Below, piece by piece: positions 1-64,000 of a DNA stretch of 64,000 nucleotides; position 1 is the stretch's first letter; every line of letters starts with the position of its first letter. The DNA lies in assembly GCA_963969365.1 (NCBI GenBank), contig OZ017749.1:4015822-4079821 (forward strand), given 5' to 3'. Below the pieces are notes generated by a model. That model was not told the origin of the DNA. It was given only the letters and a program-made list of their open reading frames with translations, and made no database searches. Position numbers and translations under genes: made by a program. The DNA comes from Asterochloris sp. CNOR1 (lineage: Eukaryota; Chlorophyta; Trebouxiophyceae; Trebouxiales; Trebouxiaceae).

Positions 1-690
1 AGGCATGCACTTCTGCCATGCTGGCAGCCATCAAAGCCAGTATGGAGGACACCGTGGCCTGCAGCAGCAGGCCAGAACTGTCAGCAGTCAGCCAGGGCCA
101 GCGCAACCGCCCATTTGCAAGGCTTCCAGCTCCAACATCTGCTTGCAGCACATTGCAAGGCATGTCAAGCAAAAATTCGGATGGTACCTGCCCGGCCAAT
201 GATGTCGGCCTGCAGCATCAGTGCAGCAGTATGTCAGGTGGAAGCAAGGCGGCACCTGCCTGCAGCACGCAGGTCAGCAATGCACGCTTGTACGTTGCAT
301 GTCATCCTTCACAAGCACAGCATTACCATTTGTTGCACAAGGCGAGATTGCAAGTTGACGTAGCATCACACTGGCAATGCAAGAGAGGGCACTGCAGTCA
401 CAATTTGCAGTCGTCACAGTTGACAACCAAAGTGCAACATAAATGTTTGGCGAATGCCAAATAGAGCAAACATGGTGTTGGCTGCGTGGCTGAAGACCTC
501 TGCACTTGTGGCACCCTTGAACAGGTGCAGAGGGCCAGCGAGGGCGCTCACATGGCAAGCATGTCTTGCCAGCGCAGTCACCAGCAAGAGCAGTTCAATT
601 ATGCAGCGGGCCAGAGAAGAGCATCCGCATCAAAAGTGTCTTCACTCCAGCAGGCCATGCTGGCAAGGATAGCCTGCCCCAGCATTCAGC
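1..690. other. Left-edge stretch without a recognised exon
   Basis: No family-like segment is visible on either strand. By position it should be intron of ELP1, downstream of the exon that ends at 698 on the minus strand. Open frames here read as low-complexity translation of CAG/TGC-rich intron sequence. Confidence 0.5.
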
Positions 691-3600
691 AACGCACCTG
701 TGCATTGCGGACAAACTCCCCTGCATGCTCCACAAAGTCCGGCCAGCCCAGGTCAACCATGATGTTCAGATCCACCCTGTTGGCAGTCGCTAGCTCCCAC
801 GCCTCTGCATAGCTGTGGGCCTGCGTTGCAAGGGAGCCAGTACTGAGTATCCCCTCAAGCTGATGATGTAACCTTAGAATATGACTTTGGGGCCATTCAC
901 ACAGCTGCCGTGGAGTGCCAGGGCTGCTTCCAGCTGCCCCTGAAGGTGTTCTGCACTGTTGACAGCTTGAACTCCTACCGTCACAGTGAGGAGCACATCT
1001 TGATGGCAGCACAAGGCTCCGGGTGCGTGCGAACCATCTGAGTTGAATAGGCAGCAACCCCTTAGCTCTAGCAGCACTGGCTGTGCAGCCTATCTCACCT
1101 GGAGCCTTCGATGATGAACATGCTGCATACAACAAGTACACTGCACACCAAGGAGAGGCGCAAAGCACAAGACGCTGGGATCGTCAGACAGATTGAGGGA
1201 GCCCAGGCAGCAGACTGAGCATCCCCTCCTGCCAACATTTTGACACAGCAGCGCCCCTGAGCAGCCCAGTTCACCTGAAGCTCAGCTGCGATCGCCTTGA
1301 GCACCAGAATGCGTGGGGACACGACCTCTAGGTTCCCCCGCGGCAGCTGCAGCACAGCCACCGTGCCACCAGAGGGGACAGCCACCAGGCGACTGCCAGG
1401 CTCCACTGTGCGCACTGCCACGTCCTGCGCAGCCAGCCCTGCAGCAAGAAGGGGCATTGATGGGCTTGCTCTGTGTGCACTAGTCTGTCAGACAGTAGCC
1501 TCGCTGAACGCACTGCCATGTCATGTGCTGCCATTCCTGTGGCAAGAAGGGAATGTTGGATTGCAGTCTGTGTTGCCAGGTGCCCAATAGGTATAGACAT
1601 TGGCTGTTCTGTGCAGACAGCCTGCAGAAAGCCGGGGCCGGTGGGGCTACTGCGGGACTGTGTGCAGCTGCAAGACATGGTTCCAAGACAAGAGGCTCCA
1701 CCATGAGCAAATGCCGTGTCCCGCGCTGCCAGCCCTGCAGAGACAGCTGCTACAAACAGACTGCATGGAGCTGTGTGCAGGCAAGGGTGTGACAGGAAGG
1801 CAGGAGAGCACCTGCACGGTCACTCAGCACATGCAGTCACAAGAGAGACCGAGGCTGCTGCCCTTTGCTTCAACCTCATGGTTTACGACAAGGTCAGGCA
1901 TCTGACCGCACACCTGAGAGATGCATAATTGCAGGGGCGCATGGCTGCATGCATGCGTACTTTCTTTCTGCTTTGAAGAGCCTCTGCACTGTCATTCAGC
2001 TCTTGCAGTCACAGGCAATCACAAAGGGCAGAGAGGGTGCTGCCCTATGCTTCAAATACTATGCTGCACAGCAAGATCAGGTGTCTGACTGCACACCCGA
2101 GAGGCTGCCGAGACGCATCATTGCATGCATGCTTGCTTTAATTGTACTGTGGAGCATCTGACTGCACACCTGAGAGGCCGCCAGGACGCATGGCTGCATG
2201 CATGCTTGCATGCAGCTGGCTGGTGTTGCCGCCTGCCCAGGTGGTTGCAGATGGCTGACGAACAGAGGGGTGTGTCCTGCAGCAAACACGTCTTGCCCCT
2301 GACGAAGCACCAAACAGGCAGCGACATGCAGGGACATGACGGCGAAAGTGACTTCTGCTCAGTTCAATACATGGGTGACCAATGGAAAGTCAGCCCTCCA
2401 AGCAGAGGCTGCAATTTGCAGGTGCTATGTTTGGTGACGTTCAAGGGTTTGCCTGCAAGTTAGAGTAGAGCCTGGGCTGCCATGCTGCCTGCAGCTTACT
2501 GTTGTGCCACCTCCTGCTGACACAAGGGGTGCACGGGGCAGCACATATTCAACTTGGGGCTGCACAAGGGCCTACATGCTGCAGAAGCTTGCAGCCCCCA
2601 TGTGCAGCAGCACTTTGACAATGGTTCTCACAAAGAGACTGGCTCTCCTGCTGCAACTGCAGAATCACTCCAGAGATTGCCAGAAAGGATGGCTGCACCT
2701 GCCTGCTTGTGCGCAGGAGCACACCTCGGTGGCTCCTGATGCGCGAAGGTTGCTGATGCAAGGTGCCCACCTTGAGTCTGCGGCACCAGGCCCCTGCTTC
2801 ACCCTGGCCTGGTCCACCAGCCAGGCCTGCAGCTGGCGGAAGGGGATGCTGTGCAGCTGGTGCTGGCGCGTGGTGAACAGCAGGAAGGGACCGCCCGGCC
2901 CCTCCTTCCTGACAGCCATGGAGGTGCAGTCAGGGGTGATGAGCTGGGTGCCCAGGTGGAGCTGCCCCTGAGGGGTCAGGCCGAGGGCCGGGGGCATACC
3001 TGCGGTGCAGGAAGTTAGAGCATTGAGCACAGAGCCTGAATGCACGCCATTGCAAGCTGTGAGGGGCCAGGCTGAGGGCTGGGGCCTGCCTGCAGAGCAC
3101 AAATCTGGGGCAAGCGGCAGCGTTCAGCACATGCACGCAGGATGCCAGTCAGGCCATGCGCTGGCAAGCCTGTGTGCAGTGCAGGCAGATGGGGCATGCA
3201 GCTCAAAACATCAAGCACAGCTGCTGAGATGCATGTCGGCTTGCAGTGCCAGCACGACCCCGGGCTGTTGAGGCCATGTGTCGGGGGCATGCTCGCACTA
3301 CAGGAAGAAGGGCCATGATGCTCAGTGTCCAGCACAGCAGTTGAGATGCATGTCTGTGGTCGTGATAACCCCTGCATCATGGGCCTGCAGGCTCCAGCTG
3401 CAGCAGTACCCCACATGGTGCTGCAGGCCCAGAAGCACCAGATGCACTACCTAAAGTGCTCACAGGTGTGGCCGCCTCATGCACTGCAGGGATTGGGGTC
3501 AGCAGCCCAGGCCAGATGGCCATTGTCACGCCTTGTGCTGATGTGGGTCTGCGAGTTCCTTACCTGGCAGCTGCAGGGCTGCGGCCGGCACAGGAACAAC

Positions 3601-6600
3601 CTCTGCACAGGGACCGGGAAATCCTTGTAGGGCCCTCATGCCTCTGGCTGAGCAGTGGTGGATGGCGCCATTCTCGAGGTGCAGAAGCGCGCCCCCCGTG
3701 GGGCAGGGCAGGGCTTGCACCACCCTGGCTGGCAGACCTGCAGCCAGGGCGCCATTGTGATGCAGCTGACACCAATACGGCTGCGAGAGGATGAACATCT
3801 GGAGCTTAGCATCTCAATCAAGTGCAAGCTTTGCAGCAGCATGAAAACAAGCCCGTTTGCTTGCTTGCAAGGCATCCTTGTTGTGTGTGCTTTGCATCAA
3901 CCTGCATAAGAAGCACCTTACGTGCTTTGCATGCACCTGCCATGTGCAAAGCAGCAAATGCAAAGTAGTATGTGTTTTGCTTTCCAGGGATATCAAAAAG
4001 TGCAAACCCCAACAGCAGCAGAGTTGCACAGGCAACAGCCTCTGCATTGGGAGCCTGCACAAGTAGCCACACAGAGCAGCCCTCAAGCAAATGCACCTGC
4101 ACAGCTGAGGGTGGTTGGCTGGGCGCTGACAGTGTTGCCTGGGCCCCACTGAAGCTCCAGCATGACAGTGGCGTCAGACCCTGCGCCGCTGGAGCCGACC
4201 AGCAGCAGCTGAGCCTCAGACATCCAAGCCATCAGCCTGCAGCACGTCAGAGGGGCACAGGTAACACAGCTGGTACTGGCAGCGGTCACCCAACACCAGA
4301 ATAGGTCTTGGCAGGCAGGCCTCCCTCAAACAAGGCAGCAAACTTTAGCTTGACTACTCAAACGTCCGGCACCTACAGCTGATGCCCTACCCATCAGTAG
4401 TCGCCCAAAACCATGACGGCTGGGGTTGCAGGACTGCGCAGCCCTCGGCTGTACTGGCCATCCCCCACCTGATGAAGTTTGCAAACGTACTTCCGTGGGA
4501 GGCTCGACTCCTTATCAGTGTCAGATGTTCCCCAAATGGTGCTGGACACGGCCATGGCTGCGCGTGCACACACAGCAACTGCAATGCCTGTGGGCAACAC
4601 ACCAGGGCTGAGGCCGCAGGACACAGGCAAACACCATTTTGGTTACCTGATCCTCCGAGCCTGATGCACCTCGATATGCATCTGCACTTCCGTGGCGGAT
4701 AGCTGCGGCTCATCATCAATGTCGCCCAGAGTGTTGGCGGCGCTGCTGTGGTCTGAGGCTTCGGCCGCCTCAGCAGCTTCGATCTGAGCATCCGGCCAGT
4801 TGTCCTCATCTGAACAATGCACCATGTGCAGCGTGCCAGCAGCTGTCAGGATGGCCACCACCTGCAATCAGCGGCAGTGACCCCGGTCATAACCCATGCA
4901 CTGGTGCAAGGCGCTCGGCTGCCAACTGTATTGTTACAGCACCTGCAAAAGCTGACAATGACAGCAGGAGAAGAATGGCGCTTACCAGAGAGCGCCCAAC
5001 CACACAAAGATAGTCTGTACGTCATGAAATCAGGCCCGCAAATCTTAATTACAGCAGTGATACAATGATAGCATTGAATCCAGACAGGTGAACGCACCTC
5101 TGCTGGGCCCTGGTCTCTGATTGCTACAGCCTGCACAGCGTGGGGGACCTGTACAGCAGCTGAGAACATGGGCGGCGGCACGCACTCACGCCCAAGGGCT
5201 GTCAGCAGGACTCTGTGCCCATCCACCACCGCAACAGTGCCGCATTGGCTGGCAGCATAGGTGCTGGTGAAGGTCACCTGCAGGCACAGGGCCGTTAAGC
5301 ACTCAACTTGAGGTCACCAACAGGGGCACAGGCCCTAGTGGAGTGAGCAGTCTGTGCCGAAGACACCAGCAGATACAGGGGTAAGGAAATGAGCAGGCGG
5401 CTCTAGCATGCTGCCTGCGGAGGCTGCCGCTCTTGTTGGCTCATGCCTTTCAGCCCAGCTAGCTATGAACATGGCTGATGACGATTCCTCCTCTTGTGCC
5501 GAAATAAATCAAGCTTCCAGCACGTTCTTGAAAACAAGACCGACTTGATCTGCTTTGCAAAGCACTGAAAGTGATCTGGCAGGGCAACTGGAAGCAATCC
5601 TGAGTCATTCCCTGACATGGGAAGCAAATGTTCATGGTCCTTCCTTGCCGCATCAACGGCACCTCAGCATAGTGGTCTCGTGGATGGTGAAGGGACACAA
5701 GATGCAACTGTGCTGAATGCTGATAGAGGGTTGTGCTGTGCAAAGAAGCTGTCCAATCCACCTGTCCAGCTGGTAGGAGCCGGTGGCAGCAGTCGGTCAC
5801 AGCCCTAGGGCACCAACAGCACCACTCGCACCCTCACCTGCCGGTGCAGGCCCTCTGCGGTGGTGGCTGCCAGCCGCATGGGGTGTGCAGGGTCCCACTG
5901 TGCCACCACAGCAGCTGCGCCATCATACCAGTGCTCCGCCTTGCAGTACCACTTCCAGTTGCTGCGCTGCCAGACCTGCACCCGGTGGTGCCCCTGTGGC
6001 TGTGCTGCCTGTGCAGCCCGCCCTGCATTCTGCCGCTGGGGCTGCTCAGCAGCTGGCTGCGACCTGGAGCCACAGCTGTGCTCAGCAGGCTGTGCTGCAG
6101 GCCCTGGCTGCGCCGCCTGTGCAGCCTGCCCATCAGCTGAAGGCTGGGGCTGCTCAGTGGCCAGCTGTGGCGCGGAGTTGCAGCTCTGCTCTGCAACGTG
6201 CCCGCTCTGCTGCTGCCTGCCAGCAAGGGATGCAGGGAGGCGTTCAGGTTGGCCCTCTAGGCCGTGTGCCGGCAGGCTGGCAGGTGACAGGACGACTGCC
6301 AGGCGCTCGGAGTCTGTGCTCCAGGCAAGGCTGCCGATGACTCCTGTAGGCACCAGCAGCAGTCTGCTTCAGCAGGCAGATCTCTGGAGTATCCTGCCCT
6401 GAAGGTGCCTGGTGCTGGGTTCATTGCAGGCCAAGGGCCTATAATGCTCTCTGCCCTGAAGGCAGAAGCCAGAACTCATGCTTAGAGCCTGTGCTCCAGG
6501 CAAGGCTGCTGATGACTCCTGTAGGTACCAGAAGCCTGTGTCAACATGCAAATCCTGTGGAGTATCCAGCCTGCAGGGTGCCTAGAACTGCTTCCAAAGC

Positions 6601-9600
6601 ATCCTTTGGGCCCAGCAAGCCCTCTGTCCTGGAGGCAGTAACTAAAATGCAACCACAGCTCTGCTTTGTCACTGCTGCCTACATGCGCTGCTGTGTACTT
6701 GTACTTTGAAGGCTGAGCAGACCAACCCAAGTCTGTGGTGGAAAGCTGTGCGACACCCAGCAAGGACATTGGCCTGAGGGAAACAGCAGCAGCAAATGGA
6801 GATGTGGCCAGGGTGCAGATGTGCTCATGCGTCATGCTCAGCAATGTGTGCTCAGGCCCTGTGCGCAGACAGGTTCAAATGTGTGAATGACAACGCTGAT
6901 GAGCAATACCGTCAGTTGGTGCTGACAATCAATGGTGCTTATGTGACAGGACGCAGTGTGCAGGCAGGCTGATGCAGCTTGCCTTGGCCAGGAATCGAAA
7001 AGCCCCCATGTTGCAGCCCATTGGTCTCAAACAGCACCACCCGGTTGCCATGCTCTGGAGACGCCTGGGCAGCATACAGGTGGCGGCAGTTCGGCTGCCA
7101 GGCCAAGCAGGGCTGCAGTCCCTGCACCCCCTCCCCCACGCTGTGCAGGGCGCAGCTCTCACGTGTCCAGATGCGGACTGTGGCGCTCATCCCTGCAGAC
7201 AAGCTGAACGTTGGTTACTCCTGATGTGGCAGATGAATGCTGTGTTTCTGCCTTCAGCCAGCTGGCACTGGGCGCATTCACAGCTGCTGTGCTGGCGATC
7301 TCGCCAGGTGAGAACCAGCTCTTTATTGCTAAACAGCTAGAAAGTGGCAATGGACTACAAGAGAGCCCGTGCTCAAGCTCAGGGCTGCCATTAGCTGAAA
7401 GCAGCAGTCCCTCCTGAAGCAAAAATGGACACTGAGACCAGATGTGCATCAGGGCCTGGATCCCATATATTGTTACCATCAATGATGTGCAAAGCAAAGC
7501 TTTAGGCAACAACAACCTGTTGAGTATGTTGTAAACCCCTTCTGCCTGTTGTCAGAACGCACATACGTGACTGCCCTTTTTCTGAGCTGGATGCCTTCAC
7601 CCTGACAGGCCAGTCCAGGGCGTGCCCCAAGACGAGCATCACCACGTCAACAACAATGCTGAATTCAGTGGAGAAAACCTTTATACCGGTGGTAGGGATG
7701 CACAAAACTGGTGGAAAACCCCCTTCTACATGTGGTCAGAACGCACAGACGGGGACTGCCCCTTCCTGCGCTGGGTGCCTCTGCCCTGACAGGACAGTCC
7801 AGGGCATGCCCAAAAAGGGCTGCTGCTGACCTGGGGCCTGCCTGTCAGCGGATCTGATACCACCAATGATGTGCAAAGCAAAGCTTCACGCAACAACAAA
7901 CTGACAAGTACGTCGTAAAACCCTTCTGCCTGTGGTCAGAATGCACAGACGTGACTGCTCCTTCCTGCACTGGATGCCTCTACCCTGACAGGTGAGTCCA
8001 GGGCATGCCCCAAAAAGGGTTGCTGCTGACCTGGGGCCTGCCTGTCAGCCGTGGCAAAGTATCTGCCATCCCCCCGCCATGTGACTGCGACCTCCCCCGG
8101 CTGCAGCACTGCAGCAGACGGCGCTGCCTGGTCCTGAGGCCGCCTGCCTGTGTCCAGCCAGGACTGCAGGGGCACCTCTGCCAGCAGCTGCCAGTACTGC
8201 AGCGCAGTGAAAGCATGGTCTGCCAGTGCGCCTTGCAAAAAGTGCATCCCACGTCTGAAGATGGAAGGTCAGCATGATGACACTTGATGAGCATCAGTGG
8301 AATGATGTGCTGATTTCCAGTAAGTGCTATCCTGCCTCAGCCCTGCAGTGGCTTGGAAAAAAGCACAATGCTGCTGTCGTTGAGAGATCATCCAACTCGC
8401 TGTGGTTTTGCTGACTGCAACATGTGGCACGCAAGGCGGGCAGGCATCTCTGCATCGGCATAGTCCTGCAGGTCACCATGCTTCAGCAGCGCAGGCATGA
8501 CTCCATGAGCAGCATCATGGGTCAGCACTTGCTGTCAGCAACCATTCCTTTATCTGCAATAGCTGACCAAATGATGGTGTAACGCCATGCGCTCAGCTGC
8601 TGCTGGCAGCCTCACCTTGCTCATGAGCAGCAGCTGGCGCTGCTGCGTGACCAGGACGACCAGCTCCCCATCAGGGCTCCAGGCAAAGGCAGCCAAGCCC
8701 CCCTGCACCGTGCCCACCTGCAGGCAACAAATTTGGGACAGCAGGGACAAAGCTCTGGCAGGGTGCTGAAATACCGTGGTGGTTGTTGTGCAGAGCCCCC
8801 TGGCAGGGCACAGCTGTGAAGCTCCTGGCAGCCTGTCACTGGTCAAAGGCCCATTGGTTGCCTCTTGCCAAGCATGGCATGTCTACTATGCCCATCATGG
8901 TGGAAAGCGATGTGAAACTAAGCTGAAAACCTTCGAGACGTCTGGTCCCTGTGCACGTGGTGGGGCTACATGACTGAGTTGTGCATGTATATATGTCAGC
9001 TATGCCCGCACTGGGGGAAAGATTTAGGCAAGCTCAGGTTCATCTTGTTGTCCTTCATGGCAGCAAACCACCAGGTAGTCATGAAACTTGACAAGCTCTT
9101 TGGATACTTGCGGGGCACAGGACATCTCTCGTGCCACTCAAGAGGGGACCTGGCCCCAATGTTGTTGACCCTTGTTGTACCTTGCCAAAACCCAGGAGCA
9201 GCTGATCCGCGCAGCGGCCCACCCACAAAAAAACGCTGTGCATCAAGTGGCACAGTAAGGAGGCTTTCATGCAGCAGAGCCCCCTAGACAACTCAGGCAC
9301 ATCAGTGTGCAAGCTTATGCAGTGTGGCAGTCCCTGAAGCCATGTGCTCACCACCTCGTGCCCGCCGCTCTCAGGCTCCAGCAGCAACAGGTCACCGCTT
9401 GACGCTGCTGCAAAGAGAGCACTCTCTTCTGGCAGGTACCAGAGCCCCACAGTCCCTGTTCCCTGGCAGACTTCTGCACCTGGGAGCTCAGTGAGATTCC
9501 AGGCAGCAACAGCCTGCATGGCAGCGAGTAGTCATGCCAACTGTGTTTCTCTGGCAAAGCTTGCTAATTTACAGATCTGTGCTTTGCATTGGAGATACCT

Positions 9601-9745
9601 TGGAGTGCCGATAAGCTGTCACTGAGCATGCTGCATCTGCCACAAACAAAGTGCTGCTTTGGGCATCGAGGGCCGCACTGTGGATAGCACGCCCCTGTTG
9701 CGGCAGTTGCTGCCACTGATCACTTGTGTTCACCAGGTTACGCAT
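1..9745 (-). CDS. ELP1: Elongator complex protein 1 (ELP1/IKAP), partial at the left edge
   Basis: ELP1 is the scaffold subunit of Elongator, which modifies wobble uridines of tRNA in the cytoplasm. The protein starts MRNLVNTSDQWQQLP at 9745. Exons with good junctions are 9745-9599, 9513-9352, 8717-8616, about 8247-8030, 7192-6983, 6343-5838, 5277-5098, 4861-4647, about 4230-4139, about 3800-3550, 2999-2771, 1438-1275 and 820-698. Family landmarks in order are FAWSPDGELVVLVTQQ, VAVTWRGDGRYFAT, ATVRIWTRE, VVLFETNGLQHGGFSIPG, VAVVDGHRVLL, CVPPPM, VLQLPRGNLEVVSPRILVL and NRVDLNIMVDLGWPDF. These are the N-terminal double WD40 propeller and the start of the helical region; the TPR/C-terminal half lies off the left edge. 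The 6343-5838 exon carries an Ala/Gln/Pro-rich insert. At least one intron has a GC donor. The identification is secure; some middle exon ends are approximate. Confidence 0.93.
1395..1745. repeat. Degenerate copies of an ELP1 exon edge (acceptor side)
   Basis: The acceptor end of the ELP1 exon at 1438-1275 (the AQDVAVRTVEPGS segment) is echoed in the upstream intron at about 1500-1560 and 1690-1745. Each copy keeps a GC(A/T)CTGCCA(C/T)GTC-like core followed by a CAG-rich acceptor-like piece. The copies are diverged and not open in the ELP1 frame. Confidence 0.55.
1803..2220. repeat. About 180-bp tandem repeat in an ELP1 intron, 2.3 copies
   Basis: Units begin near 1803 and 1979, with a partial unit from about 2150. 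Shared landmarks in order are CACTGTCATTCAGC-like, TTGCAGTCACA, CTGCCCTTTGCTTC-like, a CTGACCGCACACCTGAGAG element and GCATGGCTGCATGCATGC. Divergence is roughly 20-25 percent by eye. No coding role is seen. Confidence 0.7.
6308..6590. repeat. Duplicated exon edge (acceptor side) in ELP1
   Basis: The 5' edge of the ELP1 exon that begins at 6343, with its acceptor, occurs again at 6480-6531. Both copies share CCAGGCAAGGCTGC, GATGACTCCTGTAGG and then an AC-CAG run on the plus strand. Following sequence such as TGGAGTATCC and GGTGCCT is also repeated at 6390-6410 and 6556-6585. The unit is about 170 bp. Confidence 0.75.
7440..8060. repeat. Tandem intronic copies of an ELP1 exon-donor junction
   Basis: A unit of about 200-240 bp recurs two to three times between the exons ending near 8030 and starting at 7192. 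Shared landmarks are CAATGATGTGCAAAGCAAAGC (7480s and 7860s), CTTCTGCCTG..GGTCAGAA (7540s, 7720s, 7920s), CCTGACAGG..AGTCCAGGGC (7600s, 7790s, 7990s) and the GCTGCTGACCTGGGGCCTG block (7820s and 8020s). The last block is the exon's own 3' end plus its GTCAGC donor, so the copied unit spans a functional splice site. Confidence 0.75.
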
Positions 9746-9836
9746 GTGAATGTTGAGCCAGTCTTGGCTGACCTACTCATTGTTTTTTCTTGTCTTAGAC
9801 GCAGCTGTGGGGCTGAATCTTCCCGCTGTTGCCAGA
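9599..9836. promoter_or_regulatory. Divergent ELP1/DNAAF3 promoter region
   Basis: The ELP1 start codon (minus, 9745) and the DNAAF3 start codon (plus, 9836) are 90 bp apart, so promoters and 5' UTRs must lie in this gap or overlap the other gene. No TATA box is evident. The regulatory role is inferred from geometry only. Confidence 0.5.
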
Positions 9837-12800
9837 TGCCAAAGGTGCTGGATGATCACAATGTGCACCAGTTCTGGGGCCTGTCACCTGCAGTTGATCT
9901 GGCAGAGGCTGCTTCATGCAGCACCTCTGGTATTAGCAATGATGGCCCCATCCGCATCCTGCAGGTGATGCATCAAGTTCTACCCCTGCATGGAGTATGC
10001 CAGCAGCAACACCAAAACACAGCAACCCCTGCCTGCAGATGGGGGCCTATGACTGCAGACACACAGCCCTCACTCTGGCCCGCCGGGCCCAGCATGCTGC
10101 TGTCAGCAACAAGGGCATGCAGCTTTACATTGTGGAAGACGAGCCTGAGGTGCTAGCCAGGCACCTGCTGCTGCTGAGCGTCCTCCTGGACAGGGCACTC
10201 CCTATCAGGGCCAGAGTGGAGACCTTCTTGGAGCTGCACGGGAATGCACTGCTGCAGCAACGCACCGCAGAGTATGCAGGTGAGCTCCTCTTCCCTTCTG
10301 GCTCGTGCAGGGGAGCACGACCATGGGCGAGGGGGCTTGCCCGCAGAGCTGCTTGGGTGCATGCCAGCAACGCATGGGCTGCTCACAGCGCAGCAGCTCT
10401 GCAAGTTGTCCAGCGGCACAGCTACTGCATTGGTGGCAAGCTGCAGCACTCAGCGCCGCCTCAATTGAAATTGTGTCTCTGCTGCCAGCATCTAATGCCC
10501 ACCTGACTGGAACAAACTGTTGCTGAAGACATCTGAAGTGCACAAGCGCTGGTGGTGCCACTTCCCCCTGCCCTGACAGCAGCAGTGTGCACTGCATTGA
10601 GGCATCCGTCACTGTTTTGCAGCCAAGCGGGGCCAGCTGCTGGAGGACCTGGTGCTGGACGGCAAGTCTCCCCAGGGGATGGAGGCCCTGGCAGCGCTGG
10701 CGGACTTCAGCAAAATGAAGTTCAAGGACCGTGACGCAGTGGCGGCAGCCCTGAGGCAGCTGAACCTGAAGGTGTGGCCTGGAGCGCGCATGAGATCAAG
10801 GCAGTCTTGGCACGCCATGCTGAGCCTGTGGTGAGCCCAAGTGACACTGGCGGAGGCTGGGCACAGAACTAATGTGGTGGCTGCAGCAAGAGGTGCAGCT
10901 TGCAGCCAGGGTGACGTAGCAGCCACGACGTCTTGGCAGTCCAGCACCAGTCTGTGTACACAGGCAGCTCTGCAAGCCAGGAGGGTCTGACTGCTTGGGT
11001 GCACTGGTGCCAGCAGCTGCACCACAGGATGCCTGTGAGGTCTGGTGCCCTTGCTGCAGGTGGCGGGCACCGTCCAGCAAGTCTGGCATTACTGTTTGCC
11101 CTTGTTGCAGGCGGCATACCTCCACATGAACCCTGGCACCTTGCAGTGCTATGTCCTGCATGCTGCAAGCAGTCAACATGCCTGGAACCTGCAGGCAGTG
11201 CGCACCATTGAAGAGAGATGCTGTGATTTTCTGCTGCAGGTGGCCTACGACATGCAGAGAGCCTGGGAGGCCAGGTGTCGTAGCTACTACCAGGAGCGAT
11301 ATGACACCATGCGCAATGCGGTGAGGCCGCTGCAGACAGACTGCTGACCTTGTTTGAGGGACGTCCCAGGCAGTGGGGTCTGGCTCCAACTGGTTTGACC
11401 AGACCTTTCAGAGCCACAGCTGGAGGCAGTGTATGTGGGTGCAGCCCCGTCAGCCCACTGCAGCCAGTCCTGCCTGCACTGCTACATAGCATGCTGAGAG
11501 GTACACAGGCCCAGGTGGACGCCAGCAGTGCAATGGGGCGTCTGCATTGCAGGCAGGGTCCAGCTACACAGCAACGATACAGCCGCAGCGGCTGTGTGCC
11601 TCATGCATGAGACCCCACGCGGCTGCTAGCACCTTGACACAGTCTCACACTGAAGACTGGCTTTGCTGGAGGACGTGCTTGTGTGGGCACTGTCCTTGGA
11701 CGCTCTCTCGACCTGACGCATGGTGATGGGCCGTCTGTTGTGGCCCTGTGTGTATGCAGTGTGGGGGTGTTTTTGAGTGTCCTTCAAATTGTGTACTGTG
11801 GCAATGGTGCTGATGAGGTCAAAAGATAAGCCTGTCTGCGCACCTGTCACTGTATGCAGATCGACTGGGACTACCACATGAAGCTGGCCAAGCCTGGCGC
11901 CCTGGGAGGAGACAGCACCCTGGCTGCACACATCATTGCCCTGCCACACTTCAGGTGAGGTTATGACAATGTGGTGGCAGCAAGCTGCTCTGAGAGGTTC
12001 TGCTGTTGGCATGAAAGCAGCCTTGCATGCACTTCTTGTCGCAGGCCCTGCTGAGCAGCTTGACATCTCTGCAGCTCAGCATTACGTGCAGGGTCAGATA
12101 GTTGGTGAGCAAGCTTTGCTGCTCCCCTGGCAGCGCAGCCAGTGCATGCTTGGCATGTCACCGCCACGTCCCAGCTTCCCGAGACGGCAGCAGAATGCTT
12201 GACTGCTGGCGCTGCTGGCTGCAGGACGTGGCGATTAACAGGTTTGGCATATGAGCAGAGGGACTGCAGCTACCCACAGCCCAACCGCTTGCTGCTCAGC
12301 ACAGCCCAGGGGCGCAGCAAGGAGTTCAAGGACAGGTGGGCTGCCATACTGTCAACCTTGGTCTACAGCATGCTACACTGCGCTGCCAACAAGTATGGTG
12401 CAGCTGTCCCGCCCAGAGGTGGTTGGTCCCGTTTTGGTAAGTTTGCATGTAAAGCCGGCAGGCTGTGGCAGGGTCCCTGTTGCCGTGCCCAAACCATGCA
12501 CAGCTTGCAGCAGAGCCCCATGACATGCGAGCACAGCTGTTGCGCAGCTTGCCAGCAGGAGCCACAGCTCAGGCAGCCCTGCAGTGCACAACCTGCAGCA
12601 TTGCCATTCAACAAGCAAGCACAGCTGCTGCTCAGCTGGCCAGCAGAAGCCCCCAACTTGTGCAGGCAGGTGCGACACCTGTGGGGCAGTACGCTGGGCA
12701 CTTGGGCCAGTTGTTGCAGCCATCAAGGGAGGGGGGGGGATGCCTGTTGATGCCTGCAGGGCAGGGCAACAGAAGGCTCTGTCCGGGCCACAGTACAGAA

Positions 12801-14277
12801 CATGATGCGACAAGCAAGAGCGCAGCATCCTGGGCCTAGGACCTCTGGCAGAAGCTCGCAGGCGTCCAATTTGAGGCTTGCAGGCCCAGACAGTGCATGT
12901 GGGCGCAGCAGCCCTCTGAGCAAGCTTTCTGGAGCTTCGAATGCCTCTCTGAGAGATAACAGCCCTGCTGGTGCCTGCAGGCAGGGCAATGACCGTGGGC
13001 GCAGTGTCTCAGCTTGGGGCTTCTGGGGGGACATCCTCAACTCCCCATACCACTGCTTTGGCACAGCCTGCGAGGACCCAGCTCTCTTCCGCGTCAGCAA
13101 CCAGCGGTTTGTGCACACCTCTGTGGACGTGGCAGAGCGCAATGTGGAGGTAAACGCGTAGCAGGCAGTCCCTGTGTATGGAAATGGAGCGTTGGCTGCA
13201 ACAGTGCCTGCAAGGACTCAAGAGCTGTGCTGTGTGAGTAGTTTGTGAACATGTCTGTAGGCGGCAGAGCAACACTTGAGGTGGGCTGAGCTGTGGGCAG
13301 TGATGCAAGCAAAGCGCTGCGTATGCGCAACTTGTAGGCACCACCATCTTCCAGCATGGTCATTCTGGGGACCTCCAGCCCAGCTGGCTGCAATTGCATT
13401 GCCATGCCTGGCTCTTTGACAGTTTGCAGATGGTCGTGCAAGCCTTTGTCAATGAGCTGGCTGCATGTCAGGCGGCACCTCACGGGAGTTGAGTCAGTGC
13501 TTTCCTGGCAGCAGGCCCTGATCCAGGCACTGGAACCCACCGTCGACGCAGCAACAGCAGGAGGTGCAGCTGAGGGGGAGCATGCAGGCAATGGGCATGC
13601 CAGCCCGGAGCCAGCGCAGCAGGTGTGTAATGGCATGGCTCACTGCTGCGTTATGCAGCCTCAGGCTAGATGTGTCTGCCCTCTGCAGCAGGCGTGGCCC
13701 ACTCATTTACACCATGGGTCTGCACAAGACGTTTTGTGCTTGAACTTCAGCTGTGTGACGCGGTTTTGAGTGTCTCCTCTGTGTTATGAGCTTGCCATTT
13801 TCAAGGGCCTGGTGCTTTTCTGCAGGGTCGGCACAGTCAGCGGTGGAGCAACTGTAAGCTGACGTTTCTGACTGGTGCCAGCGCTAAGCAGCTGACAGCA
13901 CAGACCAAGCTCCATGCGGCCTTCTCTGTCATCTGCCTGGGGAATCAGCACGTGCACATGTTGGACCAGAAGCACAACCTGGTGCAGCTTGCCAGACCCG
14001 GCGGACTGCTGCTGGTCGAGACAGCCAAAAACACCCTGCAGCTGAGCAAGCAACAGGTAAGTAGCCACAAGGCAATGCCAGCCACATCTCTTTCTTGCGC
14101 AGCCAGCATGACAACCACCACCCTGCAAATGCCATGCAGGTGCAAACCTTCGCTGTTCTGATAGCAAAGAATGCAGCAGCTCCTGGCTGGGTGACAGAGG
14201 CCAATGAGAGCATCTCTTCAGCATGCCCCCCAGACTTTGCCAAATTCAGACTCGCTGCTGGCATTCCGTCTTCGTGA
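9836..14277 (+). CDS. DNAAF3: Dynein axonemal assembly factor 3 (DNAAF3/PF22)
   Basis: DNAAF3 acts in the cytoplasm in pre-assembly of axonemal dynein arms. Exons read are 9836-9964, 10039-10279, 10623-10771, 11240-11320, 11860-11954, 12225-12335, 12981-13149, one or two poorly defined exons near 13430-13620, 13826-14056 and 14140-14277. Landmarks are HQFWGLSPAVDL at the N-terminus, the YIVEDEPEVLARHLLLLSV and FLELHGNALL stretch, WDYHMKL, WRLTGLAYE, WGFWGDILNSPYHCFG and GGLLLVETAKN. Together these match the DUF4470/DUF4471 architecture of the family. Length is near 490 residues, close to known members. Phases agree except around 13.4-13.6 kb, where the exon is uncertain. Its presence implies motile flagella at some life stage. 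Confidence 0.92.
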
Positions 14278-14506
14278 AACTCCATTGCCGGCCCTTCAAG
14301 GATGATATCATCATTGCATAGTGTGAAGGCAGGTAGCATGGGTAGGCGATTATGCGCAAAGCAAGTAAACAGTTCATGCAGGGTTTGGTTGAGGTGCCAA
14401 GACAATCGTTTAACCTGAACCAGGGCCTGGTGGAATGGAATTGTTGACGACATCGATGAGCGTTTTGCCTTTTGATCCCCTCCCGTTCTTGCAGCTGCCA
14501 CAGATC

Positions 14507-17196
14507 ATGTTGCCTGTCATTGCAAGATCGTGCAGACCCAACCTCGTTCTACAGGCGTCTCGTGCACTTGCTGTGGTAGGTCATGCAGCACATGCGTTGT
14601 CTGCACATCTGTGATCCCCTCAGTCTGATCTTGTGTGCTGCCTGCAGACTGGAGATGCGCTGCCACCAGGCACCAGGAACGCACCAGATCCTGCGCAACA
14701 AGACACACAGGCCCATGCGCGCCCCTCAGAGCTTCCCTCGGACGCGCAGGACGCCATGCACCAAGCAGTGCCAGCCCCTGAAGGCTCCACTGCAGCTGCA
14801 GCGGCATCCACAGACAACACACAGGCAGTGCCTGCACAAGCTTCTGATGAGCCCCAGCAGCCACAGCGGCGCAGACCGCGGCTGACAGTCAACGCACCCA
14901 TGCCACGCTTCATTGTGCCCACCATAAAGTTGTTCAAGGATCAGATGAACTTGGAAACAGCACTAGATGTAGTGAAGGTGAGCATGCCAGAGGCTCTCAC
15001 TGCCTGTGGTTGCAGTCAGCAGCATGTCAAGCACAGCCGTGCCATGGTCTCTGCCTGCACCTTGAGTGAATTACCACCGTTCACAACTCATGGCCTGCCT
15101 CTTGATGCGTCTGCTGAGTAGGCAGCACATCTGCCCTCCTCTGAAGCTTGCAATCTAGCCTGGCACTGCAGGCAGTCTCACGCTGGCTGCCCGTGACGTC
15201 CTGCACCTGGAATTCCCATGTGAAGGGCCGATGCGGCAACCAGACCACTGGCTGCTGCACCGCGTGTGCAGTCTGCTGCAGTTCCCCTGGACGCAGGCTG
15301 GTGCAGCAGCCACAGCACCCACCTTTGCCCATGCAGGCCAATGCCAAGGCCAAGTTTGATGAGTCAGTCGAGATAGCCTTAAATTTGGGCGTGGACCCAA
15401 GGAGAGGGGACCAGACCGTGCGAGGCACTGTGGTTCTGCCCCACGGCACGGGCAAGTCCGTCAAGGTGGCGGTGTTTGCAGAGGGGGAGGACGCTGACGC
15501 TGCCAGGGCTGCCGGTGCGTGCTTCACCCTTTGCAGGACCAGGAAGCGTGCAGGGGACGTGCTGCTCACAGAGTATTCTGTTGTGGTCAGGGCTGCACGG
15601 CGGCAGCCTGATCACTGCTGAAATCTGGTTCACTTGTCATGAGGCAGAGGTAGAGCGAGCTGGTGGGCAGGGCCACCCTTTTGTAGCACCCTAACCCAAG
15701 CCATGCTGGGCCCCTCAGGAGGCGCGAGCTCGTCTGCAGAGAAAGCTCCCTCTCTGGCAGCCTGCGCAACCGAAGTGCAGTGCCAGGTCACCCATACAGT
15801 GAGGACATCTGCAGGGCCCTGGCCGCACACATGATTCCAGGTTGCGGCCCTGAGCTGCAGTCAACCTGTGCTCACGTTGGTTGCATGAAACCTCCTGTGC
15901 AGGCGCGGATGTGGTGGGCGGCCCTGAGCTCGTTCAGCAGATCAGCAGCTCTGGCGGGGGCAGCATCAGCTTCGGCAAGTGCGTGGCTGTGCCGGCCATG
16001 ATGCCCCAGCTGGGGCGGGTGGCCCGCATCCTGGGGCCCAAGGGGCTCATGCCCAGCCCCAAGCTGGGCACAGTAACCAACGATGTGGCTGAGGCTGTCA
16101 GGTGGGCTGCCCTGATGAAACGTAAGCAAGGCGCCCCATGGTGTCGCTGAGGCATCTGGGCCAGCTGCGCTTGGTGGGTTCGGCCCCAGCTGCCCGCAGA
16201 TGCTGAGCACAGTGACCCTCAATGTGGCATCTACGTGGGCCACCCTGCTTGGGGCTGGACATAGTGACCAAAGCTGTGGCTAGGCTGTCAGGTGGGCTGC
16301 CCTGTGCTGGTTGGGGCACAGAAAGCATAGTCTAGCTGAGGCATGCCGGTGGGTGCTCTGTTCTGCTTCAGCCCAATGCTTACACAGTGACCAGCAATGT
16401 GGCTGAGGTCGTCAGGTAGGCCAAATGAGCGGCACTTGTGCTGCTGTACGGTGCACCTTGCTGCACCAAGTCTATATCAGCTCTGTCTGTTTGATCTGAC
16501 CAGCCCCTACGCCACAGAGCGCGTCATGCAGTATGCTCTCGCGTTTTGGGCTGCAAAGCAAACAGCTGACCATGCCACAGGCTGCATGAGGCTGCTTCGA
16601 CTGTTAATCGCAGTCCTTTGTGCGTGCCAGGCTGCCACAGAGTGGCTGGAATGTGGAGACTTGTCTGCAAACAGATGTGGTGCGCCTGCTGCACCCATCT
16701 GCTGAAGCTGCTGATCCTTGCGTTTGGTGCCTGCCAGGCTGCTGAAGAGTGGTGGAAAGGTGGAGTTTCGAGCAGACCGTGGCGCAGTGCTGCACGCTGG
16801 GATTGGCAAGGTCAGCAAACAGCAACAGCACCTGCCAGAGACCTGCTTGCGCCTGCTGGGGTGCTGAGCCACTTCAGGAGTGGAGCCCATTGGGGCTGTC
16901 TTCATGCTTTCTGGGCTTGCGCTGCTCCTAACATGGGATCTGGTGAGCCAGGGCCGCAGCTGTGCTCACAGGCGTGCCCCATGCTGGTGCAGGTCAGCTA
17001 TGAGAGGCAGCAGCTGCAGGACAACATCGCAGCCCTGTGTGATGCTCTGCTGCGCATACGACCCAAGCGCGTGAAGGGCACAGGGGTGACGGGCTACTTC
17101 ATTCGTGCGGCCTTGTCCTCCACCATGGGCCCTGGCGTTCCTGTCAGCATTGCCAGCTTAGCGGCTGCCACACAGCAGGCTAGAGTGCGCTCCTGA
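14507..17196 (+). CDS. Bacterial-type ribosomal protein uL1, probably mitochondrial
   Basis: Large-subunit L1-stalk protein. All six exons join in phase: 14507-14575, 14648-14977, 15337-15514, 15903-16101, 16738-16810 and 16993-17196. Exon 1 gives [20 protein letters not shown], a basic amphipathic presequence typical of mitochondrial import. A Pro/Ala/Gln-rich linker follows, then the L1 core: [68 protein letters not shown] and the [12 protein letters not shown] tail. The VDPRR and DVVGG wording resembles plant mitochondrial L1 more than plastid L1, but plastid targeting cannot be excluded. Introns 4 and 5 contain duplicated exon edges. A TGTAA element, the usual chlorophyte polyadenylation signal, lies at 17440. 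Confidence 0.93.
16068..16424. repeat. Three decayed copies of the uL1 exon-4 donor edge inside intron 4
   Basis: The exon-4 3' end plus donor (16068-16112, GGGCACAGTAACC ... GCTGTCAGGTGGGCTGC) recurs at 16204-16250, 16258-16303 and 16382-16424. Each keeps CA(C/T)AGTGACC, a TGTGGC core and, in the last two, TCAGGTRGG. The copies contain indels and are not in the L1 frame. Confidence 0.85.
16611..16800. repeat. Decayed upstream copy of the uL1 exon-5 acceptor edge
   Basis: The real acceptor and exon-5 start (16727-16800, TGCCAGGCTGCTGAAGAGTG ...) is mirrored 107 bp upstream at 16615-16690 (TGCCAGGCTGCCACAGAGTG ...). The two copies share the CCTT(T/G)G(T/C)G(C/T) tract before the CCAG and the GTGGNG..GTGGAG pattern after it. 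Confidence 0.8.
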
Positions 17197-18166
17197 CCCT
17201 GACGACATGTGCCGTCCACCCCCTCTCTGTTGTGCACTGGATCGAACATGGTGCATGCTTTTGAATGGCATGAACCTCTTTTCTGCAAAGCCATGAGCCG
17301 CAGCAAAATTGGGAGGCACCACAAAAGCCCGTTCCGCATGAAGGCTATCTTCATCACATGTGTACAGGCCACTGCAGGCCTGCCTAGGCAGCCATTGCTG
17401 GAGACTAGGGTCTGGGGTGTCGCATGCACCACATGAGCTTGTAATGCTTTGCTGCTCTCCTAACGCCTCCAACATCTCAGGCAAGTACAGGTACATGCTG
17501 GAGAAAGGAAGGCCAAAGCTGTTCCCATGAACCACAGCATGGGACTTTCCAGAACATCTGCTTTTCTGAAGTTCCTGTGCAGTCGAGATAATTTGAAGGG
17601 CAGTGCACGTCAGGTCATGTCATTTATCCTAGGCTTGTAACCCACATTAAGAGCAGTGGATCCATGATTACATTGCGGCAACTGATTACTCTGGTCGTTA
17701 CTATGTGAATGCCCACCTGCTGGCCAACTGAATACGGAGGGGTACCAACATCAGTAGGCAACTAGATCTGCAAGAGAAAACCCAAGTGTCCATGTTTTGC
17801 TGATGAACATATCACTGCATGTCCAAGCAGAGGGCACGTCTTCAGCAAAGGAGATGAACGCAGGGGTTAGCAGGGGAACGACAGGCCAGCGATATATGGC
17901 AGTGGCAGCAAAATGCGGCTGGAATCTGCTCCCCAGTTGAGCACCAAGGGACATCAAGCAATGGTTCTGCATGGGTAATGCATCATCTTGGATATGCACA
18001 AATCACTGCATGTCCAAGCAGCTAGCAAGCCTTCAGCGTTCAGAAGTGAGCGCAGGGATGCACAGGCATCGAGGAACACTAGGATCAGGAAGCATGTGGC
18101 CTTCAATTGCTCCCACTGCAAGCACTTCTAAAGTGTGGCATTTGGCTGCTTGAGATCTGAGTCTGG
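17197..18166. other. Intergenic stretch between convergent genes
   Basis: This contains the 3' flank of the uL1 gene (TGTAA at 17440 and another TGTAA at 17636) and no protein segment I can support. A direct repeat is visible: the phrase CAAATCACTGCATGTCCAAGCAG-like occurs at 17808-17830 and again at 17998-18020, followed in both by CTTCAGC and GAGC/GCAGGG blocks. Confidence 0.5.
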
Positions 18167-20575
18167 TCATCGCCACGGCTGTGTTGTGCGCAGCCAGCGA
18201 TACACATCCCTGCGCAATTTGTTGAGGGCAGGGAGCATCTCCGGCACTGCCCAGTCATGCGCCGCTTGAGGGCTGCCACTGCCAGGGCGCCGCTCACCAT
18301 CAAGATGTGAGATGACAGAGTCCAGCGCCTGCAGGTCAAGGAAGATTGACGAAGCTCTTTCGTGCCGAGCTGTACTGGCTGACTCTCATAGCAGGGCATG
18401 ACAGCATACCCCCAGCTGACCTGTATCAGCTGAATGGGTGTTGTGTAGAGGGCATCTGCATCGTCATCCTGCAGGCCAAGCAAACTAGTGTGACAAGGCT
18501 GGAGTCTGACTGGCTTCAGAATACCTGGTGCATACATTTTAAGGGCCTGGAGTGTCAGTGGCCATGGCATAGACCAACAGCAGTACTGCTGTAGACAGCA
18601 GCTCCAGCCAGCGCATTCCTAGCAGCAGGCAAAGGGCCTCACGTCTGCTTGTAGGCCATTGTGGGCCAGCGTATCTAAGACGCCTGGCAATAAGGCAGCC
18701 CAACAATATGGGTTTAGTAATCCTGGCAGCAGCCACTACATAGCACAGATCAGAGGGTGCTGCTGCTATTTGCAGCAGCTCCGCTCAGTGCCATCCCAGG
18801 CAGGAGGCCTCACCTCCGCATCTAGGTCTTCGTAGGCAGACGCTTCAAAGGCGTCTGGCAGCTGGGCGGCCCGGTCCTGGGGGCTCTTGAACTCTGTCAG
18901 CAGCCATTCCAGAATGAGATCAGCAGCGCTTGGCTGCATGGCCTGCAGCGGCATGACTTTGCACTGGACACACGTGTCTGACAAGGAATTGAGGTTGTGA
19001 GCATCAAATACCTGGAACACCATAGAATTAGAAGGGGCGCCACAAAAGGAACAGAGATGCAGTCACCCAGGACCAGCTTTGGTGGACAGTGCTGACTGCT
19101 CCAGCAGTGGGGCGAATGTTGCAGATCCAGCTCCAGTCAATTGTTGCTCTATCTGAAGAATTTGTGTCACAACTCATATCTTGTGTCACCACATCTTTCA
19201 TCAAGAGTTTGCTGCACCTGCGCCTGAAAGCGTCCGGCCTCTGCTGGCGACAGATTCCTGCGGCCCATCAGGCTGAGGGCAGACATGCTGCGCGCCTGTC
19301 GAACTCCCTGATCCAACTGGGCGATCTGCATTAGGAGTACAGTACTGAGCAGCAAATGTGCTGCAGATTCATCAAACTTCCTGACCAGTCATGCATTCTG
19401 CCGGCTTGCACAGCAGGCCTGTGCAGCATGAAGAGCAGAAGGGGCTGGGGCAAGGCTTGCGAAGATGCAGCTGCTTGTGAATGGTGACCGACCTTGAATG
19501 CATCAGCAGCTGTCAGACGCGAGAGGGGGCAAACCCAGCAGGCAGCATTGGTGCTGCACCATCTAGTACTCAAGTGTTTGCCAGCTGGATGATGGCAGCT
19601 TTTACTACAGCTGCAAGTGGCAGATTGTTGATAAGCCGTGACAGTAAGAAATTGCTGAAATGCACAGATTGATCTCGCCAAACTCAGTACTCCAAAATCA
19701 GGCAACAGCGGACGAACACAAATGTGGTCTGGTAGAGGAGCTGCCGGTGGGTGCACCTGAGCAAATGCTTCAGCACAGAGGCGGGGGTCTGCTTTTGCTC
19801 GAGGCAGAGCAGTGACGGCACATTTCACCTGCATCTGCTCCCTGTGCAATGCAGCAGGTGTCATGGGGGCAGGCTGCGCTTCCCATGGGAGCAGCATCTT
19901 ATGTGAGGGTGCACCGGTGGGTGTAGCAAGATCTGAGCTGCCATTGGCAGACTGCTCTGCGGCGACCACCTGGCCTGTCAGCGGACCTGCACAGAGAGGA
20001 GTAGCAGGCATGTTACAACCCTGAGCAGTGACAGTAACGATGGTGGCAGCAAGCATGTGGAAGGGGCTCACCCAGGCCGGCCTGAAGGGCCACCAGCTGT
20101 TCCAAGACTCGCTGCAGGTTTGTATTGTCTGGGCTGCATTGGGCTCTGCAGGCATGGCACATGAGATCAGGGTGCACACAATTTTGCCGGGAGCGCTGTG
20201 CACAACTCACAGCTCTGCCAGCCAGCATACGAATGCCATGCTGGTCGCTGAGTTGTCTGCCCTGGCAAAGTCCTTGATCTGCTCAGTAGGCAGTTGCTGC
20301 AGATGCTGGGCCATCTGAGGCCACTTGTTCGAGCTGCTGGATATTTGGCAACTTGGTGTTCGCAATCGCCTGGCAGGCGGGCAGCACAGCCGTCCATGCT
20401 TGGGCTGATGAAAAGGAGGCAAGGGAAGCGCTCCTGCCAGGCCGAACTGCCGCATGCAAGCTCAGGTCTGACTTGTTCCACACTGCCTGCTTTTAGCATT
20501 CTGTCCACCTTTGCTGAGGACCCACACAGATCTGGTGGGGCTGATGGTACCCAAGAGCTGAGGCAGCGACGACAT
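18167..20575 (-). CDS. Unrecognised, mostly helical protein
   Basis: The likely start is MSSLPQLLGTISPTRSVWVL at 20575; the end is RRDVYRWLRTTQPWR with a stop at 18167-18169. Coding-looking segments, in order, are WTAVLPACQAIANTKLPNI and TEQIKDFARADNSATSMAFV (about 20405-20210), LQRVLEQLVALQAGLG (about 20120-20070), QLDQGVRQARSMSALSLMG (about 19330-19200), a strong exon ADLILEWLLTEFKSPQDRAA (about 18945-18815), DDDADALYTTPIQLIQ (about 18470-18425) and ALDSVISHLDGERR with the C-terminus (18330-18167). Composition suggests alpha-helix and coiled coil. An augmin-like or tethering subunit was considered but nothing is diagnostic. Exon joins are incomplete, and two adjacent frames near 20310 are separated by only 28 nt. 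Confidence 0.5.
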
Positions 20576-20621
20576 GTGCCAACGATGAGTGTTTAGCCTG
20601 AACTTCTGAGTGTGCAGCAGT
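20576..20621. promoter_or_regulatory. Very short divergent promoter gap upstream of PRP17
   Basis: Only 46 bp separate the proposed minus-strand start codon at 20575 from the PRP17 ATG at 20622. If both starts are right, the two genes share a bidirectional promoter or have overlapping 5' UTRs. No motif is evident. Confidence 0.35.
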
Positions 20622-23600
20622 ATGGACTTCTTCTCAGCCTACAGGCGAGGCCAATCTCTATGTTTCTTGCTGTCTGCCTGCATGGCCCTTTGCTGCACTG
20701 CCCTCCTGCAAATTGATGCTCTAAGCACACCAGCCATCACCCGCATCTTGTCTACAGTGAAAGTGATGGGGAGGATGCTAGGCAAGCAAGTCCTGACGAC
20801 AGTGCAGAGGAGACAGCTGCTGCTGTTAGCCTGAAGCGGAAGTCAGCAGCCCCGAAGGTGAGCCTGCTGTCATTGACAGCCTTTGAGCTCTGCAGTGGCA
20901 GCTTGCCTGGCTCCACAGAGCAGAAGGCAGTCTGACCATTCAGCCTGCATAAAAGGAGTACTGTGCGCAACCCTCAGTTTGCTGTGTGGCGCGCAGTTCT
21001 GATCTGCTGCTTTGCCTGCAGGTTGACACCAAGGGCTTGGCCATCATAGATGCCTCAGTTGCCCCCGCAGCACAGGAGCTGTGGCTGTCAGGTGCCAGCC
21101 ACACCCAGCCTGAGAACAGCATGCACCAGCCTTCCCTATGAACCATGCTGGTGGCCTACAAAGAAAAGCCTGCTCACTGCTTGCAGCAGGCCTCTGCTAA
21201 GACTGTGGGCACTGCACCAAACGTTTGTCATGTTTACCGTGGCTGTGCATACCACCCTTGCTGCCTCACATCAGGTACCCACATGCATCCTGCCTGACAG
21301 CTGGTTCTGCACTGACACCTCTGCGTTCAGGCCAGCCTCTGAAGCGCTCTTGCGCTGCCTGCATGCCTGACAGGTGTGCCCACTGCTGCTGCAGATGCCA
21401 GGGCGCGTTCGGTCAAGTACAACTTGCCCATGTCTGAGATGCACGCCCCAGTCTTGGGTGAGTCACTGTTGCACTTGGGCAGTGTCTGCCTCAGCAGTGC
21501 CCAAAAGGGCTGTTGAAAGCCTGCCTTTGCTGACCCTGCACAGCCAGAAGGCTGCCCGGTATTGAGGGAGAATTGCAGCACTGCGGTGTATGAAGTGTCT
21601 GCCACATGAGTGTCAGAGGGCATCGCTGGCCACTGGCAGATGTCGCATCCTGTGGAATGACCTGCTACAAAACAGCGTTGCTGGCCTCTGGCACCTGTAA
21701 GCCTCCTTCTGCCACAAGGAGGCACGGGCATCGCTTGATTCACTGCTGCCGCTGCTGCACTGGACGCTGTCTGCCACAGCAGTAGTCCCTATATGCGCCC
21801 CTACACATGCTGGTCCTCCACAGGCAGCGAAGGGATGGCTGCATGTCAGTGGCGAGCCGTACACCGTTGAAGTGCTGTGAGGCTGCTGGCTGTGAGGGGC
21901 ATCTTCCAGCTGTTGCTCAGCGCACCTTGACGCTGGCTGCACTTGTAGAGAAGGTACCTGCAGCAGCCTGCTGCTGACAGGGTGCACCCTGAGCCTTGCC
22001 TCGCCTACAGAACCCTTGCCAGTGTTGACCAAGGAGGGCGCCGCCTGATTTGGGTACAGGGTCCGATGGACCTGTTACATGCTGTTCCTGACCTTGCAGG
22101 ATCAAAGCGCCAGAGGAGAGACTAATTGACAGAGGTGTACTTGGAACAAATCTAAAAAATATGTCTCTTCCCTGTAGGCCCCACTCACCCGCTGGCCAAG
22201 GAGGGCATTGCCACCCGCAACCACAAGTCGGGGCATGTGGAAGACTACAACGTGCACTCCTTTGTGTTTGACGAGCAACACAGGACCTACGACAGGTGGG
22301 TTAGGGTATCTATGAGCAGCACACACTGATGAGCATGCCATGAGTGCTGAAGCAGTGCTGCTGTGACGGCCTTGCCCAAAACCTTGCGACACACACACAT
22401 GGATGTGCTTGAGTGGCTGCTGCGTCCTGAAACAAGTGCAGTGTGTGGCTGCTTTGTCTGAAGAGTTTTGCTGCCCCTGCGGTGCGGTCCCACGGGCGTC
22501 ATGCAAGCTCAGCGCGAGTAGCCTGTGCTTCACGTTTGTGCCTTCTGTGGTGCAGCTATGGCTATGCCATTGCGCCGGGAGGGCAGCAAGTGGTGGGAAG
22601 CAAGGAGGGCTTCACAAACTATCTTGGTGAGCATGCTGCATGGCAGGCAAACTTGTACTGAGCCCTGCTGGGCCGACTGCCACCAGTGCACCAGTGCCCT
22701 GCTGTCAGATGTTGTCTGAAATCAAAGCGCAGCAGCAGGCTCGGCAGGTTTGAAGAGTCAGCCATGGTCAGCTTCAGTGCAGCAACAGTGCTGCCTGTTG
22801 CTGCGCCTGCCAGCAGGCAGATGGTGCACTTGCTCTGACACCTTATCTGAAGAAAGCAGATGCCCTGGCTGCTGGTGATTGAGCGCATAGTGCAGAGATC
22901 ACAACTGATGCCTGCTGCGGTGCCTGCAGGAGAAACCGTGTACAGCACGGCGGCCAAGCGCCAGAAAACCGAGAAACGGAAGGAGCCGCCGCCGGCAGTA
23001 GCAGACGAGCCCTGGAGCTTGCACGAGCGGCAGCCCTGGGCAGACAAGGAGGTCGCCCCAGCTGTGCTTAATGAGGAGCAGAAAGCCTACCTTGAAAAGG
23101 TGAGCTGCGTGAGTGCGGACACTTGCAGCCCTTCCTGGGGCCACACCTGTGGAACCGCTGCTGCGAAGCTTCAAGGATGTGTTGCAGGCCACAGCGGGCC
23201 GCCAGAGCATGTGCTGGCTGCAGCCACACATGCTGACTGCTGCTTGACTGCTGCTTGGATGGAGAAAGAACTCGAGGGTGTATTACTGGCCACTGTGCAT
23301 CATCTGAGGGGATGTGCTGGACGCCCTGAGGCACAATGGACGCCAATTTTAGTACTAACTCAGCACCGTCAAGCAGGGCCCGGTTGGCACTAGGAGACAT
23401 AGTCAGACAACACTCCACGTAACATGCTTTGTGCAGCGTTGCGCCTGAGCGCCACATGCGGTCTTGTGCTGCAAGTGGCTGCGACGTTACTACCATCTTT
23501 CTTTTTGTACTGCAAGAGGCTGCAGCCAGATCACTTCTGCTGCCCATTGCATGCCACTAGGCACCTGTGCCACTGGAGGCTGCACAGCAGAGGCGTACAC

Positions 23601-26600
23601 GCTGCACAGTGCTTGCTGCCCTCCCCAGCTGGGTGGAGCCCCCTCTACTCTGTGCAGGTGGCCAAAGAAAAGGAGCAGGCGGAGGCCGAGGAAGCTCCCA
23701 CAGACAAGACGCGGTTTCACGGCAAGGCAGAGAAGGACGCCATGGGGCGCTCCTGGATGGACCCCCCCAAGGACAAGAAGAAGGAGAGCGACAACTGCTT
23801 CCTGCCAAAGCGCTGGATCCACACCTGGGCAGGGCACACCAAGGGGGTCAACGCCATCAGGTGAGCTCGCTGTTGGCGTCATGTTGGCTGACTGTGCTGC
23901 TGTCGGTTTTGTGGGAGCAGGAATTCCAGTTGAGAGCAGGAATTCCAGTTGGCCTCATGCCAGCAGGTACGAAATCTGGCCAAGGACTCTACTGCATTGC
24001 ATGTCTTCGTGCAGCGAGGCCACCCTCTAGCTTTCAGCAGGAAGCTGAGGCTAGCGGGCAGGACTCTTGGCACATCTGTCATCTCTCCTGCTGAGCTTAT
24101 CACAGCACTGACTGGTGGCTGCAGGTCACTGCTTGCTGCTTCCTGCACTGGTGCAGCGTCTTGTTACTTCATGCAAGTGCACTCCTGAAGGCATTTGTTG
24201 GTTTATGCACATGCACTCTTAAGGGCATTTTCTGTTTATGTTTATGCATGTGAAGGCATTTTGTTGCACCCAGTCCTCATGTGTTTTGTAGCACTGACTG
24301 CAGGTTGCCTCTAGAGCCTTCTTGGCGCTGCATGGTCATCCCTGCCAAGTCACTTGCTGCTGTCCGCCAACATTCACAGCCTGTTGGTTGCTGCAGGTTC
24401 TTCCCTACCTCCGGGCACTTGCTGCTGTCTGCTGGCATGGATGGGAAGATCAAGATCTGGGACGTCTACGGCAGCGGGAAGTGCATGCGGACATACATGG
24501 GCTTCACCAAGGTCAGCAGACGCCAGCGCACTGTCCGTTCAGGGTCTGTGAGCACTTCCAAGCTGCAGCGCCCGCAGACCTGCCTGCAACAGCAGCTGCT
24601 TTGATTCACTGCAGACCCGCGCGCCGCTCCACCCTACCCAGTGGCTGCGGGCGCGCCTCACCTGCAACTGCAACTGCACTCAGCTCTGCTGTCGTGTGGC
24701 GCTCCCCAGCTGCTGCATCTGCCAGCTCAAGCACCTCAAGCACACTGGCACAATGGCTACATACAGCCCCTTGCTGCAATCGAAAGCTGCACCTTGACCG
24801 AAAGTCAAAGCAGGTCAACCCCCTATCATATCAATGTGTCAACTCCTTTGGCTAAGCTCTGCAGTGCTCTGACTGCAGGGGGTCAAGGACATCAACTTCA
24901 GCAATGATGGGCGCCGCTTCCTCAGCACCAGCTATGACAAGGGCATCAAGTTGTGGGACACCGAGACTGGCCAGGTCAGTATTGGCACAGGCACACAGCC
25001 TGCATGCTGAAGTGCAGATAAGGCACTGTGGCCATGCATTGCTGCTGTGACTGCTCAGACAGGGTTGTGGAGGTGGCAGAGTTCATCAGCCTGTTCGTGT
25101 CAGTCTCAAGGCCCCCCCTCCCCCACTTCTTGTCCCAATTCAGTCCAAGCACTGACGGCCTGTCAGCGCAGAAGCAGGGGGCCCAGGTGCACACATGGCT
25201 CTCATCAGTCTGTCTGCAAGAAGTTGGCCTTGCATTGCTTCAAGGCTGACCTCCTCTGCCGGGGCTTGCTGCAGGTCATCAGCTCGTACGGTGAGAAGAA
25301 GATGTTTTACGTGGCCAAGTTTCACCCGGAGCAGCAGAACGTCATGCTGGCGGGCTGCGGGGACAAGAAGATCTACCAGTGGGACATGGACTCGGGCGAC
25401 CTGGTGCAGGTGGGAACAGCAAAAGTTCATAGTGGTGCAGAGACAACCTTTATGCAGCAGCACTGGGTGCCGACGCTTGCAACTTGGCTGAGCAGCGCAT
25501 GGACTCAATGGTGCACGCAATGACAGCAGACTCCATGAATGTTGCCACTTCTGCTGGTCAGCTGCGTCAGGTCCGGTGCTGATCGAGGTGGACACTTCAA
25601 GTGCTGTCGGTACTGCCTCAAGACGTCCAGCAGTGGTGCAGCACTCTCATGTACTCTGCAAAACTGTGCCCTGGCAATTGACACGAGCGTGGACTCGGGT
25701 GAAGCAGGCTAGCTGCCTGACACCTCAGCTGTACGTTGGCAGGCAAAGTCTGCACCGCCCTGTGCACATGTGGCTTTGCTGGGCAGTGCTTGGGCTCAGG
25801 GGGCCGGTGCGGGTGGGGACAGCAACTTACAGCAGGGCTGCATAGGAATTTGCGCAGCGTTCAGCAGTGGCAAACGCTTTGCAGTCCCCTGTGTATGCAC
25901 AGCTTGGCTGGCAGCACGTTGCCGCGCTGGAGTTGGCAAGAGCTGCCATGCCAGCTGCGCTGCTCTGAGCAGCCTGGGGTGCGGCAAGGGGCGGCAGCCT
26001 TGCTCCAGGCTGATGTGGCTGCACATACTGCTGGCAGTGCAACATGCACTCTATGGTCTCAGACTACAGTGCCTGGCAAACGCCACTTTAAGACTCTTCT
26101 CCACTCATGCCAACGAGAATTAACCCTTCAGCTGTAACAGACAGATCTGCTTGGCGGCAGTATCAGCCGGTCAGCCATGTGATTCCACCCAAGTAAGAAG
26201 GCAGACACTTGACTCGAGCCAAGCCTCACCAATTGCGACCTCCTCTGGCGCAGGAGTATGACTACCACCTGGCGGCCGTCAACACCATCACTTTTGTGGA
26301 TGAGGGGCGGCGCTTTGTCAGCACCAGCGATGACAAAACCATCCGCGTATGGGATCTGGGCGTGCCTGTCCAGGTGCGGAGACCTGCAGTTCTGTTGATG
26401 CCTGGCAGCCTGCTGCTCCCCTGGCAACATATATGCTGTTTAACATGCTATGACCTCCTGTGTACTTGCTCCTCTGTGACAGCAAGGGTCACGAACCACA
26501 GAACTGATTGAACAGGATGACTGCTCCTCTGGCGAGCAGCTTGAAGGCGGAGAGGACCGGTGCGCTCTTCTGTTGCAAGCTTGGTTTGGGGCCTTGTGCA

Positions 26601-28053
26601 TGTGCCGACTGAGCACATGGCAGGTGGCTTTCTTGCTGGCCATCTGAGAAATGGGATTCTGTCTGCTTGAGGAGGGACTGCTGCAGAGCAAGGGACCTGG
26701 GCACATGTTGGCAGGGCACATGGCAGGCTGTCGATTTTCTGGCAGGGAGTTTCTTAGTTGTGCAAGGCGCAAGGGAGGTGTGTATTGGTGCAAAGCATTG
26801 TCTCTGTCCAGGCCTCCGCATGTGTGTTGACAACCTGGCAACCTGCTGCTCCTCAGGACGGATAATGTCCTGAGTGCCAAGAGAAGGGCTTTTGGAAACA
26901 CTGAGTGCTTGTCCTCGGGCCCAATGACAGCCTGCGTGCAACTTGTGATAAGTTGGTTGACATTGCAGTGGGCAGGGGAGGGTTTCGCAATGCACACCGT
27001 GAAACACTGCATTCCATAGCAGGTGCAGGACCTTGCACGACTGCTGTCTGTGCAGCTTGCTTGGTCCATTGAGAGGCAGGAGGAAGTTGGGGAAGTTCTT
27101 CCCCTCACGGTGTCATAGATAGTGTCCTTGATGCATGAACCTGGCGGGCACAGGCGAGTGCACTGTGCAGCAGCTCACCCACAGGAGCCTCAGCACCACA
27201 CTGTGCACTTCCGTGCATCTGATTGGAGGGCTTGCCAGGCCATGTGCCGTGTGGCAGCACCTGCTGCAGCTCCCAGCTCGTCTCAGGCTGCCTGCAGAGC
27301 TTCATCGCACAGCGCTGTCGTTGTTTGTGGCAAGGACGCAGTGGACCTGACGCAGCCTGAGAGCTCGACCCTGCCAGGCCTCCCAACCCCTGAAGTCAGA
27401 ATGCGTTGCCTGCAGATCAAGTACATGGCCGATCCGGCCATGCACAGCATGCCAGCAGTAACGCTGAGCCCCGACAAGAAGTGGTTCATCGGGACCAGCC
27501 TGGACAACCAGATCCTGACCTACAGCACCAAGGACAAATTCAGGCAGAACCGCAAAAAGACATTCAAGGGCCACACTGTGGCAGGCTACGCCTGCAGGTC
27601 AGCCTGCAGTCCAGAAAACAGCAACACTGTGCGCATCCTGCGGTGCAGTTGTGGACTTGTTGGTGTGTGATTGAACTCTCCTGTGTCAGGGTAGCAAGCA
27701 GGCCAGTGCAGGGCACTGTTTGTGGAGACCAGCAGGGTTTGCTGCAGCATGACTGCTTCGTGAGGGTCTGTCATCAGCTTGACTGCAGTACCGACTGCGC
27801 TGAACGCGGTTGTGGGTATGAGGGCGCTGAGACGTGCATGCTGCTGTGCAGGCCAAGTTTTTCTCCTGATGGTCGTTACGTGCTTTCTGGAGATGGCTCG
27901 GGGCGCCTCCTGTTCTGGGAGTGGCGTGACACAAAGATAGTGCGCACCTTCAAGGCTCACGATGCTGTCTGCATAGACGCTGCATGGCACCCGCTTGAAA
28001 GCAGCAAGGTGGCCACAGCGTCATGGGATGGCGCCATCAAATACTGGGACTGA
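20622..28053 (+). CDS. CDC40: Pre-mRNA-processing factor 17 (CDC40/PRP17), WD40 protein
   Basis: Spliceosomal WD40 protein acting around the second catalytic step, in the nucleus. Fourteen exons join in phase: 20622-20644, 20758-20857, 21022-21091, 21395-21457, 22178-22295, 22556-22626, 22930-23099, 23658-23860, 24397-24511, 24879-24974, 25275-25409, 26254-26373, 27416-27597 and 27852-28053. The start is [15 protein letters not shown]. The family hallmark [10 protein letters not shown] with [20 protein letters not shown] is followed by YGYA. The C-terminal propeller has blades ending [47 protein letters not shown] and AIKYWD at the stop. Intron 1 begins with GC (20645) rather than GT. The intron at 26374-27415 is over 1 kb and holds nothing recognisable. 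Confidence 0.96.
24170..24265. repeat. Short tandem repeat in a PRP17 intron
   Basis: Three related units of about 35-40 bp contain CACTC(C/T)T(G/A)A(A/G)GGCATTT followed by GTTTATGCA or GTTTATGTTTATGCATG. This is purely intronic. Confidence 0.6.
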
Positions 28054-28298
28054 TCGTGTTGCCTCTGAATTTCTGATGCAACCCTGGGCAGGCTCACCAA
28101 TGAACCCTTCAGATCATCATGAACTGACTGACTCTGCATGTGCCATGCTTGCCTGTTAAGGTCGGTGAATTCTTCCTGCTTGCGGCACATGAGTTGTACA
28201 ACCGAAAACATGGGACGAAGGCGTCAGCACATGACAGGCTTCAGGCCAATGTGCAAGAAGCAGTTACTCAACGTCTTATGTTCACTCAAGATGCGGCC

Positions 28299-31200
28299 TT
28301 AAATTTCATTCCTGGTGTCTGTCCTACTTGTAAGCAAATACCCAGCGAGGCCAAAGAAGGGCACAAACTTGAATTTGGCGGGGGCATCTTGCATCAAAAC
28401 AGCTTGCCAAATAGAGTACAGAACAGCATCTAGAACAAATGCAAAGAACACTCTGTTTCCAGAAGCCTGCTCCACTGCAAAGCTCCACCTCTGGGCAAGG
28501 CCGCCAAACTCAGGTCTGACGGCCAGAGCCCACCCTATTGATATGAGACCGACGGCGCCAGCAACACCTCCAACAATGGAGGCATAGGATGGAAGCTTTG
28601 CTTGCTGTCTGGGGCCTGAGCTGGTCCCCTTGCTGCCTGGCGGCTGCTCTCTCAGACACATGTAAGGGATGAAAAAGACATTGGTCTGCAAATGAAGCAC
28701 TCTTGAGAGGCCAGGCAGGAAGTGTTCGGAACAACTGGTCAACAGCACACACCTCTATGTGCATTGATGGTGAGGGCAGGCACATTGCATGATGCACATG
28801 CCTGGGGGACAGATGCTAATCAGCAGCTGTCTTTGCAGCAGGATGCCAGTTCTACTTATATCTCAACCAACCCTATCAAGTGTGCGAGCACACAGCAAGT
28901 GCTGTGCCAAGCAAGCTCTTGTGATGCAGCAATGTCTCACCAGAAATTGAGAGGCAATGTACCAAGGGAACTTGTTCTTCACATGCTCGCCCTTGCGGTC
29001 AGCTAGCATGAGAGGCCAAAACATAAGCGTCCAGGCATTGACCTGCATAAAGATGACGAACTGCTGGAAGATTGCCAAACAGATAGCCGACCTCAACCTT
29101 GAGAGTGACAATGCAATGGCAGTCACATTCAATGTCGGTGGGTGCCAATGTTGCAGTCTGCAGCATCTCCTACACATAGGGTGCATGCAAAGGCAACCCA
29201 ATGCCCAGGATGTAGCATCTGGCCTATCAAAACCGCACCAGATTGAATAATGCCTCCCCAACTGGGTGCTCCTGCACAATAGGGCATCATACTCAGTGCC
29301 ACTGGCCCCTCACAGCATGAAGCGGCAGGCTGAGACACAAGCTGAAGCACAGCATCTTCAGTTAATATTCTGGGTCAGGCTGCGCTGCAGGCTCCATTAA
29401 AGCTGCAGGCTGCGGAGCGATGTCCCACAGCATCCTGTGCTTCACTGGCCCCAATAGGTAAGGCCGCCACTCACAGCAGGTGAGGGTAAAAATCCGACGC
29501 CTAGCCAGTTGAGGACCGGGTTAACATAGAAGAAGTTGAGGCTGTTGTTGACGACCTGCAATGCAATGTGACTGCTGTCACCCCATCCAGCTTGGACAGT
29601 TCAGAGAATTGGACTGCTGCCCTGAATCAGATCTGGAGCAATGTAGTTCAGCATGCTTTATCAGAGCCCTGGGCAGCCAATCATGGCAGCTGAAGGCACG
29701 GCTTCAGGCTCACCTCTTGTAGCGTCCTCAAGTCAACAGCATAGACAGGGTTGCCAGGAAGGCTGGTGCTGAAGAAGACCACGCTCATGTAGCCTGCACA
29801 TGGCAGGTGTAGTGTCGCAGCGAGAAAGTTTGCCTGTTACCCAGGGGCCATGTGCAGGCAGCTGCAGGTGACTGGACCTGCCATGTGTGCATCATCTGCG
29901 CAGTTGCAAATCTCCTGGGCAGGCAGGCCGCAGGCCATGACTCCAATTCAGTGCTCTACACTGTAAGAATGTGCATCTTTGCACAACAGCTGGCTTGTCA
30001 GGCTGCAACAGCATACTGACAGCATGTGGAGCCTGAGTCTGTCAGCTTGCAGCGCACCCACGTAGAATGCCCAGAGGGCGACAGCTGACAATGGTACTTT
30101 CTTCAGGTTTCCAGGGTTTGCGCGGGCCCCCAGCTTGCGCATCACAGGAGCCAGCAGTGCAATCGCCTGCACAGGCCAGGTCACACATGTGAGTGGCTGC
30201 TTCCTGGTGCAAAGACATGCACTCAGCTGAGAAGGCACGATTGTCAGACCTTCAGGGATACCGCATTGGCCTGGAGGGTGCTTGTCAGCCACGCTGCCCA
30301 GCTCAGTCCAGCGCACTGTGCAGTGCGGCAGGCCAAATGCAGTGCAAGCTGCACTCTGCTGAAGTAGTGCGCAACCCCTACACTGGCCTGCATGTCAATC
30401 CGAACCTAGCAGGTGAGTCCTGCTGGAACAGGCAGGACAACAGAAGCACCTGAAGAGCGGCTGCACCGGACTTGAACGGGGGCTCCACCAGGTCTCGGGC
30501 TGCAGTGATCTTGCCTTCATCATTCACCTGCACACAGGAAGAGGCTGTTCAGCTCTGACACGGTCTTGTTGTGCTCACAGAACACAGTAGGCTGGGCACG
30601 AAGTCAGCTGGGCCTGGCAGAGTGCACTACTGCACCATGCTGTGATGGGCAAACCTTAGTCTGATCAATGCACAGCAGCTTCAGCAGCCAACGCAACTGC
30701 AAAAGCTACAGGCAGCTTCCTGCATGCCTATCGTCAACAGCCAGTGGTGTGGGCAGCATGCCTACGCTAGAGGAAGGCAGTGCTGCCCCCTGGGGGGGTT
30801 GACAAGGCCCACCTCGTAGAAGCTGCAGCCCCGACTGAACGGGAACTCGTTGCCATTGAGGTCCACATGCCACTTCACGCCAGCAAAGTTGGGGTCACCT
30901 GCGGGTGCGTGAGAAGGAGCATGAGCCTGTAGCAGGGGCCTCTATATTGTTGTGTTGGCAATAGACGTTGCACTGCTATCTCCACAGCAGTGCTTGCTGC
31001 GCAGCTTGACGCACGCCATCAGTAGGTGCAGTCTGGTTGCACCAGGCACTCATTGGCGGCCAGATAAACCACATAACTATCGAGCAGATATCAACTGCAC
31101 AGCTCAGGGACACACCAGCGAGCTGTGCCGAGACAGATACTGCAGAACCTGCAGTGTCTGCTGCACAGCCTCAACTTCTGCTGCTATTGCAGCTGCTTTG

Positions 31201-31831
31201 GTCTCAAGCAGCGCCAAGCCTACCGTCAGAGATGGCATCCACAGCAAAATTGAGGTCACGTGGTAGGGTGCGCGTGACCTTTTCAAAGAATGCCCTCACT
31301 TCTGCCTGTCCCTTGTGGGGCTCCTGAAACAGCGCCAAGTCATGATACTCTGCACAGTAAGCCACTCAGTCAGCAGCATGGCGCAGCACAAGTGATCAAG
31401 TGGCAGGTGTCCAGCGCTGCAGCTGCTCTCAAGCACATGCCACGTGCTCTGGTCATCTCACCAGCATTATCTGCCATCAGCTCCATCACTCCATCCACAT
31501 CGGCAGCGTTGTATGCCTTGTAGAAGGCCTGCACAATCTGCTTGGCAGTATGTTGAGGATCATTGCTGGGGCTGTGCTTACGGCCTGCTGCAGACTGATC
31601 CTGCTCCTGCACGGCCACCAAAGCAGGCTGTCACTAGGTGTGAAAAGGATGATGTGCATCAGCAGAGACAATGACCAGCACCTGATCAGCAGTCTGCACA
31701 GCTCTGAAGACAGTGTGAACATGATGTGCTTTCCGTTCTGCATGCCTAGTTGGCCGGAGCAGGTTGCATGCTGGGACTCGGTGGCCACATGAGGGCACTG
31801 ATGGCAACAATCTCCCCTTCAGGACATGCAT
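28299..31831 (-). CDS. SnoaL/NTF2-like domain fused to a multi-span membrane domain
   Basis: Ten exons join in phase, giving about 454 residues: 31831-31682, 31606-31462, 31349-31224, 30898-30813, 30527-30450, 30166-30058, 29793-29714, 29555-29475, 29063-28941 and 28685-28299. Residues 1-50 are basic and free of acids (MHVLKGRLLPSVPSCGHRVP ...), like an organelle transit peptide. Residues about 55-190 look like a SnoaL/NTF2 cone: VQAFYKAYNAADVDGVMELM, YHDLALFQEPHKGQAEVRAF and GVKWHVDLNGNEFPFSRGCS. The remainder holds five to seven hydrophobic spans, for example WAFYVGYMSVVFFSTSL, QFVIFMQVNAWTLMFWPLML, IVGGVAGAVGLISIGWALAV and VFFAFVLDAVLYSIWQAVLM. The NTF2-like fold is inferred from pattern; substrate unknown. 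A plastid membrane location is the best guess. Confidence 0.78.
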
Positions 31832-32166
31832 GCTATGCTTCTGGCTACAGTCAATGCGTGGAAGCCTCTGACCTGGATGTCAGTGGCGGTGGCCGCTTCC
31901 TCAGGTGGAGAAGGCAAGTGTCACAATATGGTGATCAGCTTGGTATCTCTGAGCCTCTGAGACAGAGTCCTGCTCTGGATAGGCACAAAAGCAGCAAATC
32001 AGGTAGGTGTCCCTTGCTCTGCCTCAAGAGACAGAGCTGCTGCTGGGCAAATAGAGCATATATGAGCACCGGCCTCATGGTAGCTGTAGGACTCCTGGTG
32101 CTCAACCCTCCTTAATGTATCCCATGTCGCTTGCAGGTGTACAGGTTCCGCTTGGCAGCCCCCATC

Positions 32167-35100
32167 ATGGCCACTGCCCCTGCTGCCAAGCGCTATGGCC
32201 TGGAGACGGTGGCAGTGCACGCAGGGGAGGGCAGCGCTGATGAGCGCATCTGTGGCGCAGCAACACTGCCCGTCTTCCAGTCAAGCACCTATGTGAGGGA
32301 CAAGAATGTGCAGGGATGGCCCAGAGCTTTGGCCCTGCCGGGAGTAAGGGATGCACAAACTGCCCATCAGGCAAAGCGGCATCTGCTGCACTCATGTTCA
32401 GCCCTCGGCAGAAAGTGTGAGAACAGTGAGCGCTCCTGGCAAGCTACTAAGGCCACTGCAGCCTTCCTCAAGGATGCCATATCAACCCATACATAAACCC
32501 TAAACCTGGCTTTGCCTATGGACAGCATTGTACACAGCCGGAGACCACATTCTGCCCGATCTGCAGCACATGTGCAGGTGTATGATGGTGACGTAAGCCG
32601 CGGCTATGCTGATGTGAAGTACGCTCGCTGCAACAACACGCCCAACCACTTTGCTCTGGCCAAGAAGCTTTCAGAGCTGGAGGGTACAGAGGTGGGCCTG
32701 GTTTTGCCCTCTCAGCGACAGTTGGCATGAGGCTGGCAGTAAGGAGTCAGAGGGAGGGCTGCTTGCAAGGCAGCACAGCTGGAAAGGTCACTGTGTTGAG
32801 GTGTTGAGCAGTCTGCACATAGCTGGCACAGCGTGACTCCACCGAGGTAAGCCTGGCCACGCTTGTTCAGGCTTGACTTTTGGCTGGCAGTACTCAGTAG
32901 GCGTCTTTGCATTAGGTTGCTGCAGTCTGTGGGGATGAGTATTGGCATGCCACCAGCGTGCTTATGTAGCTGGGCGGCTTTCACCTGTGCACGCCTGCAG
33001 CTAGCTCCGAGCTCGCTTAACAACCCCCAGTCCTGAGGGCTGCGGCTTTGCCTGAGCTGTGAGCCCTGCTCATGTGCCTTGGCTCTGAGCCAACCCCTCT
33101 GACGGCAGACTTGCTGCATAACTATCTGTGATGCGCTTGCGTGCTGCACGCTGTCAGAACTCACGCGCCTGCACATGCCTCCTTGCGGGCTCCTGCTGCC
33201 ACAGATGTCTGCCACCATGTCTTCTCAACAAAGCTTTGCTTGATCCCTGCAGGCCGCTGTTGTCACAGGCAGCGGGATGGCTGCCATCAGCACGAGCCTG
33301 TTGACGGTGCTGAGGTATTCATGCATCATTGGTCAAGCTGTGCAGTGTCTCTGCATATCGAGCCTGCCGCTTCCTTTGTGGCGTACCCTGTCAAGCTGAA
33401 GCTACACATACCTGGCCTGCCCTCAAGGCTGCCATCAGTCAGCGTACAAGCTTCTGGCTGCCTTTTCTTTGTTCTTCACTCCGTGCATAAGCAAACACAT
33501 TTTTACATGCCATGCTAGTGACCAGCTTCCACACTACTCTTCCAAGACTGGTTGCGGAGCGGCTCGAACCTGTGCTGCAGGTCAGGGGACCACATGATCA
33601 CCCAGCGCAGCCTGTATGGCGGCACCGACCACTTCATTACCAAGGATCTACCACTGCTGGGCATTAAGCATACCAAGGTGGACTCTGGTGACGCAACGAC
33701 CTTCAAACAGGCTCTGCAATCCAACACAAAGGCAAGCTGCCTGCCATTGCGGCCACTGTTTCATGCTGTAAGGCTAGGTTGCTGCGCGCTGTGCTTGCCC
33801 CTCTGTGCTGGGGCTGCTTGGCCCTGCCTCGACCCCTGCTTCGAAGCAATATGAGCTCGACGACAGGCACCTGCTGTCCTGCAGGTGTTCTATGTCGAGA
33901 GCATCTCCAATCCCCTGCTGGAAATCCCTGACCTTGTGGTGGGTTGTCTCAAAGCACCACTCGAGCGTCACTTGCATCTGAGTAGTGTGCTGTCAAGGTG
34001 GCCAGTATAGAAGCTCTGTAATGTGGAATATGGTCCTCCTGCGTGCTTGTCTGTGAGCTTGGCGGCTGTCGACGTGTACAGTGCACACTACCATGCTGCT
34101 TCACTGGCTCTGCCTGCAGGCTGTGGTTGCTTTTGCCAGGGAACACAATCTCGTGACAATCATTGACAGCACGTAAGTGCCTGCTTGTAACGCGTCCTGG
34201 CTGTGCTTCTGCAGTGCCGTCTTTCATGCCTCGCCTTGCCGCCTCCCAGGCCTCGCCATGCACCAGGCTGCCCTGCAGGGTCACGTCGTGCGTTAGGGTT
34301 GTTGCTCTTTGGCACAGCGCTTATTTGTCTTGGGATGGCTGAGGGTGCCTGTGTCTGGCCTCCCTGTGTACTGCTCCTCGCCCTGCTGCAGGTTTGCGAG
34401 CCCTGTCATCTTCCGGTGAGCATCTGCAGCTCCTGCCATCCGCTGCATGCGATGCGCGTGACAGATGGGCTCTGATGCACCACCTGCTCCAGCCTCAAGC
34501 AGTGGCACTGGCTGAGTGGTTGGTGGAGTGCAGGCCAGCGGACTGGGGATTTGACATTGTGGTGCACAGCGCCACAAAGTACTTGAACGGCCACTCTGAT
34601 CTCATCTGTGGCGTTGTCTGCTCCTCTGCAGAACGCATTCGTCAGGTGAGATTCTAATGCAGCCTGCAATACCTTGAGCTGGTGTCATCTGTTGATGCTC
34701 GGCGCACAATGGAGCTTGCCAGCTCCAACATCAGGGCGTACATGTTGTGACAGCCGCACATTCTGCAGGGTGGCACTCCCTTTGCAAAAGGGGAACATCC
34801 TGGGGAAGCACCCTGCAGACTAAAACTGGGTGGTGCCTTGCAGGTCACTGATAAACTAAACCATTTGGGGGGGTGCTTGGACCCCCACGGCTGCTTTTTG
34901 CTGCAGCGGGGGCTAAAGACGCTGCCCCTGCGTGTGCGCCAGCAAAATGCCACAGCCCTTGCGCTGGCCCAGTTCCTGCAAAGCCAGCCGCAGGTTGGTC
35001 CTCAGCCTCTGTTGCTGGGCTGGTTAGCATCTGGTTCAAACCTGCCAAATGTGTCTTTTGTCAGCTGGCCATCATGAGGACAAGTGTTGCCAGTCAGTGC

Positions 35101-36063
35101 CATCATCTGACTTGCAGCTCTGCTCTGCGCAGCTCATGGCTATCTTCCAGGAAAGCTGAATGCTCTGCACGATGTTTACTTGTGCCTGGTGTGCTTTGCA
35201 GGTGTCAAGGGTGTACTACCCTGGCCTCATCAGTGACTCCAGCAATGCTCGGGTGCAGCAGCTCTTTGGAGGCAGCTGTGGGGGCGTGGTCAGCTTTGAG
35301 CTTATTGGTGGCGCCGTGGCTGCCAACAAGCTTTTGCAGGTGATGCAACAGCATAATGCACCAAGGCCACTGCTGTCTGAGATGCACAAGTGGTTGTTCT
35401 GAAGTGCATTCTGAACCTGGCATATAGCATGTTGGGGTCATAGGCTGCCAGCTTGATGGATCGGCTGTGGCGTTTTGGGCTGCTAGAAAGCACAGTTCAC
35501 ACACATACATTGCTTCTGTTGCTTACGTCCGGCTTTCCCGCCCTCAGGAGCTCAAGCTGTGCCTTGTTGCTCCCTCACTGGGCGGCGTGGAGACCTTGAT
35601 CACCAGACCTATCACAACCACTCATGTTGGGTTCACAAAGGAAGAGTGCGAGGTGTGTCGTGGCGCTCTGACATTGCACCTTAGGATACTGCAGCACAAA
35701 TTGGTCTGAGCCGAGATTGCCTACTCATGCAGGCATCAGGGGTGACTGAGGGTTTGATAAGAGTGGCAGTTGGCATTGAGTCTACCGGTCAGCCATGGAA
35801 CTTTGCTGACAGGTACAATTGCTGGTGAGTGTTTCCATCCTGACATTGTTGTGTATCCTGCAGCTGATATAATTGAGGACTTCCAGCTGGCCTTGGCCAG
35901 CCTAGCACAGATGGGTAACAGGTTGCAAGATGGCAAGGCAACAGAGTTTGGAGTCAGGACCAGCATTTTAACCAAGTCAGGCCTCTCACTGGTGAAAAGC
36001 CTTGCAGATGAGATGGCAACATCAATGGCAATGCCCACCAACCAAGTGCCTACTGCCGTGTGA
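32167..36063 (+). CDS. PLP-dependent Cys/Met-metabolism enzyme (cystathionine gamma-lyase / methionine gamma-lyase type)
   Basis: A fold-type I PLP enzyme of trans-sulfuration or methionine breakdown. Exons join in phase: 32167-32307, 32578-32691, 33253-33314, 33581-33731, 33885-33938, 34120-34172, 34392-34415, 34465-34645, 34844-34993, 35202-35339, 35548-35652, 35733-35787 and 35864-36063. Landmarks are LETVAVHAGEG, YARCNNTPNHFALAKKLSEL, VVTGSGMAAIST, RSGDHMITQRSLYGGTDHF, VFYVESISNPLLEIPDLV, the PLP lysine in VVHSATKYLNGHSD, LDPHGCFLLQRGLKTL, PSLGGVETLITRP and GLIRVAVGIEST. The intron after 33731 has a GC donor (AAG|GCAAGC). The last exon adds about 45 residues beyond the usual family end. 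Substrate specificity cannot be assigned by reading alone. Confidence 0.9.
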
Positions 36064-36467
36064 TACATCAAACACACATTCAGCTCGTGCCAGTTTTTAA
36101 CTCATGCAGTGATGATTTCTGCTTTAGCACAACAACAGGAAATGTTCTGTTTGCGTCAATTTTCAATGGACAGGAGAGGCATGAAGTCAGGGCTGATACT
36201 GGATAGCTGCAGTTTGACTGTTTGCTTAGTGTTTGTTGGGAGAACCTGCTCCTTGGCACTTGATGCGGGTTGTGAAGCAGCATTGCCATCTTGGCTAAGG
36301 TGTGGCGCATACTGGTCAAATTGCAGCCGACGGCTTCTTCTGTGAGTTGGTATGGCGCTGTGCGCCACATTTGTACTTATAGACAGAGGCCTGCACCAGA
36401 CAGCAGCAAGCTGTTATTGTCTTCCCAAGCTTGCTTACTTGGGGCTGCAGTTTGATCCAGTCAAGGC
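36064..36467. other. Short intergenic gap between convergent genes
   Basis: Convergent stop codons at 36063 (+) and 36468 (-) leave about 400 bp for both 3' UTRs. Open frames here are short and have no family-like segment. Confidence 0.5.
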
Positions 36468-39400
36468 CTACCTTGCGTTGGGGCTGCAGCTCTGAGCCCG
36501 CCGCCTGCTGCGATTCAGCATCCTCTGCACGTCTGTGCCTCCTGGCGTCTGCAGAGCTTGGGCGCTGGCTGCGCCACCCCTCTGAAGCTCATTTTCATCC
36601 TCTGAAGATACAGCAATCGTTGCATCTGTCATCTTCGAGCTGACAACCTGCACATCAAACAGTCAGCTTTGCAAAGCTAGTGGGACGCCAGCTTGTGCCA
36701 TTGCGCACCTCTGCTTAGAGCAGGGTTTAATTTGTGCTGAATTTGCAATATGGGTCTAAGAGAGCAGACTGCTGCAAGCAATGCTTGACTTGCCTGTGCA
36801 CAACAAGGTGCACTCAGCACCAAAAGCATGCCGCTGACGAGTGTAGACACCAATTGTTGCCAGCCCCAGTGCCGCACAGAGACGGACCTTGCACGAATAT
36901 CCCTGCTGCAACAATGCACTGCCGTTGTCTAAAGCTGCGTCCCTCAATGCTTGCAGCCCTGAGCTGCGCTCCTGCAAGAGGGCACTGCGCTCGCGGGCCA
37001 GCTGAGTCCTGTCGACCTGCAGCGCACTAGCCTGAGCCTCCAGCTGCCTGCAGCAGGTATTGTGGTTTAGAGCAATTGCACCAGTCTCATGTTGTCTTTG
37101 TCACGCCACCTGCGATAGGCAGCAGTGACATGAGCTGGGTGCTTGCCACAGCACAAGTTGGACATCTTGTGTCAAAGGAAGCACAGTCATGAAGCATCCT
37201 AAGCTCGGTGTGCTGCCAGTCTCAGTTGTTTTCTTGATGCAGCAAGGTAGGCAGTAGCGACAAGCACGATGCCAGACATCAGGCTCACTTTTCCTTGGCC
37301 GCCAGCGTAGCTGCCTGCATTGTCAGCCTTTGCTGCTGCTTTGCCATTTCAGCCTTCTGCACATCAAGCTGCTGGCTGGTTGCAGCTACTGCTTCTGATT
37401 GCTTCTGAATCTGCAGGGGGGGACGCTGTTTGGATCAGCAGGCCTCCTTGGAAGCAGGCTGGCTGCCACTGATGTTGCCAGAGGAGCTCTCAACTTACAC
37501 AACAGCACAGCCGCTTCTGTTCAGGCAAGCATCTGATGCAGCGAGCATCCTAATAACTGGGAAGGTCTAGCATGACAACAGGCCTTACCTTCTGGCCGAG
37601 CGCCAGCAACTGTGCACTCCCCGAGGCAACATTCTCCTGCTCCAAAGCCGCAACTGCACGTGCTGCCTCAACTGCTGCTGTCCTCTCTTCCAGAGACCGA
37701 GCAGCAGCAGCCAGCCGTGCCTCTGCTGCGTCAGCATCTGCCCCAGCCCGGGCAGCTCGTGCCTCTGCGTCCATCAGGCGTGCTCTAGCATCCAGTTCCT
37801 GTGCTCGCAGCGCCTGCAGGAGCATGACTGGCGCGCTGAGAAGACAAGTACTATATCTGCATTAAGACATACGCTACATCACATTCAAGTTTAAATGGCT
37901 TTGAGTCACAATCGCGAGCAAACGAGCCCCGAGGCATGCTTCACGTCACCACTTGTCACAACTTCATTAAGCACCTTTCTTGATGCAGTTTGCACAGTGG
38001 TGGTGCAGGACTGACACCTGACATGTTGCTTGAGCTGCCAGTTTCGTCTCCGCCAACTCCTCTGCAGTGGAGCCGGTAACATGAGCATACAATGAGACGT
38101 GCAAGCTACTTAGTGGTGGCCTGTGCCTCACATGCAATATGCTGGAGCTGCAAACATGCAGAAGGAAGCTGGCAGAGACACAAGACGCACTTTGCTCGGC
38201 CAGGATGCTTGCATGTCTCGCCTCCCTGGCCACAAGATGCTGCTGGCTCAGACTCTCTAGAGCTCGTTTCTCTGCCTGCATCTGCGCCTTCAGCTCTGAA
38301 AGCTCAGTTGAAAGCATTTCCTGCAGTGAGGCATCATCCACTGAGGGTGAATCCAACTATCAACAAGATTGACCCTTGGCCTCCCATGCCAGGTTGTTGC
38401 AGATGCCTTCACAGTGAGATGATGTCAAGATATAGCAAATCAGAAGCTGGTCTTGTCACACTGATAGCACTGATGCTCACCTGAAGCTGGTCCAGTTTGC
38501 TGCGCTCAGCTGCCAGCAACTGCCTCCCCTCTTGCACCTCCTGTCGCTGTGCCTCCGAAGCCATCTGAGACACACAGCAGACAAGGGGTTTCCCGCTCAG
38601 CTGGCAGTTGGAGCAGAGCTTGGGAACTCCTACATGCTGCAAGGCTCAACCCAAGATGTACCTTCATGGCTGCCACCAGTGAGTTCAGCTGGGTGTGTAG
38701 GGCAGTAAGGTCCCGCTCCCTGACGGCCTGACGGCGGTCGTCCTCCTGCCGACTGGCTTCCCTGTCGGGCATACGGAGGGTATGTCTGTGCAAGCAGGTT
38801 CTCGATGCGTGATTTGCAATGCACATATACACGTAGACACAAAGTGCGCCTGCTGACTTGCCTTTCAGCCTGGGTGGCACCTAGCGCACCCCTCTCCGTC
38901 TCAATCTGAGCTGCCAGAAGCCTCTGTGCCTCCACTGCGGCCTGGAGCTGCTGGTGAATGCCCTCCAAGCTGGCCTCTGTCTTCCACTCAGCTGCCCTGG
39001 CAGACTGTACCTGTAGCAGTGGGATTCTGAGGTGGAGCAGACAGCCTCGCATGGCAAGCAACCAAGAGATTCCGGCCAAAGAGTTCGATACAGTCATGCA
39101 TTCAGACTTGAGGCAGTCCACCGTGTTCGTAAAAAGCTGCACAGCCACTCTGCTCACAGTCAATTCAGGGGCTGACCTGTTGCAACGCTGACGTGGCAGT
39201 GGCATGCTGTTGCTGCAAGGCTTGAACCAATGCCTTGAGCTCTCTGTTATCAGCCTGCAGACTGGCATCGACTTGATAAGCTACAACAGGGCCTCTCTTT
39301 CCCTCCTCACATGTACCTCAGGCAAAGCAAGCAAACGCAAAGGTGCACCTCCATGCACAACGGAATGCATGGCTTATCAGGAGCTGTGAAGGGCCGGGAC

Positions 39401-41698
39401 TATGCCACAAGCTTGCGCTACCTCACCTCAGCAGCAGCCAACCTGGTCAACACAGCTGACACTTTGCCAGAGCTCTCGCTGGCCGCTGTTTCCATCCTGC
39501 CCATTTGCACCTGCACCCTGTCATGCGCAAGCAAGACAGCCTCTTTCTCCCTCGCGATCTCCTTAAGCTGGCTTTGCAGCAATTGCAGCTGGTCTGCATG
39601 TGCAGCTTCCTGCTTCATGGCCTTGACCCGCATTGCCTGCAGAAATGCTTGCAACATGATGCTCAGCCACATGTGCGATAGGGGACAAACAGCCAGAGCC
39701 GTGTCAGCAAGCATCAGACAACAACGTTGGCACCCGCAAGCGGGCTGACCTCGAGCTGTTGTCTCAGCTCTGCCTCTCCGTCATGGCTGGCACTGCTGTT
39801 TGCTCCACCACAGGAGACAGAGCTGTGCCCTGGCTCAGCTGGCAGAGCTGCCAAGGGGTCCACAGCCGGCACACCCCCATCTGAAAGCAAGCTGCGCTGC
39901 TGTGTCTTCATCTCGTCCCTGCCTGCAATCAAAGTAGTGTGGAAATGCTGACATGCACCGTGGCTCAGCAATAGTTCACTCTCAAGTTGATCCAGTTGCG
40001 CAACACCATGCTGCAAGGGGCAGATCACTTGCATGGCTGGACTTCACAGGTCTGTGGTACTGCGCTTGCTGACCTGTTTGCTGTTGCCGTGGCAATGCCC
40101 CAGCTGACTCAGCTGATGAGCTGCTGTCCGTGAGCTTGACAGGCACCTGGGCTGCAGAGACTGCTGCTACCAAAGGCTCCGCCGCTGAAGCACCAACTCT
40201 CCAGGTGGCTGCTGCACTGCTGCTCAGGGGCGTTACATGCATCGGCGGCCCCATCAAGTTACCAGTCTGTGGTGTCAGACTGCTGACTGATGGCATGGCA
40301 AGGGATGACAAGCTGCCAGTAACGACAGGATGAGGTGCTGGGATGACTACAGTAACATCTGTGCTAGGCACTGGTAGGTTAGCCAGGCCAGGCGCTCCAG
40401 TTCTGCGCCGGCCAGCTGAAGGGACACGCTTGCTGCAGGCAGTGGAAGGTGACGTCCAGGACAGGGTCAAGCGATGTGGCAATGCCATGAAACATGCTGC
40501 CACCACCTCAACCTGATGCTCAAGAGACCCTGGACAGCATTATGCTTGGGAAGCTGCTGCTGTGCAATACAAGGGCATGCCAAAACGCAGCTGAGATCAG
40601 CAAGAGCCTATCAACAACAGAAGCCTAACCTCAACACTGTAGCCTCCTTAGAAGGCTGATTGCTTTCTGCCCCTCCGCCCCCCAAAATGTCTGCCAGGTC
40701 TTCAGGCACAACATACGGACCAGACTTACGGCGCGGCGGCTCCACTGCTGCAGATGCCCTTGCAGCTGAGGGCTGCCGCTGCAGCACTCATATGGAGCCA
40801 GTGAGTGGTCTGCACGTTGCATTGTACAAGAATCTAGGGTGACACTCACCATCAACCCACGCGCGACAGGAAACTGCTCATCGGCTTGCGGAACTAGCTG
40901 TGCAGATGCAGCTTTCAAGGGCGCAGCCTGGACCTCCCCAAAATCAGTCTGTGGGCTGATGGCTTGCGGGGAAGGCGGTCCATGTAGACTTTCTTCCCTG
41001 CAAAAGTCATGGGCTTTACGGAGTGTGCTGCAGTAGTGTGGATTCGGTCAACAGACTCACTGCTTAGCAGGCCCTTGCAGGAGAGCATCAAGGTCCAGCC
41101 CTGACGATGCTGCTGGGACAGGCTGAGACTTGCTGGAGGACTTTGGGCGGCTGAATCGAGCACTTGGAGGCAGAGAGGTGAGCATGATACTGCAGACTGG
41201 GACACGGAAGAAGCCTGTCAGGGGCTTGCATCCTGGAAAAGCCTAGGAGGTTTCACATGGTTTTGGCGGCATCTTTGTGCGGATTTTGGGGCACCATCAT
41301 CGGACGAGCAGAGTGAAGGTGAGTGAAACTTACATTGATGTTGATCTCTCTGATACGGTGGACAAGGTTGTGCACTGTGCTGCGCTGGGCAACATCAGCG
41401 CCATGGGCAGTCACTGAGTTGTTTGCAGAGCCTCCATGGGGTAGACTCTGCTGAGGTGAAGATCGCAAGGGGCACCTGTAGGATGTTGATGTGCTCGAAG
41501 AGGGTGCAGCAAGGCAGTGCATCCAGTCCCTTGATGTTTGGGTTGCCGCTTGACTCCCTGCACCAAGATGGAGGCTGTGCCAGGCAATGGTGCCCAGGCC
41601 TCATCACAGCTGTAATGGATTGCATCCAAACTTTCAAGTGTTGGATTTGTTATCTTCCTGAAGCAGGAGGATGCTGCAAAATCCTTGGCATGTGACAA
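36468..41698 (-). CDS. Large coiled-coil protein (5' end uncertain)
   Basis: Many minus-strand exons encode Glu/Ala/Leu/Gln-rich heptad sequence. Examples are RAQELDARARLMDAEARAAR (37820-37600), SLQEMLSTELSELKAQMQAE (38340-38200), SEAQRQEVQEGRQLLAAERS (38570-38490), WKTEASLEGIHQQLQAAVEA (39010-38880) and DQLQLLQSQLKEIAREKEAV (39640-39425). A Ser/Pro/Ala-rich N-terminal half follows upstream (40500-40060), with short motifs GPYVVPEDLADILGGGG (40710-40660) and SGLDLDALLQGP (41110-41060). The C-terminus is LNRSRRRAQSCSPNAR, stop at 36468. The layout, with short acidic/Leu motifs, a disordered region and then a long coiled coil, recalls the transition-fibre protein FBF1, but this is a weak guess. 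Segments at 41330-41660 (for example NPNIKGLDALPCCTLF) may be its first exons or a separate short LRR gene. Confidence 0.55.
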
Positions 41699-41879
41699 TT
41701 CAGGTCATTGCATGTATATGCGGCAGCTTACTGCTTCCTGTTTTGCAGCTTACTGCTTCCTGCCAACAGTAGCCATCGGCGCCTGCTCAGGCTCTTGTGA
41801 TTAGCTATAAGGACTGCACTTCGGAGGTGACACTGACAGCACCTTCTCTGGCAGGTAATTTACATATAGCACATCTGTC

Positions 41880-43681
41880 ATGCCGAACAACCAGAAAAGC
41901 CTCTCCAGAAGCAGGTCTGTGCTAAAGTCTGAACGGGGTCAATGACTACTGCAGACATGGACCTGCCAACGCTGGAGAAGAAGTTGACGGCCGACCAGGA
42001 CAAGGCCTTGAAGCCTGGAGGGAGTCATATCTATATGCGTACAGGCAGCCTTACTTCAAGGCGGCCTGGGAGAAAGCAGAAGCCAGATGCAGCGACTTTT
42101 ATGAACAGCTGGGGGCTTGGCACATACACCTGTCGGTGAGCATGCTTGGGCAGGGCTGCTTTGACAAGGTGGCCTCGTGAGGTGCGCTGTGCACAGCACT
42201 GCCACCATGCTTGGTGGACGCCATGAAGTGTGTGCTCTCTACTATGTCAAGCCCAGCATCTGAATGTGCTTTGCAGATCAGCATGCACCCCTTCCCCGGC
42301 AGGCCTATGAGCGCCAAGAGCTGTAGTGAATTTGATACCTTACACAACCTGCCAAAATGGTGGTTCAATTGTCAGGCAACAGGAAAAAGCCGGCGCAGCT
42401 GCAAAGCCAGGCAGCCCGGCTGTCACAGAGCAAGGCTGCAGCACAGGCGGCCCGCAGTGGCGAGGCAGAGGCTGTGGCACAGCTGATGTCCTTCAGGTTC
42501 ACTTGTCAGCATTTTTTGGCCCCTTTCATGCCTCAGAGCGCCCGTCAGCCATTGTGCAGGAGCTTGAACCGCACACAGGCTGCCACACACCTTGCAGGAC
42601 CCTCGAAGCCCTTGCACATATGCCTTTTGGCATGCTGCTGCCTCTTCAACTGGCGACCCAATGCCCTCAACTCACAGGCCAGCGCTGCCCTCTCAGCCCT
42701 TCCTGCAGGAGCTTCTGGACAGTGGCAACAGGCCGCAAATCATCACGGTGCCAGCAAATGCTAACTGCCTCGCATTCTCTGAACTGCAGGCACAATGCAG
42801 GAGGTGTTCTGTCGCCAAGAGGGCACTGCACAGACTGTCAGGATGTGTTGCAAAGGATCGGTGCGGCTGGACGACGTGGCTTCCCATTTTGGTGCTGCTG
42901 CAGTGTGCATTCAACTGCAGTCTTCACCGGCGGACTTTGTGGCCATGTCGGGTGAACAGTGGACCCTGAAGGAGCTGCAGTCCCTGTGCGTGCCTACAGC
43001 TGGGGCCACTACTGTCAGCCCCATTGTGATCAGGCCGGCACCTTCAGCAGGCGAGCATGAGCCATGCTCAGCTAAGCTGACCCCTCAAGGGCGTGCTTCA
43101 GGGTAGAGCCAAGGTGCCAAAGGCCCGACTTCTGTCAGTGCTTGGTAGGCAGGCTGGAACAAGCCTGCCTTTGCTGGCTGACAGGCAGCTGGTTGCTTCG
43201 TCAACCTCAGAGACATCCTGTCTTCTTGACATGGACTGGACCGCCAGCACTCTTGTAGCGTCCGATGTCACCAGGGCAGGGCAGCATCTGGAGGTGAGCA
43301 TTTGTGCCAGGGATTGCGTTGGGTCGGCTTACGTGAGGCACCGGTTATGGCCCTGCCAGCAGGGCAGGTCCAGGCCCTGAAGCTTGGGCAAGCAAAAGTG
43401 ACAAAATGCACCTGTCCCGTCCACCCCACCAGGTCTGCACCACTGATCTGCACCTTCCTTGCCGCAGGCTCATGGGTGCTGGGTCTTCAGGCCACTGGGA
43501 GGTCTGCAGTCATTCTGTTTGTCTGTCAATTTCTTGGCATGCAACACCTCGCCTTAGCATCACCACAACAATCAAAATGATGATGCTCTGCTGTGCAGGC
43601 AATCGACCTCGTCAGGCCATCAGTGACAGTGACGCCAGAGCGGGTCCCAGCAAGAAGCGTCGCGTAGTTGTGCGCAAATAA
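41880..43681 (+). CDS. Unrecognised protein with C-terminal nuclear localisation signal
   Basis: Exon 1 (41880-41914, MPNNQKSLSRSR) joins in phase to exon 2 (41955-42135), which gives EAWRESYLYAYRQPYFKAAW and DFYEQLGAWHIHLS. Later coding-looking pieces are KKPAQLQSQAARLSQSKAAA (42365-42485), ELLDSGNRPQIITVPANANC (42710-42790), FCRQEGTAQTVRMCCKGSVR with DFVAMSGEQWTLKELQSLC (42795-43070), KARLLSVLGRQAGTSLPLLA (43107-43293) and the last exon 43599-43681, ending GPSKKRRVVVRK and a TAA stop. The basic KKRR cluster looks like a nuclear localisation signal. I do not recognise the family. Middle exon borders are not all resolved. Confidence 0.5.
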
Positions 43682-43832
43682 CTTTGCTGTTTGTTCTGCC
43701 ATGCAATGTGGCCAATGATAGTTTATTGTCTTGTGGAGACCTTCAGTGTGATACTGCAGTTCTTGACCGCACTTGCACCCAAAGCACAGGGAGCTTCTCC
43801 ACAGCCTGGCAAGAGAAGGGTCACAGTGCTGT

Positions 43833-44883
43833 TCAACAAGTGTCAAGGCAGAGTGTCTTGATGCAATCATTCAGTGTTACTGCCAGCAGAGGCAGACATT
43901 CCAGCTGCAACATCCTTAGCTGATGCCTCAACAAGGACAGGCTGCTGCTTGGCAGTAGGTGCTGCCTCCAGGTCTGCATGGCGTCCACAGCTGCCTGAGC
44001 CTCCCTGACATCAAAGTGCAGGTCATGGTTCTTGCTCCAAGCCTGGGTGCTGTTGCTCATGACCTGGGCAGCAGCTGCATCATCTGGCCCCTCCACCCTC
44101 TGCCTGCTCCTCCCCTCATCCACAAAGATGTGCCTCAGCAGAGAGGGAGGGATTCTGGAGAAGCTGGAATCCATCCTGCTGAGCATGCTGTGAAAACAGC
44201 TGGACATGCTGGTCTTGGTCAAGGAGCGCCCGGCCAGGTTCACGAAGGCAAAGGGGCTGTCTGTCAGCTGTGCCCTGCCCATGTTGAAGTAGGGCACCAG
44301 CAGGTGGTTCAAGGTGTCTGGCAGGGTGAAGACCAGTGGCCCACCTGCAGGCAGGGGGTTGGGCCTGGAAGGCAATGGTATGCGGCGGGGCCGCACCCGC
44401 GGCAGATTGCAGCTCTCACCACCTGGCATTCTTGTGGTGCACATGTTGCAGGTTGAGCCTGCTCCTTTCCACTGTGTCCACCCACATGTATCTATTGCCT
44501 GAGCAGGCCTGTGGCTGCTCATGGGCGGGCAGCTCATGGCACATAGTCAAAGTGCTGAGTGAGATGTGCTGGCTGAGCCGGCAGTTGCGCACCAGGCGCC
44601 CCACATGGCCGGCGCCACAGCTCTTGGCCAGCTGGAAGGCCATGAACTGGCTGAAGCTGTGGGGCTCAGTACTCATCCAGCATGGAGTGGGGTCCTGATG
44701 CTCATCCACGGACATGCTCATGCCATCCAGCAGGTTGCGCCAGGTGTGCGGGTTGAGCGGGTGTCTGGGCCTGTCCAGCTGTGCAAACCTGGTGTGCCGG
44801 CTCTTCATGGCCTTCAGCTGCTCAGCCAGGGGACCATGCAGCAGCATGAGCATGCATGGTGGGGCCATATGGTGGGGCTGCAC
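43833..44883 (-). pseudogene. Tyrosine-recombinase-like element remnant (Crypton-type suspected)
   Basis: Two overlapping minus-strand frames read as one protein interrupted by a frameshift near 44420-44460. The upstream frame gives DRPRHPLNPHTWRNLLDGMS, FMAFQLAKSCGAGHVGRLVR and the GNRYMWVDTVERSRLNLQHV stretch. The downstream frame gives PRRIPLPSRPNPLPAGGPLV, HLLVPYFNMGRAQL, SLTKTSMSSCFHSMLSRM, PPSLLRHIFVDEGRS and AAQVMSNSTQAWSKNHDLHF. The LRH-x-F motif and the (A)xVMxNSTxxW motif resemble box II of eukaryotic tyrosine recombinases. The position expected for the nucleophilic tyrosine reads His (CAT, one transition from TAT). No terminal repeats were found. The family call is from pattern only; the frameshift could also be a cryptic intron. 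Confidence 0.5.
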
Positions 44884-45509
44884 TGCCTGAGGCCATATCT
44901 GTCAAGCAGCTGTGAAGCGGCGACGGGTGCACGCCATCAGGGTGTTTATGCAGCAGCAGCAGGTTGGTGCCGACAGGGCACTGGGGTGGGGCAGTGGAGC
45001 CGGGCTAGCTCCCACCTGCTGCTGCTGTTGCAGGCTGCTCCAGGACTGCCATGTCCAGTGCTGGTGGGTCTGCACAGACACCACCGTGTGGTACAGCGAG
45101 AGGCGGCTGCAGGAACCTAGCTACGTTGGCCTGCTGAGCAGCAGGGCCATTGGAGCTCTTGGCTTTTGAGAGCCCAGCCTGTTGAGGGCAGCCCTCCCTG
45201 GGTGTGTGACTGCCGTGGTGAAGCTGCTGTGGACACCTGCAGGGCAGCGACGTGGGTTCAGGGCGGCGCGGCTCTGCAGACACCGCTGTGCATGACGCCA
45301 TGCAGATGCAGCATTCAAGTGCTTACAGCCAGCACCAGTGCCAGGTGGCAGCATGAGTCACATTTGGAGAAGCACCTCTGGCAGAGCAGGCACCCACCTT
45401 TGTGGTCGTCCCTCCAGGTGGGCCAGCTGACGGTACTGGCCACATGCCTTTCATATAGTTCACAAGCACCAGAGCAGACCAGCCCACCCTCATCAATGAC
45501 CCTGCTGAC

Positions 45510-45549
45510 CGCCACTAGCTAGTGGCGACACCAGCCTATAGGCTGGTGT
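45510..45549. repeat. Two abutting perfect palindromes (18 and 22 bp)
   Basis: Positions 45510-45527 form an 18-bp perfect palindrome centred on CTAG|CTAG. Positions 45528-45549 form a 22-bp perfect palindrome centred on CCTATAGG. They touch without a spacer. A single strand could fold into two neighbouring hairpins. Confidence 0.9.
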
Positions 45550-45995
45550 TGTGCAATGTGATGGCAACACAGTTCACCCTTGCAGCCATACGGCTGCAAA
45601 ATCATGCATGACTGCTGCTGCTGAAGACTGATTGCAGTGAAGAGTGTGATTGCACGCTGAGTTATGGGAGACCCCACTTCAGAACTCAAGCTACAAACCA
45701 ACTGCCAGGTCACAGACCCTGCAGCCCAGCCAGCAGGCAGGCCAAGTACCTACAACAAGGTGCCTAGGCACCCATGCATACTCTTACAGCAGCAGCAGGT
45801 GTTCAGCAGGGGTGTGGAGGACGGGTGCAATGGTGGACGCAACGCATGGACTGTGCTCTGTGGAGGCCGAGGACCTCCTGCCCTGTTGCAGAACTGCATT
45901 CACATGTGCACTCAAAAATCTGCCAAGTGCAAAGCCAGGACTTGTGTATGTCAGAACCCGAGACGCCATACTCATGCGCCTGGGGCCAGGGCAAG

Positions 45996-46015
45996 GCTAG
46001 CCTGCGCAGGCTAGC
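45996..46015. repeat. 20-bp perfect palindrome
   Basis: GCTAGCCTGC is followed immediately by its reverse complement. It lies 450 bp from the palindrome pair and, like one of them, has CTAG cores. Confidence 0.9.
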
Positions 46016-46521
46016 ATGCTGTTCTGTGCACATCTGGTTGGGCCCATCTCCAACACTTTTGAAGACTGGCACTCTGCACCTTCACACCTGCCACCTGCAA
46101 CCCCCCAATCTTCGGCTTCACTTTGTGCAACAGAGCTCAAACTTTCACCCCAGCCATCACTGCAGAAAGTTAGAAATGCGGCAGAGATGTTCAATTACCA
46201 TCTGGCTGACAGACATGTACAGGAGCAATGTAAGTGTACCCGTACTCTGCCAGAGGCCATGGCCATGGCAAGGCAGTCTCTGACGGAAGCATGGTGTGTG
46301 CGCACCTAAATACTGCAAACCTGCCTGCTGAAGTAATCTCAAAGGCAAACACAAACTATCCTCATGCAGACTAGTGTCCTCAGCTTCAAACCTTGTTGTC
46401 AGGTATATGCTGCTGTACGGCAATCACAGCGATTTGCTACAACTATAGGTGCCGCTGATTGTGCGGCTGCTGCATTGTGATTGGCATTGCAGCTGAATGC
46501 TCTGTGAACCCGATATCTGCT

Positions 46522-49062
46522 TCAAATGCGGCTGCCAATGGAAATCCGGCGAGTGCTCTTGGCAGTTTTGCTTTTGGTGCTCTTGCTGCTTGTGGGGGCT
46601 CCATTGGCCAGAGACAGCAGCTCGCCCAGGGAGGTGGCAGTGGTCAGTATGTAGTGGTTCTGGTTATCGCCGCTGGCGCCATTGCGGGCAACACTGGACA
46701 CGCCGCCTGCATCTGCAAGCAGTGCAGACTGCGCTCTGAACAAGAGCAGCATGCGATGCAGGGGCATCCTGGGTGTCACACTTGTGACCACCAGTGGTTG
46801 TGCTGGGCAGGCCGTCCGCCTCTGCAGGCAGCAGGGCGGCCTAGGTTAGGTTCACAGCTTTCCCAGCACCCATCAAAGAGAGGCGCGACATGCGCATGCT
46901 GCTGCAGCAGGGCCAGAGCTGCCAACCGCTGCTTGGGATGGCCTGGCGGCTGACACAGGGCTGCCGCAGCGCTGCTCACTTCAGGTGCGTGCCACAAGAA
47001 TGCTGTCCTCACAAGGCAGGCGGTCCCGCCACTGCTGCATGCGGCTGGCCCGCTTGTTGAAAGGGGCCATTCCATAGATGCGCTGCAGCTCGCGAGCCCG
47101 ACTGCACGGGCTGGCGCCTGCTCAGGCGAGAGCGGAGTAGCTCAGCTGGCAATCTGCTGCCCTGGTATGGAATTGCTGCAGGACCGGCCTGCTGCGGCGT
47201 GTCTGCAACCTCCCAGGCAGGGCAGAGTGGAGGACAAAGCAAGATCTGCAATGCCCTGCTGAAAGCTTGCAGAGAACAGTGCTCAAGCATTTCTCAAGCT
47301 GTCCTGGCAGTGGCACCTTCACATCAGCATGCCTTGCCCCTCACAAGCACATCCATGCAGCATGGACTTTTAGCTGACTCACAGGCCGCAGGGGGCTCCT
47401 CGTGTGCCGGCTGCTGCTGGTCGTTGAATATTGTTCGTGTCCCATCGAAAGTGGTTGTTCCCCAGTTGCTGCCATGCTCGCCGGCCCCTGCCAGCCTGTT
47501 GCGCGAACCTGTGGGGACCTGCATTGGAGGCGGTCACGGCTGAGAGGAGAGCACAGCCCACTATGCTCGGCTGCTCTGCTTGAGGGCAACCTAAGGCATC
47601 GCACTCTCCTGTTCAGACAGCAGGCAAGCATGCAGGGCTGCCTGACCAGCCTGCCAGACCTCCCGGAGCATGAGGTCAGTTTCCAGCCTCTGAGGGGGCC
47701 AGGCACCTGAATCATCTCCTGGGATCTCGCCCTGCCTGGCGCGTCCCGCGGAGACACCGGCTCCGACATGCTGGGGCGTGGCACGTAGGTGCCAGCTGCG
47801 CGGCGACCATTGCCCACATCTGAGTCAGAGGGGTAGCCCATCGTTGGATTGGCGCGCAGCGAGTGCTGGGCGCGCAGCGTGCCAGGGGCGGCTGAAACAA
47901 CCCAACAAAAACTGCAAACGGCTTGGTCATGTAGTAATTGCCCTGTCAGGCAGCGAGTGCTGGATGCAAAGCATGTGCAGCACGCCTGAGAGGATGAGCT
48001 GCTGATGAGTGTGGGAGATGCAACAGCTGGCGCGGGTCATGACAAGATGCATCGGGCATGCAAGCATACTGGAGATGCGCAGGGTGAAGGAGGCTTGAGC
48101 TCATGTGCACATGCCTGCCACTTCGGAAATGCTGCACAGCCAGCACCTCGAGACCAACCACAGGCCTGCAGCGGCACACCCTGAGCAGCTGGAACAGCTG
48201 CCGCACTTGGCGGTGGTCACCTGGTTTGAAGTTGTAGGGGGGGGAAGCTGACTTGGGGGGCTGGTAGGCTGTGCGGGCGTCGCTCTCCATGCCAGAGCTG
48301 TCAACGCCGGAGCTGTCCTCAGGGACGGGCCCTGCAGGCAGGCACGACAAGCTTGCTGCCAACATCACGGGCAACGGCTGTCAATGCTGCAGGTGCATTC
48401 AATGCATGCCCTGCAGGCACGCCTGGCAGCGAGCTGTGGGGGCACATCTGCCGCGGGCAGCAGCTGCCTATGAGGGTGGCTTCATGTGAAGTAGCCGATG
48501 ACACAGCTGCAGGAAGACACAGGGGTTGACAGGGGTTGACATCTGGATGGCTGAAAGAGCAAGATCTGAGCACACAGAGAGCTGCTGAAGGAGGCACACT
48601 GGTGGTGGTGATCGGCGCATATCTGCAACGGGCCATGCAATGGCATCATGACATCCCAGATACGCCTGGCTTGTAGCTCAATGCTGGTTTCGGCGCAACA
48701 TGCCTTGCGGTTCGACCCAGGCCAACCAGCGCACATCCTGCAGAGGGCACTATTCAAAGCTTGTACCGGTAAAAGGGCTGCCCTCAACTACGCACTTGGG
48801 CGGGAGGAGCTGACAGACTGCAGGCGGGAGGGCTTGATGCTTTGAGACGAAACTTGGTGGCCGGGGTGCTCCATCTGGCCGGGGTTGATCGTGATCAGGG
48901 TACCCCCAGCATCCAGGGTGAAGGACTTGGATTGCTTGCCGGTCAAGTTTGTGAAGTCCTCCAGCTTCCAGTGAGCGCCATTCGCCTGCAGGGATGACAC
49001 AAGCAGCTGCTCACTGGCCAGGCTACAGCAGAGGCGACTGCCATGCAGCGGCTGCCCCTCAA
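46522..49062 (-). CDS. Six phase-consistent exons of an unrecognised protein, 5' end open
   Basis: Exons 49062-48796, 48331-48221, 47891-47707, 47518-47383, 47117-47013 and 46712-46522 join in phase at GT..AG junctions to a TGA stop at 46522. The protein reads GSRLCCSLASEQLLVSSLQA, HWKLEDFTNLTGKQSKSFTL and LDAGGTLITINPGQ. Ser/Pro-rich stretches follow (EDSSGVDSSGMESDART, YVPRPSMSEPVSPRDAPG), then RELQRIYGMAPFNKRASRMQ and a basic C-terminus ending STRRISIGSRI. Another likely exon is at about 49360-49240 (LTVEVPDPSEQLLDDIWHLQ). Orientation and spacing allow this to be the distal part of the rhodopsin transcript, but the linking phase could not be closed. Function unknown; it looks like a regulatory or phosphorylated cytoplasmic region. 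Confidence 0.6.
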
Positions 49063-49473
49063 CTGCAGGCACATCAGGGGTGAGCTGGCTGCTCAGACTG
49101 TGGTGTGCACCTGCTAGCCATGCTGTATGCAAAGTATTGCACTTTCCGGCGGCAACCTTTGAAATGCCCAGGAATTCAAGTCAGCGCTGAGGATGAAAGC
49201 AATGAGTTTTGTGTGTTGGCCTGCCCAGGTAACCCTTGCAAATGCCAGATGTCATCCAGTAGCTGCTCTGAAGGATCGGGTACCTCAACAGTCAGGTCAG
49301 CCCTGCTGCATGCAGGGATGCACAGCTGGCCATCAACATAACCTGCGGCAGCCATACTTGACAAGGGCAAGCACCAGAGCTGGCCGCAGCTTCAGAGTCC
49401 AAGCTGCCTGGCAAAGAACCTGGAAGCCACGCCTGCACGCAGTTGCTCAAGGTGTGCCCCAGTGGGACCACAC

Positions 49474-49879
49474 CTGGGGGTGGTCGTCGACCGAGGGCTG
49501 CCGCGCGTAGCCGTTGGGGGCAAAGCCCTCCTCCAGCGTCATGATCGTGCTCCCAAGCGAGTGGGTCTGCCGCAGGGACACTGTGCCTGCCATGTGCTGT
49601 TGCTTCCTGCAGTTGGGGAGGGTTACAGCTTGGCAGGCCTTGACAGCACCAGACAGTGGAGTGGCATCTGGATGGACTAAGCAGTTGTGATTGCAACACC
49701 ATGTTGCAGAGGACGCATGCAAGCATGGGGGCACAAGAGTGGTGGGTGATGTCCTGATGTCCCCTGCCCCGCTTGATTTGACATTCTTTGTGGGCAGGGA
49801 GACAACGCAGGGAGACAACGCAGCAGGATGACAGGAGGCGATGCGCACCAGCATCCACATGCGCAGCCATCTTGACAAG
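49474..49879 (-). CDS. Possible C-terminal extension exons of the rhodopsin
   Basis: If the sequence at 49947 is used as a donor (TG|GTGAGG), two downstream exons continue in phase: 49879-49833 (LSRWLRMWMLVRIAS) and 49586-49474 (TVSLRQTHSLGSTIMTLEEG ... YARQPSVDDHPQ). This would replace the last Trp-stop with a cytoplasmic tail, as long tails occur in algal sensory and channel rhodopsins. Supported only by phase and protein-like composition. Confidence 0.4.
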
Positions 49880-49942
49880 CTGGTGCCAAATCTGGCAGCA
49901 CCCAGGACGAGCAAGGGTTGGCAGGCAACAGCGCTGTGTGCC

Positions 49943-52930
49943 TCACCAGGCATGCTCTGCCTCCTCAATGGCGGGGTGGAAGATCAGCATGAAGACGCCA
50001 AAAACCACCTGCAGGGTCACAAATGCAATGTCATTCAGGGCTGATGCTCAGGGCTGATCACACAGCCTATGCCTGCTGATCACCTCACAAAGGCCGGAGT
50101 CACTGCTGACGGGGGTCAAGAGCTGACAACATGGTGGCTGCTCAGCCGACCTGAAGCCTGACTTGAATGATGACAGGCTTGAGCTCACCTTGGCAGATAC
50201 ATCGCAGATGCAGTACCAGACCACCTGCGTCGCAGAAGGTCCAGATCAATAGAGGGTGCAAACATTGAGGCATGAATTGACTGACAGCCCCTGAGGGTGC
50301 CTGCAAACCCAAGCGTGCACACCAATCTGCACAAGGTGGAGAGGCGCCAAGAAGTCACCTCAGCATCGTGGGAGAGCAGGTTTGCACCATCAGCCAGGCC
50401 CCAGATGAGAGGATAAAAGGACCAGCTGCAGGAGAGGCGCAACAGAGTCAGCCATGCAAATTGAATCATTTGCAGATGCATTGGGCAGCACATGGTTTCA
50501 CATAGCATTGCACAGGCAGCGCTCAGGTGCCTGTTGCGCTAAGCAAACGCTGAGGTGCAGCCAGGTTTCTGACGCAGTGTCCAGAGCTGAAACCCTACAG
50601 GACGGTCAAGCTGCCGGAAGCCACACAGGCAGCTCCAGGGCTCACAAGAACATGATCCAGCCCATGAGCAGGAGGTAGATCTTGCCCGTGCCGCGCTCCA
50701 CGGCGCCAGCCCTGCAGCAGTGCAATACGGGGGAGTGACGCCTGGATTCCATTTGCAGTATGGCGAGTGCCATGCACATCAGGCCAAGAGACAGCTGGCA
50801 GAGCACGCAACTCTGGCAACATGTCATCCCGCCCAAGCGCACCTGGCGGGAAACAGCATTACTCCAAAGACCACGAACATGGCGATGCAGCCCAACGTGT
50901 ACCTGCGACAGCATACCACAACTGAGAGCAGGCGGCACAGCTCTGATGCCTTACCACCTGCCGAGAAAGGTGACGGTCAAAGCTGGTGCAAGAGGTGCCA
51001 TGCAAAGCAGAAGCAAAATCATGGCCACATGCATCTGCAGTAGACCTTTGATGGCAGGCACGTCAAATCAGGGTTGCTTCCTCAGGTGTCAGGCAGGCCA
51101 AAGGCCATGAGCTCACCAGCCCCATTTGGTTTGCCGACTGGAGAGTGCGCCAAGCAGGCCTGTCAGAATCATGAAGGCGTCGGCGGCGCAGGTGGCTGCC
51201 ATGTAGGAGCGGTGCATGCCGGACAGCAGCAGCAGGTCCAGCAGCAGCATCGGTGTGCTGATGATCCAGTCTGCAGCCAGCAGAAGTTGGCAGTTGGGAT
51301 TCAGGCTAAGGCTGCTGCATGCCCAGTAGCACAGCAGCTCATGCAGCAGCACAGAGATGGCTGATGAGCTGGACAGCAGAGCGGCCATGGCAACAAGTCT
51401 GCTCCTTGAACAGGTGAGAGTCAACGAATCGTTAGCTTGGGAGCGCCTGCATACAGACATCCAAGTAAGGTCGAGACATCAGCAGCTTGCGGTCGACAGC
51501 CTGAGGTGCCCTTCAAAGGGAGCTGCAGTATGTTCAGGCAGAGAATGGACCTCAGACTCTGTGACACCGACCGCTCGTTGCTGGATGTAGCCTGCAGCTG
51601 TCTTAGCCGTCTCACCTGCTGTCGCAGGCTGCATTCAGCAACAAGCGGACAGTATCACAGGGCCTCACATCATGTGGCAGCCAGCATCAGCGCTCCTCAA
51701 GGAAGATCTCGGCACCCAGTCTTGTTTCCGGCAGGCCGTCAGCGCAGGGGCACTTTCATTAGACTTCAGCAGCATAGGGCACCAGGAGGCAGGCTCCGAG
51801 CAGTAGCCCTTGTTGGCAACGCTGCTGCCCTTGACAGCCAGTAATGGTGATGCTCACCGGCATAGTGTGCCCATGAGACTTGGCGCAGAGGGGCGCCCGT
51901 AGGGTTTCCAGTGCGTGGCTCCTCAATGCTGCCGCCCCCAGTAGACATCCCAAAATACGCTACCATGGCCACTGTCACCACTCCAGAGGTCAAGTCTGCA
52001 GCTCAGCAGCACAAGAAAGAGTTGTGGCGGCAGGTTTGCTGCGTTGCCCAGCTGGACTGCAGGCTGCACTGCTGAATAATTCCGGCACGCCCACAGCTGT
52101 TGTTGCCGCTCCCCAGGCCTGGCTCTGCAGCACAGCAACTGGCTGACTGTTTACTAAAGGCCATATCAGACAGTTGACATCCTTGCTGCTGCAGTCCTGT
52201 CTACTTGCAGATCACAAAGGAGCAGCCACTGAGCGCAGCAGGGCTCGCGCTGCAATGCCAAGAAATGCCGCAGGCATGCACCCTGCAGGCTACTACAGGG
52301 GGACAATATTCATCAAGTAAATACTATGTGGGCAGGGTCAAATACCAGCCGATAGCGGACAAGATAGGGGACAGGTGCCCTTCACAGCACTGAGAGAGTT
52401 TGCAAGAAGTAACAGGGGCAGGCACGCCATGTGGAGGGTTCACTCATGACAGTGTCCAACTGCAGACTTAAGCAAAACAGGGAGCAGCCACTGCAAATCC
52501 CAAAGCCTGAACCTAGACTATGCCTGGAACGCAGAGCTGCCAGGGGACATGCAAAGCCCAGCTATTGCTTGAGCCCAGCCAGCGAGAATTGTTAGGGCAC
52601 CATGCAAAAACAGCGTTGCATGTGCAGCTCACAGTAGTGTAACTTCTCTTGCGTCTTCACTGAAAACGTCCATGCCCAGAAGACGATTGCACTGGCAAGG
52701 AAGAGCCCAAACGTTACCTGCGCAGGCCAACATGGCAATGATTCAGCAGGCCTGAGTGACAGGGTGGGCCTGCCTTCATGGCAACCATGTCATCAGAGCA
52801 TGAAAGGCAGTGCAGGCTGTTTGGGAGCCAACGAGGGGATGGCCTTGGCGACGCTTACCCAATGAGCTACCTCTGCCACGCTGTTGTGTCCTGCATGGCT
52901 AGATGCACCCGAGGGCGCAAGGTCGCTCAT
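49943..52930 (-). CDS. Microbial (type I) rhodopsin, light-driven ion-transporter type
   Basis: A seven-helix retinal protein of 247 residues from nine in-phase exons: 52930-52859, 52717-52633, 51995-51858, 51270-51117, 50902-50843, 50711-50646, 50425-50359, 50224-50189 and 50008-49943. It starts MSDLAPSGASSHAGHNSVAE. Helix A is VTFGLFLASAIVFWAWTFSV. Helix C reads WAHYADWIISTPMLLLDLLL, with D99 and D110 at the bacteriorhodopsin D85 and D96 positions and S103 at T89. Helix F is FWSFYPLIWGLADGANLLS. Helix G is WYCICDVSAKVVFGVF, with D222 (D212) and the Schiff-base lysine K226 (K216). E214 aligns with E204. The D-S-D pattern points to an outward proton pump. However, H96 replaces the nearly invariant R82, so pumping may be altered or leaky. 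Reading straight on gives a TGA after AEHAW; an alternative splice at 49946 could extend the C-terminus. Confidence 0.93.
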
Positions 52931-54076
52931 CACGTGCAGAGCACTGCTTGCCAAATTCCGCACCACCTAATCCACCCAACAGTGCAGATTGCAGATCTAG
53001 GTGACTCATGATCACAGATCACAGGATGAACAACGCTGCTTGCATGGCGACACATCTCAGATGTACTTGAACACTTGGCAGGCTTTGGCTGTGGGCTTCC
53101 AGTGGCGGCCACTGAGGGGCATTCCTGTAAACAGTCAAAGCAGTCAAACACTAGTTGCAACGCTGCGGAGGGGCAGTCCTGCATTCATGTGTCCGAGGCT
53201 GTGTACGTTTGAAGGAGGGCTACAGTGTCATTCTGCCTCCCCTTGGCATCACAGATTTGTCTTTATCCTTGCAATCACAGAATTGATGTGGCAACAGCAA
53301 TCCCTGGACACAGCACGTCAATGCAGGAGATCTGTTGTGACCCACAGCAATGAACAGACTGAGAAATTCCTGGTTGCTCATCCCCGCCAGCGCCCTCTTG
53401 AGCATTTGCATGAGACGCTGAAGCTGGTGGAAACGTGGACAGGTAAATGATCATGCAAGACCCTTCATTCTGCGGGCTTTCCTTTAGATTTCTTAGGCGC
53501 AAAGTGTGTCCTGAGGCACATACTGCTACGCTGCCACCCTTCAGGGGTGGCCGCCCCTGGTGCTGAGAAGAGGCAGCCAGAAGAAGGTCAACAGGCGCCA
53601 CCTAGATCGGGCCAGGCACAATTAACAAAATGACTGCCTCTGCCTGGAGCCAGGGGATGTCACCAGGTGAGCAGGCGCTGGCAGGAGCCACGAAGCTGCC
53701 AATGTCTGCTCTGTGCTGGCTCTCACAGGTATGCACAGTGCTGTGCTTACTGCAGGCCAATCAGCAATGGTCCCCTGTAGTTGCAACGATTAGCAAAACC
53801 ACGAGATCAGGCTGGAATTCCCAGGAATCTGTGCTGCACACTCTTTTTTTCGTGTCACTCTCAGCATCATCTACATGCACATAAACAGCCAGGAGGCTGA
53901 CCTAACCTTGCTGTGGAGGTTGAAGCACATGTCTGCAGCATTAGCGGTTATCACTTGCGGCTGCAGGCCACCGTGGAGGCCTTAACCGGCATTTCACAGC
54001 GCCACCAATGATGGCTGCTGCAGGCTGAGTGTCACTGGCTCTGCTGCAGGCCGTTTATGGAGTGGCTCTGCTGCAG
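52931..54076. other. Stretch upstream of the rhodopsin and HflX-like genes
   Basis: This should hold the rhodopsin promoter (minus strand, from 52931) and undetected N-terminal exons of the HflX-like gene. I see no secure coding segment. Three near-identical TGGCTCTGCTGCAGGC acceptor-like blocks occur at 54010-54076. Confidence 0.45.
54010..54076. repeat. Tripled acceptor-like block before an HflX exon
   Basis: GCTGCTGCAGGCTGAGTG, TGGCTCTGCTGCAGGCCG and TGGCTCTGCTGCAGGCTC follow one another at about 27-32 bp spacing. Only the third is used in the reading of the exon at 54077. Confidence 0.65.
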
Positions 54077-57000
54077 GCTCATCATGAACGCCACTCTGAA
54101 TGGCATCCAACAGCGAAATCTGGGGGCTGACCTGGGCCTGTCGGTCATGTACAGGCGGCGCCTCATCATCGGGATTTTTGCCGAGAGGGCGTGTACCAGA
54201 GAAGCTCGTCTGCAGGTGGGTGCTGCAAAGTTTGCATTCTGGACAGCGGGCTAGAGGCACAGAAGGTTTCTCTTTGCTGGGATGGCATGCAACGGGAGAC
54301 TCCCACCTGAAGATGGGCTTTGGCAAGGTGGCAGCAGGTACATCTTGAGCAGCTTCCTGGCAGGATTTGAGTGTCAGAACGCTGGCAGCACATTCTGAAT
54401 TCATCACCTGTCATGTTGCCAAGGGAGTGCGCGGCGGCGAGACCTGCCTGCAGGTGCAGCACCTGACCTAAAGACCTTGAGCTCAGGTGCGGCCTGAGAG
54501 GATGGCTCTGATTTGGCATGTGTTTCTCCCTCAGGTCGGGCATTGTTGCAAATGTGTGGCAAAAGTGTCAGAACTCCAGCTGCATTTTTGCTTTGGCAGG
54601 CATGCGAGCGGCAAGAAGCGTGCATCCAACAGGGCCATTATGAGGCTCTGATAGGTGCATCCCAATGGCTGGCCAGCTGCCCACGCCTCACAACAAGCAC
54701 CTGCAATGGCAGGCAGGCAGCCACAGCCTGAATGGGGTCATCTTTAAGGCTGTAATGCGTGCATCTCCAATGGCTGGCAATGCGACAGCCTGCCCAGGGC
54801 CACTTTCAAGCTTACGTTGCATGCATCTCCAGTGCTTGACGAGGTGCCTGACAGTACGGTCTCCACCTTGCAAGAAGTTAGTGCTTCCTGTGTCTTCCCA
54901 GGCACCAGCCTCTGCTGGGGCTGCCAGGATCAGGCAAAGTAGCAGGAGGCACTGATGTTGATGGTCTGAAGAGGTCTGCCTCAATTGCGGCCAAGCCCCA
55001 GCTGCCCTGCTGCAGGCAAAGCTGGCTGCTCTTGATCAGCATTGAGCTTCCAGGCTGGTGCAAGGAATGACAGCTGTAGGAGCGCGGGGCGCCCTCGGGC
55101 AGGATGGGGAGGCCAGTACAGAAGTTGTCAGCGCGCAGTAAGGCTCCGTGCTGGCTGCTGAGTGTTCTGGGTGGGCCAAGCCGCGTCAGTAATGCTTGTG
55201 AGTACGGCCTGCCTAGGCAGCAACAGAGGCCTGCAGGTCTCCCCTTGTTTGGTGCTGTCCAGTCTGCACACCGACTCCAGCAAAATCATTCTCTGCCATT
55301 CTGTTTCTGCACCTGCAGTGGTGTCCTGCGTGGGCAATCAAGTGCCACCTGCCGCTGTCAGAGTACCGCTGTGTGCCAGAACAGCATGCCTCACATGGCA
55401 TGGCTGTGTGCAGGCAGCGTGGGCGCAGCAGCGCAGCCCCAGGAGGCCTGGGAGGCGCAGCAGGGGCCAGTGAGTCTGGACTGCAGCTTCACAGGAGGCG
55501 CGTGGCCACTCGACGCAAGGCACTGCTGGCCAACTTGGCGAGGTGGGTCGCCTAAACCTCTGCTGCTGGCTGCACCTGGTGCAGTGCGAGCAAACTCACA
55601 GCTGTAGCTCAGCATCTCATTTTCTTGCAGGCGCTGCACACTCCTTCTGCCTGCGCTGGTCCAATGCATGCGGGAGCTGCAGCTGTCCTGGCTTCCAGCA
55701 CTTGTACTTCAGCCTGCCGCCCTCAAGCACAGGGCAGCCTAGCCCTTAGTGGCCTTCATGGGGCCCTTATCGTTGCACTTGTGCAAGTGCACCGCAGGTT
55801 AAAGCTACAGCAACCAAGCAGCTGCTAAGCATGGCAGCATCATTGAGTGCTGCCTGCAGCAACAGGCGAAGTGCAGCTTGTTGCGCTGGAGGCTGAGCGC
55901 ATGCAGGAGTTGCAACTGTGTCTGGCTGCCAGGCTGCGTACCTTTGCCTTCTGGCCCAGAGTACAGCGCCGTGTGAGCCCCGAAGGCGCTGCATATGGTC
56001 CTTGTTCCTGTAGGTGCGGCGCATGAGGGAGCTGCAACAAGCCAGCAGCCGTCGCGCCGGAAACGCTGTGGTGGCCGTCGTCGGGTACACCAATGTGGGG
56101 AATAGCTTGCTGACGCAAGCGCTCAGCAAGAGGGACATGGGCGTGCAGGTCAAGTGAGCTGGGGTCTGGGATAGCCAAAACAGCTGTTTGGACTCTTTGA
56201 GAACAGTCTGGACTGGCCTTGTGCAAGGGTGGAGGTTGTACTTGGCTATGGCTCTCCCTGACAATGGCGCTTGTCAATGGGGACACGAGCAAGCAGGATG
56301 AAGTGCAGACTGACCTGCTAGCTTGTGTGGGATGGTCTCCCTTATACTGGAGCTTGCCAGCTGATGCACGCTAAGTGAGCTGGGTACGACATGCGAGCTT
56401 TGGGGAGGCTTTGAGTGGCGTGTTGCACAGGAATTGGTGCCATCAAGCAGGAGGGACATGAGCATGTAGGACAAGAGGGACAGCTGGGCCAGTGGGGAGC
56501 TGCCTGTATTGTCCAATGCAGGGTGCTTTCGGTTCTCCTTGACACAGGCGATGGTGAGAGTGAGATGACGATGGCTGAGAGTGAGATGGACATGCGGGAG
56601 CAGTGCACAGGGGTGCAGGCCAGGTGTCGCTGCACAAAAGGGATCTGCTGTGAAGTTGTGCGCAACTTGGCTGCGTTTGGGACTTCTTGTAGCACACCTT
56701 GCGATACTTTGGCCTGGCAGGCTTGTTGTTGAGCTGCTGCTCCCTTTGCAATGGGCACAGCTGCATGGTCGCTGCAGACTCCAATCAGGGAAGCGCCTGA
56801 CTGCACTGCACGCCACGCCAAAGAACTGCTGCCGCACAGCTTGGCGCATCATGCCCCGGGCACAGATGCCTATGTCACTCCCAAAGCTACATGGCCCATC
56901 AAAGCACGCACAATGCCGCCTGACCAGATCAGCTGGGCGCGCCTGCAAGAGCATGGTGCAGTCCCCAGAGGATGGCCTGTGCCTGCCTTCGGCCCACTCA

Positions 57001-58657
57001 TGGGGCCCCTACATGCAGGTTCATTGCGACCCTGGACCCGCCTTTGAGGCGGGTCATGCTCCCTTCGGGGCGTGAGGTGCTCCTGAGCGACACAGTGGGC
57101 TTCATTACAGATCTGCCTCCTCAGCTGATCAAGGCCTTCAAGGTCAGCTGCACCAAGCCTCAGTTGCTTTGAGCTGAGATGAACCCTTTCATTGGCCTGA
57201 TGTCCCCCAGTGCTCCCTGAGCACAGTTTACGTGTGCTCGCAGTCCAGTCCAACCCAATAGGCTTCATTGGCACCTCTGTCTCTGTTGCCATTGGTGGCC
57301 TACAGCAGGCAACACTGGCTGTCAGCCCTTGCAGCAAATTGGCCACGGTATGTACATGCATTATTGCTCCATCTCAGGGTTTGTTTGTGTAGCATCTGCC
57401 TGCGGGGTCAGGCTGCTATGTTTGAGTTCAGGTGGTGCCTGCTTTTCTGCAAGCCTGCCTTGGGTCGGCCACATCCGTCTCCACCTGCGTTGACCCCTTC
57501 AGCAAGGAGTTGTTATTGCCATGTGACTCACTGTGGAGCTGCAGGCCAGCTCATGCTGTAGGCAAGCTACGCTGCGCTGTCACCGCTTCCTGCCTGGATG
57601 TCCTGAGTGCTGCCTCCTTGAGACAAACCCTGCACTTGCGAGCACAGCTAGCCTGTGCCGCTGTTCGACTGGACTCAAGGCCTGCCACGTATGCAATTTG
57701 CAGCCAGTTGGTGACCTGAGCACATTCATGCCTGAATTTCAGGCATGTCATTGTGGGCAGAGTGTTGCCTGTCTGCCCTGCACTCCACGCTGCTGTGCAT
57801 TCAGTCAAAGTGCAGGGTTGTAGCACTGGGCAACTGGCACCACGGTGTTGGGTAGGCCAGCCCGGGCAATTACCAGGAGCCCTCACCTCACATCCCTTAC
57901 TCAGATGTAATTTCACATAATTTGCCGCTCGTCTGGATTGCAGATGCTAACCAGCCTGCAGATGCTGTCCAGCTGGGTATCCCTCAAGCGCCACATTTCG
58001 AACCGTGGGAGATCTTGTCTCACATCCATCGGCTTATATGTCTGCGTCACTACTCCTGAGGCGTCTGCCTTGGTTGCAGGTGCTGGCCAGCCTGGGAGTC
58101 TCTCAGAGCTTTGTGCGGGACCTGCTGGAGGTCTGGAACAAGACAGACCTGCTGCAGGAGCCTGTGGGCGCACAGTCGCATTCCGTGCAGGTGCAGCAGA
58201 CCGAGCTGCTGCAGAGGGAGCGGCAGGCTCAGGCCGCATCTGCAGGCGCCGCCCAGGGTAACGCACCTGCTGACTCGCCCCATGGGGACCCAGATGCAGG
58301 CTTGACTTGTAGGCCAGCAGGAGCCCGCTGTGGCTGCTTTGTCACCCCACGGGGGAGCACAGTGTAGGCCAGCAGGCACGTGTGCAGCCTGACAGTACAC
58401 CTGCCACCCCAGATGTGGCCAGTCCTCAACACCTGGCTGTCGGAAGCTCAGCCCAAGAGGAGGCAGGTGCAGGCCAGCAGGCAAATGTTCCTGATGACAG
58501 CGCCCAAACAGGCTCAGATCTGGAGGCTCTTGCAGGCATGGCTGGTCAGGCTCCAGAGGATTTGAGTCAGGCAGAGGCTTCCTCTCCCATGCCAGAGTCA
58601 GAAGGCCGTGAGGCTCCAGGGGTGCTTCAGCAGGAAGAGCCTGCTTCAAATATGTAG
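54077..58657 (+). CDS. HflX-like GTPase with damaged P-loop and atypical C-terminus
   Basis: HflX proteins are ribosome-associated GTPases of bacteria, plastids and mitochondria. Exon 54077-54215 gives [20 protein letters not shown] and [14 protein letters not shown], the HflX N-terminal signature. A short exon near 55497-55547 reads [16 protein letters not shown]. Exon 56014-56148 gives the G1 region [19 protein letters not shown], where the invariant Walker-A lysine (GxxxxGKS) is Asn (AAT). Exon 57019-57142 gives [20 protein letters not shown] and [18 protein letters not shown] (G3). Exon 58080-58257 gives [11 protein letters not shown] (G4). The next exon, 58413-58657, is in phase but is an acidic Gln/Ser/Ala tail ending EEPASNM,stop, rather than the G5 region. 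The N-terminus and two joins are unresolved; this may be a decaying gene. Confidence 0.7.
54655..54850. repeat. Degenerate tandem repeat in an HflX-like intron
   Basis: Units of 60-100 bp share GTGCATC(T)CCAATGGCTGGC (54655, 54756) and GCATGCATCTCCAGTGCTTG (54820). Non-coding. Confidence 0.6.
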
Positions 58658-60763
58658 GCTCTGCTGCTGGAGATGGACAGTCTTGCTTGGCGTGCCTCTT
58701 CATCCTGGGCCATGGTGGCCTGCAGCAGCTATGACTGACTTCCTCATGTCTGCTAACTTTTAAGCTCCTGGAGACAGCAGCAGCTGGCAGCCTCGCTGTG
58801 CAGCAACCTAGTGCCTTTGTCATACCAGTTGCCACCTCCTGAATGGTCAAGTCCAGCATTGTGCAAGTGTCTCAGCTTCAGGCCTTGCAGCATCCGTTGT
58901 GCCGCTGCCATTCAGTGCAAGGATGCAGTCCTTTCTGTTTGTGCTGCGGGCTGACCAGCATTGAGCAGGTAGCAGCCTGAGCTGTTCGCAGTCCTCTGTT
59001 GTAAAGGTCAACTTATGTGTCCCGCCTGCAGATCAGCCTGCTGTGCGCAACGCGGGAGTTTGCTGATGGCGCTGCCAGGATGTGACCCAGGATGCTCCTG
59101 CAGGTGAGCTGGTGAGGAAGCAAACCAAAGAGCCTGAATGCATGTTGGAGGCTCTGCTGCCAGCCCCACCATCGATACAGAGTGTTGCCTGCCAGGGGCT
59201 CCACAGCCACTGCATTCCTTGGCTGCGTTGCTGTAGCCAGCCATAGGCTCCACCTAGCGTTCTGGGCTGCAGAGCATGGTGGGGTCCCCACATCACTTTA
59301 GGCAGCCTGGGAGGGACATGCAACAGACTTGGAGCAGCTCTGAGAACGCCTGGCTGCAGCAGCATCCAGAGGAGCGCCAGGCGGTGTCACTAGAGACTGA
59401 GCCACAGCCACAGCATTACAGCCTGCCTGAGTCTGTTGAGGAGGACTCTGCGCAGCCAGCCTAGATACACAGACTCAGGAAGCAGCAATTATAGGGCAGA
59501 CTAGACCAGCAGTTCAGTGGCCTGGCCTGCTGGGAACTAACATGCAACGCTGCACTCTGCATAGCATGCGCATCATCGGGCTTCAGTGCCAAGGTGGCCG
59601 TCTGCTCCAGATTTTGAAGCTGAGCATTGCTCACTGTGGTGAAGCCCATGGCGCATGCTCTGTCCTGCCCGAGGTGCGCAGCTTCTCCAGCCTAAAAGCA
59701 TGCATGCTGGCGCCGCAGTACTTCTGTGGCCATGGCAGCTAGCTGTCCTAAGTGTACCCTGTTGATAAATCAGCGGATACTTGCTCTATGCTTCACTTGA
59801 CAACATGATCTGGAATGCCTCCGCCTCGCAGATGCCTCGGTGACAGCATCATGCTGCATCCCTAAAGCTCTGTGGTTGTACAGCACCTCGTGTGGCTGAG
59901 CTCAGCTGACTGCAAGTTTACAGTTTAACTATGGTAACGATTGTAGTTGCAGCCCTGGATGTCCTGTCATAGCTGCGGCCCAGGAACCCACTGCCGTGCC
60001 TTCCGCAGGCTGCTCAGTGCACGCCCGTAGCCCCTTGCAGCTCAGCAGCTCTCCTTGCTCATACCACATGGTGGTGCCCATCTTCCGGCTGCACTACGTA
60101 TGGTATACCTTGCTCCAAGGACCCCCTTACTTGCATCAGACCTGGGGTACCCTTCACCTTGCAGCTCTCTGAGAGCAACCCCTGTGGCTACATCCCGCTG
60201 CAGCCCTGACTCTGAAAATGTAGGCTGCGAAACAAACATTGAAATGAGCTGTCACGCCTTGAGAAGTTGTTTCACTCCCTCAATGCACTTGGCACTTGCA
60301 GTGGGAAAGCAAGGTGCCGTATAGGTGTCAGCCGCCTGGACATCAGGTTGGCAGATCTCTGGTGTCAGACTGTTCAAGAAGGCCTGGCACAACCTGCTTA
60401 CAATTGACGTCTAGCACCCGTGTACTTTGCTCAAAGAAACGATGGGGTGGATGTGGACTGCTGATGCCCCTGCCAGACGTCTGTTGCAGTAGCGCCTTGC
60501 TCTTCGGTGCCAATACTGCATAATGAACATTGATGAGATGCAGATGCAGCATTTGGATGCACATCCCACAAGACACAGTCCTCACCTTTGAGACAGTAAG
60601 ATTCTCTAGGTGCCAGTCTTCAGGTATGTTACAGCCTGCATGCACATCCAACTCACTATCTTCAAACAGTGAAACAATGAGGCCAGGCAAAGATTTCCAG
60701 CAAACACAGGGGTTGCCTTATCCAGAATCTGTTAGACAAGGGTCAGACTCACTGTGTGCATAC
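58658..60763. other. Stretch with no secure gene
   Basis: A few short protein-like runs occur (for example ISLLCATREFADGAARM ending at 59085 and ERQAVSLETEPQPQHY ending at 59464, plus strand). They could be alternative 3' exons of the HflX-like gene, but no family or phase support was found. Confidence 0.4.
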
Positions 60764-61007
60764 CACCAATCACGATGCTCGTGTGGGCCAAGAGCACAGA
60801 TGACCCCAGCTGCAGAGCCATGGCTTGTTTGAACGAGATTTTGGGAAGGAGGAACACCTCAGGCATCACATAGTTCCAGCACCACTTGAAGAGTGCACTG
60901 GCGAGCATGAAAGCCAGTATGAGTGGAAGAATGATGAAGGCAAATAGCATGACGGCAGCCCCACAGAGGAATTCGATGTAGGTGCAAATCTCACAGGCCG
61001 GAATCAT
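60764..61007 (-). CDS. Small membrane protein, first exon
   Basis: From ATG at 61007 the minus strand reads MIPACEICTYIEFLCGAAVM, then a long hydrophobic span (LFAFIILPLILAFMLASALF), the aromatic segment KWCWNYVMPEVFLLPKISFK and QAMALQLGSSVLLAHTSIVI. A GTATGC donor follows at 60763. The pattern of one membrane helix, a W-N-x-x-M-P linker and an amphipathic I-S-F-x-Q-A helix resembles short membrane proteins of unknown function found widely in bacteria and some eukaryotes. The following exon was not identified. Confidence 0.55.
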
Positions 61008-61374
61008 CGCAGCCACAGATCAGCAGGCTGCAAGATACTAAAGCGATCTGACACTTTGCCATCTGACAAAACCGAGCTGGAGATGCCAATGACCGGTCGC
61101 GGCGCATCCATGGAAAGATATCTCGTGGAATGGAGGAGCAGGGAGTTTGCCGATACGCATTTTGACTGCAACAGGCTGCTGGTGTCGTGGCTGTGAAGAT
61201 CAGCTCATGTCACTTTGACCTCGAGAAAGGTGCCACTGAGAGGTGGGAATCGTTCCGCAACACGTTCAGGGCTGGCTCACACAGCCGCCTTCAGCGCCCA
61301 GATCGCAACAATGGCTAGACAATGGTGTTGTACCGGGCGAATTTCTCTGCTGCTCTTGCAGCAGTCAGACTGGG

Positions 61375-61635
61375 TGCTACAGGAAACTGTGACCACACCA
61401 AGCCTGCTGACACAGCCTGAGCCATGCTGCACTGGCTTCCCAGAGCAGGGGCTGGCCAAGTATGGTGTTGTGAGCTCCCCAAGCCTGTTGACATAGCCTG
61501 AGCCATGCTGCACTGGCTCTGCAGAGCTTGGGCTGGTCCAGAATGGTGCTGTGACCACACCAAGCCTGCTGACACAGCCTGAGCCATGCTGCGCTGGCTC
61601 TGCAGAGCAGGGGCTGGTCCACCACGCTACTGTGA
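61375..61635. repeat. 81-bp tandem repeat, about three copies
   Basis: Units start near 61391, 61472 and 61553. Each contains CCAAGCCTG(C/T)TGACA(C/T)AGCC, GAGCCATGCTGC(A/G)CTGGCT and GAGC(A/T)(G/T)GGGCTGG(C/T)C. The unit length is divisible by three, so all minus-strand frames read as 27-residue repeats, but no gene context supports coding. Confidence 0.9.
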
Positions 61636-61639
61636 GTGT

Positions 61640-62432
61640 GCCTGATACACCTGCAAGTGTTGGGGGGTTCACTTCAGACTCCAACCAACCAACTGACAGG
61701 TCACAGACACAGCAGCCAGCCATATCTTGCAACAGGCAGACCAGGTACTCAGCAAAATGTCTTGGCACAGACTCAGGGCTGCAGAAGAACAGTCACAAGT
61801 GCTTTTGGTGGTTTGACAAGTGCAAACTTGCAACATTACCAGGTCATGCAAGCCTCAGTACGAGTTAAGGGTTGTCACCAGGGCAAGGCTGCTGTTTTAT
61901 GCACCTCTGGTGGGACTCAGCCACTACAATCACATTACTACTCACCACCAGCACTCAGAGAACTGAGGCCTTCCCCGATCTTCCTCCCCTGGGGGATTCC
62001 GCCTGTTTCCAAGAACTTAATTAAACTTCCGCCATGATTCTCCAGGTTTCATTGCCCTTCCCCTGGGTTACTGCACAGCGGGCGGAACTGCGCGGAAATT
62101 TTGGGGAAGAAAGCGGACTATCGAGGAAGGTTCACTAGACGTAAAGGAGAAGCCCAGAAATGTGAATTCTGTCATGTTGCAGAGGATGAAGGAGGAAATT
62201 GAATAAACAAATGCAGAGCATTCACTATTGATCATCAGTTCTATTCAATGTGGGCCTGTATGCAGCTGCAGCTGTTTGCTGCTTTGTAGAAGGCAGCTGT
62301 CTGCAAAGCTAAGAGTGGACCATGCTGCTCATGGCCAGCCTGCAGGCTGTTCACAGCTGTACACAGCCAGGCAGCTGGACAGCCACCTACAGCATCACCA
62401 GCTGGCCAGGAAAGAGCATGCTGTGAAAAGCT
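61640..62432. other. Non-coding stretch
   Basis: No family-like or repeated protein segment is seen. An AT-richer, purine-rich patch (62090-62230, GGGAAGAAAG, GAGGATGAAGGAGG) contrasts with the CAG/TGC-rich neighbourhood. Confidence 0.4.
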
Positions 62433-63900
62433 TCAAGAATCCGTGGAGTTGTCATCCTTGCCGTCATTCTCGCTGCTGCTGGCCTCGCTTGGCTCTTGCT
62501 CCTGCTGCAAAGTCTGCTTTTTCCTGACATGCGGCTTCTTGCTGGCCTTGCTTACAGCTGCGCGTGGCTGAGTTCCTGCAGCAGGCAACACAGTCTCAGG
62601 GGTGGTCTTGGGACCAGCCGGGCAGGGCATGAACCCTCAGCATCAGGCAACGCAGCCATGGTGATGACACAAGCACCTGTCAAGGGCGTGGCAGCCGGTG
62701 TGCGCAGCCTCTTGCAACCTGTGGCCTTGACAACAGTTGCGCGTGGCTGTCTTTCTGCAGCAGACAACACAATTTCAGAGGTGGTCTTGAGAAAAGCTGG
62801 GCAGGGCATGAGCCCTCAGCATCAGGCAAAGATGTTAACACAGCCATGGTAATGACACCGCACACCTGTCAAGGGCGCGGCAGCCGGTGTGCGCAGCTTC
62901 TTGCAACGCGGCTTTGCCGGTGCCACACTGCGCTCATACTCAGCTGCTTGCTCCTCCAAGTACAACTGGTCAGCAGCAGCAGCCTGCGGAGGCAGGTCGT
63001 TCCTGACAGACTGCACATCACAAGAAGCACCAGGTGCTTTGAACACAACCACAGGGCTGACCTCTGTAACCACACCGGCAGAGGCTGCCCCAGCAGCTGC
63101 TGAGTCCGGCTTGGTAGCCGCAACACACCTGCCCTCGCCTGACCGCTGCAGGCAGGTATACACCTTGCATGCTTCCTGACATGTGCCAGCAGCAACGCTT
63201 CTCAGCTGACGAGCACAAGGGCTCTTGCAGAGAGCAGCTCACCCGCTTCCTGGAAACCTTCTCTCGCTTCTTGTCAACCCTGTCTAGCATATCTGCAGAA
63301 CCACAGAAGATCTAAGCTTAATGCCAGACACTGCTGATGCCTGCGCACCAAGGTATGCTGGAAAAAACAGGGCGGAGGGGACAGGCTGGGAGATGATGAG
63401 ATTTGAAGCTGTTTGCACAGTGCATGCGGAAAGCAGCACCGCACCTTGGCACGTCAGGCGGCACGTTGTCGCCACACTGTGAGTATTTCCTGAGCCACTT
63501 GGCCGTGCTGGAGGCATGGCCCTTTTGAGCTGTCCCCCTGCCCTTCATGAGGGTAATGGTCTTGTTGTTGTAGTTGCCCCCATACCTGCACAGCGCATGC
63601 AAGATGTAGTGCGCGGCAGCTGGCAATTGGTTTCAAGGCATGCTTGTGTTGTACTGCAAGGAGTCAAGAGTGATGAACACTGTGAACACTTGGGGGCAGC
63701 AAGCATGGCACCCAGGCTGGCAGCGAGAATGTTGAGCCTGGCCACTCAATTGACCACATGGTCCCACAACATTTTCTCCTGCTCCATGGTCTGAAGGGAT
63801 TCAGCAAGTGCTGGAGACCCCTCATAGACATGGGCAATGACAGCACGCTTTACCAGTCCACCAGCATGCCACTCTTGCTCAGTGCAAACAGATACACAGG
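62433..63900 (-). CDS. Unrecognised gene, 5' end off the right edge or unresolved
   Basis: The minus-strand C-terminus AVSKASKKPHVRKKQTLQQE continues into an acidic Ser-rich tail ending DDNSTDS, stop at 62433. Upstream exons include DQLYLEEQAAEYERSVAPAK followed by CKKLRTPAAAPLT (about 63050-62865), MLDRVDKKREKVSRKR (about 63292-63243) and a clear exon 63595-63445, YGGNYNNKTITLMKGRGTAQ through KWLRKYSQCGDNVPPDVP. A further piece AVIAHVYEGSPALAESLQTM lies near 63850-63770. The basic and acidic tail suggests a nuclear or nucleolar protein. I do not recognise the family, and not all exon phases agree. Confidence 0.45.
62545..62905. repeat. About 180-bp duplication carrying an exon end and its donor
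   Basis: Copy 1 (about 62545-62715) and copy 2 (about 62722-62900) share GCGCGTGGCTG, CTGCAGCAG(G/A)CAACACA, CAGGGGTGGTCTTG/CAGAGGTGGTCTTG, GGGCAGGGCATGA, CCTCAGCATCAGGCAA and CCTGTCAAGGGCG(T/C)GGCAGCC. The last block is, on the minus strand, the CKKLRTPAA exon end with its CAG|GTG donor. Confidence 0.85.
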
Positions 63901-64000
63901 CTTAGCAAGCTTGCCTGCAGACACAATGTGCACGGCTTAGTATGCCAGACCAGGGATAGGTGCAATATCAAAACAAGCAAGTGCAACGTACCTTCAAGGT

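Follow-up and report, generated by a model that had tools for sequence, protein, structure and literature searches.

In the green-algal outward proton pump CsR, residues Y57 and R83 have been called a proton shuttle that blocks passive flux, and the mutant R83Q pumps only weakly, with pumping that persists against about -100 mV, and passes a passive inward current under load (PMC4657025). The exchange R83H does not occur in that paper. Exchange of this arginine for histidine is described for four proteins, which belong to two parts of the family, and 4/4 are described as channels: FcR1 R118H has a bidirectional, proton-specific, light-gated conductance (PMC10627834), and ApOps1, ApOps2 and ApOps3 with the corresponding change (R112H) each become a light-gated proton channel (PMC8591190). 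The same paper mentions corresponding CsR mutants with smaller channel currents and cites CsR Y14E as a proton-channel mutant.

Loss of the arginine is also found in nature. In 2022, 399 natural Alt-rhodopsins lacking it were reported, of which 214 are H-type, defined by histidine at position 82 of bacteriorhodopsin (BR) and a lysine in helix 7; they arose many times and include one giant-virus cluster (PMC9601134). H-type proteins of sure eukaryotic origin are mainly from cryptophytes, and the largest H-type cluster is giant-viral. Among the papers listed by a literature search, no green-algal H-type CsR-like protein was named.

The window (the whole 64 kb stretch of DNA analysed here, GC 56.8%) forms the terminal 64 kb of contig C4, one of 21 contigs in a genome of 56.38 Mb, and the rhodopsin gene lies ∼12 kb from the contig end. 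Minus-strand spliced dynamic-programming alignment to the Coccomyxa pump CsR (PDB 6gyh) gave a nine-exon gene at 52930-49943 (see the table), by which the exon structure and the motif WAHYADW of the sequence-only reading were recovered independently. Joined from ATG 52930 to stop 49943, the exons amount to 744 nt and encode 247 aa with 0 internal stops; the introns, 131 to 637 bases long, are GT..AG in 8/8 cases, and GC is 71.4% at codon position 3 versus 56.2% in introns. Moreover, the model is supported by two of the eight introns (residue 53, phase 1; residue 215, phase 0), which coincide in position and phase with introns modelled in each of the paralogs L006 and L007. The alignment to CsR covers the seven-helix domain end to end, and profile PF01036 matches with 132.8 bits (cut-off 24.6 bits; E 1.6e-38; protein residues 20-234 aligned to positions 4-218 of the 224 in the profile). 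With this match and the retinal lysine K226 in DVSAK, the predicted protein is by sequence a type-1 microbial rhodopsin. Around the gene, 45 open frames were listed, and 10 long ones among them had 0 matches in Pfam. Near the contig end there is a tandem array (window 61387-61621, 81-base unit, 2.9 copies), and no TTTAGGG telomere repeat was found in the final 2 kb of the contig.

Table. Coordinates in the window of the rhodopsin gene, its exons and the codon of H96.
Feature	Position	Strand	Evidence
Rhodopsin gene from start through stop codon (247 aa, nine exons)	49943..52930	-	spliced alignment, stop-free translation, PF01036
Exon 1: start codon and N-terminus, with H23 (CAT, 52864-52862) at the CsR Tyr14 site	52859..52930	-	spliced alignment; donor GTAAGC
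Exon 2: helix A	52633..52717	-	spliced alignment, translation
Exon 3: helix B, then helix C as far as WAHYA; T55 (BR T46), Y66 (BR Y57)	51858..51995	-	spliced alignment
Codon CAC, H96, at the BR R82 / CsR R83 position	51865..51867	-	translation of joined exons
Exon 4: remaining helix C (D99, S103, D110) and helix D	51117..51270	-	spliced alignment
Exon 5: helix E	50843..50902	-	spliced alignment, translation
Exon 6: E-F loop, beginning of helix F	50646..50711	-	spliced alignment, translation
Exon 7: helix F (W193, Y196), D204, E214 (BR E194, E204)	50359..50425	-	spliced alignment
Exon 8: D222, K226 (retinal lysine)	50189..50224	-	spliced alignment, translation
Exon 9: last part of helix G, a short tail and the stop	49943..50008	-	spliced alignment, translation

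At the site of BR R82 and CsR R83, an arginine that in CsR closes off the extracellular half of the pore, the window protein has H96, encoded by CAC at 51867-51865 on the minus strand; the codon itself was as previously noted, and its earlier placement at 51864-51866 was one base off. An exon junction restoring arginine had been named as the observation that would overturn the histidine, and the possible junctions were enumerated: exons 3 and 4 can be joined in 106 ways that use GT/GC..AG sites, stay in frame and meet no stop, and 0/106 gave an arginine-bearing motif; such alternative splicing was rejected. Reading off the translated model also upheld the earlier list of K226, D99, D222, D110 and E214 as kept, with S103 for threonine. 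In BR numbering, D99, D110, D222, K226, E214, Y66 and T55 correspond to D85, D96, D212, K216, E204, Y57 and T46 and are unchanged, S103 replaces T89, and D204 replaces E194, as in Leptosphaeria rhodopsin. A second histidine, H23, aligns with Tyr14 of CsR, which reportedly (Fudim et al. 2019) hydrogen-bonds Arg83. The position is Tyr in L006, Gln in Acetabularia rhodopsin I, Leu in Leptosphaeria rhodopsin and mostly Leu, Phe or a gap in bacterial rows; due to this variation among relatives, H23 by itself is little informative.

How unusual is the histidine? A prokaryotic sample of 34 loci was assembled, with 3 from a scan of GTDB genomes with the profile of alignment A1 (which gave these 3 loci only), 1 from the same genomes and the rest from 398 and 301 genomes, so that it represents two phyla and not the whole family. 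Leaving out three duplicates, L063 (a fragment) and L047 (below the profile cut), 29 distinct proteins were scored: arginine stands at the BR R82 place in 29/29, and the S103 place is Thr in 28/29 and Asp in 1/29. The excluded L047 is rhodopsin-like; Pro stands where Arg82 would be (motif YPYAGW) and, by eye, there is no retinal lysine. In viral contigs, a profile scan for relatives with the histidine motif gave 18 pattern matches and 0 relatives, the DNA pattern for WAHYxDW gave 13 stretches, 0/13 with a rhodopsin open frame by the A1 profile, and a longer pattern had 0 matches. These data agree with the sequence-only reading that the arginine is nearly invariant as far as the prokaryotes go, but the 399 Alt-rhodopsins, 214 of them with histidine, require the wording to be softened, and the rarity it implied for histidine was overstated, because H-type rhodopsins are already a published class (PMC9601134). 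With histidine at BR 82, the helix-7 lysine and seven helices as judged from the alignment to CsR, the window protein is by its translation an H-type Alt-rhodopsin. The substitution is rare, yet already a named kind: ordinary in kind, notable in place.

The same genome offers relatives for comparison. With PF01036, three other rhodopsin genes were found (L006, L007 and L008), and a protein search of the genome with E up to 1 gave no further copy. The helix-C motifs of the three are WARYIDW, YARYIDW and NRYIQW, with arginine in 3/3. L006 (G000:C10:2502000-2508500, minus strand) has 56% identity to CsR and is likely, from its sequence, the counterpart of the CsR pump in this genome and a better one than the window gene. 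Its helix-C arginine codon is split by an intron between CG and G, and the nearby intron of the window gene lies inside the D99 codon. On the contig of the window gene, L007 (G000:C4:2958500-2966000, plus strand; first exon of the model of low confidence) is a CsR/LR-like rhodopsin with arginine and DTD-type residues. L008 (G000:C10:1948000-1956500, minus strand) has Gln at the D85 place, and histidine-kinase exons follow its rhodopsin part (one exon piece scores 32 bits for HisKA, against a cut-off of 26.9); it is a predicted histidine-kinase rhodopsin of the same alga.

The histidine is not the only departure. In an alignment of the window protein with six relatives (L006, L007, CsR, Leptosphaeria rhodopsin and two Acetabularia rhodopsins), 171 columns are gap-free, and where the other six agree the window protein has 8 private changes: A68G, R96H, I98A, T103S, L106M, L192F, V199I and L221C. 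The changed residues S103, M106 and C221 lie around the retinal or adjoin D222. The counts in the six relatives are 0, 1, 0, 2, 2 and 3, but CsR with L006 and the two Acetabularia proteins are sister pairs, which depresses the counts of those four, so that a fair comparison is with L007 (1) and Leptosphaeria rhodopsin (2), which are isolated. The tree places the window protein together with L006, CsR and both Acetabularia proteins (support 92/83, below the starred threshold), on a terminal branch of 1.14, against 1.05 for Leptosphaeria rhodopsin (LmR) and 0.78 for L007. Divergence alone is thus insufficient for eight changes, because these equally isolated proteins have only 2 and 1. As read from the alignment, the changes fit altered function and relaxed selection alike.

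In our reading, to which we give a probability of about one half, the main activity of this protein would be passive proton flow in light, i.e. it would be either a proton channel gated by light or a pump that leaks strongly. This is the simplest reading because the arginine-to-histidine mutants of FcR1 and ApOps1-3, and CsR R83Q, conduct passively, and we infer that the native protein, with its other changes, would behave like those mutants. Light would isomerise the retinal and the Schiff base proton would be passed to D99, as in a pump. With H96, perhaps together with H23, instead of the arginine barrier, the water path on the extracellular side would stay unclosed, and protons are therefore proposed to follow their gradient, which would take them inward when the outside pH is low or the voltage negative. 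Some outward pumping at low load would be expected to remain, and in the cell the protein would complement the arginine-bearing paralogs, which look like pumps. More tentatively, and with rather more doubt than belief, we suggest that it is a native proton-selective light-gated channel derived from a CsR-type pump, in which the gate of Arg83 and Tyr14 has become a pH-sensitive outer gate of two histidines, beside arginine-bearing pump paralogs. There are points against the channel reading. Y66, at the place of BR Y57, is retained, and loss of its equivalent also opens CsR; the private changes would be expected of a decaying gene too; and the published histidine mutants are otherwise unchanged pumps, so that the eight core differences seen in the alignment could compensate here. 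The sequence-only reading had offered a leaky pump, a pH-gated proton channel or a sensor, and the first two have direct experimental precedents in FcR1 R118H, the ApOps1-3 mutants and CsR R83Q, so that as a whole it is partly supported.

The main rival, which we consider unlikely, is an outward proton pump that releases its protons late or weakly, in which H96 would take up and give off a proton in place of the arginine switch and E214 and D204 would form the release group. The full set of pump residues (D99, D110, T55, D222, K226 and E214) speaks for it, and BR R82H is said (Imasheva et al. 1999) to release protons still, only late. The pumping of CsR R83Q against about -100 mV points the same way, while the description of 4/4 arginine-to-histidine mutants (FcR1 and ApOps1-3) as channels stands against it. 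Judged as a CsR/BR-type pump, the window protein has the acceptor, donor and second counterion (D99, D110 and D222) and lacks the helix-C arginine.

We consider it improbable that the gene is losing function, with the histidine as one of several relaxed-selection changes in a young subtelomeric or dispensable paralog. The 8 columns out of 171 at which the window protein alone departs, versus 0-3 in six relatives, the long end branch and the closeness to the end of C4 would suit such decay. Nevertheless, all nine exons are in frame with canonical splice sites and no stop, the lysine and all carboxylates are kept, and codon position 3 has GC of the coding kind. Moreover, a functional shift would explain the eight changes, which divergence alone does not, given only 2 and 1 in the equally isolated LmR and L007.

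It is very unlikely that the protein only signals and transports nothing, as a photosensor or a slow photochromic protein. Such a role could draw on the shifted core, with eight private changes including S103, M106 and C221. The protein stops 21 residues past K226 and an effector domain is absent, unlike in the kinase-linked L008, so the sensor proposal of the sequence-only reading is left without support; a histidine-kinase rhodopsin was rejected for the same early stop codon and the lack of a kinase domain. The donor D110 and its Thr partner, a pair that speeds reprotonation in pumps, are retained. Finally, a one-base sequence error hiding a true arginine is very improbable: CGC to CAC needs a single transition, at a CpG, but the departure extends beyond this codon (e.g. 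T103S, I98A, L106M and L221C), and 21 long contigs for 56.4 Mb suggest a long-read assembly.

If passive conduction is true, one genome would hold both a pump (L006) and a proton channel derived from a pump (the window gene), and the question of which minimal changes turn one into the other, so far asked with mutants, could be addressed in natural paralogs. Proton-selective light-gated channels are wanted as tools for the control of pH by light. If the protein is still a pump, it would reveal compensating residues that replace the arginine gate, which is equally useful. What is new is an H-type member in a green-algal CsR-like gene, the class itself being already known.

A search of solved structures gave 143 distinct matches; the best 60 are led by CsR (6gyh; E 7.3e-46), followed by Leptosphaeria rhodopsin (7bmh; E 9.9e-41) and Acetabularia rhodopsin I (5awz; E 4.9e-34). 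A green-algal channelrhodopsin was rejected, these best 60 of 143 being pumps and pump mutants by name (foremost CsR, LR and Acetabularia rhodopsins), and the passive conductance predicted here is for protons alone. A xenorhodopsin was rejected too, since it needs Trp or Phe at BR 82 (PMC9601134), where the window protein has histidine. By homology, the window protein is a predicted retinal-binding seven-helix protein of the algal/fungal bacteriorhodopsin-like (CsR-type) group.

With CsR it shares 40% identity over 217 columns, the counterions, the donor, the lysine and the Y57 and T46 partners. Unlike CsR, it has H96 for R83, H23 for Y14, S103 for Thr and D204 for E193, its B-C loop side is two residues longer, and there are the other private core changes. 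To Leptosphaeria rhodopsin LR (7bmh) it has 37% identity, with the GLADGA stretch and the D/E release pair common to both, but LR keeps the arginine and has a much longer B-C loop. The published H-type Alt-rhodopsins have the same histidine at BR 82 and helix-7 lysine; those of sure eukaryotic origin are mainly cryptophyte and the largest cluster is giant-viral, whereas the window protein belongs to the green-algal/fungal CsR-like clade. The viral heliorhodopsin V2HeR3 is a natural light-gated proton channel and offers native proton conduction of the kind predicted here; unlike the window protein, it is a heliorhodopsin of reversed topology, and its mechanism is not homologous. The closest likeness in the change itself is to FcR1 R118H and the ApOps1-3 mutants, where pumps that share the fold carry the identical exchange at the equivalent site; those are laboratory mutants, whereas the histidine of the window protein is native and stands alongside other changes.
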